NCBI GenBank assembly: GCA_024401745.1
Contig: JAKSKK010000014.1
Span: 1-54,056 of the forward strand
Direction: 5' to 3'
From: Bacteroidales bacterium
Lineage (GTDB): Bacteria > Bacteroidota > Bacteroidia > Bacteroidales > UBA932
DNA length: 54,056 nt
Shown piece by piece: positions 1 to 54,056 of the stretch (position 1 is the stretch's first letter; every line of letters begins with the position of its first letter). The notes beneath the pieces were generated by a model. That model saw only the letters and a program-made list of their open reading frames with translations. It did not search any database and was not told where the DNA came from. The position numbers were made by a program, and so were the translations under genes.

Positions 1-72
1 TCTCGAATTATTAAATTTCGGTACTTGCTTGTACTTCCTGTTTCAGTCTTTTCAAAGATCTCTTTCAAATTT

Positions 73-122
73 GGCGCTAAAAAAACCGGCCTGTCCGGCC
101 GAGCGCCTCCCCGTTGAACGGG
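73..122 (-). terminator. Terminator-like hairpin complex in a stable-RNA leader
   Basis: On the minus strand a stem CGGCC/GGCCG with a five-base loop is followed by seven Ts, which is an intrinsic terminator layout. A second pair of arms, GGCGCT and AGCGCC (73-78 and 102-107), flanks the hairpin and its T-tract, so the RNA could fold into one longer structure that buries the U-tract. A further small palindrome, CCCGTT-G-AACGGG, lies at 110-122. All of this is downstream of two strong promoters and upstream of whatever lies beyond the left edge, so it may terminate, attenuate or process that transcript. The folding is seen by eye and the role is inferred. Confidence 0.5.
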
Positions 123-126
123 ATTG

Positions 127-157
127 CAAAGGTACTACTCTTTTTTGATTCTGCAAA
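127..157 (-). promoter_or_regulatory. Bacteroidales promoter P2, reading off the left edge
   Basis: The minus strand shows TTTG (154-157), exactly 19 bp, then TACCTTTG (127-134). This matches the Bacteroides -33/-7 consensus TTTG-N19-TAnnTTTG perfectly. It points away from hisIE and towards the left edge, so it does not serve the his genes. The quality of the match and the AT-rich upstream DNA resemble rRNA or tRNA promoters of the group. Confidence 0.8.
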
Positions 158-227
158 TTTTTTTTCAAAAACTTTACAAATCTATTTAAAAGAACTTTGC
201 CGCCACATTCCTCTCGGAAAGGGACGG

Positions 228-258
228 CAAAGGTACTCCTTTTTCCCGACTTTGCAAA
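228..258 (-). promoter_or_regulatory. Bacteroidales promoter P1, tandem with P2
   Basis: The minus strand shows TTTG (255-258), 19 bp, then TACCTTTG (228-235). It is a near copy of P2, 101 bp further upstream, with the same spacing and the shared core GTACCTTTGC. It begins only 26 bp after the hisIE stop codon. Tandem promoters of this quality are typical of stable-RNA operons. On the minus strand a TCTTTGAAAAG boxA-like string follows near position 50, which fits an rRNA or tRNA operon outside the window. Confidence 0.75.
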
Positions 259-284
259 CTTTATTTAAAAAATTTTAAAAATAT

Positions 285-887
285 TTATTTGTGCCTCTCG
301 TAGAGCTCCTTTTCGATGTCAGACAGCGTCACGCCCATCTGCTCAAGCAGCACCAGATAGTGATACATCACATCCGATGCCTCATAGATGAATCTGTCGC
401 GCTTGCCGTCGACTGCCTCGATGACGCATTCCGCGCTCTCCTCACCGAACTTCTTTGCTACAGCCTTCACACCTTTAACGAACAGCCTGGTGGTGTACGA
501 GCCGTCGGGCATCGTGGCATGCCTGCTGCGGACGAGGTCGGAAAGCTTGCGCACGAATCCCTCCGAATCATCGGTGTCGAAGCAGCTTGTGGTGCCCCTA
601 TGACAGGTGGGCCCATCGGGGCGTGCCTTGATCAGCAGCGTGTCGGCATCGCAGTCGACATATATATCCTCTATATGAAGATAGTTGCCGCTGGTCTCTC
701 CCTTGGTCCAGAGGCGGCCCTTGCTGCGCGACCAGAACGTCACGCGGCCTTCTTCCTGGCTCTTCTGAAGAGCCTCGGAATTCATATACCCAAGCATCAG
801 CACCTTCAGGCTTACCGAATCCTGCACGATGACAGGGATCAGGCCGTCAGCGCACTTGGAGATGTTCAAATCTTCAAAACGTATCAT
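285..887 (-). CDS. hisIE: Bifunctional phosphoribosyl-AMP cyclohydrolase / phosphoribosyl-ATP pyrophosphatase
   Basis: Cytoplasmic enzyme for steps 2 and 3 of histidine synthesis: it hydrolyses PR-ATP to PR-AMP and then opens the purine ring. The 200-residue protein has a HisI domain first (WTKGETSGN, then DCDADTLL, then GPTCHRGTTSC, with the cysteines and aspartates expected to bind Zn and Mg). A HisE helical domain occupies about residues 110-200 (GEESAECVIEA, EASDVMYHYLVLL). I chose the ATG at 885-887, giving MIRFEDLN, because the open frame further upstream reads as out-of-frame hisF. That ATG overlaps the hisF stop by 4 bp (ATGA), suggesting translational coupling. It is the last gene of the his operon. 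Confidence 0.96.
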   Translation of the reverse strand: MIRFEDLNISKCADGLIPVIVQDSVSLKVLMLGYMNSEALQKSQEEGRVTFWSRSKGRLWTKGETSGNYLHIEDIYVDCDADTLLIKARPDGPTCHRGTTSCFDTDDSEGFVRKLSDLVRSRHATMPDGSYTTRLFVKGVKAVAKKFGEESAECVIEAVDGKRDRFIYEASDVMYHYLVLLEQMGVTLSDIEKELYERHK

Positions 888-1642
888 AATCTGACTGTTA
901 TTCCTTTTGCGGAGAGGGCCTCCTTGACCTCTCTCACCGTATATGTACCATAATGGAAGATGCTGGCGGCCAGCGCTGCATCGGCGGCGCCTAGTGTAAG
1001 GACGTCCGCAATGTCGTCGATGCTGCCGGCACCACCGGAAGCTATCACCGGGATGTCGAGCGTGGCGCAGAACTCCCTGTACAGGTCGCAGGGATATCCC
1101 TGACACACGCCGTCATGCTCCATTGAAGTCAGCAGGATCTCCCCTGCTCCCCTCTCCTGCGCCTCATGTGCCCACGCAAAGAGCTCACGGTCCGTAAGCC
1201 TCCTGCCGCCATGGGTAGTGGCCATCCATCTGCCGTCCTCAGCAAGCTTGGCATCGATTGCAACGACCACGAACTGGCTGCCGTACCTCCCGGCGATGGC
1301 GCTGATGAGACCCGGGTCCGCAATCGCGGCACTGTTCACCGATATCTTGTCGGCACCGGCGTCGAGCAGCCGCGCAGCCGTATCCAGCGATGCTATGCCA
1401 CCGCCTACCGTGAACGGAATGTTTATCCTGTCGGCAATCCTCTCCACAAGCGAAGAGAAGGTCGCACGCTCCTCGCAGGTAGCGCTTATGTCGAGGTACA
1501 CCAGCTCGTCAGCCCCGTCGGCGGCATATCTGGCGCCCAGTTCCACAGGGTCACCCACATCAGCCAGCCCGACGAAGTTGACACCCTTCACCGTCCTGCC
1601 TCCCTTGACGTCAAGGCAGGGTATTATTCGTTTTGCCACCAT
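884..1642 (-). CDS. hisF: Imidazole glycerol phosphate synthase, cyclase subunit
   Basis: HisF is the (beta/alpha)8-barrel partner of HisH. It uses the ammonia released by HisH to convert PRFAR into imidazole glycerol phosphate and AICAR. The 252-residue length is typical. Family landmarks are IPCLDVKGGRTVKG with catalytic D11, FTVGGGI, VVAIDAKL with the second catalytic Asp, and VIASGGAGS in the phosphate-binding half. It starts inside the last 19 bp of hisA and overlaps hisIE by 4 bp at its end, so it is embedded in the his operon. AICAR links the pathway to purine synthesis. Confidence 0.97.
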   Translation of the reverse strand: MVAKRIIPCLDVKGGRTVKGVNFVGLADVGDPVELGARYAADGADELVYLDISATCEERATFSSLVERIADRINIPFTVGGGIASLDTAARLLDAGADKISVNSAAIADPGLISAIAGRYGSQFVVVAIDAKLAEDGRWMATTHGGRRLTDRELFAWAHEAQERGAGEILLTSMEHDGVCQGYPCDLYREFCATLDIPVIASGGAGSIDDIADVLTLGAADAALAASIFHYGTYTVREVKEALSAKGITVRL

Positions 1643-2349
1643 GATTCAAGTTCTTTCAATGATATCCTTCCTTCGTAGAAGGCCTTCCCGACTATGACTT
1701 TCCTCAAACCGAGCGCATCCAGCGACGCCATGTCGGCGTTCGACCCTATTCCCCCGGACACGGTGAAGTCCACCGACGGGTACGCAGCCTGAAGCTCGAC
1801 ATACATCCCGGTTGCAGGGCCGCAGAGCATGCCGTCCCTTGAGATGTCAGTACAGACGACCTGCTTGAGGCCATCGGGCATGAAACGGTCCAGCATCTCG
1901 CGCAGCTCCAGAGGACTGTCTTCCTTCCATCCGTTGACGGCGACCCTGGTGCCACGCACGTCGGCACCGAGCACGATGCGGTCCGCACCCAGATCCTGCA
2001 GCCATTCTGCAAACAGCTCAGGCTGAAGTGCAGCTATGCTGCCGACTATCGCATAATCGGCACCGGCATTCAGCACGTCGTTCAATGCCGACGCAGTCTT
2101 TATGCCTCCGCCCCACTCTATCTTCATGCAGCCAAGCGATGCCACAGCCTCGAGCACCTTCAGGTTCGCGGGGCTGGACGCCTTCGCGCCGTCAAGGTCC
2201 ACAAGATGGATGCGCCTTGCGCCGGAATCGGCAAATCGGCGCGCCATATCGACCGGGGCGCCATATTCCTTCTTGCTGTCATAGTCACCCTGAGAAAGGC
2301 GCACGCAGCGTCCTTCTATTATGTCAATTGCCGGAATAACCTCTATCAT
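1624..2349 (-). CDS. hisA: ProFAR isomerase
   Basis: HisA isomerises ProFAR to PRFAR (an Amadori rearrangement) and is a beta-barrel paralogue of HisF. The 241-residue protein begins MIEVIPAIDIIEGRCVRL with catalytic D9, and carries EWGGGI, GADVRG with the second catalytic Asp, and TVSGGIGS for phosphate binding. The ATG overlaps the hisH stop by 4 bp, and its own 3' end overlaps hisF by 19 bp. Confidence 0.97.
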   Translation of the reverse strand: MIEVIPAIDIIEGRCVRLSQGDYDSKKEYGAPVDMARRFADSGARRIHLVDLDGAKASSPANLKVLEAVASLGCMKIEWGGGIKTASALNDVLNAGADYAIVGSIAALQPELFAEWLQDLGADRIVLGADVRGTRVAVNGWKEDSPLELREMLDRFMPDGLKQVVCTDISRDGMLCGPATGMYVELQAAYPSVDFTVSGGIGSNADMASLDALGLRKVIVGKAFYEGRISLKELESWWQNE

Positions 2350-2930
2350 AGCGCAAGGAAGTCAGCAAGTATGCGTTCGCCTACGTCGCCACTCTTTTCA
2401 GGGTGGAACTGGGTCCCGTAAAAGTTCTCATATTTCAATGCGGCGCTGAACATTCCGCCGTGATTGCTCGTAGCAATGGTATCGGAGCACAGGTCAGGCC
2501 TGTACGAGTGGACGTAGTAGACGTACGAACCGCCCTCGATGCCCTTGAAGAGCTTCGAGTCGAGGTTGTGGATGGTATTCCAGCCCATGTGAGGGACCTT
2601 CAGGCCATTTTCGGCCGTGAACTTCCTGACGTCGGTATCGAATATGCCTATGCAGTCGGTGTCGCCCTCTTCGCTGTGGCGGCACATCACCTGCATGCCT
2701 ATGCATATTCCAAGCACCGGACGGCGGATGGACCTTATCACATCCACAAGCCCGGCAGCGCGCAGATTCTGCATGGCCTCGGCGGCATTGCCTACGCCTG
2801 GCAGCAGCACCTTGGATGCCGCGCGGATCACGTCAGGATCGGACGTGACCTGATATTCCGCCCCAAGGCGGGAAAGGGCATTCTCCACCGAGCGGAGGTT
2901 ACCCATCTTATAGTCGACTATCGCAATCAT
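2346..2930 (-). CDS. hisH: Imidazole glycerol phosphate synthase, glutaminase subunit
   Basis: Class I glutamine amidotransferase that feeds ammonia to HisF. The catalytic triad is visible: the nucleophile in GICIGMQVM (C76) and the HxE pair in TQFHPEKSGDVG near the C-terminus. The N-terminus MIAIVDYKMGNLRSVENAL is typical of the family, as is the 194-residue length. It overlaps hisB and hisA by 4 bp on either side. Confidence 0.97.
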   Translation of the reverse strand: MIAIVDYKMGNLRSVENALSRLGAEYQVTSDPDVIRAASKVLLPGVGNAAEAMQNLRAAGLVDVIRSIRRPVLGICIGMQVMCRHSEEGDTDCIGIFDTDVRKFTAENGLKVPHMGWNTIHNLDSKLFKGIEGGSYVYYVHSYRPDLCSDTIATSNHGGMFSAALKYENFYGTQFHPEKSGDVGERILADFLAL

Positions 2931-3988
2931 AGCACACCTTTGCTGCTTGGGAGTTCATAGCTGAACACATTGCGGCGCACTGCCTGCCTGAGGGCACGGG
3001 CATACGCCTTGAAGACGGCCTCGGCGAGGTGATGGTTGTTCTCACCCTTCGCCTCGATGCGCAGATTGCACCTTGACGCGGTGCACAGGGACTGGAAGAA
3101 ATGTCTGAACATCTCTGTAGGCACATCCCCCACATATTCGCGGGTGAAGACCACATCCCAGCTGAAGTCGATTCTTCCGCCGAAGTCCATCAGCACCAGG
3201 GCGCGGCTCTCATCCATTGGCAGAGCAAAGCCGTAGCGCTCGATTCCACGCTTGTCGCCAAGCGCCTGGAAGATGGCTTCGCCCAGTGCAATGCCAACGT
3301 CCTCGATGGTGTGATGCTCGTCCACCTCAAGGTCACCCTTGCAGCAGACCTGCAACGACACGCCGGAGTGATGCGCAATCTGGTCAAGCATGTGGTCGAA
3401 GAACTTCAGGCCGGTATCCACAGAGGAATCCTCCTTTCCGTCAAGGTCCAGAGCCACGCGTATGTCAGTCTCCTTCGTCTTTCTCTCGATGACGGCACAT
3501 CGGTCGGAACGGCGTACAGCTTCCGCAACTGCCTGCCAGTCACAGTCCGGGCCCAGGATCAGCGCCTTCGCTCCAAGGTTCTCCGCCAGCTGACGATCCG
3601 ACTCCCTGTCGCCAACCACCCAGCTGCCGGCCAGGTCGTAGTCACCTGAAAGGTACTTGCCGAACATACCGGTTCCGGGCTTGCGGCACGGCGAATTGTC
3701 TTCGAGGAAATGCGGATCTATGAGCATGTCGTCGAACACGACTCCCTCGCCCTTCAGCACCGAGAGCATCTTTTCGTGCGCCGGCCAGAAAGTGTCCTCA
3801 GGGAACGATTCGGTCCCAAGGCCATCCTGATTGGTGCACATCACGAGGTCATAGTCCAAGGCACGCAGGCTCTTCAGCGCACTGATCGCGCCAGGCACGA
3901 ACTCCAGCTTCTCCAGGGAATCCACCTGCTCGTCGGCAGGCTCGGCTATGACTGTACCGTCACGGTCAATTATCAGCAGTCTTCTCAT
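2927..3988 (-). CDS. hisB: Bifunctional histidinol-phosphatase / imidazoleglycerol-phosphate dehydratase
   Basis: This two-domain protein catalyses the dehydratase step and the later phosphatase step of the pathway. Residues 1 to about 165 are a HAD phosphatase, with IDRDGT (D8, D10), CTNQDG and GDRESD as HAD motifs. Residues about 167-353 are the IGP dehydratase, with the metal-binding histidine clusters FFDHMLDQIAHHSG, DEHHTIED and ENNHHLAEA. The 353-residue length matches the fused form known from enterobacteria and Bacteroidota. It overlaps hisDC and hisH by 4 bp each. Confidence 0.97.
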   Translation of the reverse strand: MRRLLIIDRDGTVIAEPADEQVDSLEKLEFVPGAISALKSLRALDYDLVMCTNQDGLGTESFPEDTFWPAHEKMLSVLKGEGVVFDDMLIDPHFLEDNSPCRKPGTGMFGKYLSGDYDLAGSWVVGDRESDRQLAENLGAKALILGPDCDWQAVAEAVRRSDRCAVIERKTKETDIRVALDLDGKEDSSVDTGLKFFDHMLDQIAHHSGVSLQVCCKGDLEVDEHHTIEDVGIALGEAIFQALGDKRGIERYGFALPMDESRALVLMDFGGRIDFSWDVVFTREYVGDVPTEMFRHFFQSLCTASRCNLRIEAKGENNHHLAEAVFKAYARALRQAVRRNVFSYELPSSKGVL

Positions 3989-6306
3989 ATTTCGGATAGT
4001 ATCTTCAGCATTTCATCGTTTTCTTCGGGAGTTCCGACGGTTATCCTGAGGCACCCATGGCATCCGGCAACGTTTGTGCGGTTACGGACGATTATTCCGG
4101 CCTTGACCAGAAGGTCGTATGTACCGTCGGCGTCATCCACCTGTACCAGTATGAAGTTGGCCTCGCTCGGCCAGACCTTGCGCACACAATTGACGGAGGG
4201 CAATACTTTAAGAAGCCTTTCCCTCTCTGAGAGGATCAGCTCTATTTCCTTCCCGACGGGCCTGGCAAGGGCATTCATCGCCACTTCCATCGAGGCCTTG
4301 CTGATGTTGTACGGATACTTGACCATCGACATGAGCCTGATGATTTCAGGGGAAGCGATGGCGAGGCCTATCCTCAGGGAAGCAAGTCCCCATGCCTTCG
4401 ACAAGGTCTGCAGCACAATTATGTTGGGGCACGAGAGTGCAACGCTCTCACGTGAACAGAAGTCGCCGTAGGCCTCATCTACCACCACGACGCCGCGGAA
4501 CCGGCGGGCTATGCCCATGATGAGCTCAGGGTCGAAAGCATTCCCGGATGGATTGTTGGGCGAGCAGATGAATATCGCCTTGGTCCTGGCGTCGGTTGCG
4601 GCAAGCAGGGCGTCAGCATCGAGAGAGAAGTCTTCGGCAAGGCGGAACGGGCGGCACTCAATGTCGTTCGTGGCGGCAGCCACCTTGTACATTCCGTAGC
4701 TCGGTTCGATCGAGACCACGTTGTCCTTCCCCGGTGTACAGAAGATGCGGAACACCAGGTCAATGGCCTCATCGCTGCCGTTGCCAAGGAAGATGTTCCT
4801 GGCAGGAACGCCCTTCAGTTCGGATATCCTGGCCTTGAGTTCCTTCTGATGAGGGTCAGGGTACCTGTTGTATCCATTCTGGAACGGGTTCTCGTTCGCG
4901 TCCAGGAAGACGCCCAGACGGCCCTGATACTCATCGCGGGCCGTGCTGTATGGCGCCAGGTTCAATATGTTGGGTCTGACTACGGCATCAAGGGAGAAGG
5001 CTACCTCACTCTCCGGTGCGGGCGCATCTGCCATTCTGACCCTGACAGCATTGGCATGAGCCTCCAAGCCTTCAGCCTCAGCCATGTTCACGATAGTCTC
5101 CGAAAGATTCCTGAGCCCCTGCGCAGACAGCTTCTGCAAGGTCATCTGCCTCATGAAGCTGTCAAGGCCCACGCCGCTGAACGAACGGGCCCAGCCTGAA
5201 GTCGGCAGAGTATGGTTGGTCCCGGAGGCATAGTCGCCGGCGCTCTCAGGGCTGTAGCTGCCGATGAACACGCTGCCGGCACAGTTTATCCTTTCAGCGA
5301 CGGTATCGGCATCCTCCATTGCAATTATCAGATGCTCTGGCGCATAGCAGTCGGCAAATGCCAGCATATCGTCGATGCTGTCGAACACGACGGCACGGCT
5401 TCCGGCAAGAGAGCTGCCAATGAATTCACCTCTGGGCAGCAGCGCCGCCTGCCTGCTCACCTCGAGCAGGACCTTGTCGGCAAATGAAGGGTCAGTCGTG
5501 ACGAGCATCGCCTGGCTGTCACGGCCGTGCTCAGCCTGAGACAGCAGGTCCGAGGCCACGTATGCAGGATTCGCACTTCCGTCGGCGAGCACCATCACTT
5601 CTGACGGGCCGGCCGGCATGTCGATGGCGACGGAATCCACGCTCACGATCTGCTTCGCCGTGGTCACGTAGCTGTTTCCGGGGCCGAATATCTTGTCGAC
5701 CTTCTCGATGCTCTCGGTGCCGTATGCCAGAGCGGCCACGGCCTGGGCGCCACCGACCTTGAACACCTCGGTGATTCCGCACATCTGCGCGGCATAGAGG
5801 ACTTCGGCATTGACCTTTCCGTCCTTACCGGCCGGCGTACACAGTTCACGCACCGGGCAGCCTGCCACCCTGGAAGGGACTCCGAGCATCAACACGGTCG
5901 AGAACAGAGGCGCGGTGCCTCCCGGAATATACATTCCAACCTTCTGTATGGCAACAGGCTTGCGCACGCACCACACTCCAGGCGAAGTCTCAAGCTCCAC
6001 TCTCGACGGCATCTGGGCCGCATGGAAGGCATATATGTTGCGATAGGCCTGGGCGATAGCCTTCTTGACTTCCGGGCTCACCTTCCCTTCAGCCTCCGCA
6101 AACTCTTCGGCGCTGACCTTGATGGCCCCGAGCTGCACCTTGTCGATTTCCAGCGCAAGCTGCCTTATTGCAGCATCGCCACCTTCCCTGACCATGCCGA
6201 CGATGCCACGCACGCGGGACTCCAGTTCAGGACTGGTACCGCATTCAGCAACGCGGCGACACAGGCTGGGCCACTCTGCCCTGCAAGGATTGATGAAAAG
6301 TTCCAT
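3985..6306 (-). CDS. hisDC: Fused histidinol dehydrogenase - histidinol-phosphate aminotransferase (HisD-HisC)
   Basis: One open frame of 773 residues carries two normally separate enzymes. Residues 1 to about 428 are HisD, which oxidises histidinol to histidine. Visible are the zinc-site residues in SQAEHGRDSQ (Q257, H260), catalytic E324-H325 in YAPEH, and GDYASGTNH. Residues about 438-773 are HisC, a PLP fold-type I aminotransferase with SPNNPSG, VVDEAYGD (D610, Y613), the PLP lysine in LSKAWG (K637) and R645. The linker DAPAPESEVA looks like a true spacer, and HisC is complete except for its start methionine. HisD and HisC act around the phosphatase of HisB. The ATG overlaps the hisG stop (TAATG). 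The alternative is loss of a stop codon between genes that were once adjacent, but the clean linker argues for an established fusion. Confidence 0.95.
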   Translation of the reverse strand: MELFINPCRAEWPSLCRRVAECGTSPELESRVRGIVGMVREGGDAAIRQLALEIDKVQLGAIKVSAEEFAEAEGKVSPEVKKAIAQAYRNIYAFHAAQMPSRVELETSPGVWCVRKPVAIQKVGMYIPGGTAPLFSTVLMLGVPSRVAGCPVRELCTPAGKDGKVNAEVLYAAQMCGITEVFKVGGAQAVAALAYGTESIEKVDKIFGPGNSYVTTAKQIVSVDSVAIDMPAGPSEVMVLADGSANPAYVASDLLSQAEHGRDSQAMLVTTDPSFADKVLLEVSRQAALLPRGEFIGSSLAGSRAVVFDSIDDMLAFADCYAPEHLIIAMEDADTVAERINCAGSVFIGSYSPESAGDYASGTNHTLPTSGWARSFSGVGLDSFMRQMTLQKLSAQGLRNLSETIVNMAEAEGLEAHANAVRVRMADAPAPESEVAFSLDAVVRPNILNLAPYSTARDEYQGRLGVFLDANENPFQNGYNRYPDPHQKELKARISELKGVPARNIFLGNGSDEAIDLVFRIFCTPGKDNVVSIEPSYGMYKVAAATNDIECRPFRLAEDFSLDADALLAATDARTKAIFICSPNNPSGNAFDPELIMGIARRFRGVVVVDEAYGDFCSRESVALSCPNIIVLQTLSKAWGLASLRIGLAIASPEIIRLMSMVKYPYNISKASMEVAMNALARPVGKEIELILSERERLLKVLPSVNCVRKVWPSEANFILVQVDDADGTYDLLVKAGIIVRNRTNVAGCHGCLRITVGTPEENDEMLKILSEI

Positions 6307-7157
6307 TAGAGTATTATCTTGTCAAGTCCAACAACAAGGATTCCCTCTGCTCCGATAGCCTTGAGCTGACGTACCTTCTCCCACAGGTCGCCCTCATCCA
6401 CCACAGAGTGCAGGGAGCACCAGCCCTCCGTCGCCAGAGGCATGACGGTAGGGCTCCTCATGGCAGGCAGAAGCTTTATCGCCTCATCAAGGGATGCCGT
6501 GGGAATATTCATGAGCAGGTATTTCTTTCCCCTGCTGAGCTTGTGGGACTCGATACGGAATTCCAGCTCGGCAAGAGCCTGACGTTCTTCCTCGCTAAGG
6601 TTCCTGTTGGCAATGAGCACAGCCTCGGACTCGAACACCCTCTCGACTTCGACGAGCCCGTTCGAAACAAGGGTGCTGCCAGACGACACGATGTCGAAGA
6701 TGCAGTCAGCAATGCCTGCGGCGGGTGCGATTTCAACCGAGCCTGTGATAACCTCGATTTCAGCCTTGATGCCATTCTCATCCAGGAAAGACTTGAGAAT
6801 GCGGGGATACGAGGTTGCTATTCTCTTGCCCTGGAACCACTCCAGGCCATCATATTCCTCTTTCTTGGGAATGGCAAGGCTGATCCGGCAGCCTCCGAAC
6901 CCAAGGCCTGTGACGACGTCGACGTCTGCGCCCCTCTCCTTGACTTCATTAAGACCGACTATGCCGAGTGACGATGTTCCATTGGCAACCACCAGGGGGA
7001 TGTCGTCATCCCTCAGGAACAGGGCCTCCATGTCATAGCCCCTGGCCTTCGAGAGGAACTTCCTCTTTGGATCGTCAACATTGATTCCGATGCTGTTGAG
7101 AAGAGCAAGACTCTCCTCGTTCAACCTTCCTTTAGACTGTAATGCAATACGTAACAT
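6306..7157 (-). CDS. hisG: ATP phosphoribosyltransferase, long form
   Basis: First committed enzyme of histidine synthesis: it joins ATP and PRPP to make PR-ATP. At 283 residues it is the long form, with a C-terminal ACT-like regulatory domain (about 205-283, starting near SHKLSRGKKYLLMN), so it should be inhibited by histidine and need no HisZ. The PRPP region is IADCIFDIVSSGSTL. I chose the ATG at 7155-7157 (MLRIALQSKGRL); codons further upstream would run into the attenuator hairpin. The start lies just after the U-tract of that hairpin, so transcription of hisG depends on read-through. Confidence 0.96.
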   Translation of the reverse strand: MLRIALQSKGRLNEESLALLNSIGINVDDPKRKFLSKARGYDMEALFLRDDDIPLVVANGTSSLGIVGLNEVKERGADVDVVTGLGFGGCRISLAIPKKEEYDGLEWFQGKRIATSYPRILKSFLDENGIKAEIEVITGSVEIAPAAGIADCIFDIVSSGSTLVSNGLVEVERVFESEAVLIANRNLSEEERQALAELEFRIESHKLSRGKKYLLMNIPTASLDEAIKLLPAMRSPTVMPLATEGWCSLHSVVDEGDLWEKVRQLKAIGAEGILVVGLDKIIL

Positions 7158-7160
7158 AAC

Positions 7161-7193
7161 AAAAAAAAGACTCGCCGCATCTTCTGGCAAGTC
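7161..7193 (-). terminator. his attenuator terminator
   Basis: The minus strand carries GACTTGCC, a nine-base loop, GGCGAGTC (8 bp, one G-U pair) and then eight Ts, an intrinsic terminator. It ends 3 bp before the hisG ATG. A possible antiterminator exists: GGTGAG at 7234-7239, a few bases after the leader-peptide stop, can pair with CTTGCC (7186-7191) in the left arm of the terminator. A ribosome stalled on the His codons would leave GGTGAG free to pair, whereas one that reaches the stop codon would cover it. The hairpin is clear; the antiterminator is my inference. Confidence 0.85.
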
Positions 7194-7242
7194 AAACCGT
7201 TTTAATCATTCAAAAGACAACTGCAACAGCAAGCTCACCGTA

Positions 7243-7287
7243 TTATGAAATATGGTGGTGATGATGGATGTAGCTGCTCATTGTCAT
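7243..7287 (-). CDS. hisL: his operon leader peptide
   Basis: A 14-codon reading frame, MTMSSYIHHHHHIS, contains five consecutive histidine codons (CAT CAT CAC CAC CAT). It sits between the his promoter and an intrinsic terminator directly in front of hisG. This is the layout of the enterobacterial his leader, in which shortage of charged tRNA-His stalls the ribosome on the His run and prevents termination. The first ATG is 7 nt after the -7 box, so the mRNA may be leaderless; a second ATG two codons later could also be used. No Shine-Dalgarno sequence is visible. The gene is too short for standard gene callers. Confidence 0.85.
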   Translation of the reverse strand: MTMSSYIHHHHHIS

Positions 7288-7294
7288 TTCAAAG

Positions 7295-7302
7295 CAAATA
7301 TA
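7295..7302 (-). promoter_or_regulatory. his operon promoter, -7 box
   Basis: TATATTTG followed by C, a perfect TAnnTTTG, lies 7 nt before the leader-peptide ATG. The -33 position, 19 bp upstream, falls in the T-tract of the groEL terminator and reads TTTT, so terminator and promoter share sequence. The start site should fall at or just before the leader ATG. Confidence 0.75.
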
Positions 7303-7316
7303 GAGATTATTTGTGA

Positions 7317-7350
7317 TAAAAAAAAGGGTGCGGCCTTTTCAGCCGCACCC
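7317..7350 (-). terminator. groEL intrinsic terminator
   Basis: GGGTGCGGC pairs with GCCGCACCC (plus one T-G pair) around a short A-rich loop, followed by nine Ts on the minus strand. It lies 21 bp after the groEL stop codon and insulates the his operon from chaperone transcription. Confidence 0.93.
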
Positions 7351-7370
7351 AGTATGAATTCCTGACGATA

Positions 7371-9261
<1,891 letters not shown>

Positions 9262-9288
9262 ATCAATATATTTTATGTTTCAATAAAT

Positions 9289-9311
9289 GCGCCCCGGAAC
9301 CACCGGGACGC
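9289..9311 (-). terminator. glyA terminator hairpin
   Basis: On the minus strand GCGTCCCGG pairs with CCGGGGCGC over 9 bp (one G-U) around a five-base loop, about 45 bp after the glyA stop. The following T-run (ATTTATT) is interrupted, so termination may be partial. It separates glyA from groES. Confidence 0.65.
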
Positions 9312-9355
9312 ATAAGATTCTTCAATTGCTATGCCAGTGACATTTTGTCAAAAGC

Positions 9356-10708
9356 CTAGTATCTGTTCAGGGGCATGCCGGCTGTAAGCTGATTGACCTT
9401 CTTGCGCACATCTGCAAGCACGGCCTTGTGGGCGTCAAGCTGAGCGAGCTGCTCGGGAGTGTACTCCTCGCCCTTCTTGACAGAGAGGGCGCTGACATTC
9501 CTGGCGCATGACGCAAGGACGGTGTCGATGAGGTCGACTATGGTGACCATGTCCTTCTCGACGAAGCCGCGTGAAGTGATGGCGGGCGTACCGATGCGGA
9601 GGCCGCTTGTCTGGAACGGGCTGCGAGAGTCGAACGGAACCATGTTCTTGTTGACAGTGATGTCGGCCTTCACGAGCTGTGTCTCGGCTATGCGGCCGGA
9701 GACCTCGTCATACTTGCCGCGGAGGTCGATAAGCATGAGGTGGTTGTCGGTACCGCCGCTGATGATCTTGTAGCCGCGGCGCATGAACTCTGCGCACATT
9801 GCCTTGGCATTGGCGATGACCTGCTTCTGATAGCTGACGTACTCAGGCTGCTGAGCCTCGAAGAAAGCGACTGCCTTGGCAGCGATGACATGCTCGAGGG
9901 GGCCGCCCTGCACACCGGGGAATACTGTAGAGTCGAGGATCTGGCTCATCTTCTTGACGACACCCTTGGGAGTGGTGCGACCCTGAGGATCGTCGAAGTC
10001 CTTGCCTATGAGGATGATGCCGCCACGGGGACCACGGAGGGTCTTATGGGTGGTGGATGTCACGATATGTGCGTACTGCACGGGGTTCTTGAGCAGTCCG
10101 GCTGCGATGAGACCGGCTGTGTGAGCCATGTCGATCCAGAGGATGGCGCCCACCTTGTCGGCAATGGCGCGCATGCGCTCATAGTCCCACTCGCGTGAAT
10201 ATGCTGAAGCGCCGCCGATGATGAGCTTGGGCTTGCACTCGAGGGCAGTCTGCTCCATCTTGTCATAGTCGACGGTACCGGTCTCGGGGTCGAGGCCGTA
10301 AGCCACGGCGTTGTAGAGGATACCTGACGCATTCACGGGTGAACCGTGGGTAAGGTGACCTCCCTGGGAAAGGTCGAGGCCCATGAAAGTGTCGCCGGGC
10401 TTGAGGATTGCCATCTCGACGGCCATGTTGGCCTGGGCACCTGAATGAGGCTGGACGTTCGCCCACTCCGCCCCGTAGATAGCCTTCAGACGGTCAATGG
10501 CAAGCTGCTCGATCTCATCGACAACCTCGCATCCGCCATAATAGCGTTTCCCGGGGTAGCCCTCTGCATACTTGTTTGTGCAAATAGAGCCCATTGCACG
10601 GAGCACTTCCTCAGAAACGTAGTTCTCGGAAGCAATAAGTTCAAGGCCGCTCTTCTGCCTTTCAGCCTCTTTCTTGATGAGGTCAATGATCTGGATGTCC
10701 TGTTTCAT
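9356..10708 (-). CDS. glyA: Serine hydroxymethyltransferase
   Basis: PLP enzyme that interconverts serine and glycine while loading one-carbon units onto tetrahydrofolate. At 450 residues it is slightly longer than the common 415-430. The PLP-lysine motif is [12 protein letters not shown], preceded by [12 protein letters not shown], and the N-terminal [17 protein letters not shown] is diagnostic. It has its own promoter, which faces that of the divergent methyltransferase. FolC, coded later in the window, makes the polyglutamated folate it uses. Confidence 0.98.
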
Positions 10709-10730
10709 TCGGTTAATATTTGCGTATCTA

Positions 10731-10738
10731 CAAATATA
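10731..10738 (-). promoter_or_regulatory. glyA promoter, -7 box
   Basis: TATATTTG on the minus strand, 22 nt before the glyA ATG. It lies only 13 bp from the -7 box of the divergent methyltransferase, so two polymerases could not occupy both at once. No clear TTTG is seen at -33. Confidence 0.65.
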
Positions 10739-10751
10739 CTACTTTTTTCCT

Positions 10752-10759
10752 TACCTTTG
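10752..10759 (+). promoter_or_regulatory. Promoter of the TrmH-family gene, -7 box
   Basis: TACCTTTG followed by C, a perfect TAnnTTTG, ends 6 nt before the ATG at 10766. The transcript would begin at or very near the start codon, that is, it would be leaderless. Confidence 0.7.
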
Positions 10760-10765
10760 CCCTAT

Positions 10766-11290
10766 ATGAGAGACAGAAAACTCCTTAACATCGAGCTCGG
10801 ACGGGTCAGTTCTTCACAGTACAGGGAACTTCCCGAATCCGGCATAGTACTGGTGCTTGACAATATCCGCAGCGCACACAACGTCGGCAGCGCGTTCAGG
10901 ACTTCCGACGCCTTCAAGGTCGACCGCATATTCCTGTGCGGTATATGCGCCTGCCCTCCCAGTGCCGAGATACACAAGTCCGCCCTGGGAGCAGAGGATT
11001 CCGTCCCCTGGGAGCACCATGCCGACACCATGGAAGTCATTGACTCTCTGCGTTCGAAGGGATACAGGATAATAAGCGTCGAGCAGACCGAGAAGAGCGT
11101 GAGCCTGGGCGACTTCGAGCGCAGGGAAGGCGAGAAGTACGCGCTCATCTTCGGAAACGAGGTTGATGGCGTGCAGCAGTGCGTCGTGGACGCCTCTGAC
11201 CTCTCGCTCGAGATTCCGCAGTACGGCACCAAGCACTCGCTGAACGTCAGCGTGAGCATAGGAGTGACGCTCTGGCAGTTCGTAAAATAG
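10766..11290 (+). CDS. TrmH/SpoU-family RNA 2'-O-methyltransferase
   Basis: A 174-residue SPOUT-class enzyme expected to methylate a ribose in tRNA or rRNA using S-adenosylmethionine. The knotted-fold motifs are present in order: DNIRSAHNVGSAFRTSDAF (motif 1, with the conserved N and R), ALIFGNEVDGV (motif 2) and LEIPQYGTKHSLNVSVSIGV (motif 3). It lacks an N-terminal substrate-binding domain, like the short TrmL-type members. I chose the ATG at 10766; the frame is open further upstream, but that DNA is the divergent promoter and the opposite strand of glyA. The target RNA cannot be read from the sequence. Confidence 0.88.
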   Translation: MRDRKLLNIELGRVSSSQYRELPESGIVLVLDNIRSAHNVGSAFRTSDAFKVDRIFLCGICACPPSAEIHKSALGAEDSVPWEHHADTMEVIDSLRSKGYRIISVEQTEKSVSLGDFERREGEKYALIFGNEVDGVQQCVVDASDLSLEIPQYGTKHSLNVSVSIGVTLWQFVK

Positions 11291-11329
11291 AACCAAGGAC
11301 AGCGGCAGCCTGTAATGGAGCGAAGCGAT

Positions 11330-11387
11330 GGCGCGTACCAACGCGCCCGGCGAAGCCGCGGGGGCGTTACGGGGCAGAGCCCCGTAA
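11330..11387. repeat. GC-rich palindrome cluster
   Basis: Between a methyltransferase gene and the ppdK end lies a run of short GC-rich inverted repeats: GGCGCG/CGCGCC (11330-11347), an imperfect CCCGGC/GCCGCGGG, and a perfect 9-bp stem, TTACGGGGC-AGA-GCCCCGTAA (11367-11387). Its base composition differs sharply from the other intergenic regions here, which are AT-rich. It resembles a dispersed REP-like element, but only one copy is in the window. Confidence 0.55.
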
Positions 11388-11394
11388 AAAGCAA

Positions 11395-11432
11395 AAAGTT
11401 AAAGGTTGGCGAAATCGCCAACCTTTAACTTT
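11395..11432. terminator. Perfect 18-bp hairpin, bidirectional terminator candidate
   Basis: An 18-bp arm, AAAGTTAAAGGTTGGCGA, is followed after two bases by its exact reverse complement. The arm ends are AT-rich and flanked by T or A runs on both sides, so it could stop transcription of the rightward methyltransferase and of the leftward ppdK. It directly abuts a second perfect palindrome (11433-11466). Confidence 0.7.
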
Positions 11433-11466
11433 ATTTCTCAAAGCAAGTTTACTTGCTTTGAGAAAT
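11433..11466. repeat. Perfect 16-bp inverted repeat over the ppdK stop codon
   Basis: ATTTCTCAAAGCAAGT, two bases, then the exact reverse complement. The right arm encodes the last ppdK codons (ISQSK) and the stop codon falls in the centre, so the left arm is an inverted copy of the ppdK 3' end. The hairpin would form at the very end of the ppdK mRNA and could protect it from 3' exonucleases or pair with the adjacent 18-bp hairpin in terminating. Confidence 0.75.
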
Positions 11467-14175
11467 GGCTGCCTGGGCTGCTGAGAGGCGTGCGATAGGC
11501 ACACGGAAAGGTGAGCAGCTTACGTAGTCAAGACCGATCTTGTTGAAGAAGTGAACTGAGTCAGGATCTCCACCATGCTCTCCGCAGACACCGCACTTGA
11601 GGTCGGGACGCTTGCTGCGACCGCCCTGGATTCCGTGCTCCACGAGCTTGCCGACAGCCTTGGTGTCGATGGTCTGGAAAGGATCGGCGTCGAGAATCTT
11701 GTTGCCAAGATAGTTGCCCATGAATGCGCCTACGTCATCACGGCTGAAGCCGAAGGTCATCTGGGTAAGGTCATTGGTACCGAATGAGAAGAACTCTGCA
11801 GTGCGGGCCATACGGTCAGCGGTAAGAGCTGCGCGAGGGATCTCGATCATTGTACCGAACTTATAGTCGAGAGTCTGGCCGGTGCGTGCAACAACCTCGA
11901 GACGGATCTTCTCGCAGTATCCCTTCTGGAACTCGAGCTCACGTGCAGAGACTGTTACAGGGATCATGATCTCAGGGATGGGGTGGAAGCCCTCTTCCTG
12001 AAGCTCAGCGGTAGCTGTGAAGATTGCACGGTACTGAGTCTCGGCAATGAGAGGATATGCAACGTGGAGACGCACGCCACGGAGACCCATCATAGGGTTG
12101 ACCTCCTTGAGGCTCTCACCTCTCTTGACGATTTCCTCAACTGAGATTCCGAGCTCGTCTGCAAGCTCCTTCTCCTTAACCTCACCCTTCGGAACGAACT
12201 CGTGAAGAGGGGGATCGAGGAGACGGAATACGACGGGCTTGCCGTCCATGATCTTGAGGGTGCTCTTGATGGCTGCCTTCATGAAGGGCTCGAGCTCATC
12301 GAGAGCTGCCTTGCGCTCAGCGTCGGTGTCACTCATGATCATCTTGCGAAGCTTTGCAAGAGGAGTCTCTGAATTGCGGCCGTAGAACATGTGCTCGATA
12401 CGGAAGAGGCCGATTCCCTCTGCTCCGAATGCGAGAGCGCGGGCTGCATCCTCAGGAGTATCTGCATTTGTGCGGATGCCGAGACGGCGATATTTGTCGA
12501 CGATGCTCATGAACTTGATGAAGAGAGGATTCTCGCTTGCGTCCATGGTCTCGATCTTCTCTGCGTATACATAGCCCTTGCTACCGTTGAGTGAGAACCA
12601 GTCACCCTCCTTGTACTCAGGACCATTCTCGCTGAAGCGTACGGTCTTGGCGTCGAAGTTGATCTTCATGGCCTCGCAACCTACGATACAGCACTTGCCC
12701 CAGCCGCGTGCAACGAGTGCAGCGTGTGAGGTCATACCTCCACGGGTGGTAAGGATACCTGCTGAAGCGCGCATACCCTCGATGTCCTCGGGAGATGTCT
12801 CCTCACGGACGAGGATGACCTTCTTGCCTGCTGCGGCAGCTTCCATGGCAGCCTCTGAAGTGAACACGAGTGTGCCGACTGCTCCACCGGGAGATGCAGG
12901 AAGACCCTTTGCGATGACTGAAGCCTTCTTCTCTGAAGCGGGGTTGAGGATAGGATGGAGAATCTCGTCGAGCTGTGAAGGAGATACGCGCATTACTGCG
13001 GTCTTCTCGTCGATCATGCCCTCGCCGAGCATGTCCATTGCCATCTGGAGAGCGGCGATACCGGTACGCTTACCGATACGGCACTGAAGCATGTAGAGCT
13101 TCTTGTCCTGGATGGTGAACTCGATGTCCTGCATATCGTGGAAGTGGGTCTCAAGGCGGACGCGGATGTCGTCAAGCTCCTTGTAGACCTCGGGCATTGC
13201 AACTTCGAGAGACTGGAGATGAGCGTTGTGCTCGGTCTTGGTAGCCTCGTTGAGGGGGTTGGGGGTACGGATACCGGCAACTACGTCCTCACCCTGAGCG
13301 TTGATGAGCCACTCGCCGTAGAACTTGTTGTCACCTGAAGCAGGGTTGCGTGAGAATGCAACACCGGTAGCTGAGGTCTCGCCCATGTTACCGAATACCA
13401 TTGACTGTACGTTCACAGCTGTGCCCCAGTCATCAGGAATCTTCTCGATGCGGCGGTAAGCGATGGCGCGCTTTCCGTTCCAGCTCTTGAATACGCCACC
13501 GATTGAGCCCCAGAGCTGAGCCTCTGCGGTATCGGGGAAGTCAACACCGAGGACTTCCTTTACGCGGACCTTGAACTTGTCGCAGAGGTCCTTGAGTTCC
13601 TCAGCGGTGATCTCGGTATCTGACTTGTAGCCCTTTGCTTCCTTGAGCTCTGCCATCATGCGGTCAAGCTGCTGGCGGATGCCCTGGCCGTCTGCGGGCT
13701 CGATGCCCTCTGCCTTCTCCATGACGACGTCAGAGTACATCATGATGAGGCGACGGTATGCGTCATATACGAAACGGGGGTTGCCTGTCTTCTCGATCAT
13801 TCCGGGAAGGGTTGCAGAGCAAAGACCGATGTTGAGGATGGTATCCATCATACCGGGCATTGAGCTGCGTGCACCTGAACGGCAGCTTACAAGAAGAGGA
13901 TCCTTTTCGTCACCGAACTTCTTGCCCATGATTGCTTCTGTTGCAGCGAGTGCCTCTGCTACCTGAGCCTTGAGCTCATCGGTGTAGCCACCGCCGAGTT
14001 CATAGTACTCTGCACAGCACTCTGTAGTGATAGTGAAGCCTGCGGGAACAGGCATTCCGAGACGGCTCATTTCAGCCAGGTTGGCTCCCTTTCCACCAAG
14101 GAGCTCACGCATTGCGCCATCGCCCTCGGCGGTCTTTCCACCGAAACGATAGACTCTTTTCTTTGTTTCGAACAT
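11449..14175 (-). CDS. ppdK: Pyruvate, phosphate dikinase
   Basis: Interconverts pyruvate, ATP and phosphate with phosphoenolpyruvate, AMP and pyrophosphate; in anaerobes it often runs towards pyruvate in a pyrophosphate-linked glycolysis. The 908-residue protein has the full three-domain layout. The N-terminal ATP-grasp region includes GGKGANLAEMSRLGMPVPAG. The central swivelling domain has the phosphohistidine in GGMTSHAALVARG (H484). The C-terminal PEP barrel has FSFGTNDLTQMTFGFSRDD and CGVCGEHGGDP. It is a single gene with its own upstream region; only a near-consensus -7 (TAAATTCG) is seen. Its stop codon lies in a perfect inverted repeat. Confidence 0.98.
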   Translation of the reverse strand: MFETKKRVYRFGGKTAEGDGAMRELLGGKGANLAEMSRLGMPVPAGFTITTECCAEYYELGGGYTDELKAQVAEALAATEAIMGKKFGDEKDPLLVSCRSGARSSMPGMMDTILNIGLCSATLPGMIEKTGNPRFVYDAYRRLIMMYSDVVMEKAEGIEPADGQGIRQQLDRMMAELKEAKGYKSDTEITAEELKDLCDKFKVRVKEVLGVDFPDTAEAQLWGSIGGVFKSWNGKRAIAYRRIEKIPDDWGTAVNVQSMVFGNMGETSATGVAFSRNPASGDNKFYGEWLINAQGEDVVAGIRTPNPLNEATKTEHNAHLQSLEVAMPEVYKELDDIRVRLETHFHDMQDIEFTIQDKKLYMLQCRIGKRTGIAALQMAMDMLGEGMIDEKTAVMRVSPSQLDEILHPILNPASEKKASVIAKGLPASPGGAVGTLVFTSEAAMEAAAAGKKVILVREETSPEDIEGMRASAGILTTRGGMTSHAALVARGWGKCCIVGCEAMKINFDAKTVRFSENGPEYKEGDWFSLNGSKGYVYAEKIETMDASENPLFIKFMSIVDKYRRLGIRTNADTPEDAARALAFGAEGIGLFRIEHMFYGRNSETPLAKLRKMIMSDTDAERKAALDELEPFMKAAIKSTLKIMDGKPVVFRLLDPPLHEFVPKGEVKEKELADELGISVEEIVKRGESLKEVNPMMGLRGVRLHVAYPLIAETQYRAIFTATAELQEEGFHPIPEIMIPVTVSARELEFQKGYCEKIRLEVVARTGQTLDYKFGTMIEIPRAALTADRMARTAEFFSFGTNDLTQMTFGFSRDDVGAFMGNYLGNKILDADPFQTIDTKAVGKLVEHGIQGGRSKRPDLKCGVCGEHGGDPDSVHFFNKIGLDYVSCSPFRVPIARLSAAQAAISQSK

Positions 14176-14229
14176 TGCTTTTATCTATATCTATAATTTT
14201 CGCGCCGCGAATTTACAATAAATTTCTGA

Positions 14230-15564
14230 TTATAACAATTTTGCAGCAAGTTCAGAAAGAGCACTTCTTTCTCCCTTCCTCAAAAATACGTGCTGGAACA
14301 GCTTCTGACCGGCAAGTTTGTCGCCAAGATGGGTAAGTCCGTTGCTCCACTGGTCCAGATAAGGCTGGTCTATCTGGAAGATATCGCCGGTGAAGACCAT
14401 CTTGGTCCCCTCGCCCGCACGGGTGATGATGGTCTTCATCTCATGGGGCGTAAGGTTCTGTGCCTCATCGATGATGAAGTAGCATCTGCCGAGCGAACGG
14501 CCGCGTATGTATGCGAGGGGCTCGATGAGGAGGCGGTCCTCCTTCAGCATGCCCTCGATCTTCAGCGCCTCGCGGGAATTGGGCTTGAACTGTTCCTTGA
14601 TCACATTGAGATTGTCCATGAGCGGCTGCAGGAAAGGACTCATCTTGGTCTTCTGGTCTCCCGGAAGGAAACCTATGTCCTGGTTGCCGAGCACCACGGT
14701 AGGACGGGAGATGACTATCTGGTCATAGTTCCTCTCCTGTTCAAGTGCGGCGGCAAGTGCAAGAAGCGTCTTTCCCGTACCTGCGCCTCCGGTAAGGGAC
14801 ACGAGTTCGACCTTGGGGTTCAGGCAGGCGTCCAGAGCCATCTTCTGCTCATCGTTGCGGGGACGTATGCCGTAGGCCTCCCTGGCCTTCACGAGCACGA
14901 TGCGGTCCCTGTCCTCATCGTACCTTGCGATTATGACGTCGCCTTTGCCACCCTCCCAGTTGAACTTGAAGAGCTGGTTGGCGGCGGGCTTCCTGCCCTG
15001 GACCTGCTTCCATTCAAGCGAAGTCTCGGGGCCGTAGGCAAGCTGCTGCAGCACCTCTGCGGGGAGCGTCATCGTCTGCACCTCCTTCTGGGCGTTCTCG
15101 ATCTTCTCCTCCTCCATCTTGTCGGTCAGGTAGTCCTGGACTTCCATCCCGGCTGCCTTGGCCTTCATCCTGAGGTTCACGTCCTTGGTCACGAGAGCCA
15201 CGAACCTGTCGGGATTGTTGTCGCGCACCCACATGGCGGTAGACAGGATGCGATGGTCCTGGATGTCGTCGTGGAAAAGGTCGCGATACTCAGGGCTGAA
15301 CGGATGATTGGGCTCTATCTTGATGAAACCCAGGTCCTTGCCTATGCGCACTCCGTCCTTGCCGAAGCTCTTGCCTTCGGTGATGCGGTCTATGTCGCGC
15401 ATGAAGCCGCGGGCATTGAACGCAAGGGCGTCGTTGCCCTTCTTGAACTTGTCGATCTCCTCTATCACGGCGATGGGAATGACAAGGTTGTTATCCTTGA
15501 AATGTCGGATAGCTTTGTGGTCGTGCAGGAGGACATTGGTGTCCAGCACAAATGTTTTTGGCAT
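14230..15564 (-). CDS. PIN domain - PhoH ATPase fusion (PhoH2 type)
   Basis: A 444-residue protein with an N-terminal PIN ribonuclease domain (about 1-140) and a C-terminal PhoH P-loop ATPase (about 235-444). The PIN domain shows the acidic metal residues in FVLDTNVLL (D8), VIEEIDKF (E35/E36), DHR (D103) and VTKDVNL (D128). PhoH shows Walker A SLTGGAGTGKT (258-266) and Walker B YFIIDEAQN. Studied PhoH2 proteins act as RNA helicases with PIN-dependent RNase activity, so a role in RNA turnover is likely. The gene begins 11 bp after the PurL-like gene, so the two probably share a transcript from 16689-16696. Confidence 0.92.
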   Translation of the reverse strand: MPKTFVLDTNVLLHDHKAIRHFKDNNLVIPIAVIEEIDKFKKGNDALAFNARGFMRDIDRITEGKSFGKDGVRIGKDLGFIKIEPNHPFSPEYRDLFHDDIQDHRILSTAMWVRDNNPDRFVALVTKDVNLRMKAKAAGMEVQDYLTDKMEEEKIENAQKEVQTMTLPAEVLQQLAYGPETSLEWKQVQGRKPAANQLFKFNWEGGKGDVIIARYDEDRDRIVLVKAREAYGIRPRNDEQKMALDACLNPKVELVSLTGGAGTGKTLLALAAALEQERNYDQIVISRPTVVLGNQDIGFLPGDQKTKMSPFLQPLMDNLNVIKEQFKPNSREALKIEGMLKEDRLLIEPLAYIRGRSLGRCYFIIDEAQNLTPHEMKTIITRAGEGTKMVFTGDIFQIDQPYLDQWSNGLTHLGDKLAGQKLFQHVFLRKGERSALSELAAKLL

Positions 15565-15575
15565 ATCAGTCTGTG

Positions 15576-16682
15576 TTAATCCTCCCCTTCAGCATTCTGC
15601 ATCAGGGATTCAAGTATGGTCTGTATACTGTTCTTGGCCGACGCCTTCACCCGCACCTGCGAGCTCCTGATGTCAGGATGCCCGAGAGGGAAATAAGCCA
15701 CGTCCTGGAGCAGGAACTCGGCGTCTATGTAGTCGAAGTCAGAATCCGAAATCTGGAAAAGGACGCCCGGAACCTCGGCGAAGAGAAGCCGCACGGCATT
15801 GTCCTCCTCGTAGGCCTTCAGGGCATCGGACAGGTCTATAGTCATGCCAAGGCTCCCGCAGATGCGGTTCACTGCACAGAGCAGTCCGCCGTCCTCGACC
15901 GTGACGCCTGAAAGGATGATGCCGTCCTCGACAAGTTCGCGGACGACTTCGTAGCAGTCGATGAAATAATCGGCATCGACGATCTGAGGGCCTGTTCCAC
16001 CGCTCAGATGCATGGCCTGGGCCAGGCGGGATCCGCCAAGACGGAACTCGGACGTGTCGAAAGGAACCCATACGAGCCAGCTGCGTGTATCAGGCTCGAG
16101 GCTTGACGGGCATGCTGTCCCCTTTTCCATCCTGACCTTCTTTCCCGAAGGGTCGGCGAACATGGAATCGCTGTCGTCCACCTCGCCCTTCACGGCCTTG
16201 ACGTTCAGTTCGGACGGGCCGCCGGAAATGCTGTGGGAATACGAGGCGACATTGATGCCAAGAGCATCGCAGTAGTCGGCAAGCTCACGCACGCTCTCGT
16301 AGAAGGAGGCATTGGCGCCCACTCCGGAGGTGTTCCACTTCCAGTCAGGGCATATTGCAAGGTCCTCAAGTCTGAAGTGCCCCTTGAGCCAGATGGCATC
16401 GATGAGGGCGGTGGCGACGCGCTGCCTTGTATATGTTCCTGCAAATGTGAGAGGAAGCCTGCGCTCAGTGTTCTCGGCGAGGGCCGAATAGTCGTCAAGC
16501 TTCGAAATCTTCCAGTCGTGGGGCTCTATGGGAAGGTCGAGGGACTCGTCTATGATGGTGTTCGGGCTGTCCTGGATATCCTGAGGCTGCTTCTCAAAGG
16601 ACACGCCCGCAAGGAGCCTTGCGGGTGTAAGATCCTGAGGAACGCCATCGATAATGTATCTGGATACCAGTTCTTCCGTCAT
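15576..16682 (-). CDS. Orphan PurL-like (AIR-synthase-related) protein
   Basis: A 368-residue protein that aligns by eye with the C-terminal AIR-synthase-fold half of FGAM synthase (PurL). In order it shows a counterpart of the SANWM region (LAICPDWKW), a helix ending CDALGINVASYSHSISGG where PurL has CEALG...GKDSLSM, LGGSRLAQAMH for LGGTALAQV, and SGVTVEDGGLLCAVNRI for HDISDGGLLVALAEM. Most catalytic and nucleotide-binding residues differ, and there is no PurS, linker or glutaminase domain. It is probably not an active FGAM synthase, which should be encoded elsewhere. The ATG at 16682 is preferred, because the TTG three codons upstream lies inside the -7 box. The frame is intact, so I do not call it a pseudogene. 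Function unknown; a nucleotide-binding regulator paired with PIN-PhoH is possible. Confidence 0.75.
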   Translation of the reverse strand: MTEELVSRYIIDGVPQDLTPARLLAGVSFEKQPQDIQDSPNTIIDESLDLPIEPHDWKISKLDDYSALAENTERRLPLTFAGTYTRQRVATALIDAIWLKGHFRLEDLAICPDWKWNTSGVGANASFYESVRELADYCDALGINVASYSHSISGGPSELNVKAVKGEVDDSDSMFADPSGKKVRMEKGTACPSSLEPDTRSWLVWVPFDTSEFRLGGSRLAQAMHLSGGTGPQIVDADYFIDCYEVVRELVEDGIILSGVTVEDGGLLCAVNRICGSLGMTIDLSDALKAYEEDNAVRLLFAEVPGVLFQISDSDFDYIDAEFLLQDVAYFPLGHPDIRSSQVRVKASAKNSIQTILESLMQNAEGED

Positions 16683-16688
16683 AGATGG

Positions 16689-16696
16689 CAAATATA
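16689..16696 (-). promoter_or_regulatory. Promoter of the PurL-like / PhoH pair, -7 box
   Basis: TATATTTG followed by C on the minus strand ends 6 nt before the chosen ATG (16680-16682), so the mRNA would be leaderless. It falls in the 34-bp gap after the alpha-2-macroglobulin gene, giving the downstream pair its own start. Confidence 0.75.
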
Positions 16697-16716
16697 ACGA
16701 TTTTTTGAATATCGTG

Positions 16717-19700
16717 TCACTCTGCCTTCATGGGAGCTTCGCCTGCCGCATTGGCTCTGTAGTGAGGTGCATACAGGGACTCGATCTCGGGAACGGCGCT
16801 CTGGAAAGTACCCTCCTGTGTCACGAAGAAGGTCTCTGATATGGTCGTGTTCTCTTCGGGATAGGAGTCGAACCAGTATTCGGTCCTGTCCGCCTTGACG
16901 CAGCGATATCCCTGGGGCGCGAACACATACCATCCATCGGCACGGAGCGGGTTCAGCCACCAGCCATAGTTGCCTGACAGCTGGTTCTCGGGACGGAGGC
17001 ACGCCGGGCGGGGCACGCTCAGGCGCACGAAGCTGCGGTTCTCCTCGTTCCAGATGATGTAGTCGGCACGCACCACGTCACCGACGCTCAGGACATCACC
17101 TTCCTGGAGTTCCTTCCAGTCTCCGTTCTCATGGCTGACTGAATATCTGCGTGAAAGGCTGAATCCGTTGCCGGCTGACTGAATCTCGCTGAAAGGCAGT
17201 TCCACCGTTGCAGACAGAGCCAGCACCTTGGTGGCAAGCACGTCTTCCCCACCCTGGAACACCGAGTTCAGGGCCTGGATGTAAGCAGGGTCGGACTCCC
17301 AATTCTGGGTTTCCTTCTGTATCATCATCCACAGCCTGATGCCGTTCGCGATGTCGCTGCGTTCGGTCGTAGAGAGCAGGTCGCAGAGCAGCGCGTGCGC
17401 ATAGAGCTCGCTCTCGAGCAGGCCGCGGAAAGGCATCACCGCATTGGGATAGTAACATCCGCCGCACTTGTGATCGACCGCATATTCGTAAAGCGATTCG
17501 GTGTCGGCCTTCAGTGAGGATGCAAGCTTGCCGGAAGAAGCTACGCCCCAGCTCTTTGCGAGAGACTCACCTGCTGCAGTAGATGCAAGAGTACGCAGGG
17601 TCAGGAGTCTGCGGGCCTTGTCGAGGATCCGTCCCTCCAGGCCGCGGGCCTCAGAAGGCACGAGGTACTCCTTGGCATACTTGCGGAAGTCCTTGAGGAT
17701 GTCGGCATCAAGCCCCCTGGTACTGAAAGGCACACCCGCGTACATGGCGCGCACGTACATATATTTGGCATTGTCGATTCCGCCGCACCAGAAAGGCATG
17801 CGGGTGGAGCCGAACTGTGCCACGTCAAGGTAGCGTACCACAGACTCGATGCCTTCGAAGCTTCTGCCCATCTGGGCGTATCTCTCAAGCACCACGGCAG
17901 TGACGACTGCGGAGGACCTCATCCCCTCGAACCAGCCGAAACCTCCGTCGGAGTTGCGGCATGCCCTGATCTTGGATTCTATTCCGGCATTGTCGAACTC
18001 CCGGCCGGTAAGCTTGGTAAGCAGGTGCCTTGCATAGAGGGCATCCGTAAGCGCAAGGACGTTGTCTGACTCGGGCTCTATGCTGGCGGGGAGAGCCTCA
18101 CCGAGCATCTGACGTATCGATATCTCACGCACGCTGGCGTCCATGCCGTCGGCATTCACAAACTCGGCGCGGAGCATGTTCTCGAGTTCGGTGCTGTCGT
18201 CGCCGGGATGCATTATCGCCGAATGGGACTCGGTGATGGTCTGGACGGGCTCTGCAACGGGTACGGCAACGAACACGGCATCCGAACCAAGCTGCCTGTC
18301 ATCGGCATCGAAACTGATGAGCATGCCAAGCTTGCTGATGTCGCCCACGGACTTGAGCTCCACTGAAGAAGAGGCATTCCCGCGTGCAGGCACGTTCAGG
18401 CGTGTGCTTCTGGACAGGATGATCCTGCCGTTCTTATAGTCGTCGCCGTCGATGAACCTGACGTTAAGTTTTCCTGAAACCTTCTTGTCGCAGCTGTTGG
18501 CAACGCTGACACGGACCACGTAGCGGTCGCCCTCATACAGCTTCTGAGGCTCCACCACTGCCACCTTCACGGGCAGAGTGATGGTCATCTCGCTGCGCAG
18601 GACATTTGTGCGCATGTCCTTGTCATGTGCGAAGAGCTGCACATAGTAGCGAGACAGCTTGTCGGAAGTCCTGAATGTGAAATTGATCACGCCGTCCCTG
18701 TCGGAGCGCAGGAATGGCTCCCATGCGACGGTGGACGCAAAGTCCTCACGGATAGCAGCGGGATCATTGCCGTCTAAGGCGATATCGTCAGCAGCCATGG
18801 CATACCCCGCAGAAGATACAGTTACTGTTTCGTACAAGACCGATTCTTCTTCCACTGCTGCCATTTCTGCATTGAGTACGGCCCCGCTGTTCTTCATCAT
18901 AGCACGCCCCAAGCTCTTTGTGGCATACATGTATTCGGAACCGTTCACGCCACAGGCGCTGTCGTACGCAACCACCGGCACAGGCTTGCCGGGAGCTATT
19001 ATCCGGCTCCAGCCATTAGGCATTATGGTCTCGGTGCTGACGTCGAATATGGTAGCGGCGCACTCTACGCCCGCATCGGTCTTTACGCTGAAGGTATATT
19101 CATTCCCGGGAGCCGTGGTGTCGATGAACCTTGTGAACTCGAGAGGAAGGAGGCTTCTGCGCTCCTCATTGTTGACCGACATGCTGTAGCTCTTGCTTGC
19201 GGCGTTCTTGAACCAGAATACTCTGAGGCTGACAGAACTGGGATAGCTTTCCTTGTAAGGGAAGCGCAGCGTCTGGAGAGAGCCGGGCTTGCCCTTCTCG
19301 CCGCTCAGCTTCACCATCCTCTTCTCAAGGAGCTCGTCACCGGAGCCATAGAGTTCGACCACAGCCCAGGTGGGGCCGTCGGTGGCGCCTATCTGCATGG
19401 CTATGTCGTCGCCCTTGATCTCCTTGAAGAAGCCCTTGGAATCGAATGTGAGGGCTGTATCGTCGTCAGAGACCTTGACGATGTTGAGATATTGGGTGGT
19501 TGTGCAGTCCCCGGAAGGGCCCTTGGCCGTCGCCTCCGCGCAGAATTCATACTGTCCGGAGGGCATGCCGGACATGTCGATCTCCACGAGTTCCCCAGGC
19601 ACGGCCTTGCCGCTGGCGAGCACCTTGGTGCCACTCCTGAGCTTATATTCTATCTTGAGGGAAGGATGTGTGAGCTGCAGTCCTTCCTTGTCATAATCCA

Positions 19701-21891
19701 TCACGTTGATCTTCACCTTGGCGACGTTCTCGCCAAGAAGCGAGGACTCGCCGTGATCCATCACGCCAAGGTCACACCGGCCCTCCGTAGCATTGGTCAG
19801 CTCTATTCCAAGAGGAATATCCTTGCCGGAAAATGCCGTAGTGCTGAACTCCTGAGTCTCACCCGTGCTGTCAGTGATGCGGGCCTCTACAGTATAATAG
19901 GCCCAGTCATCGTCAGCACCCTCGAAGGTTATGTCGAACCTGCCGTCGTCTCCGATAGTCACAGAACCTTTGGAATGCTCATTCCAGTAACGCTTCACGA
20001 CATACTCGGCCTTTGCGCCGGACAGACTGTGACCGGAGTATGCCTTCACGGTGCCGGATACTTTCATAGTCTCGCCGGGGAGGAAGAAACGGTCTGACCT
20101 GTCCCATACAAGTTCATACGTGGGCAGTACGAACTCATCCACCCTGACATACTTGCAGCCAAGGGAGTTCTGGCTTCCGTCATAGGCGCAGATCTGGAAC
20201 ATTCCACCCTTGTCTATGCCCTTAAGCTCGAATTCGCCGGCCGCGGAACCAAACTCATTGACGGAAAGATACTTGCGTCCTATCTCCTTGTCTTCCATGT
20301 CAGAGAGGACCACGGTCACCGTCTTGCCGGCGGGACTCGCCTTGTATTCATACCGGCCTTCGTAAAGGATCACCTTGTACTTCAATGTCTCTCCCGGCTT
20401 GTATGCAGAACGGTCGGTGAGCACGGCAGCATTCTGGTAAATGCCGGAACTCAGATCCTCCGACAGAGGCTTCTGGCTGTACCAGCGGTTGAGGCTTACA
20501 TTCCTGCTCCTGCGTATATTCTGGCCATCGGCATAGACCGCACGTATGCTGAAATTGGCCTTCTTGTTGGATACCAGCGAGTTGAATGAAGCGGGAAGAT
20601 ATGTATATCCATCCAGCTCAACCTGAGATTCGGCCACAACCTTGTCAGAGACGTCCACGAGTTCAAGCCTGCATGACTTCACAGGCTCGCCTGTCATGTA
20701 GTCGGCCACATATACAGCATGGCCCTTTGCATCCCTCTTGGTTGCAAGAGAAAGGGTGAACTTGTCATATCCTGCGGTCTCCACGACCTTGCCGCTGCTG
20801 CACTTGATTTCATAATCTCCGTCCTGCAGCGTAGAAGGTATCGCGGTCTTAAGCTCATCCATCACGTAGAAGCTGTTGTCCTTGTTAAACAGCATCATGC
20901 TCCATACTGACTTCTTGTCCTTGAGAACCTGCACCTGAACCTTCGGAAGGTTCCTCAGGCGTACGGTAAGTTCACCTTTGGAGACATTGAAGAACAGTTC
21001 CTTGGATTCCAATGTCTCGATCAGGCCATCCACATTCCTGCAGCAAGCCGCGATCTCGGCCTCCTGCCCCTTGAACTTCGACCGCTCCTCTGTGAGAGCC
21101 TTGCACTTTTCATATAGAGCAGAGTAGTCCTTTGAACTTGCCTTGTCGTTGTTGTTCAGTCTGTTGAACTCGAGCGAAAGCAGGGTCTCACGCGGCAGCA
21201 GAGCGACTGCCTTGCCTGAATAATCCTTGGCAACCGACTTGAGAGCGTCCTCACGCTCTGCGTCACGCATTCGCTGTGCACGGGAGAAACGGACGAAAGC
21301 TTCCTCCGGATACTTCCCAGCCGTCATGGCATCAAGGTCTTCGTCAATATCCTTGAAACCTCGGGCGAACAATGACCATACAGCGAACTCATAGTCGTTC
21401 CTGACATGCTTCTGAAGGAAAGTGCCATACGGAAGATTGGACATGAGGCCAAGCTGCTCATAGAATGCCGAATGTCGTCCAGCCTCAAGTTTCTGCCTGT
21501 TCTCCCTGAGATAGCGGACTGCATTGGCATTGTCAAACTGAGTCAGATGATATGCCTCCACGGCTATGGGCTCACCATAGTCCATGATCTCTTTCCTGAA
21601 ATCCTCACGAGCCTTCTGAGAGTCTTTCCAATTGATGCGGGTACGGGCATCTATCGCTTTGGAGGCAGCATCATAGAAATCCCATGGCTGCTTCTGCCTG
21701 ATGGCCTCAGCCTTGATGCGCCCCAGGACCTCGAGTTCGGTCTTGGGCTTGTCGGCATTCACGGCCTGGTCATACTCCTTCCAGAGAGAGCCGAGAACGT
21801 GACCATGATTATCGTTTGTATTTGGCATAGCTGTCATTGTACCTGCAATAATTAACGCAAGAAATGCAATCATAAAAGAAAGACGTTTCAT
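16717..21891 (-). CDS. Alpha-2-macroglobulin family protein lacking the thioester
   Basis: A 1724-residue secreted protein with a Sec signal peptide (MKRLSFMIAFLALIIAGTM) and no lipobox cysteine. The order of domains fits bacterial alpha-2-macroglobulins: N-terminal helical region and MG domains, the A2M_N MG domain around residue 500 (DRSAYKPGETLKYKVILYEG), the A2M core domain near 1050 (VAWEPFLRSDRDGVINFTF), and a helical thioester-domain equivalent about 1250-1550 (NSDGGFGWFEG). The CxEQ thioester motif is absent; the matching place reads SIEPESDNVLALTDALYAR. Members of this kind are thought to trap or inhibit proteases, or to act in envelope maintenance, without covalent capture. It overlaps folC by 4 bp and follows it in one transcript. 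No pbpC is adjacent, unlike many proteobacterial copies. Confidence 0.88.
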   Translation of the reverse strand: MKRLSFMIAFLALIIAGTMTAMPNTNDNHGHVLGSLWKEYDQAVNADKPKTELEVLGRIKAEAIRQKQPWDFYDAASKAIDARTRINWKDSQKAREDFRKEIMDYGEPIAVEAYHLTQFDNANAVRYLRENRQKLEAGRHSAFYEQLGLMSNLPYGTFLQKHVRNDYEFAVWSLFARGFKDIDEDLDAMTAGKYPEEAFVRFSRAQRMRDAEREDALKSVAKDYSGKAVALLPRETLLSLEFNRLNNNDKASSKDYSALYEKCKALTEERSKFKGQEAEIAACCRNVDGLIETLESKELFFNVSKGELTVRLRNLPKVQVQVLKDKKSVWSMMLFNKDNSFYVMDELKTAIPSTLQDGDYEIKCSSGKVVETAGYDKFTLSLATKRDAKGHAVYVADYMTGEPVKSCRLELVDVSDKVVAESQVELDGYTYLPASFNSLVSNKKANFSIRAVYADGQNIRRSRNVSLNRWYSQKPLSEDLSSGIYQNAAVLTDRSAYKPGETLKYKVILYEGRYEYKASPAGKTVTVVLSDMEDKEIGRKYLSVNEFGSAAGEFELKGIDKGGMFQICAYDGSQNSLGCKYVRVDEFVLPTYELVWDRSDRFFLPGETMKVSGTVKAYSGHSLSGAKAEYVVKRYWNEHSKGSVTIGDDGRFDITFEGADDDWAYYTVEARITDSTGETQEFSTTAFSGKDIPLGIELTNATEGRCDLGVMDHGESSLLGENVAKVKINVMDYDKEGLQLTHPSLKIEYKLRSGTKVLASGKAVPGELVEIDMSGMPSGQYEFCAEATAKGPSGDCTTTQYLNIVKVSDDDTALTFDSKGFFKEIKGDDIAMQIGATDGPTWAVVELYGSGDELLEKRMVKLSGEKGKPGSLQTLRFPYKESYPSSVSLRVFWFKNAASKSYSMSVNNEERRSLLPLEFTRFIDTTAPGNEYTFSVKTDAGVECAATIFDVSTETIMPNGWSRIIAPGKPVPVVAYDSACGVNGSEYMYATKSLGRAMMKNSGAVLNAEMAAVEEESVLYETVTVSSAGYAMAADDIALDGNDPAAIREDFASTVAWEPFLRSDRDGVINFTFRTSDKLSRYYVQLFAHDKDMRTNVLRSEMTITLPVKVAVVEPQKLYEGDRYVVRVSVANSCDKKVSGKLNVRFIDGDDYKNGRIILSRSTRLNVPARGNASSSVELKSVGDISKLGMLISFDADDRQLGSDAVFVAVPVAEPVQTITESHSAIMHPGDDSTELENMLRAEFVNADGMDASVREISIRQMLGEALPASIEPESDNVLALTDALYARHLLTKLTGREFDNAGIESKIRACRNSDGGFGWFEGMRSSAVVTAVVLERYAQMGRSFEGIESVVRYLDVAQFGSTRMPFWCGGIDNAKYMYVRAMYAGVPFSTRGLDADILKDFRKYAKEYLVPSEARGLEGRILDKARRLLTLRTLASTAAGESLAKSWGVASSGKLASSLKADTESLYEYAVDHKCGGCYYPNAVMPFRGLLESELYAHALLCDLLSTTERSDIANGIRLWMMIQKETQNWESDPAYIQALNSVFQGGEDVLATKVLALSATVELPFSEIQSAGNGFSLSRRYSVSHENGDWKELQEGDVLSVGDVVRADYIIWNEENRSFVRLSVPRPACLRPENQLSGNYGWWLNPLRADGWYVFAPQGYRCVKADRTEYWFDSYPEENTTISETFFVTQEGTFQSAVPEIESLYAPHYRANAAGEAPMKAE

Positions 21892-23141
21892 AATGCACAG
21901 TTGTTTTTCAGATATTGTAACGCCTCAGATACTACAAAAGTACTGCCACCGATGAACACGAGCGCATTCTCCTGACTATTTGACAGTTGCAGCGAGGTCT
22001 CGACGCCTTCAGCAACACTTGCACAGACGGTGGCGCTTAGCTCAGGGCGTAATTCTGCAAGGCGGCGGCACAAGATGTCGGACGGGAGAGCCCTGGACGT
22101 ACCGGGAGCCACCAGCACATATTCGGCACTGGCAGGCATGAGAGGGGCTATGCCGTCAAGGTCCTTGTCGGCCATCACGCCATAGACGATGATGAGCGGC
22201 CGTCCCAACGACTGAAGCTTCGAGAATGTGAGGCTGAGCGCGGGAGGGTTATGACCTATGTCGCAGATGACGTCCGGGCTCGTGTGCACGAGTTCCCAAC
22301 GGCCATGGAAGCCGGTCACCTGACCGGCAGCTCTTATGTTGCCGATCTCGGGCTCGATGCCAAGAATGTCAAAGGCCGCCAGAACGGTCCTGAGATTCGT
22401 GGAGCTGCATGGACCATCTATGTCGGTGTCCAGATCGGTCACCTCGGGCCATTCATCAGCAAAATGAAGGTCCAAGCCAGCCTCGGAGGCCAGTCTGACG
22501 AAGACTTCATCAGTCTCGGCATCATGCCCCCACACAAGCGCAGGTACGTCTTGTTTGAATATACCGGCTTTCTGCCCGGCGATTTCGGGCCTTGTTCCGC
22601 CAAGTATCGCACAGTGGTCAAGGCCAATGCTGGTTATGACAGAGAGTTCGGGAACAATGATATTCGTACTGTCCAGCAGACCGCCAAGACCGACCTCGAT
22701 CACTGCATAGTCTATCTCCTGGCGGGAGAACCACCAAAATGCCATGGCAGTAGTGATCTCGAAGAAGGAACGTCCGTCGAGTTCAGCACTATCAAGGAAC
22801 TCAAGGACCTCCTCTTCAGGAATCATTGTAAATGTAGAACCGCTGACAATCTTGATCCTTTCACGGAAATCGAGAAGATGCGGAGAAGTATACAGTCCAA
22901 CTTTGAGGCCCTTCCCGGCAAGTCCTGCGGCTATCATGGAACATACCGAGCCCTTGCCGTTAGTTCCGGCAACATGAATGCTGCGGAACCGTTCCTGAGG
23001 ATTACCCAGCATTCCGGCCAGGGCTTTCATTCCATCAAGGCCGGGCTTGTATGCTTCGCCGGTGAATCCTACGCTCTGCACGCTCTGGTGGCGTTCAAAC
23101 AGGTCAGTGACCTTTTTCTCATATTCCTCGTGACTGTACAT
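21888..23141 (-). CDS. folC: Bifunctional folylpolyglutamate / dihydrofolate synthase
   Basis: Mur-ligase-fold enzyme that adds glutamate to dihydropteroate and then builds polyglutamate tails on folates. The 417-residue length is typical. The P-loop is HVAGTNGKGSVCSMIA, followed by GLYTSPHLLDFRERI and, in the central domain, VIEVGLGGLLDSTN and ITSIGLDH. A C-terminal ligase domain contains CDIGHNPPAL. It has its own promoter and is the first gene of a folC to alpha-2-macroglobulin unit; the functional link between the two is not obvious. Confidence 0.96.
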   Translation of the reverse strand: MYSHEEYEKKVTDLFERHQSVQSVGFTGEAYKPGLDGMKALAGMLGNPQERFRSIHVAGTNGKGSVCSMIAAGLAGKGLKVGLYTSPHLLDFRERIKIVSGSTFTMIPEEEVLEFLDSAELDGRSFFEITTAMAFWWFSRQEIDYAVIEVGLGGLLDSTNIIVPELSVITSIGLDHCAILGGTRPEIAGQKAGIFKQDVPALVWGHDAETDEVFVRLASEAGLDLHFADEWPEVTDLDTDIDGPCSSTNLRTVLAAFDILGIEPEIGNIRAAGQVTGFHGRWELVHTSPDVICDIGHNPPALSLTFSKLQSLGRPLIIVYGVMADKDLDGIAPLMPASAEYVLVAPGTSRALPSDILCRRLAELRPELSATVCASVAEGVETSLQLSNSQENALVFIGGSTFVVSEALQYLKNNCAL

Positions 23142-23145
23142 AACA

Positions 23146-23153
23146 CAAATATA
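23146..23153 (-). promoter_or_regulatory. folC promoter, -7 box
   Basis: TATATTTG on the minus strand ends 4 nt before the folC ATG (23139-23141). The transcript can have almost no 5' leader. It directly follows the T-tract of the ompA terminator. Confidence 0.75.
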
Positions 23154-23154
23154 A

Positions 23155-23185
23155 CAAAAAAAGAGCCCCGGGAATCCGGAGCTCT
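23155..23185 (-). terminator. ompA intrinsic terminator
   Basis: AGAGCTCCGG, a four-base loop, CCGGGGCTCT (10 bp, one G-U) and then a T-run on the minus strand, 21 bp after the OmpA-family stop codon. Confidence 0.92.
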
Positions 23186-23206
23186 TATTTATAGTCGCAA
23201 ATCTAA

Positions 23207-24403
23207 TTACTTGCTGATGACACCTGCGCGGTCAAGAGCTGAGCGTGAGCCAGCAACAACCTCGTTGGTAACTGTGAAGTCGTCTGCGTTGAGACCGTAC
23301 TTGTCAGTAAGAAGGTTGAAGATGTAGTCAGCGCGCTTCTTAGAGAGCTTCTCATTGAGTGACTTATAACCAGTCTTTGCGTCAGCCTTACCGGTGATGA
23401 CGAGCTTCTGGCCTGCGTTCTGTGCGAGAGCGGTCTTTACCTGATAGTCGAAGTGTGCAAGCTCCTTCTGAGAAAGAGTAGCCTTGCCAATCTCGAAGTA
23501 AGCGATGATGGGGTTCTCAGCGAGATCGACACCAGTACACTTGGGAGCATTGCGGAGAGCCTCAAGCTCCTTGCGGAGAGCCTCGTTCTCATTTGCGAGA
23601 GCGTTCTTTGCTGCGTTAGCTGCTGCTGCGTCTGCTGCGAGCTTCTCGTTCTGAGCGCGGAGAGCGTTAGCTGCTGCCTCTGCTGCTGCGAGAGCTGCAC
23701 CTGCTGCTGCGAGAGTGGTAGCCTTGCGGGTCCAGTTGTTCTTGCCAAGGTTGAAGTTGAGTCCGAGAGTTGCAGATGCAACGCCACCGAAATCGTTGCC
23801 GTTGAATACCTGTGCACGCATGCCAACCCACTCAAATGCGGGAACGATGCTTACAACGCCACCGAGACGGATAGGCATCTCGAGACCGAGACCAGCTGCG
23901 AATGAGCGCTCGTCAACGCCGAACATCTTGTTCTGGAATGCATAACCAGCGGTGAGGTAACCTACGAAGCTGATGCAACGGGTCTCCTTGTAGCCACCGA
24001 AGAGGTTGCTAAGGTTAACGAGACCGTCAGCGTGGATGTAGTTGTACTGTGCACCATTGTCCTTTGAGGTAGCGAACTCTGCGCCGGTACCCTCGACGAG
24101 CTTGCCGTTTACAAGACCGGTCCAGCCGATACGTGCACCGTAGCAAGGATCGAACCACTTACCGAGGTTTGCCTTTACGTTAAGTCCAAGGCCCTGCTTG
24201 AAACCATCCTCACCCTTGAAAAGGTTGGTGAGATAGTCCTGGTCGTGGTTAACGCCACCAGCAACCTGGATGAACCAGTTGTCAAAGAATTTGTTTGTCT
24301 CATAGGGGCCGAACTGCTTGTTGCCGTTAGCATCCCTGTTAGTCTCCTGAGCGAATGAAACAGCGCTGATGAGGAGAGCTGCGATAACGAAGAATTTTTT
24401 CAT
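23207..24403 (-). CDS. OmpA-family outer-membrane protein with coiled-coil linker
   Basis: A 398-residue protein with a Sec signal peptide (MKKFFVIAALLISAVSFAQ), an N-terminal beta-barrel-like region of about 210 residues rich in alternating aromatic strands, an Ala/Glu/Asn-rich coiled coil at about 225-285, and a C-terminal OmpA peptidoglycan-binding domain (about 295-398). The last contains IAYFEIGKATLSQKE, ITGKADAKTG and NEKLSKKRADYIFNLL. It should anchor the outer membrane to the cell wall and is probably abundant, judging by the strong -7 box and strong terminator. It is monocistronic. Antisense open frames here come from the repetitive GCT/GCA codons. Confidence 0.9.
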   Translation of the reverse strand: MKKFFVIAALLISAVSFAQETNRDANGNKQFGPYETNKFFDNWFIQVAGGVNHDQDYLTNLFKGEDGFKQGLGLNVKANLGKWFDPCYGARIGWTGLVNGKLVEGTGAEFATSKDNGAQYNYIHADGLVNLSNLFGGYKETRCISFVGYLTAGYAFQNKMFGVDERSFAAGLGLEMPIRLGGVVSIVPAFEWVGMRAQVFNGNDFGGVASATLGLNFNLGKNNWTRKATTLAAAGAALAAAEAAANALRAQNEKLAADAAAANAAKNALANENEALRKELEALRNAPKCTGVDLAENPIIAYFEIGKATLSQKELAHFDYQVKTALAQNAGQKLVITGKADAKTGYKSLNEKLSKKRADYIFNLLTDKYGLNADDFTVTNEVVAGSRSALDRAGVISK

Positions 24404-24480
24404 AAATAAATACTAATATTAGTTATAACTTTTTTGCCGTTTTAGCCTTGCGCCAAAAGCACAATTGCCGATTAACCACG

Positions 24481-24488
24481 CAAAGATA
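24481..24488 (-). promoter_or_regulatory. ompA-type gene promoter, -7 box
   Basis: TATCTTTG followed by C on the minus strand, 77 nt before the start codon. The transcript has a leader of roughly 70 nt, containing the 12-bp palindrome ACTAATATTAGT shortly before the ATG, in contrast to the leaderless layout seen elsewhere in the window. Confidence 0.7.
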
Positions 24489-24526
24489 TATCTTTTTCGT
24501 GAAAAGAACAACTTTTTAAAAAAAAA

Positions 24527-27142
24527 TCAAATTACACCAAGTTCGGAGTCCAATACCCATCCCTGCCTTCCGTCAGAGAGTTCTATGTTGCACCATTCAC
24601 CCACACTGTCGAGTATCCTGACCTTCGTGCCTTCGTGCAGAACGAACAGGTTCACGGCCGATTCTCTTGCAGGAGAGCTCTTTACCGACGACACGGCCTT
24701 CACCACCACAGCCTCATCGGTGTTCCTGGCGTCGTGCCTGCCGGCAAGGGAGAACGACAGCGCTCCTATGCTGCAGAGCAGCAGCACAAGGGACACGAAG
24801 AATCCCGTCTTCCTGACACCCAGGGAAGAGCCCAGAAGGAACAGGAGCGCCATGCCCAGGGCAGCAGCAAACAGCAGCAGGAACACCACCGCCCACATGT
24901 CGGCGGACAGAACGCGTCTTACGCTGCGGAACCATGTCCTGAGGAAGAATTCAGGAACCGTCTCGATCTTGTCCTGCACCTGAGAGTTGACAAACTCCAG
25001 GTTGAAGCGGGCATCCTTGTTGGAAGGATCGAGCTTCAGAGCCCTTTCGTATGCAATTATCGACTCGGCAAGGTCACCGTTCCTATAATGGGCGTTGCCT
25101 ATGTTGTACTGCAGTTCGGAGGACTCCAGACCAAGGGCTGACACTCCCTCCCAGCCCTGAAGGGCATCGGCCCATCGGCCTTCAGAATATGCCTGGACCG
25201 CTGAATTCCACAGCGAGTCGGAGGCGGCGGATGAAGCGGCTGACATGGTTGCGGGGAATGCCATCAAGACGAGCATGAGCATGGCCGCTGCAGCCGCAGA
25301 AGAAGGTTTCCTGTATTTTTTCATACTTTCGTCCATGGTCGAAATCACTGAAACCGCGCTCTCGTAATGAGTGTTCATCGCATCGTGTCCCGCATCAGGA
25401 GAGTACCTTGCGAACTCGCATGCATCGAGCAGCGAGATGAAGTCGGCGGCAACTCCCTCGGAGACGCCCTTCTCGATGAGTTTCGACTGGATATTGTCCT
25501 TGCTCATGTCCGTAGCGTCCATCCCAAGCTTGTCGGAAACGTAGCCAAGAAGCGCCTTGTGCAGCTCCTCGTAGAATGCGGAGTACAGATTCTTGCCCAG
25601 ATAGTCGCCCGCCAGTGCGAGACGGCGGCGGGCCATCTTGGTGGCAGAGCGCTTGCGGCTGAGGGCCACGTCGGCCTTTCGGGCAGTGATCTTCTGCAGG
25701 ATGAAGTACAGTGCACATGCGAGCAGTGTCAGAAGGGCCGCGACGGCCCAGAACAGGGCTGATCCGGCGAACATGACTCCGCTCTTCCGCAGCGCGGGAA
25801 CAGCACCTGCAATGTATCTGATGTCAGATCCGAGAGACTTGACGTCCTTCCTGTTGGTCCCGGCTATCAGCTGTCCGGCACTTTCCTGCGCGCCCAGTTC
25901 GGCGCCACGGCTGACGGAGACGGGCATCTCGGCACTGCGCAGGGTCACATACCTGCCTGCCTGCACATCGTAGTATGAATACTCGACGGGGCCCAGCACG
26001 AAGTCGCCGTAGCTGCGGGGGATGAAAGGATATTCGAAGGTCTTGGAAGTCGCAGTCTCCGAAACCTTCACGTCATAAACCTCGAAATCTGAGGGAAACT
26101 CTATCTTCGGGGCCTCAAGAAGCGCGACATTGCCATTTCCTGAAACGGTCACTGTAATTGAAGCCGCGTCATGTGTCTTGAGCGAGTCGCGGCTCAGGGA
26201 CGCATCCATCTTGAAAGTGCCCACGCCGCCACCGAATGAAGCAGGAGCTCCGGCCGGAACAGGAGTCACATGCACAGTATAGGCCTGGGTGGAGACTCTC
26301 TTGCGGACGGTCTGGTAGTCATCCTGGAAGAAGCTGTCGAAGATGCTTCCGGTAGTCGAGCGAGGTGCCCTGACATTGACCAGGCATACGAGCTCGGCCG
26401 GATCGATCTTTATTTCCCCGGCCTGCTGAGGGATGAGCGTCCACGAGCGGAGTATCGCTGAATTGTAGATCACGTCGCCCACGTTCTCACGCTTGAACTC
26501 TATGTTGGTGGGGGCCATCACCTCCTGGCTCCAGAATCCGTTGAATGTAGGGAAACGGGCGTCCTCGAAGCCCGCTATGTTGACCCTCTGGTAAAGCTTG
26601 AGGGTCGCAGTGATGGTTTCTCCCACAACTGCCTTGGACTTGCTGAGGCTGAGCCTGAGGAACAGGTCCTCTCCGCTCACGGCTCCGGTGGATGCCTGCG
26701 GCGAGCCTTCCTGACGTGCACCCTGCTGACTCTGGGACTGCTGCCCTGACTGAGCGGCGCCATTTGACACGACCTCGATGCTGTGCCTCCCGGAAACCAC
26801 AGACTCACCCTTGACCACAGCGCTGGCAGAAGGTATCTGGAACTTGCCCGTCTTCTTTGGAAGAAGGACGTAGGTATATGTGGTCTGGGAGGTCTTTGTA
26901 CGCTGGCCGTTGATGATGCTCAGGGAAGTGGAGGTACCCTTCTGAGGGCCCCACACAAGCTGGAAGTCATCGCCGGGAGCCCAGTCGAAGGAACTGGGTG
27001 CATTCTCCCCTGAAATGACAAACGTGACGTTGAACTGTTCGTCCAATGCCACGAGATTGGGGGCCTGTACCTTCAGGCTGGTCTGGGCGAAGGCAGTCAC
27101 CGCGAATGCCAAGGCCGTCAATATCGTCATCAATCTTCTCAT
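24527..27142 (-). CDS. Fused BatD-BatE protein (BatD beta domains, TM, then TPR-TM-SH3)
   Basis: An 871-residue membrane protein joining two proteins that are usually separate. Residues 1-20 are a signal peptide, then come periplasmic BatD beta-domains to about 450, a TM segment near 455-485 (GSALFWAVAALLTLLACAL) and a cytoplasmic BatD tail to about 605. A second signal-peptide-like segment follows (MKKYRKPSS then AAAAAMLMLVLMAFPATMSA, about 607-635). The BatE part has TPR repeats (YNIGNAHYRNGDLAESIIAY), two TM helices (about 748-800) and a C-terminal SH3-like domain (VRILDSVGEWCNIELSDG). The start is the ATG sharing one base with the batC stop (TAATG); a TTG two codons earlier is less likely. 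It is the last gene of the Bat operon. Confidence 0.9.
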   Translation of the reverse strand: MRRLMTILTALAFAVTAFAQTSLKVQAPNLVALDEQFNVTFVISGENAPSSFDWAPGDDFQLVWGPQKGTSTSLSIINGQRTKTSQTTYTYVLLPKKTGKFQIPSASAVVKGESVVSGRHSIEVVSNGAAQSGQQSQSQQGARQEGSPQASTGAVSGEDLFLRLSLSKSKAVVGETITATLKLYQRVNIAGFEDARFPTFNGFWSQEVMAPTNIEFKRENVGDVIYNSAILRSWTLIPQQAGEIKIDPAELVCLVNVRAPRSTTGSIFDSFFQDDYQTVRKRVSTQAYTVHVTPVPAGAPASFGGGVGTFKMDASLSRDSLKTHDAASITVTVSGNGNVALLEAPKIEFPSDFEVYDVKVSETATSKTFEYPFIPRSYGDFVLGPVEYSYYDVQAGRYVTLRSAEMPVSVSRGAELGAQESAGQLIAGTNRKDVKSLGSDIRYIAGAVPALRKSGVMFAGSALFWAVAALLTLLACALYFILQKITARKADVALSRKRSATKMARRRLALAGDYLGKNLYSAFYEELHKALLGYVSDKLGMDATDMSKDNIQSKLIEKGVSEGVAADFISLLDACEFARYSPDAGHDAMNTHYESAVSVISTMDESMKKYRKPSSAAAAAMLMLVLMAFPATMSAASSAASDSLWNSAVQAYSEGRWADALQGWEGVSALGLESSELQYNIGNAHYRNGDLAESIIAYERALKLDPSNKDARFNLEFVNSQVQDKIETVPEFFLRTWFRSVRRVLSADMWAVVFLLLFAAALGMALLFLLGSSLGVRKTGFFVSLVLLLCSIGALSFSLAGRHDARNTDEAVVVKAVSSVKSSPARESAVNLFVLHEGTKVRILDSVGEWCNIELSDGRQGWVLDSELGVI

Positions 27143-27882
27143 TACCAATTCTTTTCCTTTTGTTTAGACTGCAGCAGGGCGGCCTTTTCCTTGTTCACCT
27201 TGTCCTGGGTCTTCTTCTCCTGGGCCTGGATGGCCTGGAGCATCTGCTGGGCCTGCTGCTCTGAAATCTGAGGCTGGCGACCCTGGTCCTGGCTGTCATT
27301 CTGCTGATCCTGATTGTCCTGGTCCTGATCGTTGTTCTGATCCTGGTTGTCCTGCTGGTCCTGATTATCCTGATTCTGCTGGTTATCCTGGTTATCCTGC
27401 TGGTCCTGGTTCTGCTGGTTGTCCTGATTGTCCTGACCACCGCCGCCATTCTGCTGATTCTCGAGCATCTTCTTGGCGTAGATGTAGTTCTCCTTGGCGT
27501 CAAGGTCTCCGGGATTTCTCAGCAGGGACTGCCTGAAGGCCTCAACGGCGGCAGCATAGTCCTTGTTCTGCAGGGCCACGTCACCGGCATTGTAGTAATA
27601 GTCAGAGGCATTCCTGTGAACAGGAGCGTTGTCCTTAATGGCATCGAGAGCATTCTGCGCACCCTGATAGTCTTCCTGACGGTAGAGGGCTGAAGACAGA
27701 TTGTACTGCCCGGCCACTGACGAGGTGTCCTTCAGGACTGCCTTCCTGTAGTCGATCTCGGCCGCAGGGTAGTTCTTCTTGTTGAACTTCCTGTTGCCTG
27801 CGCGCACCTCATGCCTGTCAACCTGCGCCATCGAAGGAAGGCACAGAACGGCAAAAATCAATATGGCAATCAGTCTTCTCAT
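27142..27882 (-). CDS. batC: BatC-like TPR protein with Gln/Asn/Asp-rich tail
   Basis: A 246-residue exported protein: signal peptide MRRLIAILIFAVLCLPSMA, then TPR repeats (about 25-140, for example YNAGDVALQNKDYAAAVEAF), then a low-complexity tail of Gln, Asn and Asp (about 141-200) and a charged helix rich in Lys and Gln. It probably scaffolds the periplasmic face of the BatA/B complex by protein-protein contacts. It overlaps batB by 4 bp and batD by 1 bp. Confidence 0.88.
   Translation of the reverse strand: MRRLIAILIFAVLCLPSMAQVDRHEVRAGNRKFNKKNYPAAEIDYRKAVLKDTSSVAGQYNLSSALYRQEDYQGAQNALDAIKDNAPVHRNASDYYYNAGDVALQNKDYAAAVEAFRQSLLRNPGDLDAKENYIYAKKMLENQQNGGGGQDNQDNQQNQDQQDNQDNQQNQDNQDQQDNQDQNNDQDQDNQDQQNDSQDQGRQPQISEQQAQQMLQAIQAQEKKTQDKVNKEKAALLQSKQKEKNW
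27268..27462 (-). repeat. QDN/QNQ-coding low-complexity tract in batC
   Basis: About 65 codons encode only Gln, Asn, Asp and a few Gly and Ser residues in overlapping QDNQ, QQDNQ and NQDQ units. The DNA is a degenerate short tandem repeat and may vary in length between strains. Confidence 0.85.
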
Positions 27883-28880
27883 TCAAAAAGTCTCCTTTTG
27901 CTTCTTCTTTCGCCTATGAGCATCTCAAGGACAAGCAGCAGCAGGGCCGCACCGAGGAAATACATGAACTGCTCGTCATACTCCTCGAACACTACGCTGT
28001 TGTATCTCTCATCCTCCATCCTGCGTATGTCATCGACTATGGGATTAAGGCCGAACTCCTCGTTGCCGGCATGCACGTATGCTCCGTTTCCGGCATCGGC
28101 CACCTTGCGGAGGGTATCCTCGTCGAGACGGGTCACGACTATGTTCCCCTCCTTGTCCTTCATGAGCTCGCCATCCTTCGGTATAGGCTGACCCTGAAGC
28201 GTGCCTACACCTATCGTATAGACCTTCACGCCCATTTCCGCCACCTCCTCGGCAGCCGCCACGGGGTCGTCCTCGTGGTTCTCGCCATCGGTGATGACTA
28301 TTATCGCCCTGCTCTTCTCGCTCTGGGCGCTGAAGCTGCGCGCCGCAGTGTGGATGGCCTCGCCTATCGCCGTACCCTGCACGGGGACGGAAGACGTGCC
28401 GATGGAATTGAGGAACATCTTGGCGGAAACGTAGTCAGTGGTGATGGGCAGCTGCACGAACGAGCTTCCTGCAAACACTATGAGTCCTATCCTGTCGCCG
28501 TCAAGCTTGTCCACTATCCGGGATATCGCAAGCTTCGCACGGTCCAGACGGTCAGGAGAGTAGTCCTGGGCCAGCATGGAGTTGGAAACATCCAGACATA
28601 TCATGATCTCGGCACCCTTGGTCTCGCGTTCGCTGAGCTTTGCACCGACCTGCGGCCTGCATAGGCCTATCACGAAGAAGAAGAATGCCAGCGAGAAAAG
28701 GATCACCCTGACCCATCCCTTCGCTCCGGACCATGACGGCATGAGCTCCTTGACGAGCTTCTCGTCTCCGAACCTGCGCATCCTGGCTCTGCGGGCACGC
28801 CTGAGCAGCGCATACACGACAGGTATGAGCGGCACAAGCAGAAGCAGTATGAAAAACTGCGGATTTGCAAAGTTCAGCAT
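27879..28880 (-). CDS. batB: BatB, von Willebrand factor A membrane protein
   Basis: A 333-residue inner-membrane protein with two N-terminal TM helices (FFILLLLVPLIPVVYALL and VILFSLAFFFFVIGL), a vWA domain with an intact MIDAS (CLDVSNSM, then GTAIGEA and ITDGENHED), and a C-terminal TM helix (FLGAALLLLVLEMLIG). The vWA domain should face the periplasm and bind partner proteins through a metal ion. It shares one base with batA and 4 bp with batC. Confidence 0.93.
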   Translation of the reverse strand: MLNFANPQFFILLLLVPLIPVVYALLRRARRARMRRFGDEKLVKELMPSWSGAKGWVRVILFSLAFFFFVIGLCRPQVGAKLSERETKGAEIMICLDVSNSMLAQDYSPDRLDRAKLAISRIVDKLDGDRIGLIVFAGSSFVQLPITTDYVSAKMFLNSIGTSSVPVQGTAIGEAIHTAARSFSAQSEKSRAIIVITDGENHEDDPVAAAEEVAEMGVKVYTIGVGTLQGQPIPKDGELMKDKEGNIVVTRLDEDTLRKVADAGNGAYVHAGNEEFGLNPIVDDIRRMEDERYNSVVFEEYDEQFMYFLGAALLLLVLEMLIGERRSKRRLFE

Positions 28881-29863
28881 TATGGCAACCTCCTTATCAA
28901 AAGTTTCACAAGCATCTCAAGCAGGAGGCATACAAGCGCCCATACAGCATACCTGTCGAACAGCTCCTTGTAGATAGGGAAGCTGTCGATGGTCGTGCGG
29001 GCCTTCTCCATCTTGTTGATTTCGGAATATATCTCCGAAAGCTTTGTATTGTCGGTAGCCCTGAAGTACTTGCCTCCCGTTGTCTCGGCAATACTCTTCA
29101 GAAGCTCCTCGTCGATCTCGACCTGCACCTGCTGCATCTCCACGCCCCAGGGCGTCATGACAGGGTACGGGGCCATTCCGTTGGCACCCACGCCGATGGT
29201 ATAGACCCTGACACCATACGTGCTGGCTATCTCGGCGGCAGTCTGCGGTGCAACCTCACCGCTGTTGTTCACACCGTCGGTAAGCAGTATCACGACGCGG
29301 CTCTTCGCGTCGGAATCCTTCATTCGCGCCACCGCCGTGGCAAGTCCGTTGCCTATTGCCGTACCGTCCTCGATGAGGTCGGTCTGGACCTCCTTCATGA
29401 GGTTGATGAGGGTGGCGCGGTCAGTCGTCAGAGGGCACTGCGTGTAGCTCTCGCCCGCGAACACGGCGATTCCCATGCGGTCGCTCGGACGCTGGGAGAT
29501 GAATTCGATGGCGATGTCCTTGGCCGCGCTGATGCGGTCGGGAGTGAAGTCTCTGGCAAGCATCGAGGTAGACACGTCCATCGCCAGCATTATGTCTATG
29601 CCCTCGGTGTCGATCTTCTCCATCTGAGTGGAGGAACGAGGACGTGCTATCGCTATGATAATCAGGCACAGAGCGGCTGTCCTGAGAACGAACGGAACAT
29701 GCCTCAGCCAGGAAAGGACGGTCTTTCCGCCGGCATTCCATGGGACTGAAGTCGAGACGCGCAGATGCGGACGCCTGCCAGACAGCTCGATGTAGATGTA
29801 GTGAGCGACGAGGAGCAGGGGCAAGGCGAGCAGCCACAGAAGTCCGGGGTATTCGAAAAACAT
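28880..29863 (-). CDS. batA: BatA, von Willebrand factor A membrane protein
   Basis: A 327-residue paralogue of BatB with the same layout: N-terminal TM helices (GLLWLLALPLLLVAHYIYI and LRTAALCLIIIAIA), a vWA domain with MIDAS residues MDVSTSM, DGTAIGNGLA and LLTDGVNNSG, and a C-terminal TM helix. BatA and BatB are expected to form the membrane core of the Bat complex, named from Bacteroides fragilis aerotolerance work. The first codon overlaps the preceding gene by one base. Confidence 0.93.
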   Translation of the reverse strand: MFFEYPGLLWLLALPLLLVAHYIYIELSGRRPHLRVSTSVPWNAGGKTVLSWLRHVPFVLRTAALCLIIIAIARPRSSTQMEKIDTEGIDIMLAMDVSTSMLARDFTPDRISAAKDIAIEFISQRPSDRMGIAVFAGESYTQCPLTTDRATLINLMKEVQTDLIEDGTAIGNGLATAVARMKDSDAKSRVVILLTDGVNNSGEVAPQTAAEIASTYGVRVYTIGVGANGMAPYPVMTPWGVEMQQVQVEIDEELLKSIAETTGGKYFRATDNTKLSEIYSEINKMEKARTTIDSFPIYKELFDRYAVWALVCLLLEMLVKLLIRRLP

Positions 29864-30843
29864 CAGTTTCTGCCGGCCTCCCCACCGTCTGCAGGAGCAT
29901 CCTCCTGTGCTATCTCGGCCTGGTATGTCTCAGTGACGAAGCGCACTGCCAGAGGAAGAGCCCTGGCATTCTCCTGGTCGTCAGCCACGAACTTCGCAAA
30001 CTTCACGAAGTCGGCCGTCTCGAAGAGTCCCTTGAGTCCGTTGTAGAGTTCAGGCGAGAGCGACTTCTCCGACTTAAGAGCATCGAACAGCTCGGCCGTG
30101 GTCATCTCAGGCGCATCCACGCCATATCGGGAATCGATATAATTCTTGAGAGCATCGGTGATGCCTGAATAGAACTGCTTCTGCTTCTCGGGGGCCCAGA
30201 ACTTATCTGAACGGTACTTGTCGAGCTCGCGCAGAGCAACTATATGGGCGGGATCCTGGCTCCTGAGGGCATCCTCTCCCCTGCGGCGCCTGCGACGGGC
30301 CCAGATGAAGATGGCCAGGGCGCCGGCAAGCGCGATGAACATCTTGAGGCCCAGCAGCCAAGGAGCGACTTCCTGAGGAGTGACCGGGTAGCGTATCTGG
30401 TCCTTTATGTCGTGTATCTCGAAAGTTGCCGTATCTACCGGCATGGTGCAGGCCTCGAAGGCAGAGGGATCGAAGACAAGGGTGTCGATCTTCCCGTCTA
30501 GCGTGCGCTGCACCGGGATCGGAGGCAGCTGGTACTCGCCCTCCTCGAACGGGGCAATGACCATGGAGACGCTGAGGTTCACCATTCCGTTCCTGCGCAT
30601 GAAGCGCCGGTTCGACAGGGTGTCCACCTGCCAGCCGCGCACCACGGCAAGAGTGTCGTTGGAGGCTTCGCTGAAGTCCGGCAGGGCCAGCTGCGTGCCC
30701 GTTCTGACGCTGTCGAGACGGAAACCGTATTCCAGCTGGTCAGCTATCAGAATGCTGTCCCTGGGCTGAAGCTGCCTCAGAAAGCTGCTTCCGGCAGGGA
30801 CGACTTCCAGCAGAGCCGTCAATATTATTGCCAACAGTTTCAT
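29863..30843 (-). CDS. Membrane protein of the Bat operon
   Basis: A 326-residue protein with an N-terminal signal peptide, a periplasmic beta-rich region to about 175 (VSMVIAPFEEGEYQLPPIPV resembles BatD beta domains), one TM helix (LGLKMFIALAGALAIFIWA) and a cytoplasmic helical part after a run of six arginines (KYRSDKFWAPEKQKQFYSG). The cytoplasmic part resembles the BatD tail. It fits the BatD-like or DUF4381-type protein often found between DUF58 and batA. It overlaps the DUF58 gene by 4 bp. Confidence 0.78.
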   Translation of the reverse strand: MKLLAIILTALLEVVPAGSSFLRQLQPRDSILIADQLEYGFRLDSVRTGTQLALPDFSEASNDTLAVVRGWQVDTLSNRRFMRRNGMVNLSVSMVIAPFEEGEYQLPPIPVQRTLDGKIDTLVFDPSAFEACTMPVDTATFEIHDIKDQIRYPVTPQEVAPWLLGLKMFIALAGALAIFIWARRRRRRGEDALRSQDPAHIVALRELDKYRSDKFWAPEKQKQFYSGITDALKNYIDSRYGVDAPEMTTAELFDALKSEKSLSPELYNGLKGLFETADFVKFAKFVADDQENARALPLAVRFVTETYQAEIAQEDAPADGGEAGRN

Positions 30844-31727
30844 CTTCCGTTAAATAGGGCCATCAATGCCTTCACGTAGTCGGCATCGGTGGCAACATCC
30901 ACATTGTCAACCTTGTATCTGTTGAGCAGCCTGTGCTCCTTGAGCTCCGCCTGTTCGAACCACTGCGAATATGCGCTGCGGACCTTCCTGGAGTCGGTGT
31001 TGACCCAGGAGTCCCTGCCTGACTCGGAGTCCTTGACATGCACAAGACCCATGGCGGGGATCTCCCGCTCGCGAGGGTCATGCACCCTTATGACACTTAT
31101 GTCATGGCGGCTGACCGCCACCTTCAGGGCATCCTCGTATGCGGGGGTGCCGGCAGCGTCCACATCCAGCATGTCGCTCAGCAGGAAGGCGGTGCACTTC
31201 TTCTTGATTGCATTGGTCAGGAACTGCAGCGCGGCACTGATGTCGGTCCCGTTGGACTGAGGCTCAAGCTCAAGCATCTCACGAATGATGTGAAGCAGGT
31301 GCGAGCGGCCTTTCTTCGGAGGGATGAACTTCTCCACATGGTCGGAGAAGAACAGCGCGCCCACCTTGTCGTTATTGAGTATCGCACTGAAGCTCAGGAC
31401 GGCTGCTATCTCGGCGAGCATCTCCCTCTTGGTCTGGGATGAGGTTCCGAAGAGTCCGGAACGGCTGACGTCCACGAGCAGCACCACAGTCAGCTCGCGC
31501 TCCTCCTCGAAGACCTTGACGTACGGGCTGCGGAGACGCGCGGTGACGTTCCAGTCCATGTTGCGGACGTCGTCACCCCACTGATATTCACGCACTTCGC
31601 TGAACGCCATACCACGGCCCTTGAAGGCAGAGTGATACTCTCCCGCAAACACCTGATGCGAGAGAGCCTTGGTCTTGATCTCTATCTTCCGGACCTTCCT
31701 GAGGAGTTCTGTTGCGTCTGCGGCCAT
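30840..31727 (-). CDS. DUF58 protein (vWA-like)
   Basis: A 295-residue cytoplasmic protein with the DUF58 hallmark REYQWGDDVRNMDWNVTARL near residues 45-65, followed by a vWA-like fold with a MIDAS-type DVSRSG and LLSDMLD. DUF58 proteins almost always accompany MoxR ATPases and are thought to be their adaptor or substrate. It lies 4 bp after moxR and overlaps the next gene by 4 bp. Confidence 0.92.
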   Translation of the reverse strand: MAADATELLRKVRKIEIKTKALSHQVFAGEYHSAFKGRGMAFSEVREYQWGDDVRNMDWNVTARLRSPYVKVFEEERELTVVLLVDVSRSGLFGTSSQTKREMLAEIAAVLSFSAILNNDKVGALFFSDHVEKFIPPKKGRSHLLHIIREMLELEPQSNGTDISAALQFLTNAIKKKCTAFLLSDMLDVDAAGTPAYEDALKVAVSRHDISVIRVHDPREREIPAMGLVHVKDSESGRDSWVNTDSRKVRSAYSQWFEQAELKEHRLLNRYKVDNVDVATDADYVKALMALFNGR

Positions 31728-31731
31728 CGCT

Positions 31732-32724
31732 CTATGGGACTATCACAGCGTTGATGACCTTGTCGATTATCTGCTCCGTCGTCACATTCTCGGCCTCGGC
31801 CTCGTATGTGAGACCTATCCTGTGGCGCAGCACCTCGGGACATACGGCACGCACGTCCTCAGGTATCACGTAGCCACGTCTCTTGATGAAGGCGTATGCC
31901 TTTGCAGCCATGCTGAGGCTGATGCTGGCACGAGGGGATGCGCCATAGCTGATGAGCCCCTCGAGGTCCTTCAGGCCATATTCGGCCGGAGTACGGGTCG
32001 CGTAGACTATGTCGACTATATATCTTTCGATCTTCTCGTCCATGTAGACGTCACGGACGACTTCACGGGCGCGGACTATGTCCTCGGGCTTCACGACAGG
32101 CTGGGGCTGGGGGAACTCTCCGCTGTTGTTCATGCGGATGATGAGCTTCTCCTCCTCCTTGCGGGGATATCCCACCACGACCTTCAGCATGAAACGGTCG
32201 ACCTGGGCCTCGGGAAGAGGATATGTTCCCTCCTGCTCGATGGGGTTCTGGGTGGCCATCACAAGGAAAGGCTCGGGAAGCTTATAGGTGGAGTCACCGA
32301 GAGTGACCTGGCGCTCCTGCATTGCCTCGAGAAGGGCTGACTGGACCTTGGCTGGAGCACGGTTGATCTCGTCGGCGAGCACGAAGTTCGCGAAGACGGG
32401 ACCCTTGCGCACCTCGAACTCCTCTTTCTTCTGGGAGTAGATGAGGGTACCTGTAACATCGGCAGGGAGCAGGTCAGGGGTGAACTGGATACGGCTGAAC
32501 TTTGCGCTGATAGCTTTGCTCAACGTGCTGATTGCCAAGGTCTTGGCAAGACCGGGCATACCTTCAAGAAGTATGTGTCCGTTTGCCAGGAGGGCTATCA
32601 TCAGATTCTCCACGAGATGTTTCTGGCCGACGATGACCTTGCCCATCTCAAGCTGCAGGATGTCCACGAACGCACTTTCCTTCTGTATGCGGTCGTTGAG
32701 TTCCTTGATGTTTACACTTTCCAT
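31732..32724 (-). CDS. moxR: MoxR-family AAA+ ATPase
   Basis: A 330-residue AAA+ protein, first gene of the Bat operon. Walker A is EGMPGLAKT, Walker B is VLADEINRAPAK, and sensor 1 is MATQNPIEQEGTYPLPEAQ, a stretch that is highly typical of MoxR. MoxR ATPases act as chaperones that mature protein complexes, often inserting metal with vWA partners; here those are the DUF58 and Bat proteins. No perfect -7 box is visible ahead of it; TGATTTTG at about 45 bp upstream is a one-mismatch candidate. Confidence 0.95.
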   Translation of the reverse strand: MESVNIKELNDRIQKESAFVDILQLEMGKVIVGQKHLVENLMIALLANGHILLEGMPGLAKTLAISTLSKAISAKFSRIQFTPDLLPADVTGTLIYSQKKEEFEVRKGPVFANFVLADEINRAPAKVQSALLEAMQERQVTLGDSTYKLPEPFLVMATQNPIEQEGTYPLPEAQVDRFMLKVVVGYPRKEEEKLIIRMNNSGEFPQPQPVVKPEDIVRAREVVRDVYMDEKIERYIVDIVYATRTPAEYGLKDLEGLISYGASPRASISLSMAAKAYAFIKRRGYVIPEDVRAVCPEVLRHRIGLTYEAEAENVTTEQIIDKVINAVIVP

Positions 32725-32733
32725 ATATTTCTT

Positions 32734-32741
32734 TATTTTTG
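32734..32741 (+). promoter_or_regulatory. truA promoter, -7 box
   Basis: TATTTTTG followed by C ends 8 nt before the truA ATG, so the mRNA can be leaderless. It lies in the 25-bp divergent gap between moxR and truA. Confidence 0.75.
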
Positions 32742-32749
32742 CACTCGTT

Positions 32750-33481
32750 ATGCGTTACAAAATCACCTTGTCATACAACGGAGCGGGGTTCTGCGGCTGG
32801 CAGGTCCAGCCCGATGCACCCAGCGTCCAGGGAACGCTCCAGGACGCGCTTGCGATCCTGCTGCATTCCGAAATCTCAGTCACCGGAGCCGGGCGTACCG
32901 ACACCGGAGTCAACGCCTCGCACTATGTGGCACATTTCGACTCGGACGCTCCCGTTGAATGCGCAGAAATCTGCTACAAATTAAATGCCATCCTGCCGTC
33001 CGGCATAGCCGTCAGAAGCATCGAGCCCGTAGGCGATGACTTCCATGCCCGCTTCGGCGCAACAAAGCGCGAATATACGTATTTTTTGCATAGATGTAAG
33101 GACCCTTTCGTTGAAAAATTCTCGTGGCTTTACCAGTTCCCGGACCTGGACTTCGATGCTATGAACCTGGCTGCCAGGCAGTTGCTGGGGACGCACGATT
33201 TCAGTTGCTTCGAGAAGACAGGTGCCGACAACAAGACCTCGACATGCACGGTCACAGATGCCTGCTGGTACAGGAAGGACGACGACCACTGGTATTTCAG
33301 GATAGCGGCCGACAGATTCCTCAGGAACATGGTCAGGGCCATAGTGGGGACGCTCCTGGAGGTCGGCAGAGGCAAGCGCAGTCCCGAAAGCATCGCCTCC
33401 CTCATCGAGAACGGGACCAGAAGCGACGCCGGCCAGTCAGTGCCCGGGCACGCACTCTTCCTCAGCAATGTGGAATACTGA
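32750..33481 (+). CDS. truA: tRNA pseudouridine(38-40) synthase
   Basis: Converts uridines 38-40 in the anticodon arm of tRNAs to pseudouridine. The 243-residue protein shows the catalytic aspartate in GAGRTDTGVNAS, the N-terminal ITLSYNGAGFCGWQVQPDAPSVQG (shortened here to SYNGAGFCGWQVQP), and IAADRFLRNMVRAIVGTLLE near the C-terminus. I chose the ATG at 32750; the frame stays open upstream only because it reads the opposite strand of moxR. Confidence 0.96.
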   Translation: MRYKITLSYNGAGFCGWQVQPDAPSVQGTLQDALAILLHSEISVTGAGRTDTGVNASHYVAHFDSDAPVECAEICYKLNAILPSGIAVRSIEPVGDDFHARFGATKREYTYFLHRCKDPFVEKFSWLYQFPDLDFDAMNLAARQLLGTHDFSCFEKTGADNKTSTCTVTDACWYRKDDDHWYFRIAADRFLRNMVRAIVGTLLEVGRGKRSPESIASLIENGTRSDAGQSVPGHALFLSNVEY

Positions 33482-33523
33482 CGCCACGGCAAATTTTTAT
33501 TTCATAAAAAGCATATTTTTGGC

Positions 33524-33531
33524 TATATTTG
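33524..33531 (+). promoter_or_regulatory. exbB-exbD-tonB promoter, -7 box
   Basis: TATATTTG followed by C, 49 nt before the exbB start codon, in an AT-rich gap after truA. Confidence 0.7.
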
Positions 33532-33580
33532 CAAATTCCCGGAAAACGGGCATTGCAGATAATTCAAAAAACTCAAAAAT

Positions 33581-34294
33581 ATGCTTTTCACATTACTTCA
33601 GGCAGACATCGCCACAGAGGCAGCTGAGGCAGTACAGGCACTCCCCCAGCAGCAGGAAATGTCCTATTCACTCATTGAGATGGCCACAAAGGGTGGCTGG
33701 CTCATGCTCGTCCTTCTCATCCTCTCAATCATCGCAATCTACATCTTCGGAAAGAAGTGGTGGATGATACGCCAGGCAGGCAAGGTCGACAAGGATTTCA
33801 TGATGGACATCCGCGACTACATCCATGACGGCAAGCTCAAGTCTGCGCAGACTCTCTGCACAAGGTATGACACTCCCGTATCACGCATGATCGAGGCAGG
33901 TGTGGAGCGCTACGGCAAGCCACTCTCAGACATCCAGACGGCAGTCGAGAACGTAGGCAACGTCGAGGTCGCACGCCTTGAGAAGGGACTTCCCTATCTC
34001 GCAACCATCGCCGGCGGCGCACCTATGATCGGTTTCCTCGGAACAGTCACCGGTATGATCCGCGCATTCTTCAACATGGCGAATGCAGGCAACAACATCG
34101 ACATCACACTTCTCTCCAGCGGTATCTATGAGGCCATGGTCACCACAGTGGGCGGTCTTATCGTAGGTATCCTCGCATACTTCGGCTACAACTTCCTTAC
34201 CGCAAAGGTATCCGAGGTCGTATACAAGATGGAGACCAGCACTATCAAGTTCATGGACATCCTCGGCGAGCCCGAGGGAGAAAACGCTGAATAA
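33581..34294 (+). CDS. exbB: MotA/TolQ/ExbB proton channel protein
   Basis: A 237-residue inner-membrane protein, the pentameric proton channel of the TonB motor. TM1 is about residues 38-58 (GWLMLVLLILSIIAIYIFG), and the ExbB core with TM2 and TM3 runs from about 140 to 225 (GGAPMIGFLGTVTGMIRAF and AMVTTVGGLIVGILAYFGY). It is followed 2 bp later by exbD and then tonB, a complete energising set for TonB-dependent receptors encoded elsewhere. Confidence 0.93.
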   Translation: MLFTLLQADIATEAAEAVQALPQQQEMSYSLIEMATKGGWLMLVLLILSIIAIYIFGKKWWMIRQAGKVDKDFMMDIRDYIHDGKLKSAQTLCTRYDTPVSRMIEAGVERYGKPLSDIQTAVENVGNVEVARLEKGLPYLATIAGGAPMIGFLGTVTGMIRAFFNMANAGNNIDITLLSSGIYEAMVTTVGGLIVGILAYFGYNFLTAKVSEVVYKMETSTIKFMDILGEPEGENAE

Positions 34295-34296
34295 AG

Positions 34297-34707
34297 ATGG
34301 CACTCAAGCGAATCACGAAAGCAGACCCGAACATGGCGATGTCCAGCATGACCGACATCGTGTTCCTCCTGCTCATCTTCTTCCTTGTGACCTCGACGCT
34401 GGTCAACCCCAACGCCCTCAAGCTCCTCCTTCCCAAGAGCACGGGCCAGGTCGGTGCAAAGGCCACCGTCAGCGTTTCCATCAAGGACTGGGGTGAAGAC
34501 AGATATACCTACCACATCAACGGAATCGAGGCACCCGTCGCCTTCGAGGAGGTTGAAGACGAACTTGTAGGCCTTCTCCAGGAAGAGGAGGACCCCACAT
34601 TCAGCATCTATTCAGACGAAAGCGTTCCCATCCGCGAGATTGTGCAGGTGATGAACATAGCTAAACGCAATCATTACAAAGTGATTCTGGCAACTCAACC
34701 CGAATGA
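34297..34707 (+). CDS. exbD: ExbD/TolR biopolymer transport protein
   Basis: A 136-residue protein with one N-terminal TM helix (IVFLLLIFFLVTSTL) preceded by MTD, which carries the conserved proton-path aspartate, and a periplasmic domain ending YKVILATQPE. It works inside the ExbB pentamer. Its stop overlaps the tonB start by 4 bp. Confidence 0.92.
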   Translation: MALKRITKADPNMAMSSMTDIVFLLLIFFLVTSTLVNPNALKLLLPKSTGQVGAKATVSVSIKDWGEDRYTYHINGIEAPVAFEEVEDELVGLLQEEEDPTFSIYSDESVPIREIVQVMNIAKRNHYKVILATQPE

Positions 34708-35477
34708 GACAGTATAGAGAATATGACGAGCACAAGGCCAGGCTTACGGGCGTCATAATGACGGTCGTGCTGCATGTGTGTGCCATAGCGCTCGTGTCTT
34801 TCTCTGGCCTCAAGTACATCTGGCCGCCTCCGCAGGAGAACACTTTCCTGCTGGATTTCTCCGAAGAGGAGGAAATCCAGATGATCAGGCGCGGCAACGA
34901 GGTACGGGGAGAGGATGTCAATCCGGAAGAGCACGTCGAGATAGTGCAGCGCAGCCAGTCTCCCAACCAGTCGACGGCACAGAACCTGACGCCCGAGACC
35001 AGGCCGGACGACTTCGGCGACGTGGACACGCCCGCTCCGGAGCCCAAGGAAGAGCCCAAGCTCGACCCTCGCGCCGCATTCCCCGGAATGGCCAAGAAGG
35101 ACACCACCCTCACGGCTCCTCACTCGGCCGAGCAGGCCAGCGATGCTTTCAAGGCAGGCCAGGCGAAGGGCAATGCCTCTTCAGCAGCCACGGCAGGCAA
35201 GCCTAACGCGCACCTCGCAGGACGCTCAGTCGACAAGGCGGGCCTGAAGAGGCCGGCTTACAACAGCCAGGAAAGCGGAGTGGTCGTGGTCAGCATCTGG
35301 GTTGACCAGTACGGACAGGTGACCAAGGCCGTTGCAGGCGCAGACGGCACGACAGTGACAGACAAGACCCTCTGGGCAGCGGCAAGAAAAGCCGCGATGG
35401 AGACTCACTTCAATATGGACGGTGATGCTCCGGTACTGCAGGAGGGCACGATAACTTACATATTCAATCTACAGTAA
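34704..35477 (+). CDS. tonB: TonB-like energy transducer
   Basis: A 257-residue protein with a short cytoplasmic N-terminus, one TM helix (VIMTVVLHVCAIALVSFSGL), a Pro/Glu/Lys-rich periplasmic spacer (TPAPEPKEEPKLDPRAAFPG) and a C-terminal TonB-type domain (VSIWVDQYGQVTKAVAGADG, with ITYIFNLQ at the end). It couples the ExbB/ExbD motor to outer-membrane receptors. The C-terminal domain is divergent, hence some caution over the exact subfamily. Confidence 0.85.
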   Translation: MRQYREYDEHKARLTGVIMTVVLHVCAIALVSFSGLKYIWPPPQENTFLLDFSEEEEIQMIRRGNEVRGEDVNPEEHVEIVQRSQSPNQSTAQNLTPETRPDDFGDVDTPAPEPKEEPKLDPRAAFPGMAKKDTTLTAPHSAEQASDAFKAGQAKGNASSAATAGKPNAHLAGRSVDKAGLKRPAYNSQESGVVVVSIWVDQYGQVTKAVAGADGTTVTDKTLWAAARKAAMETHFNMDGDAPVLQEGTITYIFNLQ

Positions 35478-35479
35478 AA

Positions 35480-36814
35480 ATGGAAGAATTTACCAAAGAA
35501 GGCCGAAAACTTAGACCCAGGAAGAACGCAGCAGGCAGTTCCGTTCGTTCCGAAAAAGTAGAATTCAGAAGCAGCGGCAGCTCAGAGCACAGGAGCTACG
35601 GTGAGCACAGGACCTATGGCGAGCATAGGGGAAACGGTGAGCACAGAAGCTATGGCGATCACAAGCCCTCAGGCGAGCACAGGAGCTACGGCAGCAATGG
35701 AGAACGCAGAAACTTCAGCAGCAACAGTGGCGAGCGCAAGCCTTACGGCGAGCGCAGAAGCTACGGCGAGCACAAATCCTACGGCGAGCACAGAAGCTAC
35801 GGCGAAGGCAGGAACTTCGGTGAGCGCAGGAGCAATGGCGAGAACGCCGGCGAGCGCAGAAGCTTCAGCAGCAACGGTGGCGAACGCAGAAGCTACGGTG
35901 AGCACAAGAGCTACGGCGGCAATGGCGAGCGCAGGAACTTCAGCGGAAGCAAGCCCTATTCAGCAGGCAGGAAGCCCGCAGGACGCAAGCCCGCTACATT
36001 CGACAAGAGCTCAAACGAAGGCATCAACCGCATGATCAGCCGCCGCCCCGTAGTGAATGGCGGCGAGACCGAGGAGAAGGCACCCCAGATGATCCAGGAC
36101 GTAGTACGTCTGAACAAGTTCATCGCCAACTCCGGTGTATGCTCACGCCGCGAGGCCGACACCCTCATCCAGGCAGGCGTAGTCACAGTGAACGGAGAGG
36201 TCGTCACCGAGCTCGGAACCAAGGTGAACATCTACGAGGACGACATCCGCTTCAACGGACAGCGCCTCAAGGGCGAGGAGAAGATGTACATCGTCATGAA
36301 CAAGCCCAAGGGCTTCGTCACGACCGCAAGCGATCCTCACGCAGAGAAGACCGTTCTTGACCTCATCAAGGACTGTCCCTCACGCGTATATCCCGTAGGC
36401 CGCCTTGACAAGAACACCACAGGCGTGCTCATGCTCACGAACGACGGAGAGATGGCCGAGAGGCTCACTCATCCTTCATACGACAAGAAGAAGATCTACC
36501 AGGTCATCCTCGACCGTCCCCTCGAGCAGGAGGACTACGACAAGATACTTGACAACGTAACCCTGAGCGACGGCGACGTGAAGGCCGACGAGCTCGAGTA
36601 CATCGACGAGAACGACCACCGCAAGCTCGGCATCGAGATCCACTCAGGAAAGAACCGCATCGTACGCCGCATATTCGAGAGCCTCGGATACAACGTCCGC
36701 ACCCTCGACCGCGTCTACTTCGCAGGTCTCACCAAGAAGGGACTCAAGAAGGGCGAGTGGCGTTACCTCACTGAAGGAGAGACCAACATCCTCAAGATGG
36801 GAGCATACGTATAA
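35480..36814 (+). CDS. RluB/RsuA-family pseudouridine synthase with repetitive N-terminus
   Basis: A 444-residue protein. Residues about 205-444 form a normal large-subunit-type rRNA pseudouridine synthase: an S4 RNA-binding domain (VRLNKFIANSGVCSRREAD) and a catalytic domain with VYPVGRLDKNTTGVLML, where D310 is the nucleophile. Residues about 33-172 are low complexity, with many SYGEHR, SYGEHK and NGERRNF units, basic and probably disordered. Such tails occur on Bacteroidota RluB proteins and may bind rRNA. It starts 2 bp after tonB and overlaps era by 1 bp. Confidence 0.9.
   Translation: MEEFTKEGRKLRPRKNAAGSSVRSEKVEFRSSGSSEHRSYGEHRTYGEHRGNGEHRSYGDHKPSGEHRSYGSNGERRNFSSNSGERKPYGERRSYGEHKSYGEHRSYGEGRNFGERRSNGENAGERRSFSSNGGERRSYGEHKSYGGNGERRNFSGSKPYSAGRKPAGRKPATFDKSSNEGINRMISRRPVVNGGETEEKAPQMIQDVVRLNKFIANSGVCSRREADTLIQAGVVTVNGEVVTELGTKVNIYEDDIRFNGQRLKGEEKMYIVMNKPKGFVTTASDPHAEKTVLDLIKDCPSRVYPVGRLDKNTTGVLMLTNDGEMAERLTHPSYDKKKIYQVILDRPLEQEDYDKILDNVTLSDGDVKADELEYIDENDHRKLGIEIHSGKNRIVRRIFESLGYNVRTLDRVYFAGLTKKGLKKGEWRYLTEGETNILKMGAYV
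35576..35995 (+). repeat. SYGEHR-coding tandem repeat tract
   Basis: Degenerate 18-bp units encode SYGEHR-type hexapeptides, interspersed with longer NGERRNFSS units. The tract keeps frame throughout. All copies are coding; there are no uniform spacers, so it is not a CRISPR array. Confidence 0.85.
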
Positions 36815-37704
36815 TGCACAGGTCAGGATTCGTAAACATAATCGGCAACCCCAACGTGGGCAAGTCCACGCTCATGAACGCCATGGTCGGAGAGAAGCTC
36901 TCGATCGTGACGGCCAAGGCGCAGACTACCCGTCACCGCATCATGGGCATCATCAACGGCGGGCAGGGCGACGACGAGTGGCAGATAGTGTTCTCGGACA
37001 CTCCGGGAATCCTCAAGCCCAGCTATCGCCTGCAGCAGAACATGATGAACTTCGTTGACGGAGCCATCGGGGATGCCGACATAATACTGTACGTGACGGA
37101 CACCGTCGAGAAGGCCGACAAGAACGAGGAGTACGTCCAGAAGCTCCAACACATCGACTGCCCCGTGATAGTCGTCGTGAACAAGATAGACATCTCGGAC
37201 CAGGAGAAGGTGCTGGGCCTCATGAAGTACTGGCAGGACCAGCTTCCCAAGGCTCAGATAATCCCTGCCAGCGCCCAGGAGCGCTTCAACATCGACAACA
37301 TACTCGATGCAGTGGTCGCCAAGCTTCCGGAGTGCCCGCCATGGTACGACAAGGACGCCTTTACCGACAAGAACCTCAGGTTCTTCGCATCGGAGATAAT
37401 AAGGGAGCAGATTCTTCTGAACTACAAGGAAGAGATCCCCTATTGCTGCGAAGTGGGCATCGAGCAGTTCAAGGAAGGCAAGGAGCGTTACGATATAAGC
37501 GCCATCATCTATGTGATGCGCGAGAGCCAGAAGGGAATCATCATCGGAAAAGGCGGATCAGCCCTCAAGAGGACGGGTACCGCCGCACGTATCGAGATGG
37601 AGGACTTCTTCCAGAAGAAGGTCTTCCTGCAGATATTCGTGAAGGTCGATCCCGACTGGAGAGAAGACCGAAAGGAGCTGAGAAAATTCGGCTATGAAGA
37701 CTAG
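36814..37704 (+). CDS. era: GTPase Era
   Basis: Essential GTPase that binds the 3' end of 16S rRNA during assembly of the 30S subunit. The 296-residue protein has G1 GNPNVGKS, G3 DTPG, G4 NKID and a C-terminal KH domain with GIIIGKGGSALKRTG. It shares one base with the preceding pseudouridine synthase gene (TAATG), placing two ribosome-assembly genes in one transcript. Confidence 0.97.
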   Translation: MHRSGFVNIIGNPNVGKSTLMNAMVGEKLSIVTAKAQTTRHRIMGIINGGQGDDEWQIVFSDTPGILKPSYRLQQNMMNFVDGAIGDADIILYVTDTVEKADKNEEYVQKLQHIDCPVIVVVNKIDISDQEKVLGLMKYWQDQLPKAQIIPASAQERFNIDNILDAVVAKLPECPPWYDKDAFTDKNLRFFASEIIREQILLNYKEEIPYCCEVGIEQFKEGKERYDISAIIYVMRESQKGIIIGKGGSALKRTGTAARIEMEDFFQKKVFLQIFVKVDPDWREDRKELRKFGYED

Positions 37705-37708
37705 AGAT

Positions 37709-40432
37709 ATGGACGAAGAGAACATCATAACTGAAGAAATAGTAGAAGACGACGATGTAGAAGTTGCCGAGGACGCGCAGGAATCGGGCAAGTTCAACCA
37801 TCTGCTGGAAAGCGACTCCCATAAGTTCAAACTGTCCGGAATGTTCCGTGACTGGTATCTTGACTATGCATCATACGTCATCCTGCACCGTGCCGTGCCT
37901 CATATCGTGGACGGCCTCAAGCCCGTGCAGAGGCGCGTGCTGCATGCCATGTTCAAGATGGATGACGGAGCATACACGAAAGTGGCCAACATAGTAGGAC
38001 AGTCAATGCAGTACCACCCTCACGGCGACCAGAGCATACTCGGAGCGCTCGTCCAGCTCGGACAGAAGGGCTACACCATCGACTGCCAGGGAAACTGGGG
38101 AAACATACTCACAGGCGATGCCAACGCCGCACCCCGATACATAGAGGCAAGGCTGAGCAAGTTCGCCAAGGAAGTCGTGTTCGACCCCAAGATCACCCAC
38201 TTCATGAATTCCTACGACGGACGCAACCTGGAGCCCACGGAGCTCCCGGTGCGCTTCCCTCTGCTTCTCGCACAGGGCACCGAAGGAATCGGCGTGGGAA
38301 TGTCCAGCAAGATTCTTCCCCACAACTTCAATGAGCTTCTCGACGCCTCAGTCTCCATTCTCAAAGGCGAGCCCTACGAGATCTACCCCGACTTCCCTAC
38401 CGGCGGTCTGGCTGACTGCAGCAAGTACATGGCCGGCAAGCGCGGTGGTTCAGTAAAGGTACGCGCGCGCATAGAGAAGATCGACAAGAACACCATAGCC
38501 ATCACCGAGCTTCCCTACGGAAAGACCACTCACATGGTCATCGACTCCATCCTCAAGGCAAAAGACAAGGGAAAGATCAAAATAAAGAAGATAGAGGACA
38601 TGACCACCGACAAGGTGGACATAGTCATCAAGCTTCCCAACGAGGTGTCTCCGGACAAGACCATAGACGCTCTCTACGCATTCACCGACTGCGAGTACAA
38701 CATCGCCCCGAATGCCTGCGTCATCAAGGACAACAAGCCTCAGTTCCTGACAGTCAACGACATACTCGAGTACGGCACTTTCCACACACGTGACCTGCTG
38801 CTCCAGCAGCTGCAGATACGCATGGACGAGCTCGAGCGCGACTGGCACTACAACTCACTCGAGCGCATCTTCTTCGAGAACCGCATATACAAGGTGCTCG
38901 AGCAGGACCAGAAGGACTGGGACACCCAGGTCGACGACATCTGGGAGAGGATGAAGGACTACCAGGACCTCTTCCGCCGCGAGATCACAAGAGACGACAT
39001 ACTCAAGCTCGTGGAGAAGCCCGTCCGCAAGATAAGCAAGTTCGACACCAAGGCTGTGGACGAGAAGATCTACGCCATCGAGGCGGAGATGAAGCAGGTG
39101 CAGGACAACATAGACCACATCACCCGCTACACCATCGACTGGTTCAAGGGCCTCAAGAAGAAATACGGAAAGGATTTCCCGAGGCTCACCGAGCTCACCG
39201 GCTTCGAGACCATCGCTGCCACCAAGGTCGTGAACAACAACGCGAAGCTGTTCGCCAACCTCAAGGAAGGCTTCGTCGGAATCGGCCTCAAGAAGGACGA
39301 CGGCGTCGAGTACATCTGCGACTGCTCCGACCTGAGCGAGATCATCGTCATAGGCAAGGACGGCAAGTACCGCATAACCAAGGTGTCCGACAAGGCATTC
39401 TTCGGTGCGGACCTGCTGTACGTGGGACTGTTCAACCGCGGCGACTCACGCACCATTTATAACGTGATCTACCGCGAGGGCAAGACCAGCCTCTACTACG
39501 CCAAGAGGTTCAACATCACCTCCATAACAAGAGACAAGGACTACGACATAACCCAGGGAACCGAGGGCTCTCGCATCGTATGGTTCAGCGCGAACCACAA
39601 CGGAGAGGCCGAGACCGTGAAGGTACAGCTCAGGGCACGACCCAACCTCAAGAAGGCCAGTCTGGAATACGACTTCACCGAGCTGGCGATCAAGAGCAAG
39701 ACCGCGAGGGGCAACCTGGTCACCAAGTATGTTGTCCAGAAGATCACCCTCAAGAGCAAGGGCATCAGCACCATATCCGGCAAGGATATATGGTACGACG
39801 CTGATATCCAGAAGCTTAACGAGGACGGACGCGGCCAGTACCTGGGCCAGTTCGGCCAGGACGACAAGGTGCTCGCGGTATTCACGAACGGCACGTTCTA
39901 CACCACCTCGTTCGACCTCAGCAACCGCTACCAGGGCGACGTCCTCCGCATAGAGAAGTTCGACCCCGACAAGACATTCACCGCCCTCTACTGGGATGCG
40001 GGAGTGAAGTCCTTCTACGTGAAGCGCTTCTCCTTCGTCCTGAGCGACAACACCCCTGTCCTGTTCATCTCCGACGCTCCCAAGTCGTACCTCGTGGAAC
40101 TGTCAGACGACCGTCATCCCCAGTACGAAATCACCTGGAAGCTCGAGGACAAGCAGCCGGAGCCGGTGGACGCTGAGGAATGGATAGGCAAGAAGGGCAT
40201 AGCCGCAAAGGGCAAGAAGTGCGCCGACAGAGGTGAGATCAAGAGCGTGAGGTTCATCGAACCGCTGGAGAAACCGGAGGATGAGCAGCCTGCCGACGAG
40301 GCACCTGCAGAAGCTTTCTCCGACCCTATAGAAATTGATATTGACAACGACATGGCCGACATGCCTGCCACCGGTTCCGAAGGAAACGGTGACGAAGGCC
40401 CGGAACTCTTCGAGGAACTCACCCTGTTCTAG
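37709..40432 (+). CDS. parC: DNA gyrase/topoisomerase IV subunit A
   Basis: A 907-residue type IIA topoisomerase breakage-reunion subunit. The N-terminal winged-helix region has DYASYVILHRAVPHIVDGLK and VGQSMQYHPHGDQS; the active-site tyrosine is in AAPRYIEARLSKF (about residue 144). A C-terminal beta-propeller-type domain (about 520-820) precedes an acidic tail. The layout and length fit the Bacteroidota ParC-like subunit better than GyrA, whose GyrA box I do not see. Two starts are possible: 37694, inside era, or 37709, five codons later. I prefer 37709 because it lies just after the era stop. Confidence 0.9.
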   Translation: MDEENIITEEIVEDDDVEVAEDAQESGKFNHLLESDSHKFKLSGMFRDWYLDYASYVILHRAVPHIVDGLKPVQRRVLHAMFKMDDGAYTKVANIVGQSMQYHPHGDQSILGALVQLGQKGYTIDCQGNWGNILTGDANAAPRYIEARLSKFAKEVVFDPKITHFMNSYDGRNLEPTELPVRFPLLLAQGTEGIGVGMSSKILPHNFNELLDASVSILKGEPYEIYPDFPTGGLADCSKYMAGKRGGSVKVRARIEKIDKNTIAITELPYGKTTHMVIDSILKAKDKGKIKIKKIEDMTTDKVDIVIKLPNEVSPDKTIDALYAFTDCEYNIAPNACVIKDNKPQFLTVNDILEYGTFHTRDLLLQQLQIRMDELERDWHYNSLERIFFENRIYKVLEQDQKDWDTQVDDIWERMKDYQDLFRREITRDDILKLVEKPVRKISKFDTKAVDEKIYAIEAEMKQVQDNIDHITRYTIDWFKGLKKKYGKDFPRLTELTGFETIAATKVVNNNAKLFANLKEGFVGIGLKKDDGVEYICDCSDLSEIIVIGKDGKYRITKVSDKAFFGADLLYVGLFNRGDSRTIYNVIYREGKTSLYYAKRFNITSITRDKDYDITQGTEGSRIVWFSANHNGEAETVKVQLRARPNLKKASLEYDFTELAIKSKTARGNLVTKYVVQKITLKSKGISTISGKDIWYDADIQKLNEDGRGQYLGQFGQDDKVLAVFTNGTFYTTSFDLSNRYQGDVLRIEKFDPDKTFTALYWDAGVKSFYVKRFSFVLSDNTPVLFISDAPKSYLVELSDDRHPQYEITWKLEDKQPEPVDAEEWIGKKGIAAKGKKCADRGEIKSVRFIEPLEKPEDEQPADEAPAEAFSDPIEIDIDNDMADMPATGSEGNGDEGPELFEELTLF

Positions 40433-40473
40433 AGTCCGGACCGGCATGGGCTATTGGCAAAACTGACACGTAT

Positions 40474-42207
40474 ATGACAAAAGAATGCAAATGGATACTG
40501 AAGGAGCAGGCCGCCCCCGCAAAGGTCGACAGGCTGTCTGCAGAAGTGGGTATCGACAAGGTGCTCGCCGAACTGCTGGTAAAGCGCGGCGTCGAGACTT
40601 TCGACCAGGCCAGAGCATTCTTCCGCCCCAGCCTGGACGACCTCCACGACCCCTTCCTCATGAAGAGCATGCACGAAGCCGTGGAACGTCTGCACAAGGC
40701 CATCACCGGCAAGGAGAAGATCCTCGTGTACGGTGACTACGACGTTGACGGCACTACCGCCGTGGCTCTGGTATATTCATTCATCCAGCGCTTCACCAAG
40801 AATGTGGGATTCTACATTCCCGACCGCTACGACGAAGGCTATGGCGTGTCATACAAAGGCATAGACCATGCGGCTGAAGGAGGCTATTCCCTCATCATAA
40901 CCCTCGACTGCGGCATCAAGGCCATCGAGAAGGTGGAATATGCAAGGGAAAAGGGCATCGACGTGATCATCTGCGACCACCATCTGCCTGAAGAGACCCT
41001 GCCCGCGGCCGTGGCCGTGCTCGACCCCAAGCGCGAGGACTGCAATTACCCCTTCGACGACCTCAGCGGATGCGGCGTGGGATTCAAACTCGTGCAGGGC
41101 TATGCACAGCAGTACGGCATCCCGTTCGAGACGCTGGTTCCCCTGCTGGACCTGCTCGTGGTCAGCATAGCCTCAGACCTCGTGACCATGGTCGGCGAGA
41201 ACCGTGTGCTGGCACATTACGGCCTGAAGGTCCTCAACGAGCACCCTTGCGAGGGACTGCTCGCCATGATCAACCTCAGCAACCTTGAGCCCGGTCACAT
41301 CACCATCGACGACATAGTCTTCAAGATAGGACCCCGCATCAATGCCGCCGGCAGAATGGAGAGCGGACGCCTGGCAGTCGAGCTGCTCAAGGCCACCGAC
41401 ACCCGCAGCGCCATGCAGATAGGCGAGAAGATCAACGACAACAACAACGAGCGCAAGAACATCGACCGCGAAATCACGCTGGAGGCCATAGAGATGGTCC
41501 AGGAAGGCAACTGCCTCACCAGCCAGAACGCGACTATAGTGTACAACCCCAAGTGGAACAAGGGCGTCGTGGGCATCGTGGCATCCCGCCTTGTGGAAGC
41601 TTTCTACAAGCCCACCGTGGTGCTCACCAAGAGCAACGGCTTCGTTACCGGAAGTGCCCGCAGCGTGGCAGGATTCGACCTCTACGAGGCCATCGAGAGC
41701 TGCGCCGACCTGCTTGAGAACTTCGGCGGGCACGTGTACGCCGCCGGCCTCACCCTCAAGGAGGAGAACCTTGCCGAGTTCGCCCGCAGGATGGACGAGT
41801 TCGTCTCAGGCAAGGTCACCAGCGACATGCTGATTCCCATTGTCGACGTCGATGCCCGCCTGGACTTCGCGCAGATAACCCCGAAGTTCTTCAGGATACT
41901 GAAGCAGTTCCAGCCTTTCGGCCCCGGTAACAGCAACCCTCTGTTCATAACGGAGAACGTATACGATGCCGGAAGCGGACGCAAGGTAGGAGCAGGCGGA
42001 GTGCACATGAAGCTGGACCTCATCCAGGAGAGCCAGCCCTACCACCAGATAGCCGCAATAGCATTCAACATGGCAGAGTCATACGATTACATCAGGGAAG
42101 GCAACCCCTTCGACGTATGCTATGCCATCGTGGAGAACTACTACCGAGGCAGCTCGACCCTCCAGCTGAGAGTGAGGGACATAAAGGAAAGAGAAGAAAT
42201 AATATAA
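40474..42207 (+). CDS. recJ: Single-stranded-DNA-specific exonuclease RecJ
   Basis: A 577-residue 5'-3' exonuclease for recombination and mismatch repair. DHH phosphoesterase motifs are in order: VYGDYDVDGTTAV (motif I), LDCGI, VIICDHHLPEE (DHH), and in the DHHA1 domain GGHVYAAGL. An OB-fold follows, with FQPFGPGNSNPLF. It follows topoisomerase IV subunit A by 41 bp and leads to lysS after 5 bp. Confidence 0.96.
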   Translation: MTKECKWILKEQAAPAKVDRLSAEVGIDKVLAELLVKRGVETFDQARAFFRPSLDDLHDPFLMKSMHEAVERLHKAITGKEKILVYGDYDVDGTTAVALVYSFIQRFTKNVGFYIPDRYDEGYGVSYKGIDHAAEGGYSLIITLDCGIKAIEKVEYAREKGIDVIICDHHLPEETLPAAVAVLDPKREDCNYPFDDLSGCGVGFKLVQGYAQQYGIPFETLVPLLDLLVVSIASDLVTMVGENRVLAHYGLKVLNEHPCEGLLAMINLSNLEPGHITIDDIVFKIGPRINAAGRMESGRLAVELLKATDTRSAMQIGEKINDNNNERKNIDREITLEAIEMVQEGNCLTSQNATIVYNPKWNKGVVGIVASRLVEAFYKPTVVLTKSNGFVTGSARSVAGFDLYEAIESCADLLENFGGHVYAAGLTLKEENLAEFARRMDEFVSGKVTSDMLIPIVDVDARLDFAQITPKFFRILKQFQPFGPGNSNPLFITENVYDAGSGRKVGAGGVHMKLDLIQESQPYHQIAAIAFNMAESYDYIREGNPFDVCYAIVENYYRGSSTLQLRVRDIKEREEII

Positions 42208-42212
42208 TAATA

Positions 42213-43745
42213 ATGGCAGAATTAAGTGAACAGGAGCTGATTCGCAGAGAATCGCTCAGCAAATTGAGAGAGCTCGGCATCGAGCCTTACCCCGCAGCTG
42301 AATATCCCGTAAATGCATCTACAGCAGAGATTGCTGCAGAATATGATCCTGAGAAGGGCAACTTCCAGGAAGTCTGCATAGCAGGCCGTCTGATGAGCCG
42401 CCGCATCATGGGCGCAGCTTCATTCGGAGAGCTTCAGGACGAGAGCGGACGCATACAGATCTACGTCAAGAGAGACGAGATATGCCCCGAGGAGGACAAG
42501 ACCATGTACAACACCGTATGGAAGAGGCTCCTCGACATCGGCGACATCATCGGTATCAAGGGCTTCGCATTCATTACCCAGACAGGCCAGCTCAGCGTGC
42601 ATGCCAAGGAACTCACCGTGCTCAGCAAGAGCCTCCGCGTGCTTCCCATCGTAAAGGCCGATGCAGACGGTCAGGTTCATGACGCAGTCACCGACCCTGA
42701 GCTCCGCTACCGCCAGAGATACGTAGACCTCATCATCAACCCTCAGGTGAAGGAGACATTCGTGAAGCGTGCGCAGATCATAGCCACCATGCGCGAGTAC
42801 TTCAACCAGGCAGGCTGTCTCGAGGTCGAGACCCCTATTCTTCAGGGAATACCCGGAGGTGCCACCGCACGTCCGTTCATAACCCATCACAATGCTCTTG
42901 ACATTCCCCTGTACCTCCGCATCGCAAACGAGCTCTACCTCAAGAGACTCATCGTCGGCGGCTACAACGGTGTGTACGAGTTCGCAAAGGACTTCCGCAA
43001 CGAGGGCATGGACAAGACCCACAACCCCGAGTTCACCTGCATGGAGATCTATGTGGCATACAAGGACTACAACTGGATGATGAAGTTCGTAGAGAAGATG
43101 CTCGCAAAGATTTCTCTCAAGGTCAACGGAACCACAGTCGTGAAGATCGGCGAGAACGAGGTTGACTTCGGTGGCGAGTACCGCCGTCTCCCCATCCTCG
43201 ACGCAATCAAGGAATACGCCGGCGTCGACGTCAAGGGAATGACCGAGGACGAGCTCCGCGCAACCTGCAGGCAGCTGAACGTCGAGATCGAGCCCTCTAT
43301 GGGAAAAGGCAAGCTCATCGATGCAATATTCGGCGAGTACTGCGAGAAGCATCTCATCCAGCCCACTTTCGTCACCGACTACCCCGTGGAGATGTCTCCC
43401 CTCACCAAGCGCCACCGCACCGATCCCACACTCACCGAGAGGTTCGAGCTGTTCGTCTGCGGAAAGGAGCTTGCAAACGCATATTCAGAGCTGAACGACC
43501 CCATCGACCAGCTGGAGCGCTTCGAGGAGCAAGCAGCCCTCAAGAGCAAGGGCGACGACGAGGCCATGTTCATCGACTATGACTTCGTGCGCGCACTCGA
43601 GTACGGCATGCCTCCTACCTCAGGACTTGGAATGGGCATCGACCGCCTCACCATGTTCATGACCGGCCAGACAACCATCCAGGATGTGCTCTTCTTCCCT
43701 CAGATGCGTCCCGAGAAGCCTCTGAAGAAGGAAAAATCAGAATAA
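42213..43745 (+). CDS. lysS: Lysyl-tRNA synthetase, class II
   Basis: Charges tRNA-Lys. The 510-residue protein has an N-terminal OB-fold anticodon-binding domain (about 55-160) and a class II core with motif 2 FRNEGMDKTHNPEFTCMEIY and motif 3 GLGMGIDRLTMFM. The ATG at 42213 (MAELSEQELIRRE) is the right start; the frame extends upstream only into recJ. The length is the short bacterial form without a C-terminal extension. It shares one base with the following methyltransferase gene. Confidence 0.97.
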   Translation: MAELSEQELIRRESLSKLRELGIEPYPAAEYPVNASTAEIAAEYDPEKGNFQEVCIAGRLMSRRIMGAASFGELQDESGRIQIYVKRDEICPEEDKTMYNTVWKRLLDIGDIIGIKGFAFITQTGQLSVHAKELTVLSKSLRVLPIVKADADGQVHDAVTDPELRYRQRYVDLIINPQVKETFVKRAQIIATMREYFNQAGCLEVETPILQGIPGGATARPFITHHNALDIPLYLRIANELYLKRLIVGGYNGVYEFAKDFRNEGMDKTHNPEFTCMEIYVAYKDYNWMMKFVEKMLAKISLKVNGTTVVKIGENEVDFGGEYRRLPILDAIKEYAGVDVKGMTEDELRATCRQLNVEIEPSMGKGKLIDAIFGEYCEKHLIQPTFVTDYPVEMSPLTKRHRTDPTLTERFELFVCGKELANAYSELNDPIDQLERFEEQAALKSKGDDEAMFIDYDFVRALEYGMPPTSGLGMGIDRLTMFMTGQTTIQDVLFFPQMRPEKPLKKEKSE

Positions 43746-44515
43746 TGCACGAGATAATCACATCAGCACAGAATCCCAAGATCAAGAAGCTTCTCGCCCT
43801 GCAGCAGAAGTCTTCCGAACGCCGTGAATGCGGTCTGTTCGTGGTCGAGGGACGCCGCGAGCTCCAGCACTGCATCGAGGCAGGATACGTGGTCGACACG
43901 GTCTTCACCCTCGATGCGCAGGCAGTCTTGCCCGCCGGCGTCAAAGTGTTCGAAGTGAGTCCCGAAGTCTATGAGAAGATCGCCTACCGTGGCGGCACAG
44001 AAGGCATCATTGCCGAAGTCAGGACCAGGAATCTGAGCCTGGATGACCTCGAGCTCAGGGAGAATCCTCTGATCGTGGTCCTCGAAAGCGTCGAGAAGCC
44101 TGGCAACCTTGGTGCCGTGCTCCGCAGCGCCGATGCGGCAGGAGCCGATGTGGTAATTGTATGCGACCCTCTCACCGATCTTTATAATCCCAACCTCATA
44201 AGGGCTGCCATAGGCGGCATCTTCACGGTGCCCTGCGTGGCATGCCCCTCAGAGGAGGCGATAGCCTTCCTGAAGAAGAAAGGCATCCAGATTCTTACGG
44301 CGCAGCTGCAGGATTCGTCGCTGTACTACGACTACGACATGAAGCGGGGCACTGCCATCGTAATGGGCACCGAGTCCACCGGCCTCACCGACGTCTGGCG
44401 CCAGGCCGCCGACGCCCACATACGCATCCCCATGCTCGGCAGGCTCGATTCCCTGAACGTTTCCGTATCAGCGGCCATTCTTCTCTTCGAAGCGGTAAGG
44501 CAGCGCTCAATATGA
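43745..44515 (+). CDS. TrmH/RlmB-family RNA methyltransferase
   Basis: A 256-residue SPOUT enzyme with an N-terminal substrate-binding L30e-like domain (about 1-100, SAQNPKIKKLLALQQKSSER and VVEGRRELQHCI) and a C-terminal knot domain: VLESVEKPGNLGAVLRSADA, IVMGTESTGLTD and IPMLGRLDSLNVSVSAAIL. The extra N-terminal domain makes it RlmB/TsnR-like, unlike the short copy at 10766. It probably methylates a ribose in 23S rRNA; the exact target is unknown. It overlaps lysS by 1 bp and aroE by 4 bp. Confidence 0.92.
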   Translation: MHEIITSAQNPKIKKLLALQQKSSERRECGLFVVEGRRELQHCIEAGYVVDTVFTLDAQAVLPAGVKVFEVSPEVYEKIAYRGGTEGIIAEVRTRNLSLDDLELRENPLIVVLESVEKPGNLGAVLRSADAAGADVVIVCDPLTDLYNPNLIRAAIGGIFTVPCVACPSEEAIAFLKKKGIQILTAQLQDSSLYYDYDMKRGTAIVMGTESTGLTDVWRQAADAHIRIPMLGRLDSLNVSVSAAILLFEAVRQRSI

Positions 44516-45189
44516 ACAGGTTCGGAATCATAGGACACCCCGTGCACAATGCCAAGAGCCCTGTGCTCTTCACTGCAGCATATCACGGGAAATACCAGTA
44601 TGACCGCATCGACACCCCCGACTTCGAGGAAGCGTGGCAGCGCTTCATCGAGGGCTACCACGCCGTGAACGTGACCATGCCCTTCAAGATGCTGGCAGCC
44701 GCCCGCGCCGACATCAAGGCCCCCGAGGTGGAGGCCACCGGTGCAGCCAACATACTCGTCAGGACTGCACGCGGAATCGAGGCGCACAACTCCGACTATC
44801 TGGGAGTCAAGGTCATACTCTCAAGGCTCAGTGAAGACATACGCACTGCCGCCATCATAGGCGGCGGAGGCGCAGGAAAGGCCGCTCTGCATGCCGCAGA
44901 GGCATGCGGGTTCAGCACCAGACTGTATCATCACGACGAAATAGAGGCCGGCGTGGAGGCCGACCTCATAGTATTCTGCCTGCCGAAAGCCGTCGCAGGC
45001 ATTGACAGGCTCAGGTGCAAGGTGCTGCTCGAAGCCAACTACAAGGATCCCTGCATGGAGGGAATGCCCGGCATAGGACGGTACATCCACGGCCGCGAAT
45101 GGCTGGTGCAGCAGGGCATCGAAGGCTATCTGCTGATGTCAGGTGAAGAACCTGACACCACTGCAATGCTCAATGCGCTGCCGCTGTAG
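44512..45189 (+). CDS. aroE: Shikimate dehydrogenase (short form)
   Basis: Reduces 3-dehydroshikimate to shikimate with NADPH. The 225-residue protein is shorter than the usual 245-290. The substrate site is clear: GHPVHNAKSP, VNVTMPFK with the catalytic lysine, and NSDYLGV with the catalytic aspartate. The nucleotide site is GGGGAGKAAL. The usual NATPxG motif is replaced by FCLPKA, and the C-terminal MLxxQ helix is altered to YLLMSGEEPD. The ATG overlaps the preceding stop by 4 bp. The last 64 bp overlap the end of the GH31 gene on the other strand. Shikimate kinase lies 3.5 kb downstream. Confidence 0.9.
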   Translation: MNRFGIIGHPVHNAKSPVLFTAAYHGKYQYDRIDTPDFEEAWQRFIEGYHAVNVTMPFKMLAAARADIKAPEVEATGAANILVRTARGIEAHNSDYLGVKVILSRLSEDIRTAAIIGGGGAGKAALHAAEACGFSTRLYHHDEIEAGVEADLIVFCLPKAVAGIDRLRCKVLLEANYKDPCMEGMPGIGRYIHGREWLVQQGIEGYLLMSGEEPDTTAMLNALPL

Positions 45190-47954
45190 CTGACTGGCTG
45201 AGGCTGCACGCCGTCGATTCCATTCACAAGAACAAGGAAATTCTTCTGCGGAGACATTCCGGGGAATTCTCCAGTGCGCTCGGCTATAGTGAGCGTGCCG
45301 GTCGCATCGTCCCAGTGGATGGGGATGCGGCTGTATTCGCCCTTCTCGTATCCGTAGCTCGTGCCGTCGTCCTCGTAGAGGGTGAAGTCGGCATCGGCAC
45401 CGGCATTCACAATGATGCGTATGTTGTCCTGTGCCTGTGCGGTGTTCTGCACGGCATTGCCCATTACCAGGATGCTGCCTGCGCGAAGATATACGGGAAT
45501 TTCATCAATGGGAGCACCGGCCTCTATGCTGCGGCCGCCCTCGACGGGCTTGCCGGTATTGAAGCAGTACCATGTACCCTCCGGCAGATAGACCTCGCGT
45601 GAGCGTGCGCCGTATTCATAAACAGGGCAGACCATTATGGCCGGGCCTAGCATGAACTGGTCAGACACTTCGCGTGCGACGGGATCGTCGGTATAGTCCA
45701 TGACGAGCGGGCGCATCATAGTATAGTCGTTGAAGTGGACCTCGGCGGCAAGAGAGTAGAGATAGGGCATCAGACGATACCTGAACTTGTCGGTGTCCAC
45801 AATGATGTTGTAGGCAAGGTCACCCTCGGGAGCAATGTTCCAGGGCTCGCGGCACGGCCACTGGCCATGAGCACGGTACAGGGGGCAGAATACGCCCCAC
45901 TCGTGCCAGCGTACCTGCAGCTCGCGCCACTCCTTGAGGTCGTCATTGACCTTTCCGGTCCAGTTGAAGAGCTGCTGAGCGGCATAGTAACGGTTCTCGA
46001 CGCTGAAGCCTCCGATGTCCTGCCCCCAGAAGGGAATGCCCGAGATAGAGTAGTTGAGTCCCGCGCTTATCTGTGCCTTCATGTCTTCCCATCGGGTGCC
46101 GATGTCGCCGCTCCAGGATGCGGTGGAATAGCGCTGCAAGCCTGCAAAGCCGTTGCGGGTGAGCAGGAAGACGCGCTTGTCGGGAGCATCCCTGCGCTGA
46201 CCTTCATATATGGCCTGGGCGTTCATGAGTGCATACGCGTTGAAGTATTGGTCTGACGGGCCTAGTGCAGTGGGGCCGCTCATGGCCTTGCGGAAATCCA
46301 TGTCGGTACAGTCATGGATGTTGGGTTCGCTCGCATCCATCCACCATGCGTCCACGCCTGCAGGAAGGAGATGGTCCTTCATCTGCTGCCAGAAGAGTTC
46401 GCGGGCGCCTGCGGAATATGCGTCATAGAAGGACTGCTCATATCCCAGCCAGTCCACTACCTTCTGGTCTACCGGCACTCGGTATATCCAGCCGTTGTCG
46501 TTCAGCTCGTCGAAGTGCTCGGTGCCCACATAGAACTTGGGCCAGACTGATATCATGAAGCGGCCGCCCATAGCGTGGATGCTGTCGACCATGGCCTTGG
46601 GATCAGGGAAGCGGGCGGGGTCGAACTCGTGGCTGCCCCACTGGTCAGGAAGCCAGTACTGCCAGTCCTGCACTATGTTGTCGATGGGGATTTCCCTGTC
46701 GCGGAACTCCTTGAGAGTCGAAAGGACCTCGTCCTGGGTGGTGTAGCGCTCGCGGCTCTGCCAGTAGCCGAGAGCCCACTTGGGTATGATCGGGCTCTTG
46801 CCGGTAAGGGTACGGTAGCCGCCGATGACGTCGTCGATGCTGTCGCCGGCAACGAAATAGTAGTCGACCTGCTTCTGCATCTCACCCCACCAGCACATGC
46901 GTTCGCGCTGCTCTGCGGGCACGGGCGAAAGGACCTTGAGGGCATCGTAGCTGACACCGCCGTCAGGCTCCCACTCGATCCTGAGGCTGACCTTGCGGCC
47001 CTCTTGGAGGTCAAGGGAGAACTTGCGGCTGTTGGGGTTCCAGGCAGTACGCCAGATCTCGGGCACGACTTCCTTGCCGTCTACGAAGACCTTGGTGTAG
47101 CCGGCATAGTACAGGCAGAAATCGTGCTGGCCGCCGGTCTTTGGCTCGAGCGAGCCTTCGAACACCACATGCGAGCCGCCGAAATTGAAGTCCTCGGGAG
47201 CATTGATGACCTTGTCGCACTGAGAAGTGCGCAGGAACTCCTGTTCCAGGGTAGCCTCGCGGCGCTCCATGACTGTGCCGTCAGCAGCCGTATATGTTCC
47301 CGTTATGGCGCCCTCCTCGCCGTACTTGTCGTAAAGGGTGAAGGCGTCGGCGAGAGGGGCGTACGGACGGGTGTCGCCCCAGCGGCAGAAGCTGTAGCTG
47401 TCCCAGAGAATTCCATACTTGCGTGAAGACACCACGAAAGGCACGGATATCTTGGTGTTGTACTGGTAAAGTTCCTCGTTCCTGCCCTTGTAGTTCCATT
47501 CGTCGGCCTGATGCTGGCCAAGACCGTAGAAGGCCTCGTCAGAAGGAGAGTCGAAAGAGACAGATGCGCTGTAGGCATCCACGCCGCCGGCACTGAAGGG
47601 CTCGAAGCTGTTCTCGTGCTCCGAAAGGAGCTGCTCGCCGTCCTTGAAGAAGCTTACGCGTCCGTCGGCCTTGCTTATTCTGGCGGCCACGTTGCCGCTG
47701 GCAAGTTCCCAATATTCAGGAGTCTCTGTCTTCCGGCACTCGGGTACGGACTGCTGAGGAACCACGCACAGTGACGCATCCCTTGAAAAGGACGCGCCGG
47801 CAGGAATCTCGCAGACCCTGAAGATTCCGGGAGCCACGGCCTGCACGCGGGTGGTGCCGGTCTTGCACTTCACTGACACTTCATTGGGAGCGGAGCAGGC
47901 GCTGACAGCCAGCGCCGCAATGATGGCAATAATACGTATATGTCTCATAAGCAT
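45126..47954 (-). CDS. GH31 alpha-glycosidase lipoprotein with PA14 insert, probable alpha-xylosidase
   Basis: A 942-residue exported lipoprotein: signal peptide ending in the lipobox VSAC (cysteine about residue 20), an N-terminal beta-sandwich, a PA14-like insert (about 220-350, GSLEPKTGGQHDFCLYYAGY) and a GH31 (beta/alpha)8 barrel. The nucleophile is in WWMDASEPNIHD (D about 537), the acid/base in SWSGDIGTRW (about 615), and DIGGF follows. The PA14 insert and the DASEP form recall alpha-xylosidases such as Bacteroides ovatus BoGH31A, which trims xyloglucan; alpha-glucosidase is the alternative. No SusC/SusD pair is nearby. The start is ATG at 47954 or two codons later. Confidence 0.9.
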   Translation of the reverse strand: MLMRHIRIIAIIAALAVSACSAPNEVSVKCKTGTTRVQAVAPGIFRVCEIPAGASFSRDASLCVVPQQSVPECRKTETPEYWELASGNVAARISKADGRVSFFKDGEQLLSEHENSFEPFSAGGVDAYSASVSFDSPSDEAFYGLGQHQADEWNYKGRNEELYQYNTKISVPFVVSSRKYGILWDSYSFCRWGDTRPYAPLADAFTLYDKYGEEGAITGTYTAADGTVMERREATLEQEFLRTSQCDKVINAPEDFNFGGSHVVFEGSLEPKTGGQHDFCLYYAGYTKVFVDGKEVVPEIWRTAWNPNSRKFSLDLQEGRKVSLRIEWEPDGGVSYDALKVLSPVPAEQRERMCWWGEMQKQVDYYFVAGDSIDDVIGGYRTLTGKSPIIPKWALGYWQSRERYTTQDEVLSTLKEFRDREIPIDNIVQDWQYWLPDQWGSHEFDPARFPDPKAMVDSIHAMGGRFMISVWPKFYVGTEHFDELNDNGWIYRVPVDQKVVDWLGYEQSFYDAYSAGARELFWQQMKDHLLPAGVDAWWMDASEPNIHDCTDMDFRKAMSGPTALGPSDQYFNAYALMNAQAIYEGQRRDAPDKRVFLLTRNGFAGLQRYSTASWSGDIGTRWEDMKAQISAGLNYSISGIPFWGQDIGGFSVENRYYAAQQLFNWTGKVNDDLKEWRELQVRWHEWGVFCPLYRAHGQWPCREPWNIAPEGDLAYNIIVDTDKFRYRLMPYLYSLAAEVHFNDYTMMRPLVMDYTDDPVAREVSDQFMLGPAIMVCPVYEYGARSREVYLPEGTWYCFNTGKPVEGGRSIEAGAPIDEIPVYLRAGSILVMGNAVQNTAQAQDNIRIIVNAGADADFTLYEDDGTSYGYEKGEYSRIPIHWDDATGTLTIAERTGEFPGMSPQKNFLVLVNGIDGVQPQPVSYSGSALSIAVVSGSSPDISR

Positions 47955-48103
47955 TGAGTTAGCTCATAAATTTAAAAATATGTGCTGACAAACGCAAGTT
48001 TTTGATGCTCGTATTGGAAAAATTTCTCTATCTTGCATGCCGATCCCTGATGTTGGATCCGACAGACTTAAACTATTAACAAACGATTTAAATTTTACAC
48101 ATT

Positions 48104-48703
48104 ATGTCACTCAACAAAGTTATGCTGATCGGTAACGTTGGTAGAGACCCGGAAGTACGTTACCTTGATGGAAACGGCCAGAACGGCCAGGGAAACAAAG
48201 TCGCAACATTCACTCTCGCAACCACCGAGAGGTACAGAGACAGGAACGGTGAGCTCCGTGAGAACACGGAGTGGCACAATATCGTAGCATGGAGGCAGTC
48301 AGCCGACGTAGCCGAGAAGTTCATTAGAAAGGGCACCCAGGTATTCATCGAGGGGCGCCTCCGCACCCGCTCATACACTGACGCCCAGGGCACCAAGAAG
48401 TACACCACCGAGATCACCGTGGACAATCTCCAGCTCCTCGGCAAGCGCGAAGGCGACCAGGGCGGCTATCCTGCAGCAGCACCTCAGCAGCCCGCATACC
48501 AGCCCCAGCAGCCTGCCTATCAGGCACCACAGCCCGCTTATCAGGCTCCCCAGCCTGCATACCAGGCACCTCAGCCGGCCTATCAGCCTCAGCAGCCCGC
48601 ATATCAGGCACCCAAGCCCGCAGCACCCGTGCAGGCTCCTCAGCCGGAGGTTGCTCCCATTGATCTTGGAATCGACGGAAGTTCAGACGATCTCCCGTTC
48701 TAG
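48104..48703 (+). CDS. ssb: Single-stranded DNA-binding protein
   Basis: A 199-residue SSB: an OB-fold (about 1-113, MSLNKVMLIGNVGRDPEVRY and FIEGRLRTRSY), a Pro/Gln-rich flexible linker and the acidic tip DDLPF that recruits RecJ and other repair enzymes. The linker (about 122-176) is built of YQAPQPA heptads. The 3' end overlaps aroK on the other strand by 21 bp. The promoter is uncertain; TATCTTGC at about 70 bp upstream is imperfect. Confidence 0.97.
   Translation: MSLNKVMLIGNVGRDPEVRYLDGNGQNGQGNKVATFTLATTERYRDRNGELRENTEWHNIVAWRQSADVAEKFIRKGTQVFIEGRLRTRSYTDAQGTKKYTTEITVDNLQLLGKREGDQGGYPAAAPQQPAYQPQQPAYQAPQPAYQAPQPAYQAPQPAYQPQQPAYQAPKPAAPVQAPQPEVAPIDLGIDGSSDDLPF
48467..48631 (+). repeat. 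YQAPQPA-coding heptad repeats in the SSB linker
   Basis: 21-bp units encode YQAPQPA or YQPQQPA in tandem, with no frame breaks. The unit sequences are close to identical in the centre, so copy number could change by slippage. Confidence 0.8.
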
Positions 48704-49183
48704 TATCTCGTCAACAATCTGCTGAACGGACTTGCCGTCAGTGGAGATTTCATAGTGCGCCTGCCTGTAGAAGGGCAGGCGTTTCTGCATCCTGGCGATA
48801 TCGAACACCGGACGGGAAGACGTGTCCGGGCCGACCCTTCTGACGATCTCGCCTTCGGAAGCATCGAGGAATATGCAGCAGGTCCTGTCAAGAATGATTT
48901 TCCTTGCCTCTTCGGAGCAGATGGTTCCACCTCCCAGCGCGAGCACGAACGGGGTCTCACGGCTCTCGAGGACCTGTTTCAAGGTCCTGATTTCCAAAGC
49001 TCTGAATGCAGCCTCCCCGTACTTCTGGAAGAAGTCAGGTATGGCGAGCCCGGCGGCTGCTTCGATCTCGGCGTCAAGATCGACGAAGGGCCAACCGAGC
49101 CTGCAGGCCAGTTCCCAGCCCACTGTACTCTTGCCTGCACCCATGAATCCGGTGAGTGAAATTATGTTTTTCGACGAGTCCAT
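48683..49183 (-). CDS. aroK: Shikimate kinase
   Basis: Phosphorylates shikimate in the chorismate pathway. The 166-residue protein has Walker A ISLTGFMGAGKSTVG, the shikimate-binding DLDAEIE, a GGG motif in LALGGGTICS, and the lid R residue in DTSSRPVF. A near-consensus -7 box, TATCTTCG (49189-49196), ends 5 nt before the ATG. Its 3' end overlaps ssb convergently by 21 bp. Confidence 0.95.
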   Translation of the reverse strand: MDSSKNIISLTGFMGAGKSTVGWELACRLGWPFVDLDAEIEAAAGLAIPDFFQKYGEAAFRALEIRTLKQVLESRETPFVLALGGGTICSEEARKIILDRTCCIFLDASEGEIVRRVGPDTSSRPVFDIARMQKRLPFYRQAHYEISTDGKSVQQIVDEILEREIV

Positions 49184-49243
49184 TTTGCCGAAGATAAGGA
49201 AATAATTGCTAAATTAGCACGATTATACGCGTAAACCTGTATT

Positions 49244-50611
49244 ATGACACAGAAAATTCAAAAATTGATGAACGACAACCCTATTGCAAGATGGAGTGTT
49301 CTTGCACTGGTTGCCCTAATGATGTTCTTCGCCTACATGTTCGTAGACGTCATGTCCCCTCTCAAGTCCCTCGTGGAGTCCAATCTCGGATGGGACAGCG
49401 GAGTGTTCGGCAAGTATGCGGCATCTGAGTATATCCTCAACGTATGTGGCTTCCTCATCATCGCCGGAGTCATACTCGACAAGCTTGGAGTAAGGTTCTC
49501 AGGAATCCTCTCCGCAGGCCTGATGGTGCTCGGCGCAGGCATCAAGTTCATCGGTATCAGCGACTGGTTCCAGACCACCGCTCTCTGCCAGTGGCTCGGT
49601 TCATGGTGGGTCGAGATGCCCGCAAGTGCAAAGATGGCATCCCTCGGCTTCATGATCTTCGGCTGCGGCTGTGAGATGGAAGGCACCAACGTTTCCAAGA
49701 TCCTCGCCAAGTGGTTCAAGGGCAAGGAGATGGCTCTGGCAATGGGTCTCGAGATGGCAATCGCCCGCCTCGGCGTGTTCGGAGTCATGTGGATCGCCCC
49801 CATCATATCCAACAAGTTCGACGCTTCAGTGGTGGCACCCCTCGGATTCTGCGGTGCGCTGCTCGTCATAGGTCTCCTCAACTTCGTGATCTTCGCCGTC
49901 CTTGACAGGAAGTTCGACGACCAGCTCATCGAGGCCGGCCTCGCGACTGAAGAGAAGTCACCTGAGGACGAGTTCCATGTAAGCGACCTCGGCGCAATCT
50001 TCAAGAGCAAGATGTTCTGGATCGTGGCTCTCCTCTGCGTGCTCTACTACAGCGCGATATTCCCGTTCCAGCGCTACGCTCCCAACCTCCTCGAGGAAAC
50101 CCTGAACATCGACGCCGCACTCGCTGCCAAGCTGTTCAGCTGCTTCCCCATCCTCGCAATGGTGCTCACACCTATCCTCGGCATCTTCCTTGACCACAAG
50201 GGCAAGGGTGCATCCATGCTCATGATAGGTTCGCTCATAATGATAGCCTGCCACCTCAGCTTCGCATTCCTGCTTCCCGCAGTTCCCCAGAAGTGGCTCG
50301 CAGTCACCCTCATCGTAATCCTCGGCGTAAGCTTCTCGCTCGTTCCCGCAGCGCTCTGGCCTTCAGTTCCGAAGATCATCGACGAAAAGATCCTCGGCAG
50401 CGCATACTGCCTGATTTTCTGGGTACAGAACATCGGCCTCTGCCTCGTTCCCATGCTCATCGGTTCCCTCAGGAACAACACAGGCAGCTACTTCGTACCT
50501 TCACTCGTATTCTCATGCTTCGGCGTGCTGGCATTCATCTTCAGCATACTCCTCAAGCGTGAGGACAAGAAGAAGGGTTACGGTCTCGAACTCCCCAATA
50601 TCCAGAAATAG
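49244..50611 (+). CDS. Major facilitator superfamily transporter (copy 1)
   Basis: A 455-residue inner-membrane protein with about 12 TM helices, for example VLALVALMMFFAYMFVDVM, LNVCGFLIIAGVILDKLGV and WIVALLCVLYYSAIFPF. The loop between TM2 and TM3 (LDKLGVRFSG) matches the MFS signature. The substrate is not evident; the GWDSGVFG and AMGLEMAIARLG stretches are shared with the next gene. It is similar enough to that gene to be a tandem paralogue. Confidence 0.85.
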   Translation: MTQKIQKLMNDNPIARWSVLALVALMMFFAYMFVDVMSPLKSLVESNLGWDSGVFGKYAASEYILNVCGFLIIAGVILDKLGVRFSGILSAGLMVLGAGIKFIGISDWFQTTALCQWLGSWWVEMPASAKMASLGFMIFGCGCEMEGTNVSKILAKWFKGKEMALAMGLEMAIARLGVFGVMWIAPIISNKFDASVVAPLGFCGALLVIGLLNFVIFAVLDRKFDDQLIEAGLATEEKSPEDEFHVSDLGAIFKSKMFWIVALLCVLYYSAIFPFQRYAPNLLEETLNIDAALAAKLFSCFPILAMVLTPILGIFLDHKGKGASMLMIGSLIMIACHLSFAFLLPAVPQKWLAVTLIVILGVSFSLVPAALWPSVPKIIDEKILGSAYCLIFWVQNIGLCLVPMLIGSLRNNTGSYFVPSLVFSCFGVLAFIFSILLKREDKKKGYGLELPNIQK

Positions 50612-50614
50612 ACA

Positions 50615-51979
50615 ATGGCGATGAAGCCTATGGACAACAGGAAGAAAGGGGCGCTCTGCTGGGCGGCCCTTGCCTGCCTTGTGGTGCCGATGTTCGCGTC
50701 GTACTTCTTCGACGACATGTTCTCTACAGTGTCCCACCTGTTCAGCAATCCTGATTCGCTGCAGCTGGGATGGAACGCCAAGGACTTCGGCAACTTCATA
50801 GGCGACTACAGCCTCCTCTGCGTATGCGGAGGACTGATCGTAGGCGGAATCCTGCTCGACATATTCGGAGTGCGCATCATGGGCTCCGTCTTCCTGGCAA
50901 TGATGGTGGGCGGCGGCGCGATGATATACTTCGGAGTCGCAGGCGGACTGCCGAAGGAGAGCGCCATAGCAGTCGGACGCATAGGCAGGATGTTCTTCGG
51001 GCTCGGAAGCGAGATCGCCGGAGTGGCCGTCACACGTTCGATAGCCAAGTGGTTCAAGGGACGCAACATGTCCTTCGCCATGGGCCTGCAGCTGGCCATA
51101 GCCAGGGCCGGCACCGCAATAGCGCTGATCGCGGCACCCTTCATCGTAGGTGTGCCCAAGGACTTCTACTCCTTCCAGGATACCGCCCGCCCGGCACTCA
51201 TTGGACTGTTCCTGCTTCTCGCAGGCGCTGCAGTATGGGCGATCTTCGTGGCTCTTGACGCAGGCTTCGACAGACGCGAGGGCATAGTCCGCACCAGAGG
51301 CGAGGTACAGGAGGAGGACAAGTTCAGTTTCAAGGACATCACCGGCCTGCTGCGCAATCCCAGGTTCCTGATGATAGGAATCCTGTGCGTGTCGTTCTAC
51401 TGCTGCGTAAGCTCATTCAAGAAATTCGGCACCGCCGTGGTGATACCGCGCTTCGGAATAGACCCGGCAATAGCCGGCACCATGGTGTCGATGATACCCT
51501 TCTTCACCATCATCTTCACTCCCCTTTTCGGCGCCCTGGTCGACAGGACCGGTCACGCCACGCGCTGGATGATAGGTGGCAGCTTCGCGGTGTTCATCGG
51601 ACACATGCTGATAGCATTCGCCCCTCAGGGCGCGGCATTCTTCGGATACGCAGGCATCGGCCTGCTGGGCCTCGGCTACTCGCTGGTTCCCTCGGCCATG
51701 TGGCCTTCTGTCCCCCGCATCGTGCCCGAGCGCAGTCTGGGAACCGCCTATTCGCTGATTTACTGGATACAGAACATAGGTCTGTTCTTCGTCCCGAAGA
51801 TCGTGGGACGGACACTGGAATCGGACCCGGGCATACATGGAGCAGAGAGAGTAGAATGGCTGTTCATCGGCCTTGGCATGCTGGCAATCAGCGTTGCCAC
51901 AATGCTGATGCACTCTTCCTCACTCCACCCCGAGCTGCATCTTGACAGCGCAAGGGCCAGAGAAAAAAAGACAGAATAA
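50615..51979 (+). CDS. Major facilitator superfamily transporter (copy 2)
   Basis: A 454-residue paralogue of the previous gene, 3 bp downstream. Shared features include LDIFGVRIMGS (copy 1 LDKLGVRFSG), AMGLQLAIARAG (copy 1 AMGLEMAIARLG), LGYSLVPSAMWPSVPRI (copy 1 VSFSLVPAALWPSVPKI) and IYWIQNIGLFFVP (copy 1 IFWVQNIGLCLVP). Two adjacent, divergent copies may form a heterodimer or move related substrates. Its stop is directly followed by the dxs ATG. Confidence 0.85.
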   Translation: MAMKPMDNRKKGALCWAALACLVVPMFASYFFDDMFSTVSHLFSNPDSLQLGWNAKDFGNFIGDYSLLCVCGGLIVGGILLDIFGVRIMGSVFLAMMVGGGAMIYFGVAGGLPKESAIAVGRIGRMFFGLGSEIAGVAVTRSIAKWFKGRNMSFAMGLQLAIARAGTAIALIAAPFIVGVPKDFYSFQDTARPALIGLFLLLAGAAVWAIFVALDAGFDRREGIVRTRGEVQEEDKFSFKDITGLLRNPRFLMIGILCVSFYCCVSSFKKFGTAVVIPRFGIDPAIAGTMVSMIPFFTIIFTPLFGALVDRTGHATRWMIGGSFAVFIGHMLIAFAPQGAAFFGYAGIGLLGLGYSLVPSAMWPSVPRIVPERSLGTAYSLIYWIQNIGLFFVPKIVGRTLESDPGIHGAERVEWLFIGLGMLAISVATMLMHSSSLHPELHLDSARAREKKTE

Positions 51980-53857
51980 ATGACAGGATACGACATATTG
52001 GACAGGATAGACTCACCGCAGGACCTCAAGAAGCTCAGCATTGCAGAACTTGAGACTCTCTGCGCAGAAATCCGCGATTACATGGTGAACTGCTGTTCCC
52101 GCAACCCGGGGCACCTCGCATCGAGCCTCGGCGCGGTGGAGCTCATCGTAGGTTTCCATTATGTGTATGACACCCCTTTCGACAAGATAGTCTTCGACGT
52201 GGGCCATCAGGCCTACGCCCACAAGATACTCACCGGGCGCAGGGAGGCATTCAGGCAGAACCGCACCAGAGACGGGCTCGCCGGCTTCCCCAACCGCAGC
52301 GAGAGCGAGTACGACGCGTTCGGAGCAGGACATTCCAGCACCTCCATCTCAGCAGCGTTAGGAATGGCCGAAGCCGCAAGGCTCAAGCAGAGCGGCGAGA
52401 AGGTCGCAGCCCTGATCGGAGACGGCGCGCTGACCGGCGGACTGGCCTTCGAAGGCCTTAACAACTCAGGTGACTCCAGCGCCGATATCCTTGTGATACT
52501 CAACGACAACGACCACTCCATCGACGACAGCCACGGCGGCCTGCGCAACTATCTGCTCAGGGTCACCACCAGCATGCGCTACAACAAGCTCAAGACGCAC
52601 ATCTGGAACCGTCTGGGCGAAGGCCGTCTGCGCACATTCATCCAGAGATGGATACGCAGCCTCAAGTCATGGATAGTCAAGGGCTCCGGAGGTGACCTCT
52701 TCGAGGCCCTCGGATTCAGATACTTCGGCCCCATCGACGGCAACAGCATCGAAGACGTTGTGACGACCCTCCGCAAGATGCACTCGATGAAAGGCCCGCG
52801 CCTCGTGCACTGCATCACGACCAAGGGCAAGGGCTACCCAGCAGCCGAGGCCGATCCCACCACATGGCACGCTCCCGGAAAGTTCAACCCGGAAACTGGC
52901 GAGCGCCTGCCCTCTAAGCACCCCTTCGACCGCTACCAGGACGTGTTCGGCAATGTACTGAGCGAACTGGCCGACATCGACCCGCGCGTGATAGGCATCA
53001 CTCCCGCGATGTCCACCGGCTGCGGCATGAACATATTCGAGAAGAGCCACCCCGACCGTTTCTACGACGTAGGCATCGAGGAAGAGCACGCCGTCACGTT
53101 CTCGGCAGGCCTCGCAGCCAGCGGCCTCAGGCCCTTCTGCAACATCTACTCAGCCTTCAGCCAGAGGGCATACGACCAGATCATACACGACGTGGCCCTG
53201 CAGGGTCTGCCGGTGGTCATGTGCCTCGACAGGGCGGGACTTGTAGGCGAGGACGGTGCGACCCACCATGGCGCATTCGACATGGCGGCCTACCGCAGCA
53301 TCCCCGGCACGACCGTATCGGCCCCGGCCGACGAAGTGGAGCTCAAGAACCTCATGTACACCGCGCTGCAGAGCACAAGCGGCCCGTTCTTCATCCGCTA
53401 CCCCAGAGGCATGGGCGAGGGCGCAGACTGGAGGAATGCCGGATTCACCGAGCTGCCCGTCGGCAAGGCAGTCGAGCTCAGGAAGGGCAACAGCGTGGCC
53501 ATGATAGCATGCGGTCCCGTGGTGAACAGGGCCGTCGAGGCAGCAGACTGCTTCAACGGAGAGGTGGGCGTATACAACTTCAGATTCATCAAGCCCCTGG
53601 ACACAGAGATGCTCGCGCACATTGCGCGCACGTACAAATATATTATAACTGCAGAGGACGGTGCACTCAAGGGCGGACTCTTCGGAGCAGTGAGCGAATG
53701 GATGGCAGGGGTCGAGAACGCACCCGTGATCAAGGGCATAGGCATCCCCGACGAGTTCATAGCGCAGGACACACAGGCGGCCCAGAGGGCAGAATGTGGT
53801 CTTGATACAGAAACATTGAAAAAAGTTTGCGGAAAATATTTGGAAAATAGGAAATAG
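51980..53857 (+). CDS. dxs: 1-deoxy-D-xylulose-5-phosphate synthase
   Basis: First enzyme of the MEP route to isoprenoids, joining pyruvate and glyceraldehyde 3-phosphate with thiamine diphosphate. The 625-residue protein shows GHQAYAHKILTGR, the TPP-binding GDGALTGGLAFEGLNN through NDNDHSID, and the transketolase-type second half with VGIEEEHAVTFSAGLA, DRAGLVGEDGATHHG and IRYPRG. It follows the MFS pair with no gap, so it may share their promoter. Confidence 0.97.
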   Translation: MTGYDILDRIDSPQDLKKLSIAELETLCAEIRDYMVNCCSRNPGHLASSLGAVELIVGFHYVYDTPFDKIVFDVGHQAYAHKILTGRREAFRQNRTRDGLAGFPNRSESEYDAFGAGHSSTSISAALGMAEAARLKQSGEKVAALIGDGALTGGLAFEGLNNSGDSSADILVILNDNDHSIDDSHGGLRNYLLRVTTSMRYNKLKTHIWNRLGEGRLRTFIQRWIRSLKSWIVKGSGGDLFEALGFRYFGPIDGNSIEDVVTTLRKMHSMKGPRLVHCITTKGKGYPAAEADPTTWHAPGKFNPETGERLPSKHPFDRYQDVFGNVLSELADIDPRVIGITPAMSTGCGMNIFEKSHPDRFYDVGIEEEHAVTFSAGLAASGLRPFCNIYSAFSQRAYDQIIHDVALQGLPVVMCLDRAGLVGEDGATHHGAFDMAAYRSIPGTTVSAPADEVELKNLMYTALQSTSGPFFIRYPRGMGEGADWRNAGFTELPVGKAVELRKGNSVAMIACGPVVNRAVEAADCFNGEVGVYNFRFIKPLDTEMLAHIARTYKYIITAEDGALKGGLFGAVSEWMAGVENAPVIKGIGIPDEFIAQDTQAAQRAECGLDTETLKKVCGKYLENRK

Positions 53858-53869
53858 TTCCTATCTTTG
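53839..53869 (+). promoter_or_regulatory. tRNA operon promoter, -33 and -7 boxes
   Basis: TTTG (53839-53842), exactly 19 bp, then TATCTTTG (53862-53869): a perfect consensus promoter 36 nt before tRNA-Thr. The -33 box lies within the last codons of dxs. An inverted repeat, ATAGGAA-ATAG-TTCCTAT (53847-53864), fills the spacer and touches the -7 box. A boxA-like TTCTTTGAAATA precedes the tRNA. Confidence 0.85.
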
Positions 53870-53905
53870 CAGTCCCTAAAACTAAAGGGGTTCTTTGAAA
53901 TAGCT

Positions 53906-53982
53906 GCCGATGTAGCTCAGTTGGTCAGAGCGCGTGATTTGTAATCTCGAGGTCGAGGGTTCGACTCCCCCTATCGGCTCCA
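53906..53982 (+). tRNA. tRNA-Thr (anticodon UGU)
   Basis: A 77-nt cloverleaf with encoded CCA. The acceptor GCCGATG pairs with TATCGGC, the D-stem GCTC/GAGC is perfect, and the anticodon loop TTTGTAA gives UGU, which reads ACA. Two stem positions do not pair: a U-U at 29-41 and an A-C at 50-64. It is the first gene of a tRNA cluster. Confidence 0.95.
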
Positions 53983-54001
53983 TCGCAATAGCAATACATT
54001 T

Positions 54002-54056
54002 GGGTGAGTACCAGAGTGGCCAAATGGGGCAGACTGTAAATCTGCTGGTTTTTACC
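54002..54056 (+). tRNA. tRNA-Tyr (anticodon GUA), cut by the window edge
   Basis: The 5' 55 nt of a type II tRNA: GGGTGAG acceptor strand, TA, D-arm, and anticodon stem-loop CAGACTGTAAATCTG with anticodon GUA. The sequence stops in the long variable arm. The 19-nt gap to tRNA-Thr shows they share a transcript. Thr(UGU)-Tyr(GUA) is the order that in many bacteria leads on to Gly, Thr and tuf. Confidence 0.9.

Follow-up and report, generated by a model that had tools for sequence, protein, structure and literature searches.

A putative ribosome-mediated attenuator of the histidine operon in a Bacteroidales genome and its counterparts in relatives

Introduction

The his leader of Escherichia coli and Salmonella combines His codons and alternative RNA helices with an intrinsic terminator before hisG, and the E. 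coli trp leader follows a 1:2, 2:3, 3:4 pairing logic within a length similar to that of the leader described here. Vitreschak and others (2004) reportedly listed some attenuators in Bacteroidetes/Chlorobi. In the available portions of the sources, hisG leaders in Gammaproteobacteria are named (PMC4833913), and a treatment of the his operons of the superphylum mentions attenuation once in its body text, with respect to enterobacteria (PMC8305728). The initial annotation of the present locus regarded his-leader attenuation as best known from Gammaproteobacteria; this is right, but the phylum already has the Bacteroid-trp leader, RF01692 (PMC2864571, Table 1), and, in Flavobacteriaceae, structured elements upstream of hisG and of pheA, which lack Rfam matches and are described, in the accessible part of that study, together with clues of leader-peptide attenuation before amino acid operons (PMC9723704). 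Within the accessible text of the open-licence literature searched, we found neither Asn leaders nor tandem His leaders described, nor a his leader in Bacteroidales.

Here we analyze a stretch of 54,056 nucleotides (the window) from a Bacteroidales bacterium. Its his locus resembles that of E. coli and Salmonella in having a leader, alternative helices, a terminator and the operon order GDC(NB)HAF(IE) (order as given in the available text of PMC8305728). It differs in that the window and 20 relatives have no Rfam leader match at gathering score, in its arms, which are mostly GGTAGGYY, GGCTTRCC and GGTRAGCC, in its Bacteroidota promoter, and in belonging to a phylum described as lacking Shine-Dalgarno sequences (PMC7366714, available text). 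Compared with the E. coli trp leader, the amino acid and sequence are different and the leader ATG lies close to the promoter box. Bacteroid-trp senses Trp, whereas the element in the window would sense His, and the RF01692 covariance model gave no match in the window or its assembly. The Flavobacteriaceae element shares phylum and gene with ours but belongs to another class, and the two are likened by published description, as far as it was available, rather than by structure.

Results

Organization of the leader and the his operon

On the minus strand of the window, positions 7302-7158 read as a TATATTTG box, the leader MTMSSYIHHHHHIS, GGTGAG, a terminator consisting of GACTTGCC, a loop of 9 nt, GGCGAGTC and U8, then GTT and the hisG ATG (Table 1). 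This agrees base for base with the initial annotation, which had placed a box, a 14-codon leader with five His codons and a terminator ending 3 nt before hisG within 142 bp. The leader has its first ATG at 7287, a second in-frame ATG at 7281 and a TAA stop at 7245-7243; with five His among its 14 codons it has the composition of an amino-acid leader. An intrinsic terminator lies between leader and first gene both in the window and in the set of relatives.

Five consecutive CAY codons occur at five separate places (10 overlapping matches) in the window's own assembly, which is partial at 1.99 Mb in 63 contigs. Three of the four other places were read; they look like parts of longer coding DNA, and no terminator was seen in the stretch read. 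A run of ten CAY codons lies elsewhere in the same assembly (G000:C14:23188-23217, plus strand).

A complete his operon follows the leader, with hisG first, then a fused hisD-hisC, hisNB, hisH, hisA, hisF and hisIE. A single open frame for hisD and hisC is also found in four of 68 comparable loci of relatives (L049, L097, L105, L107). The best-scoring solved relative of HisG is chain 1h3d, presumably E. coli HisG, at 217.1 bits (next, 204.9). The idea that the attenuator arrived with the operon from Gammaproteobacteria was dropped, as neither the E. coli-like gene order nor the 1h3d match is a test of transfer.

Table 1. Features of the his locus in the window and of related leaders in other genomes
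Feature	Position	Strand	Evidence or remarks
-7 promoter box TATATTTG (consensus TAnnTTTG)	7295..7302	-	sequence
Leader ORF MTMSSYIHHHHHIS, 14 codons + stop	7243..7287	-	sequence; His-rich counterparts before hisG in relatives
Segment 1, five His codons, proposed sensor; CACC able to pair with GGTG	7252..7266	-	sequence and folding
Segment 2, GGTGAG, proposed antiterminator 5' arm; mostly GGTAGGYY in relatives	7234..7239	-	alignment and folding
Segment 3, GACTTGCC, common to antiterminator and terminator	7186..7193	-	alignment, pairing tests, folding
Segment 4, GGCGAGTC, terminator 3' arm	7169..7176	-	sequence and pairing test
Terminator U-run, eight T, ending 3 nt before hisG	7161..7168	-	sequence
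hisG, long form	6306..7157	-	TIGR00070, TIGR03455
hisD-hisC fused frame, 773 aa	3985..6306	-	TIGR00069, then TIGR01141
hisNB, bifunctional	2927..3988	-	profile match
hisH	2346..2930	-	profile match
hisA	1624..2349	-	profile match
hisF	884..1642	-	profile match
hisIE	285..893	-	profile match
Tandem His leaders (genomes G250, G234, G319, G048, G076, G166, G100, G298, G193)	loci L168-L175, L138		six family labels
Asn-rich leader + terminator before asnA	L177 410-720		TIGR00669, 382.6 bits (cut-off 292.8)
Similar Asn-rich leader + terminator before asnA	L180 395-705		gene identified by reading
Asn-rich leader + terminator before asnB	L187 370-600		930.7 bits (cut-off 499)
Phe/Tyr leader MVLYNKAYYYYYFYFSNKVR + terminator before prephenate dehydratase	L178 360-520		best family 189.1 bits, below cut-off 219
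Leader MIINITIKKHTKMKRVLHGRL + terminator before asd (aspartate-semialdehyde dehydrogenase)	L183 2040-2180	-	TIGR01296, 441.1 bits (cut-off 324.2)
Phe/Tyr leaders before prephenate dehydratase	L194, L196, L198, L204, L195, L189, L191, L190, L188		

Conservation of leader and terminator

HisG was found in 35 of 61 genomes, the window's own included. Our sample of 109 regions upstream of hisG comprises the window, 79 of the 80 loci of a first set (kept from 589 confirmed; the nearest are from Rikenellaceae, Alistipes and Bacteroidales) and 29 of the 30 loci of a second; L049, which has no upstream DNA, and L001, which is the window again, were left out. These regions are not all independent because the two sets overlap (L014 and L044 have an identical leader). 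Defining a leader as a frame with an ATG start and at least three His within six residues, we found one in 72 of the 109 regions and a leader together with a terminator in 71. A comparison of the regions upstream of hisG had been suggested in the initial annotation.

The 37 regions without a leader by this rule include nine from Prevotellaceae, eight from Bacteroidaceae and three from Akkermansia. At least two are misses of the rule, namely L104, which has a GTG start and matches the covariance model R1 described below, and L025, whose extract is cut and whose genome (G048) carries two units. Some near relatives also lack a leader by rule: L035, L037 and three of 17 loci of the window's genus (L002, L004, L006), among them the closest, L002, with a HisG 82% identical; the leader is found in 14 of the 17. 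Four leaders (L073, L078, L096, L140) are differently shaped His leaders ending in GRL, and in the first three the last part of the leader frame contains a segment GGTAGGCT.

It is hardly credible that this is a chance His frame next to the terminator of a different transcript. In favor of such a reading, groEL is the immediate upstream neighbor, and neither the fold nor the switch score of the element in the window stands out (for the overall fold of the region, z is -1.27, with 25 of 200 shuffles folding at least as well), but groEL has its own terminator at 7350-7326, and leader and terminator recur together before hisG. Conservation bears also on whether the leader chiefly controls translation, its hairpin hiding the hisG start until ribosome position opens it, with termination secondary. 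The terminator stem in the window ends just 11 nt before the hisG ATG (7157), as such a mechanism would have it; among relatives, however, this distance ranges from 11 to more than 200 nt while the U-run is kept, and we judge translational control unlikely.

R1 was built from the alignment described below, and its matches were counted at E<=0.01. At the level of the order, 191 of 295 genomes have one, and at that of the phylum 127 of 296; these are not counts of his attenuators: many of the weaker matches cover the terminator half alone, and some are other leaders or false. Among the best matches, at 57 loci, 52 (the window included, which like some others belonged to the training set) have HisG downstream in the same direction, at about 1-225 nt, and a His-rich leader, some of them outside the order; the remaining five are L154, L161, L163, L164 and L167. 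In the 80-locus set (512 kb; most of the loci were in the training set), 46 loci have a plus-strand match, each upstream of hisG; the other five matches cover these elements again, from the minus strand.

Base pairing and predicted switching

For the alignment, L041, L042, L053, L054, L055, L057, L097 and two identical sequences were left out, giving 63 sequences, and removal of three long ones (L065, L068, L089) left 60; because of the dropped rows, the pairing tests and the covariance model favor well-behaved members. The terminator arms in this set are mostly RGGCTTRCC and GGTRAGCC, with a GGTAGGYY segment after the His codons.

Across the 60 sequences, 96.3% of the cells of the terminator helix are paired, and all nine of its pairs show changes on both sides (63 cells, with 10.8 in shuffles). 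For the antiterminator helix the share of paired cells is 88.8%, compared with 27.5-48.5% when it is slid by one to three columns, and both this share (85.8 in shuffles) and the covariation score lie above all 500 shuffles. Covariation had been proposed as a check of the GGTGAG/CTTGCC pairing, and here the outcome is divided: it is clear for the terminator but, for the antiterminator, both-sided changes are weak (four of eight pairs; 10 cells against 5.2, a number that 59 of 500 shuffles match or exceed). Since the middle segment pairs with both neighbors, little variation would be expected. Altered antiterminators that still fit can be read from the alignment, as GGAAGC:GCTTCC in L021 and GGCAGA:TCTGCC in L024.

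We modeled the switch by folding RNA that ended at the terminator loop, in three states: a ribosome stalled in the densest His cluster, on its second His codon; a ribosome at the stop codon; and no ribosome. Cover by the ribosome was taken to extend to 12 nt, counted from the first base of the A-site codon. The calculation comprised 71 units (L097, which has no terminator, being left out) with 60 shuffles each, in which the middle was dinucleotide-shuffled. On average, the first terminator arm is sequestered with a probability of 0.86 with a stalled ribosome, 0.35 with a ribosome at the stop and 0.52 in free RNA, against 0.57 and 0.50 for stalled and stop in shuffled controls, so that the stall-minus-stop difference is 0.51 compared with 0.07 in shuffles. 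For 38 of the 71 units, no more than 5% of the shuffles reach the difference of the unit itself; four units show no difference. In these models the units, as a set, have an exclusive antiterminator masked by a ribosome at the stop codon; for the window alone, with values of 0.86 and 0.45, the result is not significant, 10% of its shuffles performing equally well. With a stalled ribosome and before the last arm is made, the best fold of the window's RNA (-15.7 kcal/mol) has GGTGAG:CTTGCC closing over a weak hairpin. The antiterminator suggested in the initial annotation is supported by its pairing in relatives, its presence in this fold and the predicted switching of the set.

When the full terminator is allowed at equilibrium, it forms in the window with a probability of 0.71-0.84 with a stalled ribosome, 0.98 at the stop and 0.95 in free RNA; over the 71 units the stalled and stop values are 0.65 and 0.90. 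Since even a stalled ribosome leaves the terminator ahead, the switch would need co-transcriptional order, the antiterminator forming first, as in classical attenuation. In ribosome-free RNA, the CACC of the His codons is predicted to pair with GGTG, and the arrangement hence follows the classical 1:2, 2:3, 3:4 logic. The contrast previously drawn with a design of four long segments was mistaken, the E. coli trp leader being of similar length.

Tandem leaders and leaders for other amino acids

Two His leaders in series before hisG, each with its own terminator, occur in at least nine of 295 genomes of the order. A tenth genome, G205, in which the end of one more terminator lies upstream, was not picked out by the tandem rule, and the same rule found no tandem within 700 nt in the 80-locus set. 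Folding support is mixed: in just two of 16 tandem units is the stall/stop difference reached by 5% of shuffles or fewer. The arrangement recalls Salmonella mgtCBR, where tandem attenuators are described as responding to two signals, ATP and proline (PMC3641672, available text), in that both have two attenuating leaders in series; the nine relatives have two His leaders, and the window has one.

Away from his operons, 11 places with R1 matches were read (L176-L187, L186 aside): three are his, five belong to other amino acids, and L176, L182 and L185 were judged false or unclear. The five non-His leaders precede asnA (twice), asnB, a prephenate dehydratase gene and asd (Table 1), and in each 0 to 5% of shuffles reach the stall/stop difference. 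Behind each of the two asnA leaders lies a second frame containing runs of Asn and of Pro; a terminator for this frame was detected in L177 only. The Thr, Ile, Lys and Met codons of the asd leader match the products of its pathway. A Phe/Tyr-rich leader with a terminator precedes prephenate dehydratase (pheA) in nine of 11 upstream regions chosen from 26 matches; four of the nine are in the window's genus, as are both regions without one, and the gene had no match in the window's incomplete assembly. In G012, also of the window's genus, a Bacteroid-trp match over the cut-off accompanies a frame MMNAYWWWRPLQLRQS with three Trp codons in a row, a terminator-like hairpin and a trpB-like frame.

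That R1 matches away from his lead to leaders whose codons suit the next gene counts in favor of attenuation. It also bears on a riboswitch, T-box or protein-binding leader that senses histidine or tRNA directly, the His run being incidental. Such an element would fit the observed conservation of RNA arms beyond the leader peptide, but the leader codons of the sister elements change with the target gene, and in searches of the window and of 20 of the 80 relatives' loci no Rfam 15 leader or other cis-regulatory family reached its gathering score (five matches at E<=5 near the window leader are all far below theirs). We consider direct sensing very unlikely. Rfam 15 presumably includes a His leader family.

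Discussion

With a probability of roughly 0.9, we regard the element as a ribosome-mediated transcription attenuator of the his operon, and propose the following model for its action. RNA polymerase would start a few nucleotides before the leader ATG, with a ribosome translating the leader behind it. When His-tRNA is ample, the ribosome would reach the stop codon and cover GGTGAG, the GACTTGCC/GGCGAGTC terminator would form, and transcription would end before hisG. When it is scarce, the ribosome would stall at the His codons, leaving GGTGAG free to pair with CTTGCC while the second terminator arm has yet to be transcribed, and the polymerase would read on into hisG-DC-NB-H-A-F-IE. Without translation, pairing of the His codons with GGTG would favor the terminator.

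What is the relevance of this leader? Its kind is familiar, but this particular member is new and widely shared. It has no Rfam match and offers a testable account of how a major gut phylum may control histidine synthesis. Because attenuation needs a ribosome close behind the polymerase, such leaders may serve as natural probes of transcription-translation coupling in the absence of Shine-Dalgarno sequences. A textbook mechanism would gain in range from the Asn leaders and tandem His leaders found in relatives. We lean, with some reserve, toward a phylum-wide set of attenuators built on a single plan for His, Asn, Phe/Tyr, Trp and the aspartate family, some His units being doubled and some leaders lying near the RNA 5' end. 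If so, ribosome and polymerase would be closely coupled in a phylum without Shine-Dalgarno initiation, and the control of asnA and asnB by attenuation at Asn codons would be a form of regulation that we did not find described in the literature searched.

The leader 5' end deserves separate comment. A box resembling TAnnTTTG precedes 64 of 71 leaders, counted with at most one mismatch in TTTG, picked by score and without a shuffled control. The nearest in-frame ATG follows after 5-9 nt in 20 of these 64 and after 13-33 nt in 44, with no case at 10-12 nt; in the window the spacing is 7 nt to the first ATG and 13 nt to the second. TTG is absent at the -33 place in the window and present in about 46 of 63 boxed regions (L098 left out). 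If the box is centered at -7, the 7-nt distance would imply a 5' untranslated region of about 4 nt. For comparison, about 3.7% of such regions in B. thetaiotaomicron are shorter than 10 nt (PMC7366714), and leaderless mRNAs make up 5.5% in F. psychrophilum (PMC9723704), according to the available text of both sources. It is plausible from the spacing that the window's leader mRNA is leaderless or has a 5' untranslated region of a few nucleotides, which is no general trait of the element.

A scan of the window for strong terminators after short ORFs yielded no worthwhile candidate for a second attenuator, at a threshold that also excluded the his terminator. A terminator at 23161-23186, before a frame of 417 aa, was considered as one and rejected, as it ends the upstream gene. 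At 23186-23141 (minus strand), this terminator is directly followed by TATATTTG, with an ATG 4 nt on that opens the 417-aa frame, which by eye resembles folC; its mRNA is probably nearly leaderless, judging by this spacing. A perfect box within 10 nt of the start is found for two of the 37 genes of the window.
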